Source of the DNA: Bacteroidales bacterium
Lineage (GTDB): Bacteria > Bacteroidota > Bacteroidia > Bacteroidales > F082
Assembly (NCBI GenBank): GCA_016282015.1
Contig: JAEEJS010000047.1
Span: 1-41,519, forward strand
DNA length: 41,519 bases
Direction of reading: 5' to 3'
The notes under the pieces were generated by a model. It searched no databases, was not told the origin of the DNA, and was given only the letters and a program-made list of their open reading frames with translations. The first letter of the stretch is position 1, and each line of letters starts with the position of its first letter. Positions 1 through 41,519 of the stretch are shown in pieces. Position numbers and translations under genes: made by a program.

Positions 1-12
1 CTCTTCATTGTA
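1..12 (-). rRNA. rrs: 16S rRNA, extreme 5' end only (partial)
   Basis: Read on the minus strand, the first bases of the window give TACAATGAAGAG, which is how Bacteroidales 16S rRNA genes begin just before the TTTGATCCTGGCTCAG primer site. The gene therefore continues to the left of the window. Support comes from the upstream sequence, which looks like an rRNA leader with a strong promoter, a boxA-like site and two hairpins. Only about a dozen bases are present, so the exact mature end is not fixed. Confidence 0.72.
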
Positions 13-164
13 TATTGTTGTACTAATAAATTTTTCTGTTCTACCTGGCGGATTCACCTGTTATCTTAGTCTGGAATTGAAAGGTTCCTTACCTTTCAGA
101 CTACTGTTTGGCTCATTGCTTTCAAAGAACTTTCGCAATCTCTGTTTTTCGTGATTGCGGAGTG
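13..164 (-). promoter_or_regulatory. rRNA operon leader with boxA-like site and hairpins
   Basis: This is the untranslated leader between the rRNA promoter and the 16S gene. On the minus strand it contains GTTCTTTGAAAG (119-130), which resembles the boxA antitermination site of rRNA operons. One hairpin is formed by the 7-bp arms CGCAATC and GATTGCG (134-140 and 153-159). A second, longer hairpin pairs 68-73 with 97-102 and 80-85 with 91-96. The second hairpin lies close to the 16S gene and could be part of precursor processing; that role is inference. Confidence 0.6.
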
Positions 165-194
165 CAAAGATACAGTGATTTTTATTCCTGTCAA
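165..194 (-). promoter_or_regulatory. rRNA operon promoter
   Basis: On the minus strand TTGAC (190-194) is followed after 17 bp by TATCTTTG (165-172), a perfect TAnnTTTG -7 element of the Bacteroidota housekeeping sigma factor. It directs transcription into the 16S leader. The flanking sequence up to about 346 is AT-rich, has no gene and shows no strong terminator for the neighbouring gene at 347. Confidence 0.7.
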
Positions 195-346
195 TAAAAA
201 AAATGAAAAATTTTTAAAATATTTTTTCGGTATTGAAATTCAATGAATTGTGATTTGAAATTTTTAAAAAAATGTGAAAAAGGGGGTAAAAAAGCACCAT
301 TTTAGGGGTCAATTTCGGTCTTTTTCGGACCTGTTTTTCACAAAAA

Positions 347-988
347 TTACGCCAAATCCTCCGAAATGAAGAAAATCTTTTTCTCGGACATCTCCATTTT
401 GACCATTCCGATGAGGATAAAATTGACCAAAATCCGCTCCGCCGACCTTTTATTCAGATGCGAAATTTCCATAAATTCGTCGAAGCTTATCTTTCCGTGC
501 TCGTTCAGATAGCGTAGGAGCAGCATTTCCTCGTCTGTGAAGGTGATATTTATGTTGTTTTTGTCGTTTTGGTGTTTCCACACCTTAATTAATATACTAT
601 TGGCGACTATGTTCTCGTCTTTTACGCGTACATACACCTTGTATATATTATTATGGTCGGGTGCCTTGTGCTTGTGATGTCTGCTTTTGGGGATAATCAC
701 CTCCAAAACGGTTTTTCCGTTAATATTCCACTCTTTTGCGGTATATTCCACTTCCGGACGGCAGTACATCTGTGCTGCAGTCTGTATCATATGCTTCTCT
801 TCGTCGGATCTGATGCCGGAAATTGAACCGTTGTCCTTTACACCTATTAATAATCTGCCTCCGTCGGTGTTGGCGAAGGCTACCAGTGAGCGTGCTATCT
901 TCTTGCTGTCGGATACCTCAAACTTGAAATCCAACATCTGGTGCTCGCCTTCGGCTATCAGTTTCTGGATGTGACCTTCCTTTTTCAT
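347..988 (-). CDS. AlbA_2 (Schlafen-like) putative DNA-binding protein
   Basis: The 213-residue protein opens with an AlbA_2 domain (about residues 1-130, formerly called AAA_4). The stretch LDFKFEVSDSKKIARSLVAF and the following FANTDGGRLLIGVKDNG motif are typical of it. The C-terminal part (about 150-213) looks like a winged-helix domain, with an LLLRYLNEHGKISFDEF start. Proteins of this build are thought to bind nucleic acid and act in transcription control, but no precise role is known. It is a single gene facing the rRNA operon. Its -7 box ends only 7 bases from the ATG, so the mRNA is probably almost leaderless. The family call is firm and the function open. Confidence 0.8.
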   Translation of the reverse strand: MKKEGHIQKLIAEGEHQMLDFKFEVSDSKKIARSLVAFANTDGGRLLIGVKDNGSISGIRSDEEKHMIQTAAQMYCRPEVEYTAKEWNINGKTVLEVIIPKSRHHKHKAPDHNNIYKVYVRVKDENIVANSILIKVWKHQNDKNNINITFTDEEMLLLRYLNEHGKISFDEFMEISHLNKRSAERILVNFILIGMVKMEMSEKKIFFISEDLA

Positions 989-995
989 CTTAGTG

Positions 996-1003
996 CAAAA
1001 TTA
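996..1003 (-). promoter_or_regulatory. -7 promoter element for the AlbA_2 gene
   Basis: TAATTTTG on the minus strand matches TAnnTTTG. Only 7 bases separate it from the ATG at 988, so the start of transcription should fall within a few bases of the start codon. Confidence 0.5.
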
Positions 1004-1568
1004 GAAAATTTTTCCCGACGGATAGTATTAAAATGCGATTTTTTGAAAAATTCCGATGGGGTGGGGTGGTGCCCGAAAAAAGCCGTTTTTAGCCGTTTTA
1101 AGCGCATGAATTTTTGGGAGGGTGTGAGGTCTGTTTGGCGTAAAAAATCGTCAGAAATCAAAATTTCATATCTGTAATTTGGTGTAAACTGAAAATCGGG
1201 GCAAAATTTACATAAATAAACATAAGTTTGTAATATATTGATAAACAATAATATATAAAAATGTTAAAGCGTTATTTACAATTGTAAATAAATGTACAAT
1301 AATTTACACAAGTATATCTTAAACAAATTTGAAAGAAATAGTCTAAAATAATTGAAAAACAATAAAATAAGTATATAAATATAAATAAAAACTTTAGAAA
1401 ATATCAAAAAAATTCAAAATCGACAGACATGGCGTAATGTTGCCATAAATTATTGAAATAGAATAAAATAGATTCAAATAAACGAGTGTTTATTGAAGAA
1501 AATCAACGCCGGGTGCATATTTACAAAAATAAATTTGAAATTTCTGACTTTTGTACAAAAATAATTTT
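1004..1568. other. Long AT-rich non-coding gap with a 20-bp palindrome
   Basis: No credible gene is seen between the two diverging genes. Possible reading frames here are short, lysine- and phenylalanine-rich and have no initiation signals. The most notable element is a perfect 20-bp palindrome at 1272-1291 (TTATTTACAATTGTAAATAA). The half-site TTTACA recurs at 1207-1212 and 1303-1308. This arrangement would suit an operator for a dimeric regulator, possibly the XRE protein encoded downstream; that link is inference. Confidence 0.45.
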
Positions 1569-1576
1569 TACTTTTG
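1569..1576 (+). promoter_or_regulatory. Candidate -7 element for the XRE regulator gene
   Basis: TACTTTTG fits TAnnTTTG, with TTG at 1551-1553 upstream (15-bp gap, shorter than usual). It lies 47 bases before the proposed start codon at 1624 and would leave the Shine-Dalgarno inside the transcript. Confidence 0.4.
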
Positions 1577-1623
1577 TAATCTTCAATGAAGTTAAAAACG
1601 AAATTTCAGGAGGGATACTACTT

Positions 1624-2043
1624 ATGGAAACAATTAAGGATCGTCTGGCTCACATCTTAAGAGCGAAAAATCTGACTGCTTCACAGTTCGCTGAATTGAT
1701 GGAAATTCAGCCTTCGAACGTGTCACATTTGCTAAATGGGCGCAACAACCCAAGTCTGGATTTTTTGATCAAATTGAAGGAACTTTTTCCTGAATACAGT
1801 TTCGACTGGATCATCATGGGAAAGAAACCAATTACCATAAACGAGCCAGCTCCTCTGCCCTCTGAAGAGAATCAGATTAAATTCGATGAACCTGTAGTGG
1901 AGGAAGAAACACAGGAGGTGATTCAGGCTATTGATCCGCTGGAAATAGTTGAAAAAACCAATGTTATTGGCGCAAAAGGCTCAATTGAGAAGATGATCCT
2001 AGTCTATGCCGACAAAACTTTTGAAATTTTGGAAAAAAGATAA
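1624..2043 (+). CDS. XRE-family helix-turn-helix transcriptional regulator
   Basis: The protein has 139 residues. Residues 1-60 form a Cro/C1-type helix-turn-helix: KDRLAHILRAKNLTASQFAE, then IQPSNVSHLLNGRNNPSLDF, then a helix ending in FDWIIMGK. The rest is an acidic tail (PVVEEETQEV) and a short conserved-looking C-terminus of unknown function. I chose the ATG at 1624 because AGGAGGG (1608-1614) sits 9 bases before it. The frame stays open back to 1486, but the helix-turn-helix starts immediately after 1624. A strong Shine-Dalgarno is unusual in this phylum and suggests tight translation. Target unknown; the palindrome upstream is a candidate site. Confidence 0.8.
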   Translation: METIKDRLAHILRAKNLTASQFAELMEIQPSNVSHLLNGRNNPSLDFLIKLKELFPEYSFDWIIMGKKPITINEPAPLPSEENQIKFDEPVVEEETQEVIQAIDPLEIVEKTNVIGAKGSIEKMILVYADKTFEILEKR

Positions 2044-2053
2044 AGAATTAATT

Positions 2054-2238
2054 ACTATGCTATAAGCCAAGCCTAATGAATCTAGATTTTCTAGAGATGA
2101 ACGTTTGAATAGTGCCTAATCGGAAACGTTATTCAAAAGATTAAAGACTGTGTGATAAGCCAAGCCTAGAAAACTACGGCTTTCTCGAGCTTGGCGTTCA
2201 CATAGTCTTTAATCACTATATATTAGGGATTCCATAGT
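2054..2238. repeat. Structured intergenic element with two direct repeats and a long hairpin
   Basis: The 14-mer ATAAGCCAAGCCTA occurs twice (2062-2075 and 2155-2168). The second copy lies inside a long hairpin, 2139-2214. Its outer arms, starting GATTAAAGACT and ending AGTCTTTAATC, pair over 17 bp with one G-T pair. Its inner arms pair GCCAAGC with GCTTGGC. Further pairs are TTTGAATA with TATTCAAA (about 2104-2136), and ACTATG (2054-2059) with CATAGT (2233-2238), which would close the whole element. It may end the upstream transcript, be a small RNA, or be a MITE-like repeat. Confidence 0.5.
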
Positions 2239-2280
2239 TAAATAAATATTATAAAAAGGACGTTGTATTCTAAAATTTTG

Positions 2281-2288
2281 TATCTTTG
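2281..2288 (+). promoter_or_regulatory. -7 promoter element of the nrnA-FKBP operon
   Basis: TATCTTTG is a perfect TAnnTTTG match, 23 bases before the nrnA ATG, with TTG at 2263-2265 upstream. It appears to serve nrnA and the three closely spaced FKBP genes after it. Confidence 0.65.
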
Positions 2289-2311
2289 CCAGCTAAATTT
2301 GAAGAATTCCA

Positions 2312-3334
2312 ATGTCTAAAGATTTGTTTCTCAGTACATTTAAGAACTTTATAACACAATATCACAATGTTGTGATAGTTTCGCATGTCAATCCTGACGG
2401 AGATGCCGTGGGTTCGTCTTTGGCGTTCTCATATTTCCTGCAGAAGTTCGGAATTAAAACAAAAGTGATGATTCCCAATGATTTCCCTGGATTTTTGGCA
2501 TGGATGCCAGGAATAGATGAGGTTCTTATCTATGACAAGAATTCTGAAAAAGGTGTTCAGTGTCTGAACGAAACCGATCTGATATGCTATTTGGACTTCA
2601 ATGCTCCGTCTCGTACTGGTTTGATGCACAACGATCTGTGTCATTGCACTAAAACTCCAAAGCTGCTCATAGACCATCACAGAGATGCAGATTTCACTCA
2701 ATTTGCGGCCTATTTGTCGGAAGTTGAAACTTCGAGTACATCTGAACTTGTAGCTGAAATCATTCAGTATCATGGTTTTGACAAGTATTTGGATGACAAT
2801 ATAGCCACTTGCCTGCTGGTTGGAATAATGACTGACACAGGCTCGTTTGCCCATTCCATCTACCATCCTGATACATTTGAGATATGTGGCAAACTGATTT
2901 CACCAACGGTCAATTATCAGTATATACACAGCAAGATATACAACACATTCTCCGAAAACAGAATGCGTCTGTTGGGATATTGCATCAGCAACAGAATGAC
3001 GGTTATGAATGAGTTTAACACCGCCTATATCTATCTGACCAAGAAAGATTTGGAAGATTTTGACTATCAGGTGGGTGATACGGAAGGTGTGGTGAATTTC
3101 CCACTGATGATAGACAGTATCCGAATGGCTGTGTTAATTACTGAACGTCAGGGAGTTATAAGGTTTTCATTCAGATCTAAAGGTGACTTTTCGGTACACG
3201 AGGTGGCCAGAGCTCATTTCAATGGCGGTGGTCATTTGAATGCTGCCGGAGGGACACTCAACTGCACCATAGAACAGGCTATTGAGAAGTTTTTACAGGT
3301 TGTGCCTCAATATAAATCATTGTTGACCAAATAA
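2312..3334 (+). CDS. nrnA: DHH-family phosphoesterase, NrnA-like (oligoribonuclease / pAp phosphatase)
   Basis: This cytoplasmic enzyme has 340 residues, the usual NrnA length. It would degrade very short RNAs to mononucleotides and hydrolyse 3'-phosphoadenosine 5'-phosphate. The DHH domain has the metal motif NPDGDAVGSS near residue 27 and LIDHHRDADF near 118. The DHHA1 domain ends with the substrate-binding NGGGHLNAAGG near 303. The stop codon overlaps the next start (TAATG), so the first FKBP gene is probably translationally coupled. In Bacteroidota an NrnA-like gene next to GldI-type FKBP lipoproteins is a familiar arrangement. Family call is firm; the exact substrate preference is inferred. 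Confidence 0.92.
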   Translation: MSKDLFLSTFKNFITQYHNVVIVSHVNPDGDAVGSSLAFSYFLQKFGIKTKVMIPNDFPGFLAWMPGIDEVLIYDKNSEKGVQCLNETDLICYLDFNAPSRTGLMHNDLCHCTKTPKLLIDHHRDADFTQFAAYLSEVETSSTSELVAEIIQYHGFDKYLDDNIATCLLVGIMTDTGSFAHSIYHPDTFEICGKLISPTVNYQYIHSKIYNTFSENRMRLLGYCISNRMTVMNEFNTAYIYLTKKDLEDFDYQVGDTEGVVNFPLMIDSIRMAVLITERQGVIRFSFRSKGDFSVHEVARAHFNGGGHLNAAGGTLNCTIEQAIEKFLQVVPQYKSLLTK

Positions 3335-3888
3335 TGTTGAGGGTTGGGTTGAAAATAACGGCTGTAATTGCGGGATTGGGCATAATGTTGGCCTTATCTT
3401 CTTGTGAAGAAGGGGATAGGAGCCGTGATAGACAGCCTGTAAGCCCCAAGGTGCAGAAGGAGAATGTGGAGGAGGCCAATAGGAATCTGGTGAAACTGGA
3501 GAGGGAAATGATAGACGAATATGTCAGAAAAAGCGGATTGGATTTTGTGGAGACAGGCACTGGATTGCGTTATTTTATTGAAAATAAGGGAGATGACGAG
3601 CTTATAAAGCAGGGCGATATAGTGACTATGGAGTATGAAATGCGTCTGATGGATGGAGAATTGCTGTACAGCTCGGATAAAGACGGATTGAAGGTGTTTC
3701 TGGTTGGCAGAGGCGGAGTTGAAAGCGGATTGGAGGAAGCAGTGCTGCATCTGCATAAAAACGATAAGGCCATAGTGATTATTCCTTCGCATCTGGCTCA
3801 CGGCTTGGCTGGTGACGGCAAAAGGATACCGGCGCGAAGCACTTTGGTTTACACATTGAAAATAATTGATAATCAAAATAAAAAGTAG
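3334..3888 (+). CDS. Single-domain FKBP-like lipoprotein (GldI-like)
   Basis: The 184-residue protein starts with a lipoprotein signal peptide ending in LALSSC, so it should be anchored in the membrane facing the periplasm. A charged helix (about 40-75) leads to one FKBP fold (about 80-180). Active-site positions of peptidyl-prolyl isomerases are not kept: the usual FDSS is LYSS and the floor tryptophan is Leu in VESGLEEA. It may therefore be a chaperone rather than an active isomerase. It resembles GldI of gliding bacteria in size, lipobox and neighbourhood. The ATG overlaps the nrnA stop codon by one base. It is the first of three FKBP genes in a row. Confidence 0.82.
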   Translation: MLRVGLKITAVIAGLGIMLALSSCEEGDRSRDRQPVSPKVQKENVEEANRNLVKLEREMIDEYVRKSGLDFVETGTGLRYFIENKGDDELIKQGDIVTMEYEMRLMDGELLYSSDKDGLKVFLVGRGGVESGLEEAVLHLHKNDKAIVIIPSHLAHGLAGDGKRIPARSTLVYTLKIIDNQNKK

Positions 3889-3903
3889 TAAAATTTTAAA
3901 ATC

Positions 3904-4773
3904 ATGAAGAAATCATTATTGATGGTGACAGCAATCTGCATGATGCTGTCAGTATTCACAGGCTGCAATAACAATGCGCCTAAAGGCTACAAAGCCACAA
4001 AGAACGGTCTTTATTATCATTTTCACGAGATGAATCAGGGCGAGTTGCCGAATATTGGCGATTTGATCGAGCTGACAATCTCTTGCACTGTTAACGACAC
4101 AACACCGATTATTCCGGCTTCGAAGAACATCCTGCAACTGGCAGCTCCTGCGTTCCAGTCAGATTTCATGGAGGGTGTCGCAATGATGCATAGAGGTGAT
4201 TCAGCCACATTCATCACCAACATCGATTCTACATTCAAATACACTTTTAATGTTCCACAACTTCCCGAGGAATTCAACAGCACTGACGTTATGAGATTTG
4301 AAGTGAAAGTGCTTGATTTCTATCCGGAAAGTGAATATGTTAACAAAATGGTCGAAGGTATCAAGAAAAATCATCCAGAGGAGACAGAGCGCGCTTACGC
4401 TGAAATGCAGCAGTATTTTGCCGTTAATCACATTGTTGCAACTCCTACGGCATCAGGTCTTTACTATGTGATGACCTCAGAAGGTAACGGTGAAATGCCT
4501 AAGCATGGCGATATGGTTAAAGTCCATTACACAGGCAAACTTATGGACGGCACAGTGTTTGACTCATCTATCGAGCGTGGCGAACCTATTGAGTTCCCTC
4601 TCGGAGTGGGTTATGTGATCCCAGGTTGGGACGAAGGCATCATGCTGATGTCAAAAGGCGAGAAGGGTGTGCTTTACATCCCTTACTATCTCGGTTATGG
4701 TGACAGAGGCGCCGGTGGAGTCATCCCTCCGTTTGCAAACTTGATTTTTGAAGTTGAACTTGTTGATTTTTAA
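3904..4773 (+). CDS. Two-domain FKBP-type peptidyl-prolyl isomerase lipoprotein
   Basis: The 289-residue protein has a signal peptide with lipobox VFTGC. The N-terminal FKBP domain (about 30-140) is degenerate. The C-terminal domain (about 190-289) is canonical: [16 protein letters not shown], then [11 protein letters not shown] with the active-site Trp, then YLGYGD and a terminal FEVELVDF. This is the only FKBP domain of the operon with an intact active site, so isomerase activity on periplasmic proteins is likely to reside here. It starts 15 bases after the previous gene, and the third FKBP gene follows 6 bases later. Precise clients are unknown. Confidence 0.9.
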
Positions 4774-4779
4774 TCTAAT

Positions 4780-6102
4780 ATGAGAAGACTGCCATTATAC
4801 CTTCTGTGTCTGACAGCTTGTTTGCTGCTGGCTTCATGCGAGAAGGCTACATTTAAAGGTTTCAAAAAAATGGACAATGGAGCTCAAATGCAGTTCCATA
4901 TAGTCCATAATGATGCCGAAAAACCTCTGATAGGCGATCATGTTTTGGTGGATTACAGACAAAGTCTGGGCGATTCACTGATTTATGACAGCGCTTGGGA
5001 TGAGGAGTCTATCGAGCTTGAAGTGACAGAATCTTCATTCGTGGGAGATATGATGGCAGCTCTTTTGAATATGCATTTAAACGATTCGGCATCGGTGGCA
5101 TTCCTGATAGACTCTATGTGTATCAAGGCATTGGGAATGGAGGCTGTGCCGGGTTACCTGAAGGCCGGGACGCCTATTTTCACCGATATCAGGTTGAAGG
5201 AAATAATCCCAGCCGAAGAGGTCGCAGCCCGTCGTGCTGCATTGCTTTCAAACATGCGTCAAGACGAGGAGGATCGTCTGGCGATGTATTATTCAGATGA
5301 AAAGAATACTATCACCGAGTCGGGGCTTATCATATTGAGTGTCAAAGGTAAAGGACGTGGCCCTAAAGATGGCGAGGTGATGAAAATCAACTTCAACCTT
5401 ATAACTCTGGACGGCGACACTGTGCTCGATTTATACGGCAGAGAGCCTGTGGCAACGCTTTGCGGCGATGAAGACCTTGGAGAAGGTTTCGCCGAGGCCT
5501 TGCGTTATGTGCCGGCAGGAGGCGAGGGTCATTTTGTGATACCATCAAAGCTGGCTTTTGACAGCGTGGGTGTCACCGAAATGATTCTGCCTTATACCTC
5601 ATTCATATTGAATGTCAACAACACCGCAATTATGTCGATGGCTGAATATGAAGAGGAGGAGAGAATCCGTGAAGAAGTTGAAAACGTAAAGAACCAAAAA
5701 CGTCTGGAGGAAGAACCTGCCAGAATAGCGAAATTTGTGAAAGATTTCGACATTAAAGTACAGCCCAGCGAGACGGGCGTGTATTATTTGGAGATTAAGA
5801 CAGGCACAGGCGCTTATGTCGATAACGGCGATCTGGTCTCCATCCACTACAATTTGTACAACATAGACAACAAACTCATAGAGTCTAGCTATAATGGCGA
5901 ACCTCTGCAGTTTATCTTCGGTAGCGGAGATATGGTGCCAGGCATAGAAGAAGGTGTTTCTCACATGAGAGTGGGAGGCAAGTCGACCATAATAGTGCCG
6001 TCAAAGATGGGATTTGGAGAGGTCGCGATAGACAAGGAACTTCCGGCTTATTCAACCGTTATTTTTGATCTGGAGCTTGTTGACGTTCAGAAGTCTCGCT
6101 AG
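4780..6102 (+). CDS. Three-domain FKBP-like lipoprotein
   Basis: The 440-residue protein has a lipoprotein signal peptide (lipobox LLASC) and three successive FKBP-like domains, about 25-145, 165-290 and 335-440. A charged coiled-coil-like linker rich in Glu, Arg and Lys (about 287-320) joins the second and third. The third domain is closest to the family (SIHYNLYNID, MVPGIEEG, FGEVAIDKELP), but the active-site Trp is Ile. All three domains look inactive as isomerases, which suggests a periplasmic chaperone or scaffold. Its last 44 bases overlap the end of the convergent polysaccharide gene. Domain number was judged by eye. Confidence 0.82.
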   Translation: MRRLPLYLLCLTACLLLASCEKATFKGFKKMDNGAQMQFHIVHNDAEKPLIGDHVLVDYRQSLGDSLIYDSAWDEESIELEVTESSFVGDMMAALLNMHLNDSASVAFLIDSMCIKALGMEAVPGYLKAGTPIFTDIRLKEIIPAEEVAARRAALLSNMRQDEEDRLAMYYSDEKNTITESGLIILSVKGKGRGPKDGEVMKINFNLITLDGDTVLDLYGREPVATLCGDEDLGEGFAEALRYVPAGGEGHFVIPSKLAFDSVGVTEMILPYTSFILNVNNTAIMSMAEYEEEERIREEVENVKNQKRLEEEPARIAKFVKDFDIKVQPSETGVYYLEIKTGTGAYVDNGDLVSIHYNLYNIDNKLIESSYNGEPLQFIFGSGDMVPGIEEGVSHMRVGGKSTIIVPSKMGFGEVAIDKELPAYSTVIFDLELVDVQKSR

Positions 6103-7540
6103 TTTCATAGAAATTTTCCTTATCGGCGTGGAAACAGTCAATGGCTGTTATTATCGCCATGCAGCTCCAGACAGGTATCGCGAGTTTGTCGGTATCCAGG
6201 AAGTTGTTGAGAGTGCCGTGCACGTAATAGCCCAGCAGGGCGAGTGTGGCGCCCAAAACCAGCACTTTTGACTCTTTGTTCTTTGCTCTGCGATAGGTCA
6301 TAAGGCCGCAATACATGAAGGTGACCACTATGGCTACAACTATGAGCGAGCCAGGCAGTCCCTGTTCGGCCAAAGCACCTATGTATTCGCTGTGGGCGTT
6401 GCCCATATCGCCAGAGTTGGTGCTGATGATGGTCTTGTTCTTCGACTCCTGGAAAGGAGCGTATACAAACTGGTAAGTGCCCGGACCCCAACCTACAAGC
6501 GGTCTCTCCTTGAACATTCTGATGGCTGAATTCCAGCGGTTAATGCGCTCCAAATTGGAGGCGTCAGTGGAAATGTTGGTCATAGACTGAATGTTCTCCA
6601 CAATGTTGCCAGAGGCGTCCTGGTCGTTTTTGGAGAGAGAATCGAATATTTGCTGTTGGAATGTGAAGAAAAGTCCGATAAGCACAACGGAAATCACCGC
6701 TATGTATTTGAACTTTATCTTGAGCAGCACGCAGGCAAGCACTCCCAAAGCCACTATAAGGCTAATCCATGAGGCACGGCAGTAGGAGAGGACTATAGCC
6801 ATAAGCAGCAGCAAAAGCACTGCAACAACGCCCAATTTCACAGGTTTCTTGAGGTTAGGCATGAACAGATATGCCGCGCAAAGTATGATGTAGATGGCCA
6901 AAGCCGCTCCGTAGGCTGTATGGTCATTGTAGAACGGAGTCATTACCCAGTGGGCTGTGTCACCGTCAAAACCGTGGGATGCGTGGTTGATTATGGTGTA
7001 GAATACCACTATCACAAGGCCGGCAATGTAACACCATACGAAACGGTTGATGTTTTTCGGATCTTTGAACAACAGGGCGCACAGGAAATAAGCCGGCACC
7101 ACGAACCACAGGCGCGAAACGAAGAATTTCAATGAAACTATAGGCAATTCGCTTGTGACGGTGGTGAATATCATCCATATAAACATTATGTAAATCACCA
7201 CTGATATCGGATGACGCGCTATCTGAAGGTCGAATTTGCGCTCATAGATGTATTTGGCAATCACAAGCACCAGCACGGCGGCAAGCATAGGCTCGGCCGG
7301 CAATGATAGCGCCAGTTGCACGTCTAACGACTGTATGTTGATTGACAGAGGGGTCAGGAAGGAGATGAGGAGTAAGACTTTATCCAAAGAGTACACGTAA
7401 AGCAGGAGTATACCCAGCACAGCCGGCAAGGCGAACGCAAGATAAGTGTCTTTCTTGACAACAAAATACAGCCCCACCGCGACGAAAGCCGCCGCAATCA
7501 GGTATAATGCCGCTGTCTTTACGTATTTATTGGATAACAT
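6059..7540 (-). CDS. O-antigen polymerase/ligase family membrane protein (Wzy_C)
   Basis: The 493-residue inner-membrane protein has about a dozen hydrophobic segments and a large periplasmic loop (about 300-390). That loop contains GWGPGTYQF and AHSEYIGALAEQGLPG, the signature of the Wzy_C / WaaL family. Such proteins polymerise repeat units of surface polysaccharide or ligate them to lipid A core; sequence alone does not separate the two. It is the last gene of a minus-strand group with two Wzz-like chain-length proteins. Its ATG overlaps the preceding stop codon (TAATG). Its 3' end runs 44 bases into the convergent FKBP gene, so the two transcripts overlap tail to tail. Confidence 0.85.
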   Translation of the reverse strand: MLSNKYVKTAALYLIAAAFVAVGLYFVVKKDTYLAFALPAVLGILLLYVYSLDKVLLLISFLTPLSINIQSLDVQLALSLPAEPMLAAVLVLVIAKYIYERKFDLQIARHPISVVIYIMFIWMIFTTVTSELPIVSLKFFVSRLWFVVPAYFLCALLFKDPKNINRFVWCYIAGLVIVVFYTIINHASHGFDGDTAHWVMTPFYNDHTAYGAALAIYIILCAAYLFMPNLKKPVKLGVVAVLLLLLMAIVLSYCRASWISLIVALGVLACVLLKIKFKYIAVISVVLIGLFFTFQQQIFDSLSKNDQDASGNIVENIQSMTNISTDASNLERINRWNSAIRMFKERPLVGWGPGTYQFVYAPFQESKNKTIISTNSGDMGNAHSEYIGALAEQGLPGSLIVVAIVVTFMYCGLMTYRRAKNKESKVLVLGATLALLGYYVHGTLNNFLDTDKLAIPVWSCMAIITAIDCFHADKENFYETSETSERQQAPDQK

Positions 7541-8484
7541 TACTCAGCTTTGTTGTTTTTGTGCTCTAAAACGTATGCTACCAGTATTGAAAGCACACAG
7601 GCGGCCATTGCGCACAGTGCCACAACCACCCAGCGTACCGGGAACGACTTCTTATCGGCCACATAAGGAGCTGAAATGACGTTTGAGAATGTCATGTTGG
7701 CGTTGTAGAAACGGAGTTCCTGCTCGTAGTCGAGCTTCACCTGGCTGTAAGCCATGCTTTCGCTTTCGATGAGTTGGGTGAGGGCTATGATTTCAGGACC
7801 GTATTTCTGAACGTTTGATTTCATCTCAGTCACATCGTCGTTCTTTTTGGAACCGCCGCCGTTGTTGAGATAACCTCTGGTAACCTCACGCGATTGGCTT
7901 TCGTATTCCATAACTCCGTAATTTGTGGAAATCTCTGCCATGTGGCTCTTCAATGAGTCGATGAACATTTGTTTTTCCTGGAGTTGACGCTTGTACATCT
8001 CGACGGTCTCAGCTCTCTTGATTTTGTGCATGGTTCCCACCTTCACGTTGTAAAGACGGATTATTTCGTTGACCATGGCACAGGCGGTTTCAGGGTCTTT
8101 GTCGAGCACTTTGACCAGCACTGCGTCGTAAGGAGTTCTGGAAATCCTCACGTTTTCACGGTATTCGCTAACCAATGCGGTTTTCCAGTATTTGTAAGAC
8201 TTGTCGATATTATAATGCTTCATGAGGTCGAATTTCTCAACCATTGAATCCATTATCTCGTTTGATTGCATAATCTGCAGCATCTGTTCGGTGAATGTCT
8301 CATCGGAATATGCCGCGACGTTGCCAGGGTAGAGGACGGCTTCAGATTTGTACATCGGGGTGATGAATCTCGCACTCGAAAATATAGCACCCAATATCGC
8401 CGCGATGACGGTGATGGTAACGATGTGCCATTTCCATTTGTTGATCACCTGGACCATAGCTGTGTTGTCAAAATAATTACTCAT
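7540..8484 (-). CDS. Wzz-type polysaccharide chain-length determinant (copy 1)
   Basis: The 314-residue protein has the Wzz layout: a first membrane helix (WHIVTITVIAAILGAIFSSA), a periplasmic part with a coiled-coil segment, and a second helix near the C-terminus (VVVALCAMAACVLSILVAYV). Proteins of this family set the length of polysaccharide chains made by Wzy. I start it at 8484 (MSNYFDN), where the ATG overlaps the stop of the upstream gene in ATGAGTAA. An in-frame ATG at 8517 would add 11 charged residues and lie deep in the upstream gene. It shares S-A-x-F-I-x-P-x-Y-K-S and a following LYP with the neighbouring copy, so the two arose by duplication. Confidence 0.85.
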   Translation of the reverse strand: MSNYFDNTAMVQVINKWKWHIVTITVIAAILGAIFSSARFITPMYKSEAVLYPGNVAAYSDETFTEQMLQIMQSNEIMDSMVEKFDLMKHYNIDKSYKYWKTALVSEYRENVRISRTPYDAVLVKVLDKDPETACAMVNEIIRLYNVKVGTMHKIKRAETVEMYKRQLQEKQMFIDSLKSHMAEISTNYGVMEYESQSREVTRGYLNNGGGSKKNDDVTEMKSNVQKYGPEIIALTQLIESESMAYSQVKLDYEQELRFYNANMTFSNVISAPYVADKKSFPVRWVVVALCAMAACVLSILVAYVLEHKNNKAE

Positions 8485-9349
8485 CTTGCTTTTTATTTTT
8501 GTTTTCTGAATATTCAAATAATGCTAAAATCATAATAATCACTATGAGAGTGGCAAGGAAAGTCACTGCCACTATGACCCATCTGATGGGATAAACCGGC
8601 TTGTCGGAAACGTAGGCCTGGGTTACGACCAGTTTGTGGGGTATGGTCTCGGTGGCATTGATTCTCGCGTCGTCGTATTTGGCTCTGAGAAGGCTGAGAT
8701 TGGCTTTCTGAGACTCCAGCTCATAGAGGTAGATGTTATTCTTGCTGTTTTTCAGGGAATCTTCCAGGGCCAGTATGTTGTTTATGGTGTTGTTGTATTC
8801 TTTTTCAACTATTTCCAAGGCCTTTACAGCTATTTCTTTCTGCATGTCGTTCATGGTCTCGTCGAACAGATTGGCAATGTCGTTGGCTATGGCCGCCGCT
8901 ATCTGAGGGTCGGTGTCCAAGACAGAGATCTTGACGGAGTTGTATTCGGTGCGTCTGACGCGGATTCTGTTGTCGTATGCCTTATTGAGCCTGTAAACTT
9001 TGTGCTCGCAATTGTCCTTTATACCGTAATGGTTAGCCAGGTCGTATTTGGCGATGATTTTCTCCCTGATGATGCCGGAATTCAATATTTGCATCATCTG
9101 GTCGGTTTGGGCCTCTTCTCCAATCTCCATAGGGTCAACGTAAATAAGTCCGTTGGTGTTCATTATGGCTTTGGAGGCCGAGTAAGTGGTTGTGGGGTAA
9201 AGGATGGCCGTCGATTTGTATAGCGGCTTGATGAAGGCTTTTGATGAGAACACTATGGCGCAGAGCACAGCCAAAGCGAGTATTATGATTACACTTTTCT
9301 TGTTTTTAAGAATAAGTTTAAAAATGCACTTCGAATCTATTTCTGTCAT
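8477..9349 (-). CDS. Wzz-type polysaccharide chain-length determinant (copy 2)
   Basis: The 290-residue paralogue of the next gene has the same two-helix layout: an N-terminal helix SVIIILALAVLCAIVF, a helical periplasmic region with LELESQKA-like heptads, and a C-terminal helix VIVAVTFLATLIVIIMI. The FIKPLYKSTAILYP segment after the first helix is the family's conserved stretch. Two Wzz-like proteins in tandem may form a mixed oligomer or control two polysaccharide lengths. It is the first gene of the three-gene group and has its own -7 element 22 bases before its ATG. Confidence 0.83.
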   Translation of the reverse strand: MTEIDSKCIFKLILKNKKSVIIILALAVLCAIVFSSKAFIKPLYKSTAILYPTTTYSASKAIMNTNGLIYVDPMEIGEEAQTDQMMQILNSGIIREKIIAKYDLANHYGIKDNCEHKVYRLNKAYDNRIRVRRTEYNSVKISVLDTDPQIAAAIANDIANLFDETMNDMQKEIAVKALEIVEKEYNNTINNILALEDSLKNSKNNIYLYELESQKANLSLLRAKYDDARINATETIPHKLVVTQAYVSDKPVYPIRWVIVAVTFLATLIVIIMILALFEYSENKNKKQDE

Positions 9350-9370
9350 ATTTACTGTCTAAAAAGTTGA

Positions 9371-9378
9371 CAAAAATA
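9371..9378 (-). promoter_or_regulatory. -7 promoter element of the wzz-wzz-wzy group
   Basis: TATTTTTG on the minus strand, 21 bases upstream of the ATG at 9349. It makes the Wzz/Wzy group a separate transcription unit from the flippase gene upstream. No clear -33 TTTG was seen. Confidence 0.5.
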
Positions 9379-9412
9379 GTGAAAATTCTTTAATTATCGA
9401 ATGATTTTTGAA

Positions 9413-10882
9413 TTATTTCTTCAAATTTTGCATTGAAGACAGCAGAAGATCCTTGATTTCCTTGTAATCCAGCATCTTGGTGACAAAGGCAATGATGACG
9501 CAGGCGCCGGCGGCTATTCCGAATGAAGCCCACCAGTTCAATGTAAGAGTGGTTGACAGATAAGTGATTGCACTAATAGCGGCAAGGAATATGAACAGTC
9601 TGATCCAGAAGCCGCCTCCAAGACGCAGGTTGAACACCTTTTTGGCAATCAGGAATTGTATCACGCAGGTGATGAACTGCACGCTGAGGCTGGTGAAAGC
9701 TGCACCGACCGCTTTGAAATGAGGGATAAACAGGAAATTCAACGAGATATTGATCACCACTCCGCAGGCAGCCACTATGTTCAAATACTTCAGGTTGCCG
9801 TTGGCGGTAAGCAAAGTTCCAAAGATGTATGTGACTGATATTGAGACAAAACTGCCCATCAAAATCTTCAGTATGGTTGAAGCCTCTTCGTTGTTTTGCT
9901 CTGGATACATTATTTCCATGAAGTTGTGGCTGTAGAAAATGCACAGCACAGCTATTATGCAGGTCATCGATAGCATAATGCTGAACGACTGCTTGACCAG
10001 ACCCTGCAAATCCTCCTTCTCTTTAATTATGGCTGCAAACAGAGGCAGCAATATCACGGAGAATAGGTATGAAATGTTGTTGCCGGCATCGAAAAGCCTC
10101 CAGGCACGGGCGTAAACTCCGGCTTGAGATGCCGCTATGTCGTCGGGAAGTATGCGTTCAATGAGAACGGGTTCCAAACGGTTGTAAAAACTCATCAGCA
10201 GCACTAGCAGGGCGTAGGGCAGGCTTTTCTTGATAATCATAATCACAAACGGGATGTTGATTCTGATTGTAAGCTTGCCGGTGTGTCGAAGCACTATTGC
10301 CACGGCTATGATGAGGGTTATGACGTATGAAACTGTCTGGGCGTAGATGTAGCTGTAGATATTGAAGTCGGCTCTAGGAACAAAGCCCGACCACAGCAGG
10401 AAGCTGCAAATCAATATCATAAGCACGCGGTCCAGCACTGACAGTATGCTGTCGGTCTTGAACAGAAGCAGGGCCGAAATGTTGGATCTGACGTATAGTA
10501 TGAACGACAGCAAAACCTGGTTAAAACCGACAATTGCAAGCAGTTTCAGCTGTTCGCCGCGGTAGCCTATCAGCCATCCTATGATAAAGATTACAAGGAA
10601 ATACAGTATGGTGAGCAGTATCTTTGCCTGTGATATTCCTACGAAATGCTTTGAAAGCAGCTGGTTGTTCTGCGCAATGTTGCGGTTGTTGAAATTGGTC
10701 AGACCCAGGTCGAGCAGAATGTAGAAAAGGTAAGAGAACTGTGATATGGCGAGATAAAGGCCGTAAGATGTGTCACCTACGAGGTTCTGGACGGCACGGT
10801 CGACACCGAGTATCCAGAACGGCTTTATCAAAAGGTTGATAAAAAGTAAAAAAATGATATTTTTTAGAAACTTTTTATTCAT
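9413..10882 (-). CDS. Wzx-like polysaccharide flippase (MOP superfamily)
   Basis: The 489-residue protein is hydrophobic throughout, with about 12-14 predicted membrane segments, the size and layout of Wzx/RfbX polysaccharide exporters. It would flip lipid-linked repeat units across the inner membrane for the Wzy polymerase next door. The N-terminal half has the family's characteristic GLTNFNNRNIAQNN-type loop after the second helix. It faces away from the relA gene and shares a divergent promoter region with it. No glycosyltransferases are encoded nearby, so the repeat unit must be made elsewhere. A teichoic-acid or lipid II flippase role cannot be excluded. Confidence 0.85.
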   Translation of the reverse strand: MNKKFLKNIIFLLFINLLIKPFWILGVDRAVQNLVGDTSYGLYLAISQFSYLFYILLDLGLTNFNNRNIAQNNQLLSKHFVGISQAKILLTILYFLVIFIIGWLIGYRGEQLKLLAIVGFNQVLLSFILYVRSNISALLLFKTDSILSVLDRVLMILICSFLLWSGFVPRADFNIYSYIYAQTVSYVITLIIAVAIVLRHTGKLTIRINIPFVIMIIKKSLPYALLVLLMSFYNRLEPVLIERILPDDIAASQAGVYARAWRLFDAGNNISYLFSVILLPLFAAIIKEKEDLQGLVKQSFSIMLSMTCIIAVLCIFYSHNFMEIMYPEQNNEEASTILKILMGSFVSISVTYIFGTLLTANGNLKYLNIVAACGVVINISLNFLFIPHFKAVGAAFTSLSVQFITCVIQFLIAKKVFNLRLGGGFWIRLFIFLAAISAITYLSTTLTLNWWASFGIAAGACVIIAFVTKMLDYKEIKDLLLSSMQNLKK

Positions 10883-10954
10883 TTTACCACAGCGCTATAA
10901 TATAACGTAACAAGCAAACGTTTATTATTTGAACTCAAATTTAAAAATGCGGTG

Positions 10955-10962
10955 CAAAAATA
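10955..10962 (-). promoter_or_regulatory. -7 promoter element of the flippase gene
   Basis: TATTTTTG on the minus strand, 72 bases before the ATG at 10882. It lies back to back with the relA promoter on the other strand, only 22 bases away. Confidence 0.5.
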
Positions 10963-10984
10963 ATGCATTTTTGAATTAATTTTG

Positions 10985-10992
10985 TATTTTTG
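10985..10992 (+). promoter_or_regulatory. -7 promoter element of relA
   Basis: TATTTTTG on the plus strand. Transcription should begin near 10997, which rules out a TTG at 10982 as the relA start codon and points to the in-frame TTG at 11012 or the ATG at 11090. Confidence 0.5.
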
Positions 10993-11011
10993 CGATGTAA
11001 AATTTTGCAAT

Positions 11012-12742
11012 TTGGGAAAGTATTCGGAACAAGAAATAGTAGAGATAGGGAAGGCGTTTGATGATCTCGTTCAATCCATAGGGGAGACAATGACTCTGGA
11101 GGAGGTTGGTTATGCGAAGAGTGCCTATGAGCTGTGCTGGGAAAAATACAACGGCATTCGCATGAAGTCGGGCAGACCGATGATGCTTCATGTGATTGAG
11201 GTGGCGCAGATAGCCTATTCTGAAATGGGTTTACACAGTAAATCCGTTGTATGTTCGCTTTTACACAATATTGTAAAGTTTACCGATGCCACATATGAAG
11301 AGATTCAGGAGAAGTTTGGCGAACGTGTGGCGCTTATTCTCAAAGGTTTACACAAAATCACTTCCATCGATTACGATCAGTATAACGTTCAGTCCGACAC
11401 TTTCAGGAAACTGTTCTTGTCGATGATAGACGACATACGCGTATTGATGATAATCATAGCGCATTGTCTTGCCAACTGCCGCCATCTGGACGAAATTGAC
11501 GGCAATATAATTGTAAATCCAGGGGATTCCGTTGAAACCATAAGCAAGAAGAGTCTGGAGAGGTTTTTTGAGAATACCAAGTATCTCATTATTCCGATAA
11601 CCCACCGTCTGGGTCTGTACAATATCAAAAAGGAGTTGGAAGAGGCCTTGATGATTTATGAAAACCCCAAGGAATACTATGAGATTAAGAATAAAATCAC
11701 CGAATCCAAGGTAAAACAGGAGGAGATGATGGCCGATTTCCTGCTTCCTATCCGCATGGGATTGAGTCAGCAGGGCATAGAAGCCACCATCAAATGGCGT
11801 ACCAAGTCAATACCTTCTATTTTTGCCAAGATGCAGGCTCAGGGAGTGCCTTTCGAAAAGGTTTATGACCTGTTTGCAGTGAGAATTATCATACACAATT
11901 CAAAGCCTTCCAAAGAGATAGCCGACTGCTGGGGCGTCTACGCTCTGGTGGCCAGCTTGTACAAGCCTGAAGAAAAGCGCTTAAGAGACTGGATTACAAA
12001 GCCTAAGGCTTCGGGATATGAGTCCTTGCACACCACTGTACACTACAATAAGGTGTATGTGGAAGTGCAAATCAGGACAGAACGCATGGACTACATAGCC
12101 GAGAAAGGCGGCGCCTCGCATTGGTCGTACAAAGCCAGCGGCGACAAGAGCCAGACCGTTGACGAGTGGCTGAATCAGATCAGGAACATACTCGAGGACG
12201 TCAACAGTGTGGATTTCAATCCTTTGGATGGCAAAAAAGCTCAAAAGGGTAAGGCCGACAAGATATACATCATCACGCCGCAAGGGGAGGTGAAGCAGCT
12301 GCCTCTGGGCTCAACAATACTCGATTTTGCATTTGAGATACACACCAGCGTGGGCAGCCAGTGCATAGGAGCCCGTGTCAACGGCAAGATGCAGCCCATC
12401 AGACATGTGCTAAGCAATGGCGATCGTGTAGAGATTCAAACCAGTAAGAAGCAGTCGCCCAAAGCCGACTGGCTCGGATACGTCAATACGGAGAAGGCAA
12501 AATCGAAGATACGTCGTTTCCTCAAGGACGAGGAGATGAAGGATTCTGCTCTCGGCAGCTCGATTTTCCACAGAAAACTCAAAAACTGGAAGATATCCAT
12601 AAGCGACAAGAACTTCAGCGAGTTGCTGAAGAAATACAATTGCGAGTCGGGGATAGAGTTTTACAACAAAATCGCCAACGAGCAGATCAATCTGGTCGAG
12701 ATGAAGTCTGTGATAATGTCGCTTAACGAAGCAGACGCTTGA
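11012..12742 (+). CDS. relA: RelA-type (p)ppGpp synthetase with inactive hydrolase domain
   Basis: The enzyme makes (p)ppGpp from ATP and GTP/GDP in amino-acid starvation. The N-terminal HD domain is degenerate: the catalytic HD reads HN (LLHNIVKFTD) and the following Glu-Asp reads KF, so hydrolysis is unlikely. The synthetase domain is intact: YDLFAVRI, RLRDWITKPKASGYESLHTT and VEVQIRT, with the catalytic Tyr, His and Glu. A TGS domain follows (IYIITPQGEVKQLPLGS), then a short helical region; the protein ends there without an ACT domain. Start: TTG at 11012, because a promoter box covers 10985-10992 and residues after 11012 match the family. The result is 576 residues; the ATG at 11090 would give 550. 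Confidence 0.85.
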   Translation: MGKYSEQEIVEIGKAFDDLVQSIGETMTLEEVGYAKSAYELCWEKYNGIRMKSGRPMMLHVIEVAQIAYSEMGLHSKSVVCSLLHNIVKFTDATYEEIQEKFGERVALILKGLHKITSIDYDQYNVQSDTFRKLFLSMIDDIRVLMIIIAHCLANCRHLDEIDGNIIVNPGDSVETISKKSLERFFENTKYLIIPITHRLGLYNIKKELEEALMIYENPKEYYEIKNKITESKVKQEEMMADFLLPIRMGLSQQGIEATIKWRTKSIPSIFAKMQAQGVPFEKVYDLFAVRIIIHNSKPSKEIADCWGVYALVASLYKPEEKRLRDWITKPKASGYESLHTTVHYNKVYVEVQIRTERMDYIAEKGGASHWSYKASGDKSQTVDEWLNQIRNILEDVNSVDFNPLDGKKAQKGKADKIYIITPQGEVKQLPLGSTILDFAFEIHTSVGSQCIGARVNGKMQPIRHVLSNGDRVEIQTSKKQSPKADWLGYVNTEKAKSKIRRFLKDEEMKDSALGSSIFHRKLKNWKISISDKNFSELLKKYNCESGIEFYNKIANEQINLVEMKSVIMSLNEADA

Positions 12743-12750
12743 TTTTCACC

Positions 12751-14025
12751 TTATTTTGTCATTATGTCGATAATCTCGGTGTCGGTTTCCTTCATGCCGA
12801 TTGAGCCGACCAGACCCACATTGTTGATGGTGTCTTCTATGTCGCATCCGACTATGCCGTCGCCTGCGGCGAACTCCTGTCCGTCTTTATACATGTAGTA
12901 ACCGAGAATTCCGGATTCAACTGAGGCCGCTATCTTTGCTGCGCACGAAGCTTTGGCTCCGTCACAGATTATGCCAGATACCGTGACCACGGCGTTGCTG
13001 AGCGTGTGTTCGATAACGTCCAGGTTCTCGCCAAGGAGGTATGCGATTCCGCATGCGGCAGCGCATCCTGCGCTGACGGCGCCGCAGTAGGCGGAGAGAC
13101 GGCCGATGCGTGTCTTCTGGTGTATGGCGGTGAGGTTGGACACCACCAGAGCGCGGTAGAGGCGGTCGTCGTCAATGTGGTATTCTTCGGCGTAGGCTAT
13201 TACCGGCATGGAGACCGTAAGGCCCTGATTGCCACTGCCTGAGTTGATGATTACTGGCAGTTCGCATCCGTTCATGCGGGCATCGGAGCCTGCTGCGGCG
13301 CGCGCCTTGGCTTTCACTTTGATATCGTCGCCGTAGTATTTAAGCAGGGTGCTGCCTATATTGGCGCCCCAATTGTGTTTCAAGCCCTCGTTTGAGATAG
13401 CGGTGTTGTATTGTATCTGGCGTCCGATTGTTTCACGCACATCGTCCAGGTCGAGGCTGTCGGCGAAATCGACTATGCCCGATATGCTGAGGCAGCTGCG
13501 GTCGGTGAGTTCCTTGGTGGGTTTGCTGATGGTTTCACTCTTGAACAGAACCTCATCGTCCTTCTGAATGAGAACTATGTTGGTGTGGAAGCCCGAAATC
13601 CTAACGTCGGCGTGATGTTCGCCCTTGTAAGCTATTATGGTTACATCCAGTTGTTCCTGGCAGCTGATGTGTTTTACGGTGATAGGGGTGGAGGCTAGAT
13701 AATTTTCGGTTTCTTTTTTCTGTTCCGGTGTAACGTTGGCAATAACTTCAAGAGCTTTGTCCGGATTGCCGGCTATGATACCCACGGCCACTGCTGCTTT
13801 GATGCCCTTCATGCCGTTAGTGTTAGGCACTATGACACTTTTCACGTTCTTGATGATGTTGCCGCTGGCCAACACATCTACACGGTCCGGTATACAACCT
13901 AGTGTCTGATGGGCCTTGGCTGCCGCGTAAGCCAGACAAATAGGCTCGGTACAGCCCATGGCGGGAACGAGTTCTTCCTTCAAAATGTTGATATACAACT
14001 GATAACGTGGGTCCTTCTTATCCAT
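12751..14025 (-). CDS. cyuA: L-cysteine desulfidase / L-serine dehydratase-like enzyme (UPF0597)
   Basis: The 424-residue protein belongs to the YhaM/CyuA family, whose members break L-cysteine down to pyruvate, ammonia and sulfide using an iron-sulfur cluster. The family's opening motif PAMGCTEPIC (Cys25 and Cys30), the glycine-rich NSGSGNQGLTVS and the cysteine-rich CGAVSAGCAAACGIAYLLG are all present. No membrane segments are evident, so it is cytosolic. It starts one base after the stop of the TPR gene (TAA-A-ATG) and is last of a four-gene operon. It converges on relA with an 8-base gap. An L-serine deaminase role is the main alternative. Confidence 0.88.
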   Translation of the reverse strand: MDKKDPRYQLYINILKEELVPAMGCTEPICLAYAAAKAHQTLGCIPDRVDVLASGNIIKNVKSVIVPNTNGMKGIKAAVAVGIIAGNPDKALEVIANVTPEQKKETENYLASTPITVKHISCQEQLDVTIIAYKGEHHADVRISGFHTNIVLIQKDDEVLFKSETISKPTKELTDRSCLSISGIVDFADSLDLDDVRETIGRQIQYNTAISNEGLKHNWGANIGSTLLKYYGDDIKVKAKARAAAGSDARMNGCELPVIINSGSGNQGLTVSMPVIAYAEEYHIDDDRLYRALVVSNLTAIHQKTRIGRLSAYCGAVSAGCAAACGIAYLLGENLDVIEHTLSNAVVTVSGIICDGAKASCAAKIAASVESGILGYYMYKDGQEFAAGDGIVGCDIEDTINNVGLVGSIGMKETDTEIIDIMTK

Positions 14026-14026
14026 T

Positions 14027-16054
14027 TTAGTTGCCTTTTGTTATTTCCATTGTGCTGATTTCTATGCTGCCGCCTTCAGGCATCACCTCAATCCAAGTGT
14101 TGTCTTCGCTGAACCACTTGTATTGTGAGCCTATGCGGACTATAAAGTCATTGACTTCCTGATTGTTAGGAACACTGACCATGAATCCGCCGTGTTCGCC
14201 GTCCCTGTTGCCGTACGAAATGTACATGATGAACGGTTTCTCAACCAGATTCTTGGCCTTAATCAATATGTAGTTGCCCCTTCTGGTAGTCACGTCAACA
14301 GGCTGAAACTCAAAGCGTTTGGTTTCGTTTGTGTTGATGGTGACCGCTACAGGGGTCAGCTCGACCAGTTTGTTGGCTTTCAGGATTTCGCCTATCTCCC
14401 TGATTTTGTTTGCTGCATACGGGTTGTCGGTGTTCAACTGAACGGCCTTGGTGTAGAATTCTATGGCCTTGTCGTAATTCTTGGTCTGCAACTGGGCATC
14501 ACCCTTGGTGACATAGCTGTTGTATTCGTTTGCAAGGGCGGAAACTCGCATGTTTTCCATCTGTTGTGACTCTGCAAGTCTTTGAGTTGCAGCCTCATCG
14601 CCAGGCTTGTTGGCCAAAGCTATGTTGTACTGGCGTATGGCTTCGGCATATTTGCGGCTGTCGAAAGCGTATGAGCCCTCAGCCATGGCGGTATTGTAAT
14701 TTTCCTGTTTCTGACGTTGGATTTCCTCATAAAATCCGGCAATTACGCTCAGTTGTGCAATGGCTGTGGCGTTATTCGGATCCAAGCGAAGCACCTCGTT
14801 GAACGACAGTTCAGCTTCAGCGTACTTCTTTTCGTTAAGCTGCTTGTTGCCAAGGCCGAGCAGGTTGTTGATGTTGGCTTGACGCTGTTTCTCGGCTTCT
14901 GCCGCGGCCAGACGTTCCTGTTCCTTGCGCTGTTGCTCCTGATACAGAATCATATCCTCGGCATTCTTTTTCTTGGCAAGGGCTTGGGCGTTGTTTGGCT
15001 TGAGCTCCAATGCGCTTACGTAGCAGGTGAGGGCCTGCTCATAGTTCTTCATGGCTTCGGCGCTTTCACCTCGGCTCATCAGATTGTCGAAGTCGCTGTC
15101 AAGCTTGGCTTTGTCGTTTTGTATCTTCAGATATTCGGGGCTGTTCACAATTTCGTCTATGCGGGCTATCATTCCCAAGGCGTATGAGTCGTCGGGGATA
15201 ACCTGAAGAGCGGCCTGATATGAAGCCTTAGCCTCGTTGTACGAGCGGTCTTCGTAATAGTTGTCGGCTTCGGTGATTCTGGCGTCGTAATTGTCGGCTA
15301 TATCTTTCTGTGTCTGCAGCTCTTTAATTAAGCCCGGAATCTCCGTATCGTTGGGATAAAGCTCCAAAGCCTGACGGTAATAGTCTATGGCTTCACCGTA
15401 TTTTTTTCTTAAAGTAAATTCTAAACCTTTAGCCTTAAATTTTTCATATTCAGAAATTTTGGTATCATAAGCATCCTTTTTGTTTTTGGCATCCTGATAC
15501 TTTTCCCTGACCATGGTGTTGTTGGGGTAAAGCTGCAAAGCCGACTCATATTGCATCACGGCTTCGGCGTATTTTTCCTGCTTCAACAGGTTGTCGCCTA
15601 AGGCAACCATTTCGTTGAATGCATTCACTTTATCCTTCTCGTTCTTGAGGATAGTGCTGATTTCAGTTTTCTTTCCCTGGGCGTATTCATCTTTAGGGAA
15701 TATCTTCAGGGCCTTGTTGTATTCTGCAAGGGCTTTGTCGAGCTCACCGTTAGCGTACAAAGCGTCGGCATTGTCGATATATTCGAAGAACTGTTCCTCT
15801 TTTTTGTTTTCCTCCCTGATTTTCTGCAGGGTTTTGTCGAGTTTGGCTTTGGCGTTGGAGTCGTTCGGCTTTAAACGCAGGGCCTCTTGATAATAGGTCT
15901 TGGCCTTGATGTACTCTTGGTTGGCAAACTCATTGTCGCCCGATGACACTAACGACTGGAAAGAGGGGGCCTGTACCTGAGCCTCAACGAAAGTCGTTGT
16001 CATACAGAATAGTCCGAAAGTCAAAAGGAATATGTATTTAATTGATTTGCGCAT
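14027..16054 (-). CDS. Secreted protein with nine TPR repeats and a C-terminal beta domain
   Basis: The 675-residue protein has a cleavable signal peptide (about 1-25, ending VEAQ). Nine tetratricopeptide repeats follow at regular spacing up to about residue 555, each with a KYAEAxxxYxxALxLxPND-like core. The last 110 residues (LVELTPVAVTINTNETKRFE onward) look like a beta-rich domain that I do not recognise. TPR arrays bind other proteins, so a periplasmic or outer-membrane scaffold is likely. The gene starts 9 bases after lolD and is followed at once by cyuA, so all are probably co-transcribed. No catalytic motif seen. Confidence 0.82.
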   Translation of the reverse strand: MRKSIKYIFLLTFGLFCMTTTFVEAQVQAPSFQSLVSSGDNEFANQEYIKAKTYYQEALRLKPNDSNAKAKLDKTLQKIREENKKEEQFFEYIDNADALYANGELDKALAEYNKALKIFPKDEYAQGKKTEISTILKNEKDKVNAFNEMVALGDNLLKQEKYAEAVMQYESALQLYPNNTMVREKYQDAKNKKDAYDTKISEYEKFKAKGLEFTLRKKYGEAIDYYRQALELYPNDTEIPGLIKELQTQKDIADNYDARITEADNYYEDRSYNEAKASYQAALQVIPDDSYALGMIARIDEIVNSPEYLKIQNDKAKLDSDFDNLMSRGESAEAMKNYEQALTCYVSALELKPNNAQALAKKKNAEDMILYQEQQRKEQERLAAAEAEKQRQANINNLLGLGNKQLNEKKYAEAELSFNEVLRLDPNNATAIAQLSVIAGFYEEIQRQKQENYNTAMAEGSYAFDSRKYAEAIRQYNIALANKPGDEAATQRLAESQQMENMRVSALANEYNSYVTKGDAQLQTKNYDKAIEFYTKAVQLNTDNPYAANKIREIGEILKANKLVELTPVAVTINTNETKRFEFQPVDVTTRRGNYILIKAKNLVEKPFIMYISYGNRDGEHGGFMVSVPNNQEVNDFIVRIGSQYKWFSEDNTWIEVMPEGGSIEISTMEITKGN

Positions 16055-16063
16055 TGTTTCTTG

Positions 16064-16723
16064 TCATTTATTGCTTTCTATTTTGCCGTCTTTTATCGTA
16101 AGGGTACGGTCGGCCATCTCTGCAAGAGTGGGGTTGTGGGTGACTATGACAAAGGTTTGCCCCGTCTGTTCTCTCAATTTGAAAAAGAGCTCGTGCAACT
16201 CCTTGGCGTTTTGAGAGTCGAGGTTGCCTGAAGGCTCGTCGGCCAGTATAACAGCCGGTTTGTTGATGAGGGCTCTTGCCACGGCTATGCGTTGCTGTTC
16301 GCCTCCTGACAGCATTGACGGCTTGTGATCTGCTCTGTCAGTAAGCTTAAGATAATCAAGCAATTGCATGGCTCTGTCTATAGCTTCACTTTTGGGTGTT
16401 CCGGCTATAAATGCAGGTATGCAGATGTTTTCCAGAGCTGTGAATTCAGGCAGCAGATGATGGAACTGGAACACGAATCCTATGTTTTTGTTGCGGAATG
16501 CAGCCAGTGTCTTCTGATTCATCCTGCTCACGTTTTGGCCATCGTACAGCACGTCGCCTTTATCGGCTTTCTCCAGGGTTCCGATGATTTGCAAAAGGGT
16601 GGTCTTGCCGGCGCCTGACGCTCCGACAATGGTGACTATTTCACCATTATTTATCTGTAAATCAATGCCTTTGATAACATCGACATTACCGAACGACTTA
16701 TATATGCCTTTAGTCTCTATCAT
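16064..16723 (-). CDS. lolD: LolD-like ABC transporter ATPase
   Basis: The 219-residue ATPase has Walker A GASGAGKT (34-41), signature [15 protein letters not shown] and Walker [14 protein letters not shown]. It is close to LolD, which powers release of lipoproteins from the inner membrane towards the outer membrane. MacB or FtsE-type ATPases are the alternatives, but length and signature favour LolD. The start at 16723 ([12 protein letters not shown]) overlaps the end of the upstream gene by 14 bases; starts further upstream would add a non-conserved tail. No permease gene (lolC/E) lies next to it. Confidence 0.85.
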
Positions 16724-17945
16724 CTTCTTTTTTACCGTTTTGTTGCAGTTTGGCCCTGGTGAAAGGCTTGGTCCTGTCAAACAGGTATCTGTATGTGATA
16801 TGTGTCTTGTAATGCTTGCATCCGGCACGGTCGGCAATCTTTATCATTGGAGGGTTGAAGTCTCCTATCCAATTGAGCTGCAATTCGTTATATTTGAATT
16901 TCTTCTTGATTGCCTGTGACTCGAGCGAGCAAACCAAACCTGCCTCAAGGCCTTTTTTGCGATGCTCCGGAACTATGCCGAACACCAGCGATATGGCACG
17001 GGTGCAGATTCTAGACACCTTGATTCTCCATAATATGCGTAAAGCATTGAAACCCTTGGCGTTACCGTTAAGACCCTTGTATATCTGGTTGAGGTCTATA
17101 ATCATGAGGAAGAATCCCACGGGTTCGCCTTTGTAGTATGCAAAGTGCATCAGACGCGGGTCTATGATGGGTTTCAGGCTTTTCAACAATGCCAGGGCGT
17201 GTTGGCGTGTCAGCTTGGCTGTGCCCGGAATGGAACCCCACGCTTTATTGTAAATGGTCAGAAAATCGTCGGCGTAGCGGTCTATTTGACGTTTATTTAG
17301 AATTTCAAACGAATAGTCGGGATTGCTGTAAATCTGAGCCGCTTTCTCATGGAGAATCGGGTCAAAGCCGCCAGGGGTGAGGCTGCGACGGAAAGTAAAC
17401 TGCTTGAAATAATCCTTAAAACCATAGTTTTCAAACAGTTGGTTGTAGTAAGGATAGTTGTAGGGCATGTTGAAGATGGGGTCGGTGAAACCCTCGGCCA
17501 AGCATCCCCAAAAGTAGTCACGGTCGCCGAAGTTGATAGGGCCGTCCATGGCCTCGAAGCCGCGTTCCTCAAGCCATTGCTTGGCTTTGTCGAACAACAT
17601 GTTAGCGGCGTCCTGGTCGTTTATGCAGTCGAAGAAGCCGCAACCGCCTGTTTTCTGGCCGTTTTCCTCGTTCTCGTACACCTTTGAGGTCTTCTCGTCG
17701 TAGAATACGGCTATACGGCCTACAATCTCGTCTTTTGAGTTCTTAAGCAGGAATCTGGCGGCGTCACCGTGGCGGAACAGCTTGTTCTGCTCACGGTCGA
17801 ACACCTTTTCGACATCGCTGTCCAAAGGTCTGACGTAATGCTCGTCCTTTTTATATAATTTTGACGGAAATGCTAACCATCGCTTGATATCCCGCTTGGT
17901 TAAAACTTCAACTAAACTATATTCCGACACAATAGTTTTCTCCAT
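16710..17945 (-). CDS. Acyltransferase-like protein (GNAT-related, YghO-like)
   Basis: The 411-residue protein resembles a Bacteroidota family related to the GNAT acyltransferases. Aromatic-rich blocks include [19 protein letters not shown] and [25 protein letters not shown]-like C-terminal half shows [13 protein letters not shown] and [18 protein letters not shown], the latter resembling the acetyl-CoA loop. No substrate can be read from the sequence. The start at 17945 ([10 protein letters not shown]) is set by a -7 element at 17959-17966, which rules out the in-frame upstream ATG. First gene of the operon leading to lolD, the TPR protein and cyuA. Confidence 0.72.
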
Positions 17946-17958
17946 TAAATATTTTTTG

Positions 17959-17966
17959 CAAAAATA
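17959..17966 (-). promoter_or_regulatory. -7 promoter element of the acyltransferase-lolD-TPR-cyuA operon
   Basis: TATTTTTG on the minus strand, 13 bases upstream of the ATG at 17945. It is back to back with the nth promoter 12 bases away. Confidence 0.55.
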
Positions 17967-17978
17967 AGAAAAAAAATC

Positions 17979-17986
17979 TAATTTTG
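17979..17986 (+). promoter_or_regulatory. -7 promoter element of nth
   Basis: TAATTTTG on the plus strand, 18 bases before the nth ATG at 18005. It lies inside the longest open frame of nth and so excludes an upstream start. Confidence 0.5.
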
Positions 17987-18004
17987 TTGAGAATTTTGTT
18001 AAAA

Positions 18005-18655
18005 ATGAAAAATATTGATATTCAGCGGAAATACGCAGCATTTATTGACTATTTCGAGCAAGCTATGCCCATAGCGGAGTCAGAATTGAAATACGAAAAT
18101 CCCTATCAATTAATCGTGGCTGTGATACTGTCGGCCCAGTGTACCGACAAGAGGGTCAACATGACCACTCCGGCCTTGTTCGAACGCTTTCCTGACGCCA
18201 AGTCTTTGTCGGAAGCTTCGCAGGATGATGTGTACCAACTGATTAAGTCGATTTCTTATCCCAACAACAAGGCAAAGAATCTGATAGGAATGGCCAAGGC
18301 TCTGGTGACCGAGTTTGACGGCGTGGTTCCTTCTAATCTGGATGATTTGCAACGACTTCCTGGAGTAGGGCGGAAGACTGCCAATGTAGTTATGGCTGTA
18401 GCCTTCGACAAGCCTGCCATGCCAGTGGATACCCATGTGTTCAGGGTGTCGGCCCGCATAGGCCTGACTCACGGGGCCAAAACCCCTCTTGAAACCGAGA
18501 AACAGCTTGTGGAGCACATACCGCAAAATATTCTCTCAAAGGCTCATCATTGGCTGATTTTGCACGGCAGATACGTGTGCGTGGCGCGCAAACCAAAATG
18601 TGAAGAATGCGGCATAAAAGATATTTGTGATTTTTATCAAAAAAAAGTCAAATAA
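18005..18655 (+). CDS. nth: Endonuclease III
   Basis: This base-excision repair enzyme has 216 residues. It removes oxidised pyrimidines and cuts the DNA backbone. The helix-hairpin-helix LPGVGRKTANVV carries the catalytic Lys124, and the catalytic Asp142 is in VDTHVFRVSARIGL. The iron-sulfur cluster cysteines 192, 199, 202 and 208 have the exact C-x6-C-x2-C-x5-C spacing. I start it at the ATG 18005, which gives the normal family length. It stands 134 bases ahead of recA, which has its own promoter, so the two DNA-repair genes are neighbours but probably separate transcripts. Confidence 0.95.
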   Translation: MKNIDIQRKYAAFIDYFEQAMPIAESELKYENPYQLIVAVILSAQCTDKRVNMTTPALFERFPDAKSLSEASQDDVYQLIKSISYPNNKAKNLIGMAKALVTEFDGVVPSNLDDLQRLPGVGRKTANVVMAVAFDKPAMPVDTHVFRVSARIGLTHGAKTPLETEKQLVEHIPQNILSKAHHWLILHGRYVCVARKPKCEECGIKDICDFYQKKVK

Positions 18656-18679
18656 TTTTGTTGTTTCAAAAAAAACAGT

Positions 18680-18687
18680 TATCTTTG
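18680..18687 (+). promoter_or_regulatory. -7 promoter element of recA
   Basis: TATCTTTG, perfect TAnnTTTG, with TTG at 18658-18660 19 bp upstream. The start codon is about 100 bases downstream, leaving an untranslated leader. The imperfect arms TTCCAGTT (about 18693) and AGCTGGAAT (about 18724) could form a hairpin in it. No LexA-type SOS box was recognised. Confidence 0.6.
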
Positions 18688-18789
18688 TAACGTTCCAGTT
18701 TGATTAAAAACTCGTCAAAATTGAGCTGGAATATTTTGGAATTATAGGAAAAGTATTTATTAACTCATTGATTAAAAACAATTTACAAA

Positions 18790-19827
18790 ATGGCAAATAA
18801 AAATATCGAGGAAGATGTCGAGAAAGTAAGACAGGAGAAACTGAAGGCCTTGGAGGCCACGATGGGAAACATTGAGAAGTCGTTCGGAAAGGGCAGTATC
18901 ATGCGCCTCGGTGACAATCATCAGGAAAAGATTGACGCTATATCGACCGGATCTATCGGATTGGATTACGCATTGGGCATTGGCGGCATGCCGCGCGGCC
19001 GTATCATAGAGGTGTTCGGACCGGAGAGTTCCGGTAAGACGACTCTGGCTCTGCACGTCATAGCCGAGGCTCAGAAACATGGCGGAATTGGCGCTTTCAT
19101 TGATGCTGAGCATGCTTTCGACCGTTTCTACGCCAAGAAACTGGGCGTTGACATCGAGAATCTGCTGGTGTCACAGCCGGACAACGGCGAACAGGCCCTT
19201 GAAATAGCTGAAAACCTTATCCGTTCGGGCGCTATTGACGTCATAGTCATCGACTCTGTGGCCGCACTTACTCCAAAGAGTGAAATCGAAGGCGAGATGG
19301 GCGACAGCAAGATGGGCTTGCAGGCTCGTCTGATGTCACAGGCCATGCGTAAGCTTACAGCTTCCATCAGCAAAACTTCCACAGTCTGCATCTTCATCAA
19401 CCAGTTGAGAGAGAAAATCGGTGTGATGTTCGGCAATCCGGAGACTACAACAGGTGGTAACGCCTTGAAATTCTATAGTTCAGTGCGTATCGACATCCGT
19501 AAGGTCAGCCAGATTAAGGACGGTGAAAACATTACCGGCAACCGCGTTAAGGTGAAGGTTGTCAAGAACAAGGTGGCTCCTCCGTTCAGAAAAGCAGAGT
19601 TTGACATTCTCTACGGCGAGGGAATCTCACGCATAGGCGAGATAATCGACATAGGTGTAGAACTCAACATCATCAAGAAGAGCGGTTCATGGTTCAGTTA
19701 CAACGAAACCAAGCTCGGACAGGGTAGGGATGCCCTGAAGAAGCTGCTTGAGGAGAATCCTGAGCTTTGCGACGAACTCACACAAAAGATTAATGAGGCT
19801 CTGAAAGAAACAGATCAAGATCTTTAA
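18790..19827 (+). CDS. recA: RecA recombinase
   Basis: This 345-residue protein is the ATP-dependent strand-exchange protein of homologous recombination and SOS induction. Walker A is GPESSGKT (77-84) and Walker B ends in [10 protein letters not shown]. The DNA-binding loop region is [20 protein letters not shown], and [17 protein letters not shown] is the standard L2/C-core. Length and order of motifs are typical, and the last residues are acidic as in other RecA proteins. A TPR lipoprotein gene follows after 21 bases and may be co-transcribed. RecA could act on the inverted repeats around the CRISPR locus. Confidence 0.98.
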
Positions 19828-19848
19828 TATTCTGAAAGACAGACGTTT

Positions 19849-20844
19849 ATGAGAAAAGTTTTTCTGGCATTGGCATGCCTGGCTATACTTGTGAGCTGTT
19901 CGGAAACTGGCTCTAAGAATAATAAAAATTCTGAAAAGCAACAAAATGCCGAGATGGCTGTTGAAGAAGCCGTTTTTGATTCTCTGGATGCCGAGGCATA
20001 CATCAACAGGGCCCGTTATTACCTTGCAAATGAGCAGGTTGGAAATGCAATCAGAGACATCAACAGCGCTTTGTCCATAGATGGCAAGAACGTAGACGCC
20101 TTGCTCGTTTTGGCTGATATTTACTATGCTTTGGGCGATCAGGACAACATTCTGCTTACTTTGAACAAGGCTACAGAGATAGCCCCTCTGGACTCACGTC
20201 CTGTGGTGAAGCTGGCTGAGCTGAGTTTCCTGCAAGGCAACACAAATATGGCTAACGCATATCTGGATAAGGCATTGGAACTCAATGCGATAAATCCGCA
20301 GGCTTATTACATGAGAGGTGTGATTGGCATGTCTAAAAACGACACGGTCCTGGCGTTGAAACAGTTTATGAAGGCCAGAAGCCAAGACGATACCTTTATC
20401 GACCCCGTGCTTCAGATAGCCAACATCTACTCGGCCCAACGCAATCCTATGGCTAGAGATTTCTACAATCTGGCAATAGAGATGGAGCCTGACAACTACG
20501 CTTCGTATTATGACCTCGCCATGTATCTGCAGGATAACGGTGATCCGGAGAAAGCTCTGGAGATATATGACACTCTCGATGTAAGAATGCCGGGAAACTA
20601 TCAGATTCTGTTCAACAAAGGATATGTGAATCTGGTGTATTTGTTAGATTATGACAAGGCAATTGATTGTTTCGACAAAGCTTTGGAGGTGAACCCCAGG
20701 TCGGTGGATGCCATGCTGAACATGGGCGTGGCCTACGAACAGAAGGGTAACTACAAGCAAGCAAAAAGCATCTATCTCCGGATATTGAAGGAAAACCCTA
20801 ATTATCAACTTGCGATAGATGCTTTGCACAGAATAGGCGAGTAG
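19849..20844 (+). CDS. TPR-repeat lipoprotein
   Basis: The 331-residue protein has a lipoprotein signal peptide with lipobox LVSC (Cys at about 19). A low-complexity Asn/Lys-rich linker precedes about seven tetratricopeptide repeats that cover residues 45-330. Typical segments are YINRARYYLANEQVGNAIRD and YDKAIDCFDKALEVNPRSVD. It should be membrane-anchored, with the repeats in the periplasm or on the cell surface acting as a protein-binding scaffold. No enzyme motif is visible. Its stop codon sits in the loop of a perfect 10-bp hairpin shared with the convergent sugar mutase gene. Confidence 0.82.
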   Translation: MRKVFLALACLAILVSCSETGSKNNKNSEKQQNAEMAVEEAVFDSLDAEAYINRARYYLANEQVGNAIRDINSALSIDGKNVDALLVLADIYYALGDQDNILLTLNKATEIAPLDSRPVVKLAELSFLQGNTNMANAYLDKALELNAINPQAYYMRGVIGMSKNDTVLALKQFMKARSQDDTFIDPVLQIANIYSAQRNPMARDFYNLAIEMEPDNYASYYDLAMYLQDNGDPEKALEIYDTLDVRMPGNYQILFNKGYVNLVYLLDYDKAIDCFDKALEVNPRSVDAMLNMGVAYEQKGNYKQAKSIYLRILKENPNYQLAIDALHRIGE

Positions 20845-20854
20845 TCGCCTATTC
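20831..20854. terminator. Bidirectional hairpin containing both stop codons
   Basis: GAATAGGCGA (20831-20840) and TCGCCTATTC (20845-20854) form a perfect 10-bp stem with the loop GTAG. The TAG of the TPR lipoprotein gene is in the loop region (20842-20844). The TAG of the convergent mutase gene lies in the other arm (20849-20851). There is no T-run next to it, so it may stall polymerase or protect transcript ends rather than be a classic terminator. Confidence 0.6.
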
Positions 20855-22594
20855 TGCTTTAGGCTCGGTGAACAGTTTGGCGAGCTCGTCGAGGTTGTCC
20901 TGGAGCTCCTGTTCAACTCCGCTGAGTTCTTCTATTTTATCAAGAGGCTCATTCATGCTGAAGTAGAACTTGATCTTAGGCTCTGTGCCTGAAGGTCTTA
21001 CGCTGACTTTTATGCCGTCTTCTGTGAAGAACTGCAATACGTCTGACTTCGGCAGATTGATCAGAGTTTCCACGCCGAATGTGATATCTTTGCTGATGCT
21101 GAGTTTGTAGTCTCTGACTTCTGTAACTCTTGAACCGAGGAGGGTCTTAGGAGGATCCTGACGGAACTCGAGCATCATGCGTTTGATTTCCTCATTGCCG
21201 CTGATGCCTTTCTTGGTGAGAGAAACCAGTTTTTCCCTGTAAACACCGAATTCTTTGTAGATATCTTTGAGAATCTGGTAGAGAGTCTTGCCCTGTTCGG
21301 CTGCCCAAGCTGTGGCTTCGGCCAGCATGTAGCAGGTGATGATGGCGTCCTTGTCGCGGACGAAGTCGCCAACCAGGAAGCCGTAGCTTTCCTCACCGCC
21401 GCAAATAAACTGCTCCTGAGGCTTGTTCAAGATTTTGTCGGCTATATACTTGAAGCCTGTGAGTACGTCGTATGTCTTGACATTGAACTTTTTGGCTATC
21501 TTGAGCAACAAATCGGTTGTCACTATTGTCTTGACAATGAATTCCTTGCCTGTGAGCTTGCCGAGTTCATCCCAACGGGTCAGGATGTAGTAGGTAAGTA
21601 TGGATGCGGTCTGATTACCGTTGAGCAGGAGGAATTCGCCGTTGTCGTCCTTTACTGCCACGCCAACGCGGTCGGCGTCTGGGTCGGTGGCTAAAACCAC
21701 ATCGGCATTCATTGCTTTGGCTTTCTCAATGGCCATGCTCATGGCTGCCGGCTCCTCCGGGTTAGGTGACACCACTGTCGGGAAGTTGCCGTCTGTAATC
21801 ATCTGTTCCTCAACTGGATAGAAATTCTTAAATCCGGCCTTGGCAAAGAGTTTTGGCATTACTTGACCGCCAGTTCCGTGTATAGGAGTGTAGACGAACG
21901 ACAGGTTCTTGTGCTTCTTGACCAGCTTTGGTGAAAGTGAGAGGTTCATCACTTTGTTGAGATAAATCTCGTCAAAACTCTCATCGAGCATTTCTATGAG
22001 CTTGGCGTTCTTTTTGCGCTTCACCATTGAGATGTCAGTGATTTTCTGCACCTCGGCAATGATGTTCTTGTCGTGTGGAGCCACAATCTGTCCGCCGTCT
22101 TCCCAATACACTTTATAACCGTTGTATTCCTTAGGGTTGTGCGATGCTGTGACAACTATACCTGACTGGCATTTCAGTTCGCGAATGGCAAACGAAAGCT
22201 CAGGTGTAGGACGTAATGCACTGAACAAGAATACTTTAATGCCGTTGGCTGAAAGCACGTCGGCGGCTATCTGTGCAAAGTCCTTACTGTTGTTACGGCA
22301 GTCGTAGGCGATGGCTACTTGAGGTGTCTTGATGTCGGTGTACATCATCTTGATGTAGTTGGCTAAGCCCTGTGTGGCCATTGAAACAGTGTAGATGTTC
22401 ATGCGGTTGGTTCCTACGCCCATAATACCGCGCAATCCGCCTGTTCCAAACTCGAGAATACGATAGAAACTCTCGGTCAGTTCGTTGGGGTCATTGTCTA
22501 TAAGATACTGGACCTGTTTTCTTGTCTCGGCATCGTATTTGTCTGATAACCAAGACTTTGCCTTTTCGAGAATTTCGGGGTTCACGTTTTTCAT
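20849..22594 (-). CDS. Phospho-sugar mutase (phosphoglucomutase / phosphomannomutase type)
   Basis: The 581-residue enzyme belongs to the alpha-D-phosphohexomutase family, which moves phosphate between C1 and C6 of hexoses. The active-site phosphoserine is Ser151 in VTASHNPKEYNG. The magnesium loop is ATDPDADRVGV, the sugar loop is CGGEESYGFL and the phosphate-binding loop is RPSGTEPKIKFY. Length and N-terminal extension (WLSDKYDAETRKQVQYLI) match the PGM2-like group, so glucose 1-phosphate/6-phosphate interconversion is the best guess; mannose and phosphopentose forms are possible. It would supply sugar nucleotides for polysaccharide synthesis. It has its own promoter inside the end of the upstream DUF3078 gene. 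Confidence 0.93.
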   Translation of the reverse strand: MKNVNPEILEKAKSWLSDKYDAETRKQVQYLIDNDPNELTESFYRILEFGTGGLRGIMGVGTNRMNIYTVSMATQGLANYIKMMYTDIKTPQVAIAYDCRNNSKDFAQIAADVLSANGIKVFLFSALRPTPELSFAIRELKCQSGIVVTASHNPKEYNGYKVYWEDGGQIVAPHDKNIIAEVQKITDISMVKRKKNAKLIEMLDESFDEIYLNKVMNLSLSPKLVKKHKNLSFVYTPIHGTGGQVMPKLFAKAGFKNFYPVEEQMITDGNFPTVVSPNPEEPAAMSMAIEKAKAMNADVVLATDPDADRVGVAVKDDNGEFLLLNGNQTASILTYYILTRWDELGKLTGKEFIVKTIVTTDLLLKIAKKFNVKTYDVLTGFKYIADKILNKPQEQFICGGEESYGFLVGDFVRDKDAIITCYMLAEATAWAAEQGKTLYQILKDIYKEFGVYREKLVSLTKKGISGNEEIKRMMLEFRQDPPKTLLGSRVTEVRDYKLSISKDITFGVETLINLPKSDVLQFFTEDGIKVSVRPSGTEPKIKFYFSMNEPLDKIEELSGVEQELQDNLDELAKLFTEPKAE

Positions 22595-22620
22595 AATATA
22601 AATTGTTAATTACTAATAAA

Positions 22621-23586
22621 TCATGTTGCAAAGTTATATAAAAAACTAATACCAAGCGACTCTTTAAACTGAAGAATTGCTTTTTGTTTGCCGTCGACAA
22701 GGAATTTTACGTTGTCATCGTATATCATATGGATGTTTACGACGGTTGAAATATACTTGCTGATTTTGAATCTGATACCTGTTTCCCAGTCGACATCTAT
22801 GTTCCATCTGTTGGCGCGGTTGGCGTCCATATAGTTGTTGTATAGGTTGAGAGTGGAGAAGATGCTGATGTTGTTTTTGAACTCCTGTTTGTACTTGATG
22901 AGAATGTTGAAACCAAGCTCTCCGAGGAAATTCTTGCCGGGTACCCAGGTGCTGTCGCCGTCCACCACATTCCAATAGGCAGCCTCCACGCCGAAAGCTC
23001 CATTGTCGGCCAGTGTCTTGTCGGTCACAAAGGTGAACTTGCCTGCCACGGGGCTCATGAAAATGCTTAGCTCGTTGCAGATTTTGTAAGTGTAACCTAT
23101 TGACACTGTGATATATGCAGGTGCAAAGAAACGTGAAATAGGGATGGAGTCGTTAGGGTATTTGAAACCGTCCGAGAACTGGGTTTTCAAGGCAGCAATG
23201 GAGGTGAATGTGAGGTGCTTATTGTTGTTATGACTCATGGTCATGGACATCTCCAGTCGGTCTTCGGTCTTTTCGGTGCGCTTGTCCTTTGCGAAATTCT
23301 GTATCCCGTAAGCAAAGAGTCCGGTGGTCTCGTAGTTGAACAGGTTGCGGGTGTAAGAGTGCTTGAAAAAGGCGGTTACCTTGCCGCTGGCGTTGCTCTC
23401 ACCTCCGGCTGCCCAGTATGTCATGCCCAGCTGCTGAATGGTCATGCTGAGGTTGCCCTCGAATTTGTTGTGCCTAATAGTATCCTGTGACACGCCGCTT
23501 TTAGGTATCATTATCAAAAATAACACCATAAAAACGCCTGTCAGCAACATATTGAAATTCTTCAAAATGGCTTTGAATACTGGCAT
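22621..23586 (-). CDS. DUF3078 outer-membrane beta-barrel-like protein
   Basis: The 321-residue protein has a signal peptide (MLLTGVFMVLFLIMIPKSGVSQ) followed by alternating beta strands rich in aromatic and polar residues. It ends with Phe-containing strands typical of an outer-membrane barrel (SLGISFLYNFAT). LSMTIQQLGMTYWAAGGESN near the N-terminus is the conserved start of DUF3078 proteins, which are confined to Bacteroidota and have no known function. I start it at 23586 (MPVFKAILK): a promoter -7 box at 23624-23631 excludes the in-frame ATG at 23634. The mutase gene lies immediately downstream. Confidence 0.82.
   Translation of the reverse strand: MPVFKAILKNFNMLLTGVFMVLFLIMIPKSGVSQDTIRHNKFEGNLSMTIQQLGMTYWAAGGESNASGKVTAFFKHSYTRNLFNYETTGLFAYGIQNFAKDKRTEKTEDRLEMSMTMSHNNNKHLTFTSIAALKTQFSDGFKYPNDSIPISRFFAPAYITVSIGYTYKICNELSIFMSPVAGKFTFVTDKTLADNGAFGVEAAYWNVVDGDSTWVPGKNFLGELGFNILIKYKQEFKNNISIFSTLNLYNNYMDANRANRWNIDVDWETGIRFKISKYISTVVNIHMIYDDNVKFLVDGKQKAILQFKESLGISFLYNFAT
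22629..22636 (-). promoter_or_regulatory. -7 promoter element of the mutase gene
   Basis: TAACTTTG on the minus strand, 34 bases before the mutase ATG. It overlaps the last codons of the DUF3078 gene, so the mutase has its own start of transcription in addition to any read-through. Confidence 0.5.
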
Positions 23587-23623
23587 TTTAACAAAAAATA
23601 GAATTACACTCGTTTTATGAGTG

Positions 23624-23652
23624 CAAAGATACAAAATTATTAATTAAATTTG
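23624..23652. promoter_or_regulatory. Divergent promoters of the DUF3078 and DUF1963 genes
   Basis: On the minus strand TATCTTTG (23624-23631) serves the DUF3078 gene. On the plus strand TAAATTTG (23645-23652) lies 14 bases before the DUF1963 gene ATG. The two -7 boxes are only 13 bp apart, so the two polymerases could not sit there at the same time and the genes probably compete for transcription. Confidence 0.5.
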
Positions 23653-23666
23653 CAGAAAAATATTGC

Positions 23667-24284
23667 ATGCATTCCATAAAAATTAATGTCGGAAAAACAG
23701 ATGAGGATCTGTTCATGAAGAGCAAGTGGTGGGGTAACCCTGATATGCCTGAAAAATTTGAGGTTCCCGACGATTTGACCTTCGTTTGCCAGATACGTTG
23801 TGACGAAATTGCGGCCTTAGACAGGGACAACCGGCTGCCTCACAAGGGTATGCTTTATTTCTTCGCTGCACTTGACTATTATTTCGGCAATTTCGACTCA
23901 TACAGCCCCGAGGATATGTATTGGAGTAAGGATGATATCAAGGTGTTTTATGTGGAAGATATTGAAAACCAAGTGTTTGAACAAGTGGTTTTTGTCGATG
24001 ACGACGACAATCCGGTTGCTATGAAAGAACTGAAAATCAGTTTTTCGGAGGCTGATGCCCACTGCGATGGCAACAAACTTTTGGGTGAGCCGTACAACCG
24101 CGAATGGGAAGATTGGGACGCCCCGTACAACGGATGGACTGAACTTTTACAGATTGATTCCGACGACTACGACTCCTGTACTTTGAACTTCATGGATTGG
24201 GGAATGCTGCATGTTATCATCAGTGATAAAGATTTGAAAAACAAATATTTTGGTAATGTTACTTCATGTATTTGTTCAACATAA
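23667..24284 (+). CDS. DUF1963 (YwqG-like) protein
   Basis: The 205-residue acidic protein belongs to the DUF1963/YwqG family. It shows an early GNPDMPEKFEVPDDLTFVCQ block, then LPHKGMLYFFAALDYYFGNF, a Glu/Asp-rich middle (FVDDDDNPVAM), and a late WTELLQIDSDDYDSCTLNFM block followed by DWGMLHVIISDKDL. The family has no firm function; some members are found beside secreted toxins as possible immunity proteins. No signal peptide or membrane segment is seen. An 88-residue gene follows after 9 bases and probably forms an operon with it. Family call is good and role unknown. Confidence 0.75.
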   Translation: MHSIKINVGKTDEDLFMKSKWWGNPDMPEKFEVPDDLTFVCQIRCDEIAALDRDNRLPHKGMLYFFAALDYYFGNFDSYSPEDMYWSKDDIKVFYVEDIENQVFEQVVFVDDDDNPVAMKELKISFSEADAHCDGNKLLGEPYNREWEDWDAPYNGWTELLQIDSDDYDSCTLNFMDWGMLHVIISDKDLKNKYFGNVTSCICST

Positions 24285-24293
24285 TATGAAGAT

Positions 24294-24560
24294 ATGAAAA
24301 AAGCTTTTTATGACGAATGGGATGAGAAAAACTACGAGGTTGACATCCCTGACGAACTGTATGAAAAGGCATATTCCGAACATGACTGCAATGCCTTGTA
24401 TGAAATCGGAATAATTCTGGAAACCGAATCGGATATATCGCTGGCTGCCATTGCAGACATAATGGAAGAGGCGTATGCCGACGGCAAGGGCAGCTGGGAC
24501 GCCTACGAATGGCTTAAGGATTACCATTCGGACGACGGTCGCTTTGATGCCTGGAGTTAG
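24294..24560 (+). CDS. Small acidic protein of unknown function
   Basis: I do not recognise this 88-residue protein. It is acidic and predicted helical. The stretch NALYEIGIILETESDISLAA, followed by EEAYADGKGSWDAYEWLKDY, resembles a pair of Sel1/TPR-like helices. It begins 9 bases after the DUF1963 gene and converges on uvrA with a 14-base gap, which makes it real by position. With the DUF1963 gene it may form a two-gene unit, for example an immunity-type pair; this is only a suggestion. No Cys cluster, signal peptide or membrane helix is present. Confidence 0.6.
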   Translation: MKKAFYDEWDEKNYEVDIPDELYEKAYSEHDCNALYEIGIILETESDISLAAIADIMEEAYADGKGSWDAYEWLKDYHSDDGRFDAWS

Positions 24561-24574
24561 TCTGAGGCCTGAAA

Positions 24575-27373
24575 TTAAGATAACTTTTTAGCTATTACGG
24601 CAGCCGTATAGCTTTCCTTGCATTTTGCCAAATCTTCGGGAGTGCCTTCAAACACAAGGTTTCCACCTTCGTTGCCACCTTCAGGGCCGAGGTCGATGAT
24701 CCAGTCGGCTGTCTTGATGACATCGGGGTCGTGCTCAATGACTATGAGCGAATGTCCGTTGTTCAGCAAAGCCTCGAAAGCAGCCAGAAGCTTGTTGACA
24801 TCATGGAAATGCAAGCCTGTGGTGGGCTCGTCGAAGATGAACAGGGTGGGTTTCTCGTTCGAACCGTTCACTAAGAAAGATGCCAGTTTGATTCTCTGTG
24901 CCTCGCCGCCCGAAAGGGTGGATGAGGGCTGTCCCATCTTCAGATATCCCAAACCGACATCTTGTAACGGCTTGAGTTTCATTATGATGCGGTCGGTTGT
25001 GTTTTTATATTCGTTGGGTTGGCTGAAGAAAATTATAGCCTCGTCAATGCTCATCTCGAGTATGTCGAAAATGTTCTTGTCGAGGAATTTTATCTCCAGA
25101 GCCTCGTCTTTGTAACGTTTGCCGTGACAGACGTCGCATTGTAGAGACACGTCGGCCATAAATTGCATCTCGACCTTGAGCACTCCTTCGCCTTCGCAGT
25201 TGTCGCAACGGCCGCCAGGAACGTTAAACGAGAAGTAACCTGCCTTTATGCCACGCATTTTTGAGAGTTTCTGATCGGCGAATAGAGCTCGGATGTCGTC
25301 GAAAGCCTTGACGTAAGTTACAGGATTTGAACGTGTTGACTTGCCAATCGGGTTTTGGTCTATCAGCTCTACCGACTGTATGGCCTGCAAGCTGCCGCGC
25401 ATGCTGCCGAATGAGCCTGTTTTGTCGGCAGTGCCGCCGAAATGCTTCTTAAGCGAAGTGTATATGATGTTGTTGACCAGAGACGACTTGCCTGAACCGC
25501 TGACGCCGGTCACCACTGTGAGTACGTTTAACGGTATTCTGACGTTGATATTCTTGAGGTTATGCTCCAGACAGCCTACAAACTCAATGGAGTTGTTCCA
25601 TTTGCGACGGCGTTTGGGCACCGGAATCTGCTGTTTTCCGGTGATGTATTGGGCCGTGAGTGATTTGGAGCTTTTGAGCATGGCCTTGATGTCGCCTTGA
25701 AACACCAGTTCGCCGCCGAATCTGCCGGCGTAAGGTCCAATGTCGATTATCTGATCGGCGGCGCGTATGATATCCTCATCATGCTCTACCACTATGACGG
25801 TATTCCCTATGTCCCGCAAATGTTTCAGCACCTTTATAAGCTGCTGGGTGTCACGTGAATGCAAACCGATGCTGGGCTCGTCAAGAATGTAGGTGGAGCC
25901 GACCAGGCTGCTGCCTAACGAAGTGGCCAGATTGATGCGCTGAGCTTCGCCTCCCGACAAAGTGTTTGACGCACGATTCAGAGTGAGGTATCCCAAGCCC
26001 ACTTCCAGCAGGAAATCTATGCGGTTGCGGATTTCAACCAACAGCCTTTCGGCGATGGAAGCGTCTGATTGTGAGAGTTTTATGGTTTGGAAAAACTTTT
26101 TAAGCTCGCTTATCGGCATCACTGTCAGGTCGGTAATGCTCTTGCCGTTAATCTTCACATAGCTGGCCTCTTTGCGCAGACGTTTGCCGTGACAGTCAGG
26201 ACAGGTGGTCTTGCCGCGATAACGGGCCAGCATCACTCTGTATTGAATCTTATATGTCTGACTTTCAACGTCTTTGAAGAAGTCGTTTATGCCTTGGAAA
26301 TACTTGTTGCCTTTCCAAAGAGTTTCCTTTTGTTCCTCAGTGAGCTGATAATATGGCTTGTGGATAGGGAAGTCGAAGTGGTGAGCCACTCTCACGAGAT
26401 GGTCCTTGTATTCGCACATTTTCTCGCCTCTCCAGCAGGCCACCGCATTGTCGAACACAGAAAGCGACTTGTCGGGCACTACCAAATCCTCGTCTATGCC
26501 TATAATGTTGCCGAAACCCTCGCAGGTAGGACAGGCTCCGTAAGGGTTGTTGAACGAAAACAGGTGCTCGGTTGGCGGCTCGAAGGTGATGCCGTCAGCC
26601 TCATAGCGTGATGAGAACGAATATTCTTTCTTATCTCCTTGATTGTCAATCATTATGATGCAATCACCCTTGCCCTCGTAAAAAGCTGTCTGTATGGAGT
26701 CGGCAAGCTGTCCAATCTGCTCGGCGGTGCTATCGTTCACCTTCAGGCGGTCGACCATAACTCGTATGTCCTTGGGCTTGTCTTTAGCTTTTTCGGTCAG
26801 GTAATCCTCAATGCGTTTGGCTTCACCTTTGACAATCAATCGGTTGAAACCTTGCTGCAATAAGATATTGAGATGTTCCTGAATAGTACGTCCTTCTGGA
26901 AGTATAATGGGAGCGAGAATGTAGGCGGCGCTGCCGTTTTGGGTGAGGATGAAGTCGACCACGTCGTCAACCTGATTCCTTTTCACCTCTTTGCCTGAGA
27001 CTGGCGAGTAGGTGCGGCCTATGCGTGCGTACAAAAGCTTGAGATATTCATAAATCTCGGTGGTGGTGCCGACTGTTGAACGCGGGTTGCTCGTCATGGT
27101 GCGCTGTTGTATGGCTATGGCGGGCGAGAGGCCGGTTATCATGTCGACATCCGGCTTGCTGAGACGACCCATAAACTGACGGGCGTAAGAACTCAAACTT
27201 TCCACGTAACGGCGTTGTCCTTCGGCATAAATGGTATCGAAGGCCAATGACGACTTGCCGGAGCCCGACAAACCCGTAATTACGATGAGTTTGTTTTTAG
27301 GAATGCGTAAGTTAATGTTTTTCAAGTTGTTAACTCTTGCACCGTGAATTTCTATGCTCTCAATTTTGTTCAT
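24575..27373 (-). CDS. uvrA: Excinuclease ABC subunit A
   Basis: The 932-residue protein is the damage-recognition ATPase of nucleotide excision repair, acting with UvrB. It has two ABC ATPase modules with Walker A GLSGSGKSS near residue 34 and GVSGSGKSS near 640. Both signature motifs (NTLSGGEAQRINLA and STLSGGEAQRIKLA) are present, as are DEP and EHD motifs. Zinc-binding pairs are seen in CPTCEGFGN/CPDCHGKR and CDNCEGEG/CDVCHGKR. Length is normal. Upstream lies the divergent sigma-factor gene; no perfect -7 box was found for uvrA, the nearest being TAATTTCG about 27 bases before the ATG. Confidence 0.98.
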   Translation of the reverse strand: MNKIESIEIHGARVNNLKNINLRIPKNKLIVITGLSGSGKSSLAFDTIYAEGQRRYVESLSSYARQFMGRLSKPDVDMITGLSPAIAIQQRTMTSNPRSTVGTTTEIYEYLKLLYARIGRTYSPVSGKEVKRNQVDDVVDFILTQNGSAAYILAPIILPEGRTIQEHLNILLQQGFNRLIVKGEAKRIEDYLTEKAKDKPKDIRVMVDRLKVNDSTAEQIGQLADSIQTAFYEGKGDCIIMIDNQGDKKEYSFSSRYEADGITFEPPTEHLFSFNNPYGACPTCEGFGNIIGIDEDLVVPDKSLSVFDNAVACWRGEKMCEYKDHLVRVAHHFDFPIHKPYYQLTEEQKETLWKGNKYFQGINDFFKDVESQTYKIQYRVMLARYRGKTTCPDCHGKRLRKEASYVKINGKSITDLTVMPISELKKFFQTIKLSQSDASIAERLLVEIRNRIDFLLEVGLGYLTLNRASNTLSGGEAQRINLATSLGSSLVGSTYILDEPSIGLHSRDTQQLIKVLKHLRDIGNTVIVVEHDEDIIRAADQIIDIGPYAGRFGGELVFQGDIKAMLKSSKSLTAQYITGKQQIPVPKRRRKWNNSIEFVGCLEHNLKNINVRIPLNVLTVVTGVSGSGKSSLVNNIIYTSLKKHFGGTADKTGSFGSMRGSLQAIQSVELIDQNPIGKSTRSNPVTYVKAFDDIRALFADQKLSKMRGIKAGYFSFNVPGGRCDNCEGEGVLKVEMQFMADVSLQCDVCHGKRYKDEALEIKFLDKNIFDILEMSIDEAIIFFSQPNEYKNTTDRIIMKLKPLQDVGLGYLKMGQPSSTLSGGEAQRIKLASFLVNGSNEKPTLFIFDEPTTGLHFHDVNKLLAAFEALLNNGHSLIVIEHDPDVIKTADWIIDLGPEGGNEGGNLVFEGTPEDLAKCKESYTAAVIAKKLS

Positions 27374-27444
27374 CTCAAACTAAGTTGTCTCAAAAAAATT
27401 GCACGAAATTACAAAAAATTTAAGCATCGTATTGAAAAATGTTG

Positions 27445-27452
27445 TATATTTG
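27445..27452 (+). promoter_or_regulatory. -7 promoter element of the sigma-factor gene
   Basis: TATATTTG matches TAnnTTTG and lies 106 bases before the ATG, leaving a leader of about 100 bases. Confidence 0.45.
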
Positions 27453-27519
27453 CAAAAATTTAGGTCAAAATATTGTTCAACCAATAAAAAATAGGAGAGA
27501 CATTATCGAATAAACTTTA

Positions 27520-27554
27520 CCCTTTTTGAATGTATAACCTTTAAAAAAGGGGGG
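27520..27554 (+). promoter_or_regulatory. Leader hairpin that could hide the ribosome binding site
   Basis: CCCTTTT (27520-27526) can pair with AAAAGGG (27545-27551), which includes the first G residues of the G-run GGGGGG (27549-27554) just ahead of the sigma-factor ATG at 27559. A competing pairing of CCTTT (27539-27543) with AAAGG also involves it. Either structure would cover the Shine-Dalgarno. The effect on translation is inference. Confidence 0.35.
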
Positions 27555-27558
27555 ACTT

Positions 27559-28143
27559 ATGTCTGATATGTTAAATGACAAGGAATTGGTTCTGAGTTAC
27601 CAGAACGGTGACGTGGCCAGTTTCCAAATTTTGGTTGACCGTTACCAGAATAAGATTTTTTCGTACATCCTGATGCTTGTCAAAGATAAGCAATTGGCTG
27701 ATGATATCTTCCAGGATACATTTCTTAAGATTATCCGCACCATTAAGGCCGGAGTTTACAAAGAGGAAGGCAAATTCATACAGTTCGCGATGCGTATCGC
27801 GCATAACCTTATTATAGACTATTTCCGCAAGGCCAAGCGTTTGCCTATGGTCGACCCGACAAAGGAAGACTACGACATGCTCGATAACGCCCGTTTCCAG
27901 GATCCTTCAGTTGAGGAGCAGATGGTGACGGAGCAAATCCATGACGACATCCGTAAAATGGTGGAATTTTTGCCGGAAGAGCAGCGCGAGGTGCTGGTTA
28001 TGAGAATGTATGAGGATATGTCGTTCAAGGAGATAGCCGACGCCACCAATGTCAGCATCAATACGGCTCTGGGACGTATGCGCTATGCTTTGATCAATCT
28101 TCGCAAGATGGCGAAAAAGCAGAATGTTACATTAACTGTTTAA
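27559..28143 (+). CDS. ECF-type RNA polymerase sigma factor
   Basis: The 194-residue sigma-70 family protein has region 2 (about 20-90, with LADDIFQDTFLKIIRTI) and region 4 (about 130-185, LPEEQREVLVMRMYEDMSFK followed by a helix-turn-helix). It lacks regions 1 and 3, as in extracytoplasmic-function sigma factors. A G-rich Shine-Dalgarno lies 4 bases before the ATG and may be masked by a hairpin. No anti-sigma factor with a membrane helix is encoded next to it; instead a 56-residue protein and a Gre/Nudix fusion follow. Its target genes are unknown. Confidence 0.9.
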   Translation: MSDMLNDKELVLSYQNGDVASFQILVDRYQNKIFSYILMLVKDKQLADDIFQDTFLKIIRTIKAGVYKEEGKFIQFAMRIAHNLIIDYFRKAKRLPMVDPTKEDYDMLDNARFQDPSVEEQMVTEQIHDDIRKMVEFLPEEQREVLVMRMYEDMSFKEIADATNVSINTALGRMRYALINLRKMAKKQNVTLTV

Positions 28144-28219
28144 AAAATTTTAGCACAAATATAATAATTGGGTCATACTTGGCGTTTTGATTTCAAAATA
28201 GTAACGAAATCGAGTGCCT

Positions 28220-28390
28220 ATGAGTATTGATTCTACACCATTATTTGAAAGTAGAGTGAAAGAAGCGGTCTGTGAAATGTGTGCTGAAATGCAGCCAAGC
28301 CGCAGTGCAATTAACGCCATCATGCAGTACGCCGCCACCTACGAGAGCGTTGAAACAAGAATCGGAACAGTCGACCTGATGCTTAACTGA
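28220..28390 (+). CDS. Small 56-residue protein coupled to the Gre-like gene
   Basis: I do not recognise the family. The product runs MSIDSTPLFESRVKEAVCEM, then a helical middle with two Cys residues and QPSRSAINAIMQYAATYESV, and ends GTVDLMLN. It looks like two helices. Three points support a real gene: normal codon use, a position directly after the sigma-factor gene, and a stop codon (TGA 28388-28390) that overlaps the next ATG (TGATG), as in coupled translation. It could be a small regulator or partner of the sigma factor or the Gre-like protein. Function unknown. Confidence 0.65.
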   Translation: MSIDSTPLFESRVKEAVCEMCAEMQPSRSAINAIMQYAATYESVETRIGTVDLMLN

Positions 28391-29421
28391 TGAGCAGAGG
28401 CTTTATTAAAGAAGGCGATCAGGAAGAGATCCCGATGGTGCCACCTAGGGCATATCTGCCGAAAGGCATGCCCAACTACGTGACAAAAGAAGGTCTGGAA
28501 GCTCTCAACAAAGAGTTAAAAGGCCTTGAAAATGAACGTGTTGAAGCGGGAGGCAATTACATTATGAGCAACTTTATCGATGCAAAGATGAAGCTGCTCA
28601 TAAATCGTATTAATACCGCCGTCGAGGTGGATTTGACCAAAGCCAACAAAGAAACCGTCAGTTTCGGAGCATACGTGAAATATAACGGCAGAACCGTGAG
28701 AATTGTGGGCGTTGACGAGGCCGACTTCCAGAAAGGACTGCTGTCGTTCATCTCGCCTGTAGCCAAGGCTCTGGTGGGCAAAAAATTGGGAGACAGGTTT
28801 GAGATTAAGATACCGAAGGGAACTGAAACCATTGAGGTTCAGGGAATTTGGTATGAGGCTGTGCCACTTACTCAAGAGGTCATTTCAACAGGAGCGAAGC
28901 AGAGTGCCCCCGGCGAGGCGGGAGCCTCCACCAAAGGTGAAAAAATCTCCAGCCGAGTAATTTCAGATAAGCCCGAAATGTCGGCAAAGCCTCAGGAAGA
29001 ACAAGTCGTTCCGGTTGATAACAACACCGATGTATTTGTCCCGGAGGAAAACATTATGGAATTTCTGCCGGTGGTCAACGACAGGGGTATAATTGTGGGC
29101 CGTGCGCTGTACATGGAGCTGCATAAGGGTCACAAGATTCTGCATCCCGTCCTGCATTTGCATGTCATTAATAATAAAGGTGAGGTGACGGGCAGGTATT
29201 GGTGGCATGTGGCCTTTGGCGACACTCCCGAAAAGACGCTGAAACGCAAAATGCAGGAAACCTTAGGTTTATCAGGCGTTAAGCCAAAATTGAAGAAACA
29301 ATATGTCAGAGAGACTAAGACCGAAAAAGAGCTGGTTTACGTCTATAATGTCATATCAGATGAAAATTTATTGAAAACTCCCGAAGGAAAAGAATATTTT
29401 GATATTTTTGCAAAAGATTAG
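28390..29421 (+). CDS. GreA/GreB-like factor fused to a degenerate Nudix domain
   Basis: The 343-residue protein joins two parts. Residues 1-165 resemble the Bacteroidota Gre-like proteins: MSRGFIKEGDQEEIPMVPPR, a short coiled coil, then the FKBP-like Gre C-terminal domain (VSFGAYVKYNGRTVRIVGVD, SPVAKALVGKKLGDRFEIKI). The coiled coil is short and lacks the usual acidic tip, so transcript cleavage is doubtful. A linker (about 170-220) leads to a Nudix-like domain with LHPVLHLHVINNKGEV. Its Nudix box reads RKMQETLGL where REUxEExGU is expected, so hydrolase activity is probably lost. It could bind RNA polymerase and sense a nucleotide. The start overlaps the stop of the 56-residue gene. Confidence 0.75.
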   Translation: MSRGFIKEGDQEEIPMVPPRAYLPKGMPNYVTKEGLEALNKELKGLENERVEAGGNYIMSNFIDAKMKLLINRINTAVEVDLTKANKETVSFGAYVKYNGRTVRIVGVDEADFQKGLLSFISPVAKALVGKKLGDRFEIKIPKGTETIEVQGIWYEAVPLTQEVISTGAKQSAPGEAGASTKGEKISSRVISDKPEMSAKPQEEQVVPVDNNTDVFVPEENIMEFLPVVNDRGIIVGRALYMELHKGHKILHPVLHLHVINNKGEVTGRYWWHVAFGDTPEKTLKRKMQETLGLSGVKPKLKKQYVRETKTEKELVYVYNVISDENLLKTPEGKEYFDIFAKD

Positions 29422-29433
29422 AATGTAAAAATA

Positions 29434-31146
29434 TTGAAAATGATTTTTAGTCCAAAACTCTTTTCTTGTCTTAAAAATTACGATAAAAAACAGTTCTCGG
29501 CCGACGCCATGGCTGGTCTTATCGTGGGTATTGTGGCGTTACCTTTGGCAATCGCTTTTGGTATAGCTTCGGGTGTGGGTCCAACGGAAGGACTTGTGAC
29601 AGCTATAATTGCAGGTTTCATCATCTCGTTTTTCGGAGGCAGTAAGGTGCAGATAGGAGGCCCTACAGGCGCTTTCATCGTAATCATTTACGGCATTATA
29701 CAGCAACATGGTCTGGGCGGTTTGATGATAGCCACCATAATGGCCGGTATTATTTTGATATTGATAGGAGTATTCAAACTCGGAAATGTTATAAAATTTG
29801 TGCCATACCCAGTGGTTGTCGGCTTTACCGGCGGTATTGCACTTACTATTTTCTCAACCCAGATGAACGATATGTTCGGCCTTGGCATACAGAATGTGCC
29901 GGCCAACTTCATCGACAAGTGGGTGTGCTACTTCCAGAATGCCACACATGTCAACTGGTGGGCTTTCGGAGTGGGTCTGGCCAGCTTGCTGGTTATCATC
30001 TACAGCCCGAAGATCTCGAAAAAGATTCCGGGCTCGCTGGTGGCCATAGTTCTGATGACCTTTGTGGTGTGGATACTCGAGCGTTTCTGCGGAGTTACAG
30101 GCATTACCAAGATTGGTGACCTTTATGAACTGCCTACTTCTATTCCGGCTCCGCATCTGCCGAGCCTGGGAGTTAGTGACGGCAAGTCGCTGATACAGCT
30201 GATGACAGAGTTGGCTCCTTCGGCTTTCACCATTGCCATGTTGGGTGCCATTGAGTCATTGCTTTCGGCTATGGTGGCTGACGGTGTTATAGGTGACAAA
30301 CACAATTCAAACACCGAGCTTATCGCGCAAGGTATAGCAAACATTGCCAGCCCGTTGTTTGGCGGCATCCCGGCTACAGGAGCCATCGCCCGTACCATGA
30401 CAAACATCAACAACGGCGGCAAGACACCTGTGGCAGGTTTGATTCATGCCGTGGTGTTGCTGCTGGTACTGCTTCTGCTTGGCAGTCTGGTGGGTTTGAT
30501 TCCTATGCCGTGTCTGGCTGCAGTGCTTATAATGGTGGCATACAACATGAGCGGTTGGCGTACATTCAGAATGCTTGCCAAGAACCCGAAGTCTGACTTT
30601 GCGGTGCTTATCATGACCTTCCTTCTGACAGTTATCTTCGACTTGACAATAGCCATAGAATTGGGACTTATCGCATCTATCGCACTGTTCCTGAAGCGTA
30701 CCAACGAAGCCACTGTTATCCGTTCGTTCACTAATGAGATTGACCCGAGTGACAATACCGATGTGGCTATGAGCAGCGATGAGAAACTTATTATTCCTGA
30801 AGGCGTTGAGGTGTATGAGATAGACGGACCATATTTCTTTGGAATTGCCAATAAATTCGATGAAATCGACAAGTCGGTGATAGGTAAGGAGTACAAGGTG
30901 CGAATCATCAGAATGAGGAAGGTGTCGTTTATAGACAGTACCGGTATCCACAACCTTGAGTTGCTTTGCGACACTTGCAAGCAGCGCGGTATGATAGTGG
31001 TTTTGTCAGGCGTTAACATACATGTGAGAGCTACGCTTGAGAAGGCTGGATTCATTAAGAAAATTGGAGAGGAGAACGTTTGCTCGCATATCAACTTTGC
31101 TCTGAAGAGGGCAGAGGAGATAGTCGGGGCGGAATGTGAAGCTTAA
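29434..31146 (+). CDS. SulP-family anion transporter with STAS domain
   Basis: The 570-residue inner-membrane protein starts with about 12-14 membrane segments (up to about 430). These include AGLIVGIVALPLAIAFGIAS and the SulP signature region GPTGAFIVIIYGIIQ. A cytoplasmic STAS domain follows (about 455-565, with VSFIDSTGIHNLELL). SulP proteins move sulfate, bicarbonate or other anions, usually with a cation; the substrate cannot be read here. It begins 12 bases after the Gre/Nudix gene, so the two may share a transcript. The CRISPR module and its left flanking repeat lie downstream. Confidence 0.92.
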   Translation: MKMIFSPKLFSCLKNYDKKQFSADAMAGLIVGIVALPLAIAFGIASGVGPTEGLVTAIIAGFIISFFGGSKVQIGGPTGAFIVIIYGIIQQHGLGGLMIATIMAGIILILIGVFKLGNVIKFVPYPVVVGFTGGIALTIFSTQMNDMFGLGIQNVPANFIDKWVCYFQNATHVNWWAFGVGLASLLVIIYSPKISKKIPGSLVAIVLMTFVVWILERFCGVTGITKIGDLYELPTSIPAPHLPSLGVSDGKSLIQLMTELAPSAFTIAMLGAIESLLSAMVADGVIGDKHNSNTELIAQGIANIASPLFGGIPATGAIARTMTNINNGGKTPVAGLIHAVVLLLVLLLLGSLVGLIPMPCLAAVLIMVAYNMSGWRTFRMLAKNPKSDFAVLIMTFLLTVIFDLTIAIELGLIASIALFLKRTNEATVIRSFTNEIDPSDNTDVAMSSDEKLIIPEGVEVYEIDGPYFFGIANKFDEIDKSVIGKEYKVRIIRMRKVSFIDSTGIHNLELLCDTCKQRGMIVVLSGVNIHVRATLEKAGFIKKIGEENVCSHINFALKRAEEIVGAECEA

Positions 31147-31179
31147 AGTTTTAGTATTTAGATCAGATAGTTTTAGGCG

Positions 31180-31360
31180 ATGGCGATTGTTGATCACGTT
31201 AAGGATATAGGTGACATAATCGCTGTCGCTTATCTGTTGTTTATAAATTTGTTATAAAACCAAACATTCCAGGTTCAGAATAGCAGTGCCGTTTTGGACC
31301 ATCGTCTGGCTTGGCGGAATTGCTTATCTTGCAATGAGATATTACGGTGTTTTAGTGTAG
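31180..31360 (+). pseudogene. Short two-helix membrane protein broken by a frameshift
   Basis: An ATG at 31180 opens 25 residues (MAIVDHVKDIGDIIAVAYLL, then FINLL) ending in TAA at 31255-31257. The +1 frame is open from 31247 to a TAG at 31358 and encodes KTKHSRFRIAVPFWTIVWLG and GIAYLAMRYYGVLV. Joined by one skipped base, they would give a protein of about 60 residues with two hydrophobic segments, a sensible small membrane protein. Either the gene is disrupted, the ribosome shifts frame at TTATAAAA, or a base error is present. The 31147-31179 and 31361-31394 stretches hold nothing else clear apart from a small hairpin (GCCCT/AGGGC). Confidence 0.4.
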
Positions 31361-31394
31361 AGGGATTACGCCCTTAGCAGGGCTAGGGGATTAT

Positions 31395-31598
31395 GTTCCT
31401 TTTTTCTTGATAAAAAAGGAACCGAAAAAATCAAGGCCCGAATCATCGGCCCTCGCTGCAGTCGTCCTAAGACAGTGATACTCAAGGCGGGGTAACGCTT
31501 CCTTCGGAAGCAAACGCAAGCGCCCCGCCGTGAGTATCAGCTGCTTAGTCCGCCTTTTGGGCCCTCGCTGCCCCGCATTCGGGCCGGGCCCTCGCGCA
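31395..31598 (+). repeat. Palindromic flanking repeat, left copy
   Basis: A GC-rich, highly palindromic element of about 200 bp. It begins with the hairpin GTTCCTTTTTT (31395-31405) / AAAAAAGGAAC (31412-31422). The 26-base arms at 31467-31492 and 31523-31548 (sharing TGATACTCA / TGAGTATCA and GGCGGGG / CCCCGCC) surround an apical hairpin GCTTCC/GGAAGC. Outer arms are GGCCCGAAT (31435-31443) and ATTCGGGCC (31577-31585). GGCCCTCGCTGC is directly repeated at 31448 and 31560. A diverged copy lies inverted at 40345-40546, so the pair brackets the CRISPR-Cas locus. It has no coding capacity. It could be a MITE-like element or a structured RNA. Confidence 0.8.
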
Positions 31599-31647
31599 CC
31601 GTGAATCGCAGTGGGGTAGAATTAATCGAATAGTCTTAATGTGTTGT

Positions 31648-31733
31648 AAAAAAATACCCCCGTTAAGGACGAGGGCAACCTAGATGTTTTCACAACGGAA
31701 TAATCCTTATTGTGAATTGCTTCAAAATTTGTA
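31648..31733 (-). ncRNA. tracrRNA of the type II-C CRISPR system
   Basis: Read on the minus strand, the RNA starts GUACAAAUUUUGAAGCAAUU. Its first ~25 bases (31709-31733) are complementary to the CRISPR repeat as transcribed from the minus strand, with a single one-base bulge. Next comes the nexus-like AAGGAUUAUUCCG, familiar from Bacteroidota tracrRNAs. A terminator then pairs CCCUCGU with ACGGGGG (7 bp, one G-U pair) and is followed by a T-run (31648-31654). Length is about 86 bases. It pairs with crRNA to load Cas9. Its promoter is divergent from that of cas9. The ends are estimated from promoter and T-run positions. Confidence 0.88.
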
Positions 31734-31736
31734 CTG

Positions 31737-31792
31737 CAAAAATACAATTATTTTCAATTAGTTGCAAATTATTTGAATTTTTTTTATTTTTG
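31737..31792. promoter_or_regulatory. Divergent tracrRNA/cas9 promoters with shared -33 palindrome
   Basis: The minus strand carries TTTG (31765-31768), 20 bp, then TATTTTTG (31737-31744), for the tracrRNA. The plus strand carries TTG (31762-31764), 20 bp, then TATTTTTG (31785-31792), for cas9. The two -33 boxes meet inside one TTGCAA (31762-31767), so spacing is symmetrical. The cas9 ATG follows 30 bases after its -7 box. Confidence 0.7.
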
Positions 31793-31822
31793 TGGTGTAA
31801 AATCATTAAAGATAAGCATATT

Positions 31823-34800
31823 ATGAAGAAAATTCTTGGGTTAGATTTGGGAACAAACAGTATTGGCTGGGCTGTGGTGAATGCTACAACAGAAACCCGA
31901 AATGACGGAACAACTTATTTAAAACCAGTGGATATTAGTGCTACTGGAAGCAGAATTATTCCAATGTCGGCAGATATCCTTGGTGATTTTGATAAAGGGA
32001 ACTCTGTATCGCAAACAGCAGAACGTACAAGTTATAGAAGTATACGTCGTTTACACGAGCGAAACCTTTTGCGACGTGAGAGATTGCTTCGAGTTCTGAA
32101 AATAATGGGGTTCCTTCCAGACCATTTTGCATCTCAAATTGATGTGTACGGAAAGTTTATTAATCACTGCGAACCTAAATTACCGTGGTACAAAGGGTCT
32201 GATGGTAAGATGGAGTTCCTATTCAAGGATTCTTTCAATGAGATGCTGACGGATTTTGCTGCTAATCAGCCTCAACTTATTACATGTGGCAAAAAGGTAC
32301 CATACGATTGGACCATTTATTATTTGCGCAAAAAGGCTTTGTCTCAAAAAATAACTAAAGAGGAACTTGCTTGGATATTGTTGCAGTTTAATCAAAAACG
32401 TGGTTATTACCAACTCAGAGGCGAAGAAGAAGAGCAGGAAGATAAACTTGTGGAATTCCTTGCACAAAAAGTTGTATCAGTTGAATCCACAGGAGAGAAG
32501 AAGGGAGATGAGGTTTGGTATAACGTTCATCTAGAGAACGGAATGATTTACCGTCGTACTAGTAAGGAACCGTTGGATTGGGTTGGAAAGGTAAAAGAGT
32601 TTATTGTTACTACTGATTTGGAGAAAGATGGAACGCCCAAAAGAGACAAGGAAGGTAATATCAAACGCTCTTTTCGGGCTCCAAAGGAGGACGATTGGAC
32701 TTTGATGAAAAAGAAAACGGAGGCTGACATAGAGAATAGTCATAAAACTGTTGGCTGCTATATTTACGATGCGCTTCTTCAAAATCCGAATCAAAAAATT
32801 ATTGGAAAACTTGTTCGGACTGTTGAACGCAAATATTACAAAGACGAGTTGATGCAGATTCTTGAAGTGCAGAAAGCATTGATTCCGGAGTTACGAGATG
32901 AGAAACTATATAAGGCTTGTGTGGATGAACTATATCCGAACAATGAAGCACACCGAAATAATATTGCAAATCCCAACTTCACCAACCTATTTATCAACGA
33001 CATATTGTTCTATCAGCGTCCATTGAAGAGTAAAAAGTCTTTGATAAGTGATTGTCCTTATGAATCGCATTTTGACAAAGACGGGAATGAACACCCTGTA
33101 AAGTGTGTTGCCAAATCAAATCCTTTGTTTCAAGAGTTTAGGTTGTGGCAATTCTTGCAAAATCTGAAAATTTATCAGAGAGAACGAACTATCAGCGATG
33201 GGCAATTAGATTTGTTTGGAAATGTATCTGCAGGAAAACTTCAAACGGATGTCGATGTTACTGCTGAATTACTGAAAAATGAAGATGACTATGTGGCTCT
33301 TTTCGATTGGCTTAACGACAGGGCTTCTATCAAACAGGACACGTTGCTCAATTCGTATTTCAAATTCAAAAAAGAAAAAGGGAAAGACCAGTATCCGTAT
33401 CGTTGGAACTATGTCGAGGACAAAGAATACCCTTGTAATGAAACGCGAACAACAATATTAAATGGACTGACGAAATGCGGTGTTAGTGCTGACTTCCTGA
33501 CCAAAGAACTGGAAATGGCGCTTTGGCACATTCTTTATTCAGTGGAAGATAAAATTGAGATTGGCAAGGCCCTGAAAAAGTATGCCGAAAAGAACCATTT
33601 GCCAGAGTCATTTGCAGAAGTGTTTGGCAAAATCAAACCCTTTGCCAAAGATTATGGCTCATATTCTGAAAAGGCAATCAAAAAACTGCTTCCGTTGATG
33701 CGAATTGGCAAATATTGGAGCATTGACGTAATTGACACGAAAACGAAAGAACGAATCGAAAAAATTATCACAGGAGAGTATGACGAGAACATAAAAAATC
33801 GTGTTCGTGAAAAGGCTATCAATTTGACTGATGAAACGCATTTCAAAGGTTTGCCTATTTGGTTGGCTTGCTACATTGTTTACGACCGCCACTCGGAAGC
33901 AAAGGAGATTGACAAATGGAACAAGCCAGAAGACATTGATAATTATCTAAAGGAATTCAAACAACATTCGTTACGGAATCCGATTGTGGAGCAAGTTGTT
34001 ACAGAAACATTACGCACCGTACGAGATATTTGGAGAAAAGAAGGTCAGATTGACGAAATTCACGTCGAACTTGGTCGAGAAATGAAAAATCCCGCCGACA
34101 AGCGTAAACGGATGACTGAAAATATTTTGCAAAACGAAAATACCAACCTGCGTATTAAGGCAATGCTTATGGAGTTTGTGAATCCTGAAATGGGCATTGA
34201 AAATGTTCGTCCGTATTCACCAAGCCAACAGGATATTTTGCGCATATACGAAGAAAATGCACTTGACAATCTAACAAAGGAAGACCCAGAGTTTGATTTT
34301 GTCAGCAAAATATCAAAAACAGCCCAACCTTCGAAGTCTGATATTGTGCGTTATAAACTTTGGTTGGAGCAGAAATATCGTTCGCCTTACACGGGCGAAA
34401 TGATTCCGCTTGCAAAACTTTTCACTTCAGCTTATGAGATTGAGCACGTGATTCCACAATCACGCTACTTTGATGATTCGTTTAGCAACAAAGTGATTTG
34501 TGAGGCCGAAGTAAACAAACTGAAAGACAGACAATTGGGGTTTGAATTTATCAAGAATCACAAAGGCGAGAAAGTCCAAATTAGTCAAGGAAACACGGTT
34601 GAAATTCTGTCGGTTGAGGCTTACGAGAAGTTTGTGAAAGACCACTACAATAATAACCGAGCCAAGATGAAGAAGTTGTTGATGGACGATATACCCGATG
34701 GTTTTATTGAGCGCCAGCTTAATGATAGCCGTTATATCAGCAAACTTGTAAAAGGATTGTTATCCAACATTGTTCGTGAGAAGTTACCTAATGGCGAATA

Positions 34801-36426
34801 CGAGCAAGAAGCAGTTTCAAAAAATGTAATCTCTTGCAATGGCTCAATAACCGACCATTTGAAAAAGGATTGGGGTATGGGCGATGTATGGAACAGCATT
34901 GTTTTACCACGATTCAAGAGATTGAATGAACTGACAGGCAAAAATGTTTTCACTGCAATAAGCTCAGAAGGTCACGAAATACCAGCTATGCCGCTTGAAT
35001 TGCAAAGAGGGTTCAATAAAAAACGTATTGACCACCGCCACCACGCTATGGATGCGATTGTGATTGCTTGCGCTACCTGCGACCACGTGAATCTACTCAA
35101 TAATGAAGCCGCTCATTCCAAGCATAACGCTAACCGTTATCAGTTGCAACGCAAACTGCGCAGGTATGAGAAAGTGATGATTGACGGCAACGAACGCGAA
35201 ATTGCCAAAGAGTTTATCAAGCCGTGGGACACGTTTACCACAGACACAAAACATGCTCTTGAGGTTATTATTGTCAGCTTCAAGCAGAACTTGCGAGTCA
35301 TTAATAAGACCACCAATCATTACCAGCATTATGACGAAAACGGCAAGAAAGTCCTTGTACCGCAACAAAAAGGTGATAGTTGGGCTGTAAGGAAATCTAT
35401 GCATAAGGATACGGTCTTTGGTGAGGTGAATCTGCGCATGAAAAAAACGGTTTCTTTGAATGAGGCCGTTAAGCAACCTGAACGCATTGTGAACAAAGAT
35501 TTCAAGATTAAGGTGAAAGAACTGCTGAGAGAAGGCCGAGATGTCAAATACATCAAGAAATATGTTGAGGAGAACAAAGATGTATGGTCAGATATCAACC
35601 TGTCCAAGATTGAGGTTTACTATTTCACCAATGAAACCAATGACCGGTATTTTGCCACACGTAAGCCGCTTGATACATCATTCGATAAAAAGAAGATAGA
35701 GACGAGTGTCACTGATACAGGAATTCAGAAGATACTTTTGGCGCATCTTGCGTCAAAAGGAGAAAATCCGGAATTGGCTTTCTCGCCTGATGGCATTGAC
35801 GAAATGAACAAAAACATCACCATCCTTAATGGTGGGCAATATCATAAACCTATTCTTAAAGTGCGTGTTTATGAAAAAGCCGATAAGTTTGCAGTGGGAC
35901 AAACAGGGAATAAAACAGCCAAGTTTGTGGAAGCAGCAAAAGGAACTAATTTGTTCTTTGCAGTGCTTGCAACGGAGGTTGAAAACAAAGAAACAGGAGA
36001 AACTGAAAGTGTGCGTTCCTATTGCACCATTCCTTTGAATGTGATGATTGAATGCCAGAAAAAGTACGGAAATCAATGGCGTAACAACATTGAGATGTGT
36101 TTAAAGGAAGAAAGGCTGGCGGCTAATGATGCAAAGCTGCTCTTTATACTTTCGCCTAATGACCTGGTGTATCTGCCGACTAATGAGGAGTTGAAAGAAG
36201 GCATTAGAGAGGTTGATAAGAAACGGATATACAAGATGGTGTCATCGTCAGGTAATCAATGTTTCTTTGTCAGCGAAAAAGTAGCTAAACCAATAGTTGA
36301 TAAGGTTGAGTTTTCTTCACTGAATAAGACAGAACGAGCTATTTCAGGCGAGATGATTAAAACGACTTGCGTACCTATTAAAGTTGACCGACTTGGTAAT
36401 ATTATTGAACTAAACGGTCAAAAATT

Positions 36427-36430
<4 letters not shown>
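31823..36430 (+). CDS. cas9: CRISPR-associated endonuclease Cas9 (type II-C)
   Basis: The 1535-residue nuclease is guided by crRNA:tracrRNA to cut DNA. RuvC-I is KKILGLDLGTNSIGWAVV with Asp8. An Arg-rich bridge helix (RTSYRSIRRLHERNLLRRER) follows at about 65-90. RuvC-II is IHVELGREM with Glu749, HNH is YEIEHVIPQSRYFDDSFSNK with His875, and RuvC-III is DHRHHAMDAIV with His1074 and Asp1077. All catalytic residues are present, so both strands should be cut. It is at the large end for II-C. The ATG at 31823 gives the family N-terminus. Its stop overlaps the cas1 start (ATGA). Absence of csn2 and cas4 supports subtype II-C. Confidence 0.97.
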
Positions 36431-37675
<1,245 letters not shown>

Positions 37676-37697
37676 AAATGAAATTTGGTATGAAATT

Positions 37698-37730
37698 AAA
37701 AAATCCGGCTTGTTGAAGGTCGGATTTTTT
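37698..37730. terminator. Bidirectional terminator between cas2 and the CRISPR array
   Basis: AAAAAATCCG (37698-37707) and CGGATTTTTT (37721-37730) form a 10-bp stem with a 13-base loop. The T-run on either strand makes it usable from both sides: it can end the cas9-cas1-cas2 mRNA and the array transcript coming the other way. Confidence 0.75.
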
Positions 37731-37782
37731 ATTTCTGAAACAACTTTTAATATTTTGTAAATCAATTATTTGCAAGGATTGT
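37731..37782. promoter_or_regulatory. Putative CRISPR leader (integration end)
   Basis: An AT-rich 52-bp stretch between the terminator and the first repeat. It borders the non-degenerate end of the array next to cas2, so new spacers are probably added here. No promoter directed into the array was found in it, in keeping with transcription from the opposite direction. The role is inferred from array asymmetry. Confidence 0.45.
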
Positions 37783-40283
37783 GTTGTTTCCGATGCAAAT
37801 TTACACAAATTTTGAAAGCAATTCACAACTACCACAGCGGCCGTTGCCATCAAGATGGTGTTGTTTCCGATGCAAATTTACACAAATTTTGAAAGCAATT
37901 CACAACACATGCTTGTTCAACACTTCTTCAATGTTGTTGTTTCCGATGCAAATTTACACAAATTTTGAAAGCAATTCACAACTTCTATGCTTTGCAGGGA
38001 TTGGGTTTGACGTTGTTTCCGATGCAAATTTACACAAATTTTGAAAGCAATTCACAACTATTATGCTCAGAATACCGCTGCGGTTATGTTGTTTCCGATG
38101 CAAATTTACACAAATTTTGAAAGCAATTCACAACTCAAGTTGTATCTCAACGGCGAGGAGGTTGGTTGTTTCCGATGCAAATTTACACAAATTTTGAAAG
38201 CAATTCACAACCAGATAGAGTTCGATATTGCAGGCACATAGTTGTTTCCGATGCAAATTTACACAAATTTTGAAAGCAATTCACAACGCTTTTTAGGGTG
38301 CCATTATGATTCAGGCAGTTGTTTCCGATGCAAATTTACACAAATTTTGAAAGCAATTCACAACTATTTGAAAGCATATTCATTTTCAGAGGAGTTGTTT
38401 CCGATGCAAATTTACACAAATTTTGAAAGCAATTCACAACTTAAGCTCTCCTTGTATTCTTCTATTTTGAGTTGTTTCCGATGCAAATTTACACAAATTT
38501 TGAAAGCAATTCACAACCATACAAGAAAAACATCATTGATATTATAAGTTGTTTCCGATGCAAATTTACACAAATTTTGAAAGCAATTCACAACTGTATG
38601 GTATTTTTCTTTACCAATTCCTGAGTTGTTTCCGATGCAAATTTACACAAATTTTGAAAGCAATTCACAACAAGTACCGCCGCTATGTAAACGGCGGTAA
38701 GTTGTTTCCGATGCAAATTTACACAAATTTTGAAAGCAATTCACAACATCTTTCGTACTTTTGAATTGGCTGAATGTGTTGTTTTCGATGCAAATTTACA
38801 CAAAGTTTGAAAGCAATTCACTACTGTTATAACTTTGCATCGTCATTCAGTAACGTTGTTTCCGATGCAAATTTACACAAATTTTGAAAGCAATTCACAA
38901 CAAGTTATGAGTAACAAAAAAACAGCCGGAGTTGTTTCCGATGCAAATTTACACAAATTTTGAAAGCAATTCACAACATTCACATCACTCACTATTTTCA
39001 AACATTGTTGTTTCCGATGCAAATTTACACAAATTTTGAAAGCAATTCACAACGCCATGGCAGCCATTCCGAGTATAGATATAGTTGTTTCCGATGCAAA
39101 TTTACACAAATTTTGAAAGCAATTCACAACGTATTTAAGTAGGGAACATTATTGCGAATTGTTGTTTCCGATGCAAATTTACACAAATTTTGAAAGCAAT
39201 TCACAACAAAAACGGCGTAATTTTTGCGCTAAAAACGGTTGTTTCCGATGCAAATTTACACAAATTTTGAAAGCAATTCACAACCTAAAAAGAGATTTTT
39301 GGCATTCCAAACAAGTTGTTTCCGATGCAAATTTACACAAATTTTGAAAGCAATTCACAACGCGCTAAATCTGACCCAAAATACGTATTTAGTTGTTTCC
39401 GATGCAAATTTACACAAATTTTGAAAGCAATTCACAACCGGCTTATATACACAAGTTAAAAACTTATTGTTGTTTCCGATGCAAATTTACACAAATTTTG
39501 AAAGCAATTCACAACTGTAAACGGTATTATAGTCAATTTTTTCGAGTTGTTTCCGATGCAAATTTACACAAATTTTGAAAGCAATTCACAACTAACTTGT
39601 CAACAAAAAAGTGAAAAAATTTGTTGTTTCCGATGCAAATTTACACAAATTTTGAAAGCAATTCACAACGATCCTGAGTCGCATCAAAGCGGCTCATCGT
39701 TGTTTCCGATGCAAATTTACACAAATTTTGAAAGCAATTCACAACGCGTTTATACAATCCATACTTTGAACATCTGTTGTTTCCGATGCAAATTTACACA
39801 AATTTTGAAAGCAATTCACAACTTCCATTTTCGCGTATTCAAAAGTCATTTAGTTGTTTCCGATGCAAATTTACACAAATTTTGAAAGCAATTCACAACA
39901 GATATATGATGGTACTGCTTACAATTTCAGTTGTTTCCGATGCAAATTTACACAAATTTTGAAAGCAATTCACAACTGATATGATTGAACGCAAGCCGCA
40001 TGCTTAGTTGTTTCCGATGCAAATTTACACAAATTTTGAAAGCAATTCACAACTGCGCTGTTTCATTTGTGGAATTGTCGACAGTTGTTTCCGATGCAAA
40101 TTTACACAAATTTTGAAAGCAATTCACAACATCGGTTCATCGCTATTAGTTTGTGTAATAGTTGTTTCCGATGCAAATTTACACAAATTTTGAAAGCAAT
40201 TCACAACAAACAATGCGGAAATATCTCGGCGCAGGTGTTGTTTCCGATGCAAATTTACACAAATTTTGACAACAACACACGAC
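37783..40283 (-). CRISPR. Type II-C CRISPR array, 33 repeats and 32 spacers
   Basis: The 47-bp repeat, in crRNA orientation (minus strand), starts GTTGTGAATTGCTTTC and ends GCATCGGAAACAAC. Repeats recur every 76 or 77 bp from 37783 to 40237; spacers are 30 bp (22 of them) or 29 bp (10). All spacers differ. Repeat 14 (38778-38824) has three changes. The last repeat (40237-40283) is strongly changed over 14 bases at its right end. tracrRNA complementarity sets the transcribed strand as minus. Each repeat contains TAAATTTG, a match to the TAnnTTTG promoter box, on that strand. The degenerate repeat is at the 5' end of transcription, so spacers near cas2 should be the newest. Confidence 0.97.
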
Positions 40284-40344
40284 TAAATTCTAAAAATCAA
40301 AAGCTTCACAAATACGGGGTTTAGGCTGGTGCAGCACTCGCTGT

Positions 40345-40546
40345 GCGTCGGCCTGGCCCGAATGCGGGGCAGCGGGGGCCCCAAAGGCGGACTAAGCAGA
40401 TGATACTCACAGCGGGGCGCATGTCGTTTGCTTTCGCAAGAAAGCAGTTCCCCGCCTTGAGTATCACTGCCTTAGGCCGACTGCAGCGAGGGGCCGATAA
40501 TTCGGGCCTTGATTTTTTGGATACTTTTTTATCAAGAAAAAAGTAT
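40345..40546 (-). repeat. Palindromic flanking repeat, right copy (inverted)
   Basis: This is the same element as at 31395-31598, in opposite orientation and diverged by perhaps one base in seven (by eye). The poly-T hairpin is ATACTTTTTT (40521-40530) / AAAAAAGTAT (40537-40546). The outer bases differ from the left copy on both arms so that pairing is kept. The apical hairpin is GCTTTC (40430-40435) / GAAAGC (40440-40445) against GCTTCC/GGAAGC on the left, again compensatory. The frame that can be read through it is not a gene. The stretch between the array and this copy (40284-40344) shows nothing else recognisable. Confidence 0.8.
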
Positions 40547-40626
40547 CATCACTCCTCGCTTTGTCAAAGCGAAAAATTTCACATTTTAAAGGTTTTTATC
40601 ATTTAAAAATTATTATTAATAATGTC
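40547..40626. other. Short AT-rich spacer with a small hairpin
   Basis: CGCTTT and AAAGCG (about 40557-40571) form a 6-bp hairpin with a 3-base loop just outside the right flanking repeat. The rest is AT-rich and shows no gene. Confidence 0.35.
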
Positions 40627-40657
40627 TTGCAACATTGGAAAATAATCCATAAATTTG
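40627..40657 (+). promoter_or_regulatory. Promoter of the atoD-kal operon
   Basis: TTG (40627-40629) is followed after 20 bp by TAAATTTG (40650-40657), matching the Bacteroidota -33/-7 arrangement. The atoD ATG lies 63 bases further on, so the mRNA has an AT-rich leader of about 60 bases. Confidence 0.6.
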
Positions 40658-40720
40658 CAGGCAAATTTTTTGTTATTTGGATAAAAAGATAAGTTAAACA
40701 AATTAAAAATATAAACAACT

Positions 40721-41371
40721 ATGAATAAGCAGATTACATTGGAGCAGGCCGTCGAAAAGGTTCATGACGGCATGACTATCATGTTCGGCGGATTCCTCGG
40801 AGTGGGAAGCGCAGTGCAAATCATCGACGCTATCGTTGAGAAAGGCGTGAAGGATTTAACAATCATCGCTAACGATACCGCTTACGACAACATCGCCCAT
40901 GGCAAGCTCGTTGCCAACCATCAGGTGAAGAAGGCTATCGTGTCGCACACAGGTACCAACAAGGAGACTGCCGCTCAGAAGAACGCAGGCACCCTCGAGG
41001 TTGAATATGTGCCACAGGGTACATTGGCAGAGCGTATCAGAGCCTACGGCGCTGGTCTGGGTGGAGTGCTCACCCCAACAGGTCTTGGCACCATCATGCA
41101 GGATGGCAAGCAGATTGTGAAAGTGGACGGCAAAGACTATCTCCTTGAGAAGCCTCTCAAAGCTGATATCGCTTTCTTGCGCGCCAACATCGTCGACGAG
41201 TTCGGTAACATGGTGTTCCTCGGAACAACCAACAACTTCAACCCACTCATGGCTACAGCTGCCGACTACGTGGTGGTCGAGGCCGAGAAGCTCGTGAAGG
41301 TTGGAGAAATCAAGCCGGAATGCGTACACGCTTCAGGTATTTATGTTGATGGAATTTACGTAGAAAAATAA
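40721..41371 (+). CDS. atoD: CoA-transferase alpha subunit (butyrate/acetoacetate type)
   Basis: The 216-residue protein is the AtoD-type subunit of a two-subunit CoA-transferase that exchanges CoA between butyryl-CoA (or acetyl-CoA) and acetoacetate. The family's glycine-rich GGFLGVGS (23-30), the [20 protein letters not shown] segment and the terminal blocks are all present. The catalytic Glu is on the beta subunit, AtoA, which is not in the window. The gene that follows after 7 bases encodes 3-aminobutyryl-CoA ammonia-lyase, so this enzyme most likely serves lysine fermentation to acetate and butyrate. It is the first gene of the operon and has its own promoter. Confidence 0.92.
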
Positions 41372-41378
41372 TAATATC

Positions 41379-41519
41379 ATGGAAAAAGAATATAGAACAA
41401 AGATTAGACTTCGCATGAGTGCGAAGGATGCTCACTACGGTGGCAATTTGGTTGACGGCGCTCACATGGTTCACCTCTTCGGTGATGTGGCTACCGAACT
41501 TTTGATTATGCGTGACGGC
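41379..41519 (+). CDS. kal: 3-aminobutyryl-CoA ammonia-lyase, N-terminal part (cut by window end)
   Basis: The first 47 residues are visible: [20 protein letters not shown] followed by [20 protein letters not shown] and LLIMRDG. This opening is characteristic of Kal, a hotdog-fold enzyme that removes ammonia from L-3-aminobutyryl-CoA to give crotonyl-CoA in lysine fermentation. It starts 7 bases after atoD. The gene runs off the right edge and the remainder cannot be judged. Identification rests on the N-terminus and on the CoA-transferase neighbour. Confidence 0.8.

What the first reader, a model, noticed from the sequence alone, without database searches (positions are those of the whole stretch)
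31395..40546. Whole CRISPR-Cas9 locus bracketed by inverted, co-varying palindromic repeats
Two copies of a ~200-bp element lie in opposite orientation immediately outside tracrRNA/cas9 and the array. Their stems differ by compensatory changes: GTTCC...GGAAC versus ATACT...AGTAT in the poly-T hairpin, and GCTTCC/GGAAGC versus GCTTTC/GAAAGC at the apex. This implies that the folded form is selected, so it may be a structured RNA or a hairpin-mobilised DNA element, not just debris. Inverted copies could also let RecA flip the ~8.7-kb module or help it spread as a unit. The element is unknown to me.
Basis: partly seen in the sequence, partly recalled or inferred. Interest (0 to 1): 0.72.

Follow-up and report, generated by a model that had tools for sequence, protein, structure and literature searches.

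The report
Folded-end cassette carrying CRISPR-Cas9
In a bacterial genome whose relatives are gut Bacteroidales, a complete CRISPR-Cas9 locus sits between two inverted copies of a folded DNA end that also brackets restriction systems and other genes in related species and recurs patchily in other Bacteroidota; the ends are likely those of a mobile cassette that would have to be moved by an enzyme not yet identified.

Summary
Two ~200-bp copies lie inverted around tracrRNA/cas9/cas1/cas2/array. They belong to a repeat family: 10 matches in this genome, 19 of 60 genomes searched, its own included, the 40-nt end motif in 56 of 99 genomes of the genus and patchily beyond. The end is a T/A-rich hairpin whose loop is complementary to a downstream hexamer; stem, loop pairing and a long-range closing stem show compensatory changes. 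Neighbouring ends mostly face outward (25 +/- against 2 -/+) and bracket unrelated cargo: a type I restriction system, a type II restriction system, a UvrD/GajB-like helicase, unknown genes. Relatives lack the block at the window site, and one other site holds different cargo in different species. I read it as a transposase-less cassette family with structured ends. RAYT/REPIN was tested and not supported. Movement, enzyme, and RNA versus DNA form are unresolved. No other Cas9 locus examined carries these ends, so CRISPR cargo is a single case.

The parts
31360..31394 (+). left outer module: GC hairpin (31370-31383) plus GGGGATTAT
   Evidence: 35-bp match at 86% outside the copy on G000:C68; by eye also outside the right copy on C65
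31395..31435 (+). left end: hairpin GTTCCTTTTTT-CTTGAT-AAAAAAGGAAC, linker, ATCAAG complementary to the loop
31435..31585 (+). left subterminal domain closed by GGCCCGAAT (31435-31443) / ATTCGGGCC (31577-31585), containing a long imperfect stem
   Evidence: covariance model R1 match 31395-31587
31649..40290 (+). cargo: complete CRISPR-Cas9 module (ends approximate)
   Evidence: extent of homology to the G063 Cas9 locus
31649..31731 (-). predicted tracrRNA (anti-repeat 31706-31730)
   Evidence: inverted repeats I8-I11 with the CRISPR repeat; similar stretch upstream of other cas9 genes; tracrRNA role from established knowledge
31823..36430 (+). cas9
   Evidence: translation, 89% identical relative in G063; name by recall of the family
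36427..37341 (+). cas1
   Evidence: PADLOC Cas1_II E 5e-118
37343..37675 (+). cas2
   Evidence: PADLOC Cas2_II E 2e-49
37783..40290 (+). CRISPR array, 47-nt repeats, 31 of them matched to an Rfam CRISPR repeat below its gathering score (28.2 against 41 bits)
40355..40508 (-). right subterminal domain, closing stem GGCCCGAAT (40500-40508) / ATTCGGGCC (40355-40363)
   Evidence: R1 match 40353-40547
40508..40547 (-). right end: hairpin GATACTTTTTT-CTTGAT-AAAAAAGTATC, linker, ATCAAG
40548..40583 (.). right outer stretch with hairpin CGCTTTGTCAAAGCG (40557-40571), not found beside the orthologous gene of relatives
   Evidence: homology of the right flank to relatives starts at 40584 to 40596 in the better-matching loci, later in others

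Best explanation
The two copies are predicted to be the structured inverted ends of a DNA cassette, likely inserted here as a unit and likely mobile, with a whole CRISPR-Cas9 locus as cargo and no transposase gene of its own. Shown: the ends are a repeat family whose secondary structure is kept by compensatory change; they bracket different cargo in different genomes; the block is absent from the same place in relatives; one site holds different cargo in different species, and one kind of cargo stands at more than one site. Inferred: an enzyme acting in trans recognises the folded end (a hairpin whose loop pairs with the downstream NTCAAG hexamer) as single-stranded or cruciform DNA, joins two ends around whatever lies between, and inserts the unit without a target duplication. 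Cargo that helps against phages would then be kept by selection.
For: Family and copy number. End structure: loop/tail hexamers fully complementary in 61 of 65 distinct ends, in three types; 96.7% of cells paired against 85.7% shuffled, 7 of 17 pairs changed on both sides, covariation score reached by 0 of 500 shuffles. Closing stem: five fully complementary versions in 30 of 34 copies. Orientation: 25 +/- against 2 -/+ of 43 neighbour pairs; 8 against 0 of 16 in the unselected pattern list. Empty places: G017 and G069 at the window site, no end in 29 and 21 further loci of the two flanking genes; G089 at the site next to L102's 290-aa gene, where two genes abut without element. Cargo turnover: three different cargo sets in six genomes at the border of ORF families c0 and c9/c51, and a lone hairpin in G000 there. 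Same helicase family at that border (L219, L234) and at another site (L104, L110), and beside an end at a third place (L229). Defence cargo: 15 of 30 cargo genes against 2 of 20 flanking genes with a PADLOC match at E<=1e-9 (Fisher p 0.005). Patchiness: 6 of 395 genomes in the phylum sample.
Against: No transposition has been seen and no enzyme found. About 210 bp left of the window element (31147-31359) match nothing fetched, and about 36-48 bp right of it are not in relatives, so the window insertion is not perfectly clean. The two window ends are of different subtypes (left nearest the right copy and C65R at 92%, right nearest C6a at 94%), as if two separate copies met around the locus. Sixteen of 43 close neighbours have the same orientation, and two of the 25 +/- pairs (L206, L221) are doubtful. 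The number of further pair types is not above shuffles (223 of 500), and five of the six loop-tail pairs hardly vary, so only the sixth tests that pairing. PADLOC counts include three copies of one helicase family and seven genes of one operon, the 1e-9 cut was chosen after seeing the results, and at E<=1e-3 the counts are 16 of 30 against 4 of 20. Fourteen of the 30 cargo genes come from cassettes with no PADLOC match at the stricter cut. Only one CRISPR case.
Confidence: 0.58

Rival explanations
1. The ends are dispersed solo repeats, and cassettes are made and exchanged by ordinary homologous recombination between repeats or between flanking core genes; no dedicated enzyme moves the pair.
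For: Window ends are of two subtypes; at the c0/c9 border two species share the same outer end and flank but differ inside, with the switch just after the TCAAG motif (L109 and L216); solo elements of 186-484 bp exist; nested ends occur.
Against: Recombination alone does not explain why neighbours are mostly hairpin-outward (25 against 2), nor insertion into a bare gene junction.
Confidence: 0.22
2. The ends are REP-like elements and pairs are giant REPINs moved by a Y1 (RAYT, TnpA-REP) transposase acting in trans.
For: REPINs are also two inverted folded repeats around a spacer; a Bacteroidetes subclass (2.6) of these transposases is flanked by atypical structures that lack GT[AG]G (PMC6006769, passages and one section read).
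Against: G000, G005, G015 and G017 carry ends but no PF01797 match; the Empedobacter tilapiae genome (G123) has 9 ends by pattern and no match; of 59 Y1 loci scanned (30 of the matches, all 29) none has an end like the consensus within the fetched flank of at most 1.5 kb (a few low-score hits without the consensus were taken as chance).
Confidence: 0.08
3. The repeat is a functional RNA (terminator, attenuator or processing element) placed at gene borders, and the pairs are a by-product.
For: Very stable RNA fold and loop-tail complementarity; GC hairpins with T-rich stretches outside many copies; a copy sits right after a stop codon in G034, G078, G074 and G008.
Against: DNA parameters fold it equally well against shuffles; neither strand nor nucleic acid is clearly favoured; RNA function does not explain empty sites and cargo turnover; no Rfam family matches.
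Confidence: 0.1
4. The arrangement is an assembly artefact at repeats in a fragmented draft genome.
For: The genome is in 74 contigs and repeats can cause misjoins.
Against: The two flanking genes are neighbours in G017 and G069, so the contig is consistent on both sides; another cassette recurs at the same site in two genomes (L103 and L217).
Confidence: 0.02

Closest known systems
MITEs and MITE-bounded cargo elements
   Same: short non-coding copies with inverted ends, several per genome, no transposase inside, possible mobilisation in trans
   Different: ends are covarying hairpins with a loop-tail complementarity, no target duplication seen, cargo up to a ~10.7-kb unit with whole defence operons, no partner transposase known
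REPINs / RAYT systems and TIRtrons
   Same: two inverted folded repeats around a spacer; copies scattered between genes
   Different: no GT[AG]G foot, no Y1 transposase beside the copies examined and none found in several genomes that carry ends; long cargo
IS200/IS605 elements
   Same: subterminal hairpins at the ends
   Different: there the two ends are not inverted copies of each other (recalled); here they are, and no TnpA was found in this genome
Integron cassettes with attC sites
   Same: folded DNA sites next to exchangeable gene cassettes (recalled)
   Different: inverted pair instead of one site per cassette in a row; an integrase was not looked for
Defence hot spots and islands at conserved loci
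   Same: different cargo at the same core-gene border in different species
   Different: cassettes have their own pair of conserved folded ends

Membership tests
REPIN / RAYT | inverted pair of folded repeats around a spacer | tested here: met
REPIN / RAYT | GT[AG]G (or related) tetranucleotide foot | tested here: not met
   consensus GTTACTTTTnnCTTGAn...; base before it is T in 93 of 115
REPIN / RAYT | Y1 transposase gene flanked by copies | tested here: not met
   0 of 59 Y1 loci with an end like the consensus; G000 has no Y1 match
MITE of a DDE transposon | terminal inverted repeats, non-coding, multicopy | tested here: met
   nine solo elements of 186-484 bp
MITE of a DDE transposon | short target-site duplication | tested here: inconclusive
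   none visible by eye in nine solo elements or at the G034/G089 site, but exact borders are not settled
MITE of a DDE transposon | matching autonomous element in the genome | tested here: inconclusive
   no transposase among 20 proteins in or near cassettes scanned with Pfam; whole genomes not searched for transposase families other than PF01797
Structured RNA family (Rfam) | match to a described family | tested here: not met
   no match at the two copies, E<=1 over 30500-41519
Structured RNA | expressed as RNA | not testable with these tools
   no expression data
CRISPR-specific mobile module | other Cas9 loci of the same type bracketed too | tested here: not met
   0 of 16 further Cas9 loci in the fetched stretch, 0 of 9 wider ones

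The most novel reading that the evidence does not exclude
A Bacteroidota-wide class of transposase-less mobile cassettes whose ends are covarying hairpins with a loop-tail pairing code, recognised as folded DNA by an undiscovered recombinase, which packages and swaps whole defence systems, CRISPR-Cas9 included; cargo of unknown function between such ends would then be a list of candidate new defence systems.
Probability: 0.3. Interest if true: 0.88.

Novelty: new variant of a known kind. Interest (0 to 1): 0.68.

Why it matters
It gives a concrete, searchable signature (a 40-nt covarying end) for how defence genes may be shuffled in Bacteroidota where no transposase marks the island. If the ends are recognised as folded DNA, a new recombination enzyme is waiting to be found; and the unknown genes between ends can be tested directly for anti-phage activity.

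Tried and rejected
RAYT/REPIN: rejected on the Y1 searches. A shared enzyme next to the ends: all-against-all comparison of ORFs over the window and 85 loci found shared families; those I read look like core genes of orthologous sites or cargo, none like a transposase. Pfam scans of 20 proteins gave no transposase or recombinase; not all 20 are proven cargo: those of L221, L226 and L231 lie by ends without a clear +/- partner, and the 609-aa S1 protein of L221 is more likely a flanking gene. A 208-aa ORF inside a Parabacteroides element looks like low-complexity coding noise (my judgement). Phage or virus carriage: no match in phages or, with the strict pattern, in viral contigs; three Parabacteroides distasonis records filed as plasmids have partial matches, two of which I opened; their genes look chromosomal to me. 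Deciding RNA versus DNA and the strand by wobble pairs or by the predicted closing stem: no clear answer. Direct target duplications: none seen by eye. Literature: six searches, of which 48 and 58 found no paper, and passages plus one section each of two papers (PMC6006769; PMC3733652) gave no description of this element; this covers only the open library without preprints, and the supplements that list the atypical structures were not open to me.

Limits and dropped rows: the scanner asks for at least 8 of 11 stem pairs, [CA]TTGA in the loop and TCAAG or TCAAA downstream, so stem pairing and five loop-tail pairs in A3 are partly selected for; the sixth loop base and the BLAST-derived alignment A1 are not. 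A3 holds the 34 ends of exactly 40 nt out of the 54 distinct ends listed. The scanner gave 7 hits on reversed sequence against 140 observed over 774,749 bases. Some of the pattern hits (for example in G009 and G101) look like chance, its list was cut at the end, and the reversed pattern had 3 hits in all. The strict pattern misses the window's own ends (G000 scores 0), so those counts are lower bounds. In one search four of 34 copies lack a perfect 9-bp partner; two of them score no better than shuffles over 9 bp. Low-score scanner hits without the consensus (window 38116, L011 4003, L015, L325, L328, L086) I took as chance.
Full report
What is there. The window holds two inverted copies of a ~200-bp element at 31395-31598 (+) and 40342-40543 (-). 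Between them are, in order, a predicted tracrRNA on the minus strand, cas9 (31823-36430), cas1, cas2 and an array of 47-nt repeats. Against the Cas9 locus of another genome of the genus (G063, Cas9 89% identical) homology runs from 31649 to about 40290 and stops close to the elements on both sides.

It is a family. In its own genome the left copy finds 10 places, itself and partial ones included; 19 of 60 genomes searched, its own included, have at least one match. Several lie as inverted pairs on one contig. A loose pattern for the loop and tail finds 56 of 99 genomes of the genus, with 3 hits of the reversed pattern in all; a few of its hits look like chance. A strict pattern, which misses the window's own subtypes, scanned over one genome for each of 84,980 species gives 40 stretches, in Bacteroidales, Parabacteroides, Empedobacter, Chitinophaga, Taibaiella, Anditalea and single MAGs labelled Calditrichia and Saccharibacteria; a similar one hits 6 of 395 genomes in an even sample of the phylum, with no reversed-pattern hit in the rows. 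The element has no match in Rfam or in the phage collection, and the strict pattern none in viral contigs. Patchy spread is what one expects of something mobile.

The end module. Position 1 to ~40 reads, in consensus, GTTACTTTTnnCTTGAnnnAAAAGTAACCAAAAnnTCAAG. It forms an 11-bp hairpin with a 6-nt loop CTTGAN, and the last six bases NTCAAG are complementary to the loop. Over 65 distinct ends the loop/tail pairs are CTTGAT/ATCAAG 34, CTTGAA/TTCAAG 15, CTTGAC/GTCAAG 12 and four others; my scanner requires the five constant letters, so the free test is the sixth base. On 34 gap-free ends, including those of Empedobacter, Chitinophaga and Taibaiella, 96.7% of cells pair (shuffled 85.7%), 7 of 17 pairs have two-sided changes, and the covariation score is 0.278 against 0.059, reached by 0 of 500 shuffles; the number of further pair types is not unusual (223 of 500); sliding the partner by 1-3 columns drops pairing to 33-54%. 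The stem part is helped by my scanner's pairing requirement; the BLAST-found alignment A1 of 27 copies, free of it, shows two-sided changes at 16 of 33 predicted pairs.

The subterminal domain. In the genus the end is followed by a ~150-nt domain closed by a 9-bp stem: GGCCCGAAT/ATTCGGGCC in 15 copies, GGCCAAAAA/TTTTTGGCC in 12, and GGCCGACAT/ATGTCGGCC, GGCCAAAAC/GTTTTGGCC, GGCCCAAAA/TTTTGGGCC in one each; 4 of 34 copies lack a perfect partner. Inside is a long imperfect stem with its own compensatory changes. Some ends carry a different, shorter domain after TCAAG (L107, L108, L216 right, L219, L220), and in Parabacteroides and Empedobacter another folded core follows. So the end is the constant part and the inside is modular. 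RNA and DNA parameters both give strong folds, and the closing stem is predicted somewhat more often on the outer-to-inner strand (13 against 8 of 22 with RNA, 12 against 8 with DNA parameters), which does not settle strand or nucleic acid.

The ends come in outward-facing pairs. Over the fetched loci, non-redundant neighbours within 12 kb are +/- 25, -/- 11, +/+ 5 and -/+ 2; the two -/+ cases (L108, L193) lie between neighbouring short elements, and two of the +/- cases (L206, L221) are doubtful. Because many loci were fetched for having pairs, the unselected list matters more: among 150 listed pattern hits the 16 neighbours within 12 kb are +/- 8, same strand 8, -/+ 0, and by eye adds seven more +/- and no -/+. 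Pairs range from 186 bp with no cargo to 10.7 kb. Nested ends (+ + - -) occur in Parabacteroides massiliensis.

Cargo. G011: HsdR, HsdS, HsdM, PrrC, two PDC-M19 proteins and a protein whose first 30 residues match AbiH. G034 (and G078 at the same site): type II methyltransferase and restriction enzyme. An 857-957-aa UvrD/GajB-like helicase: G096 and G063 at one border, G032 and G026 at another (in G026 only one end was found), and beside an end in G077. G000 C65 and G034: peptidyl-arginine-deiminase-like proteins at two sites. Nine further cargo proteins scanned have no Pfam family above its cut-off. By gene, 15 of 30 cargo proteins and 2 of 20 flanking proteins match PADLOC at E<=1e-9, 16 and 4 at E<=1e-3; the flanking proteins were picked by hand, the stricter cut was chosen afterwards, and Cas9 itself was not put to PADLOC. 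Genes are not independent (one operon of seven, one family three times), so by cassette the fair statement is: three cassettes hold clear defence systems (CRISPR-Cas9, type I, type II restriction), a helicase family is suggestive, and the rest is unknown.

Insertion. In G017 and G069 the gene left of the window element (570 aa, SulP-like by my reading) and the gene right of it (CoA-transferase-like by my reading) are ~200 bp apart with neither element nor CRISPR; G005, G032 and G072 have other genes there and no ends. None of 29 other loci of the right gene and 21 of the left gene shows an end near it (one score-8 hit taken as chance). In G089 the gene pair that holds a cassette in G034 is directly abutting; by eye the insertion shows no direct duplication, and one side carries 11 extra T-rich bases. 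At the border between ORF families c0 and c9/c51 three different cargo sets stand in six genomes: 428/185/181-aa proteins in G075, the helicase in G096 and G063, and a 264-266-aa protein (c50) in G011, G121 and, broken, G032; in G011 and G121 only one end was found. G000 has only a lone hairpin of the same kind there. In G011 and G075 the outer end and flank are the same while the inside differs just after TCAAG, which could be exchange by recombination. Where the same cargo can be compared between genomes at one site its orientation is the same, so flipping is not seen.

What it is not. Copies are not next to Y1 transposase genes: none of 59 loci scanned; G000, three relatives and an Empedobacter genome with ends have no such gene. 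It is not a CRISPR-specific bracket: none of 16 further Cas9 loci carries ends in the fetched stretch, nor nine wider ones.

How it likely works. The simplest reading is a non-autonomous cassette: two folded ends, read as single-stranded or extruded DNA by an enzyme coded elsewhere, moved together with what lies between. The loop-tail pairing, kept by compensatory change across Bacteroidota, would be the recognition feature. Selection for phage defence would keep useful cargo. Movement, enzyme and DNA form are inferred. The main rival is passive exchange by homologous recombination between dispersed copies, which the mixed subtypes of the window ends favour. The window insertion also has ~210 bp on the left (31147-31359) with no match in any fetched locus and 36-48 bp on the right not in relatives.

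Known kinds. It works like a MITE or REPIN with cargo, but it fails the REPIN membership test (foot, transposase) and no autonomous partner is known. Hence: new variant of a known kind, with a fair chance of being a new kind.

Noticed in passing
L015 6847-6874 (G000:C74): A lone poly-T hairpin of the same type stands at an intergenic site that holds cargo in six other genomes (G075, G096, G063, G011, G032, G121); possibly a scar of lost cargo.
   Followed up: partly
L102, L011: Peptidyl-arginine-deiminase-like proteins (PAD_porph) with partners of no known family are cargo at two unrelated sites; a candidate unknown system.
   Followed up: partly
L104, L110, L219, L234, L229: An 857-957-aa UvrD/GajB-like helicase is single-gene cargo at two sites and stands beside an end at a third; candidate defence gene.
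   Followed up: partly
L101, L106, L111, L112, L013, L225, L228: One ORF family (RhuM-like by my reading; the L101 member matches PADLOC PDC-S05/S23) repeatedly stands next to ends, inside or just outside.
   Followed up: no
window 31147-31359: About 210 bp between the 570-aa gene and the left outer hairpin match nothing fetched; may be a remnant of a small gene.
   Followed up: partly
L213, L353 (Parabacteroides massiliensis): Nested ends in the order + + - -, as if one element had inserted into another.
   Followed up: no
G032:C93 9922 to 30141: A +/- pair of ends about 20 kb apart, a possible very large cassette.
   Followed up: no
many copies, outer side: A small GC hairpin followed by a T-rich stretch, terminator-like and pointing into the element, stands outside many ends with varying sequence.
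   Followed up: partly
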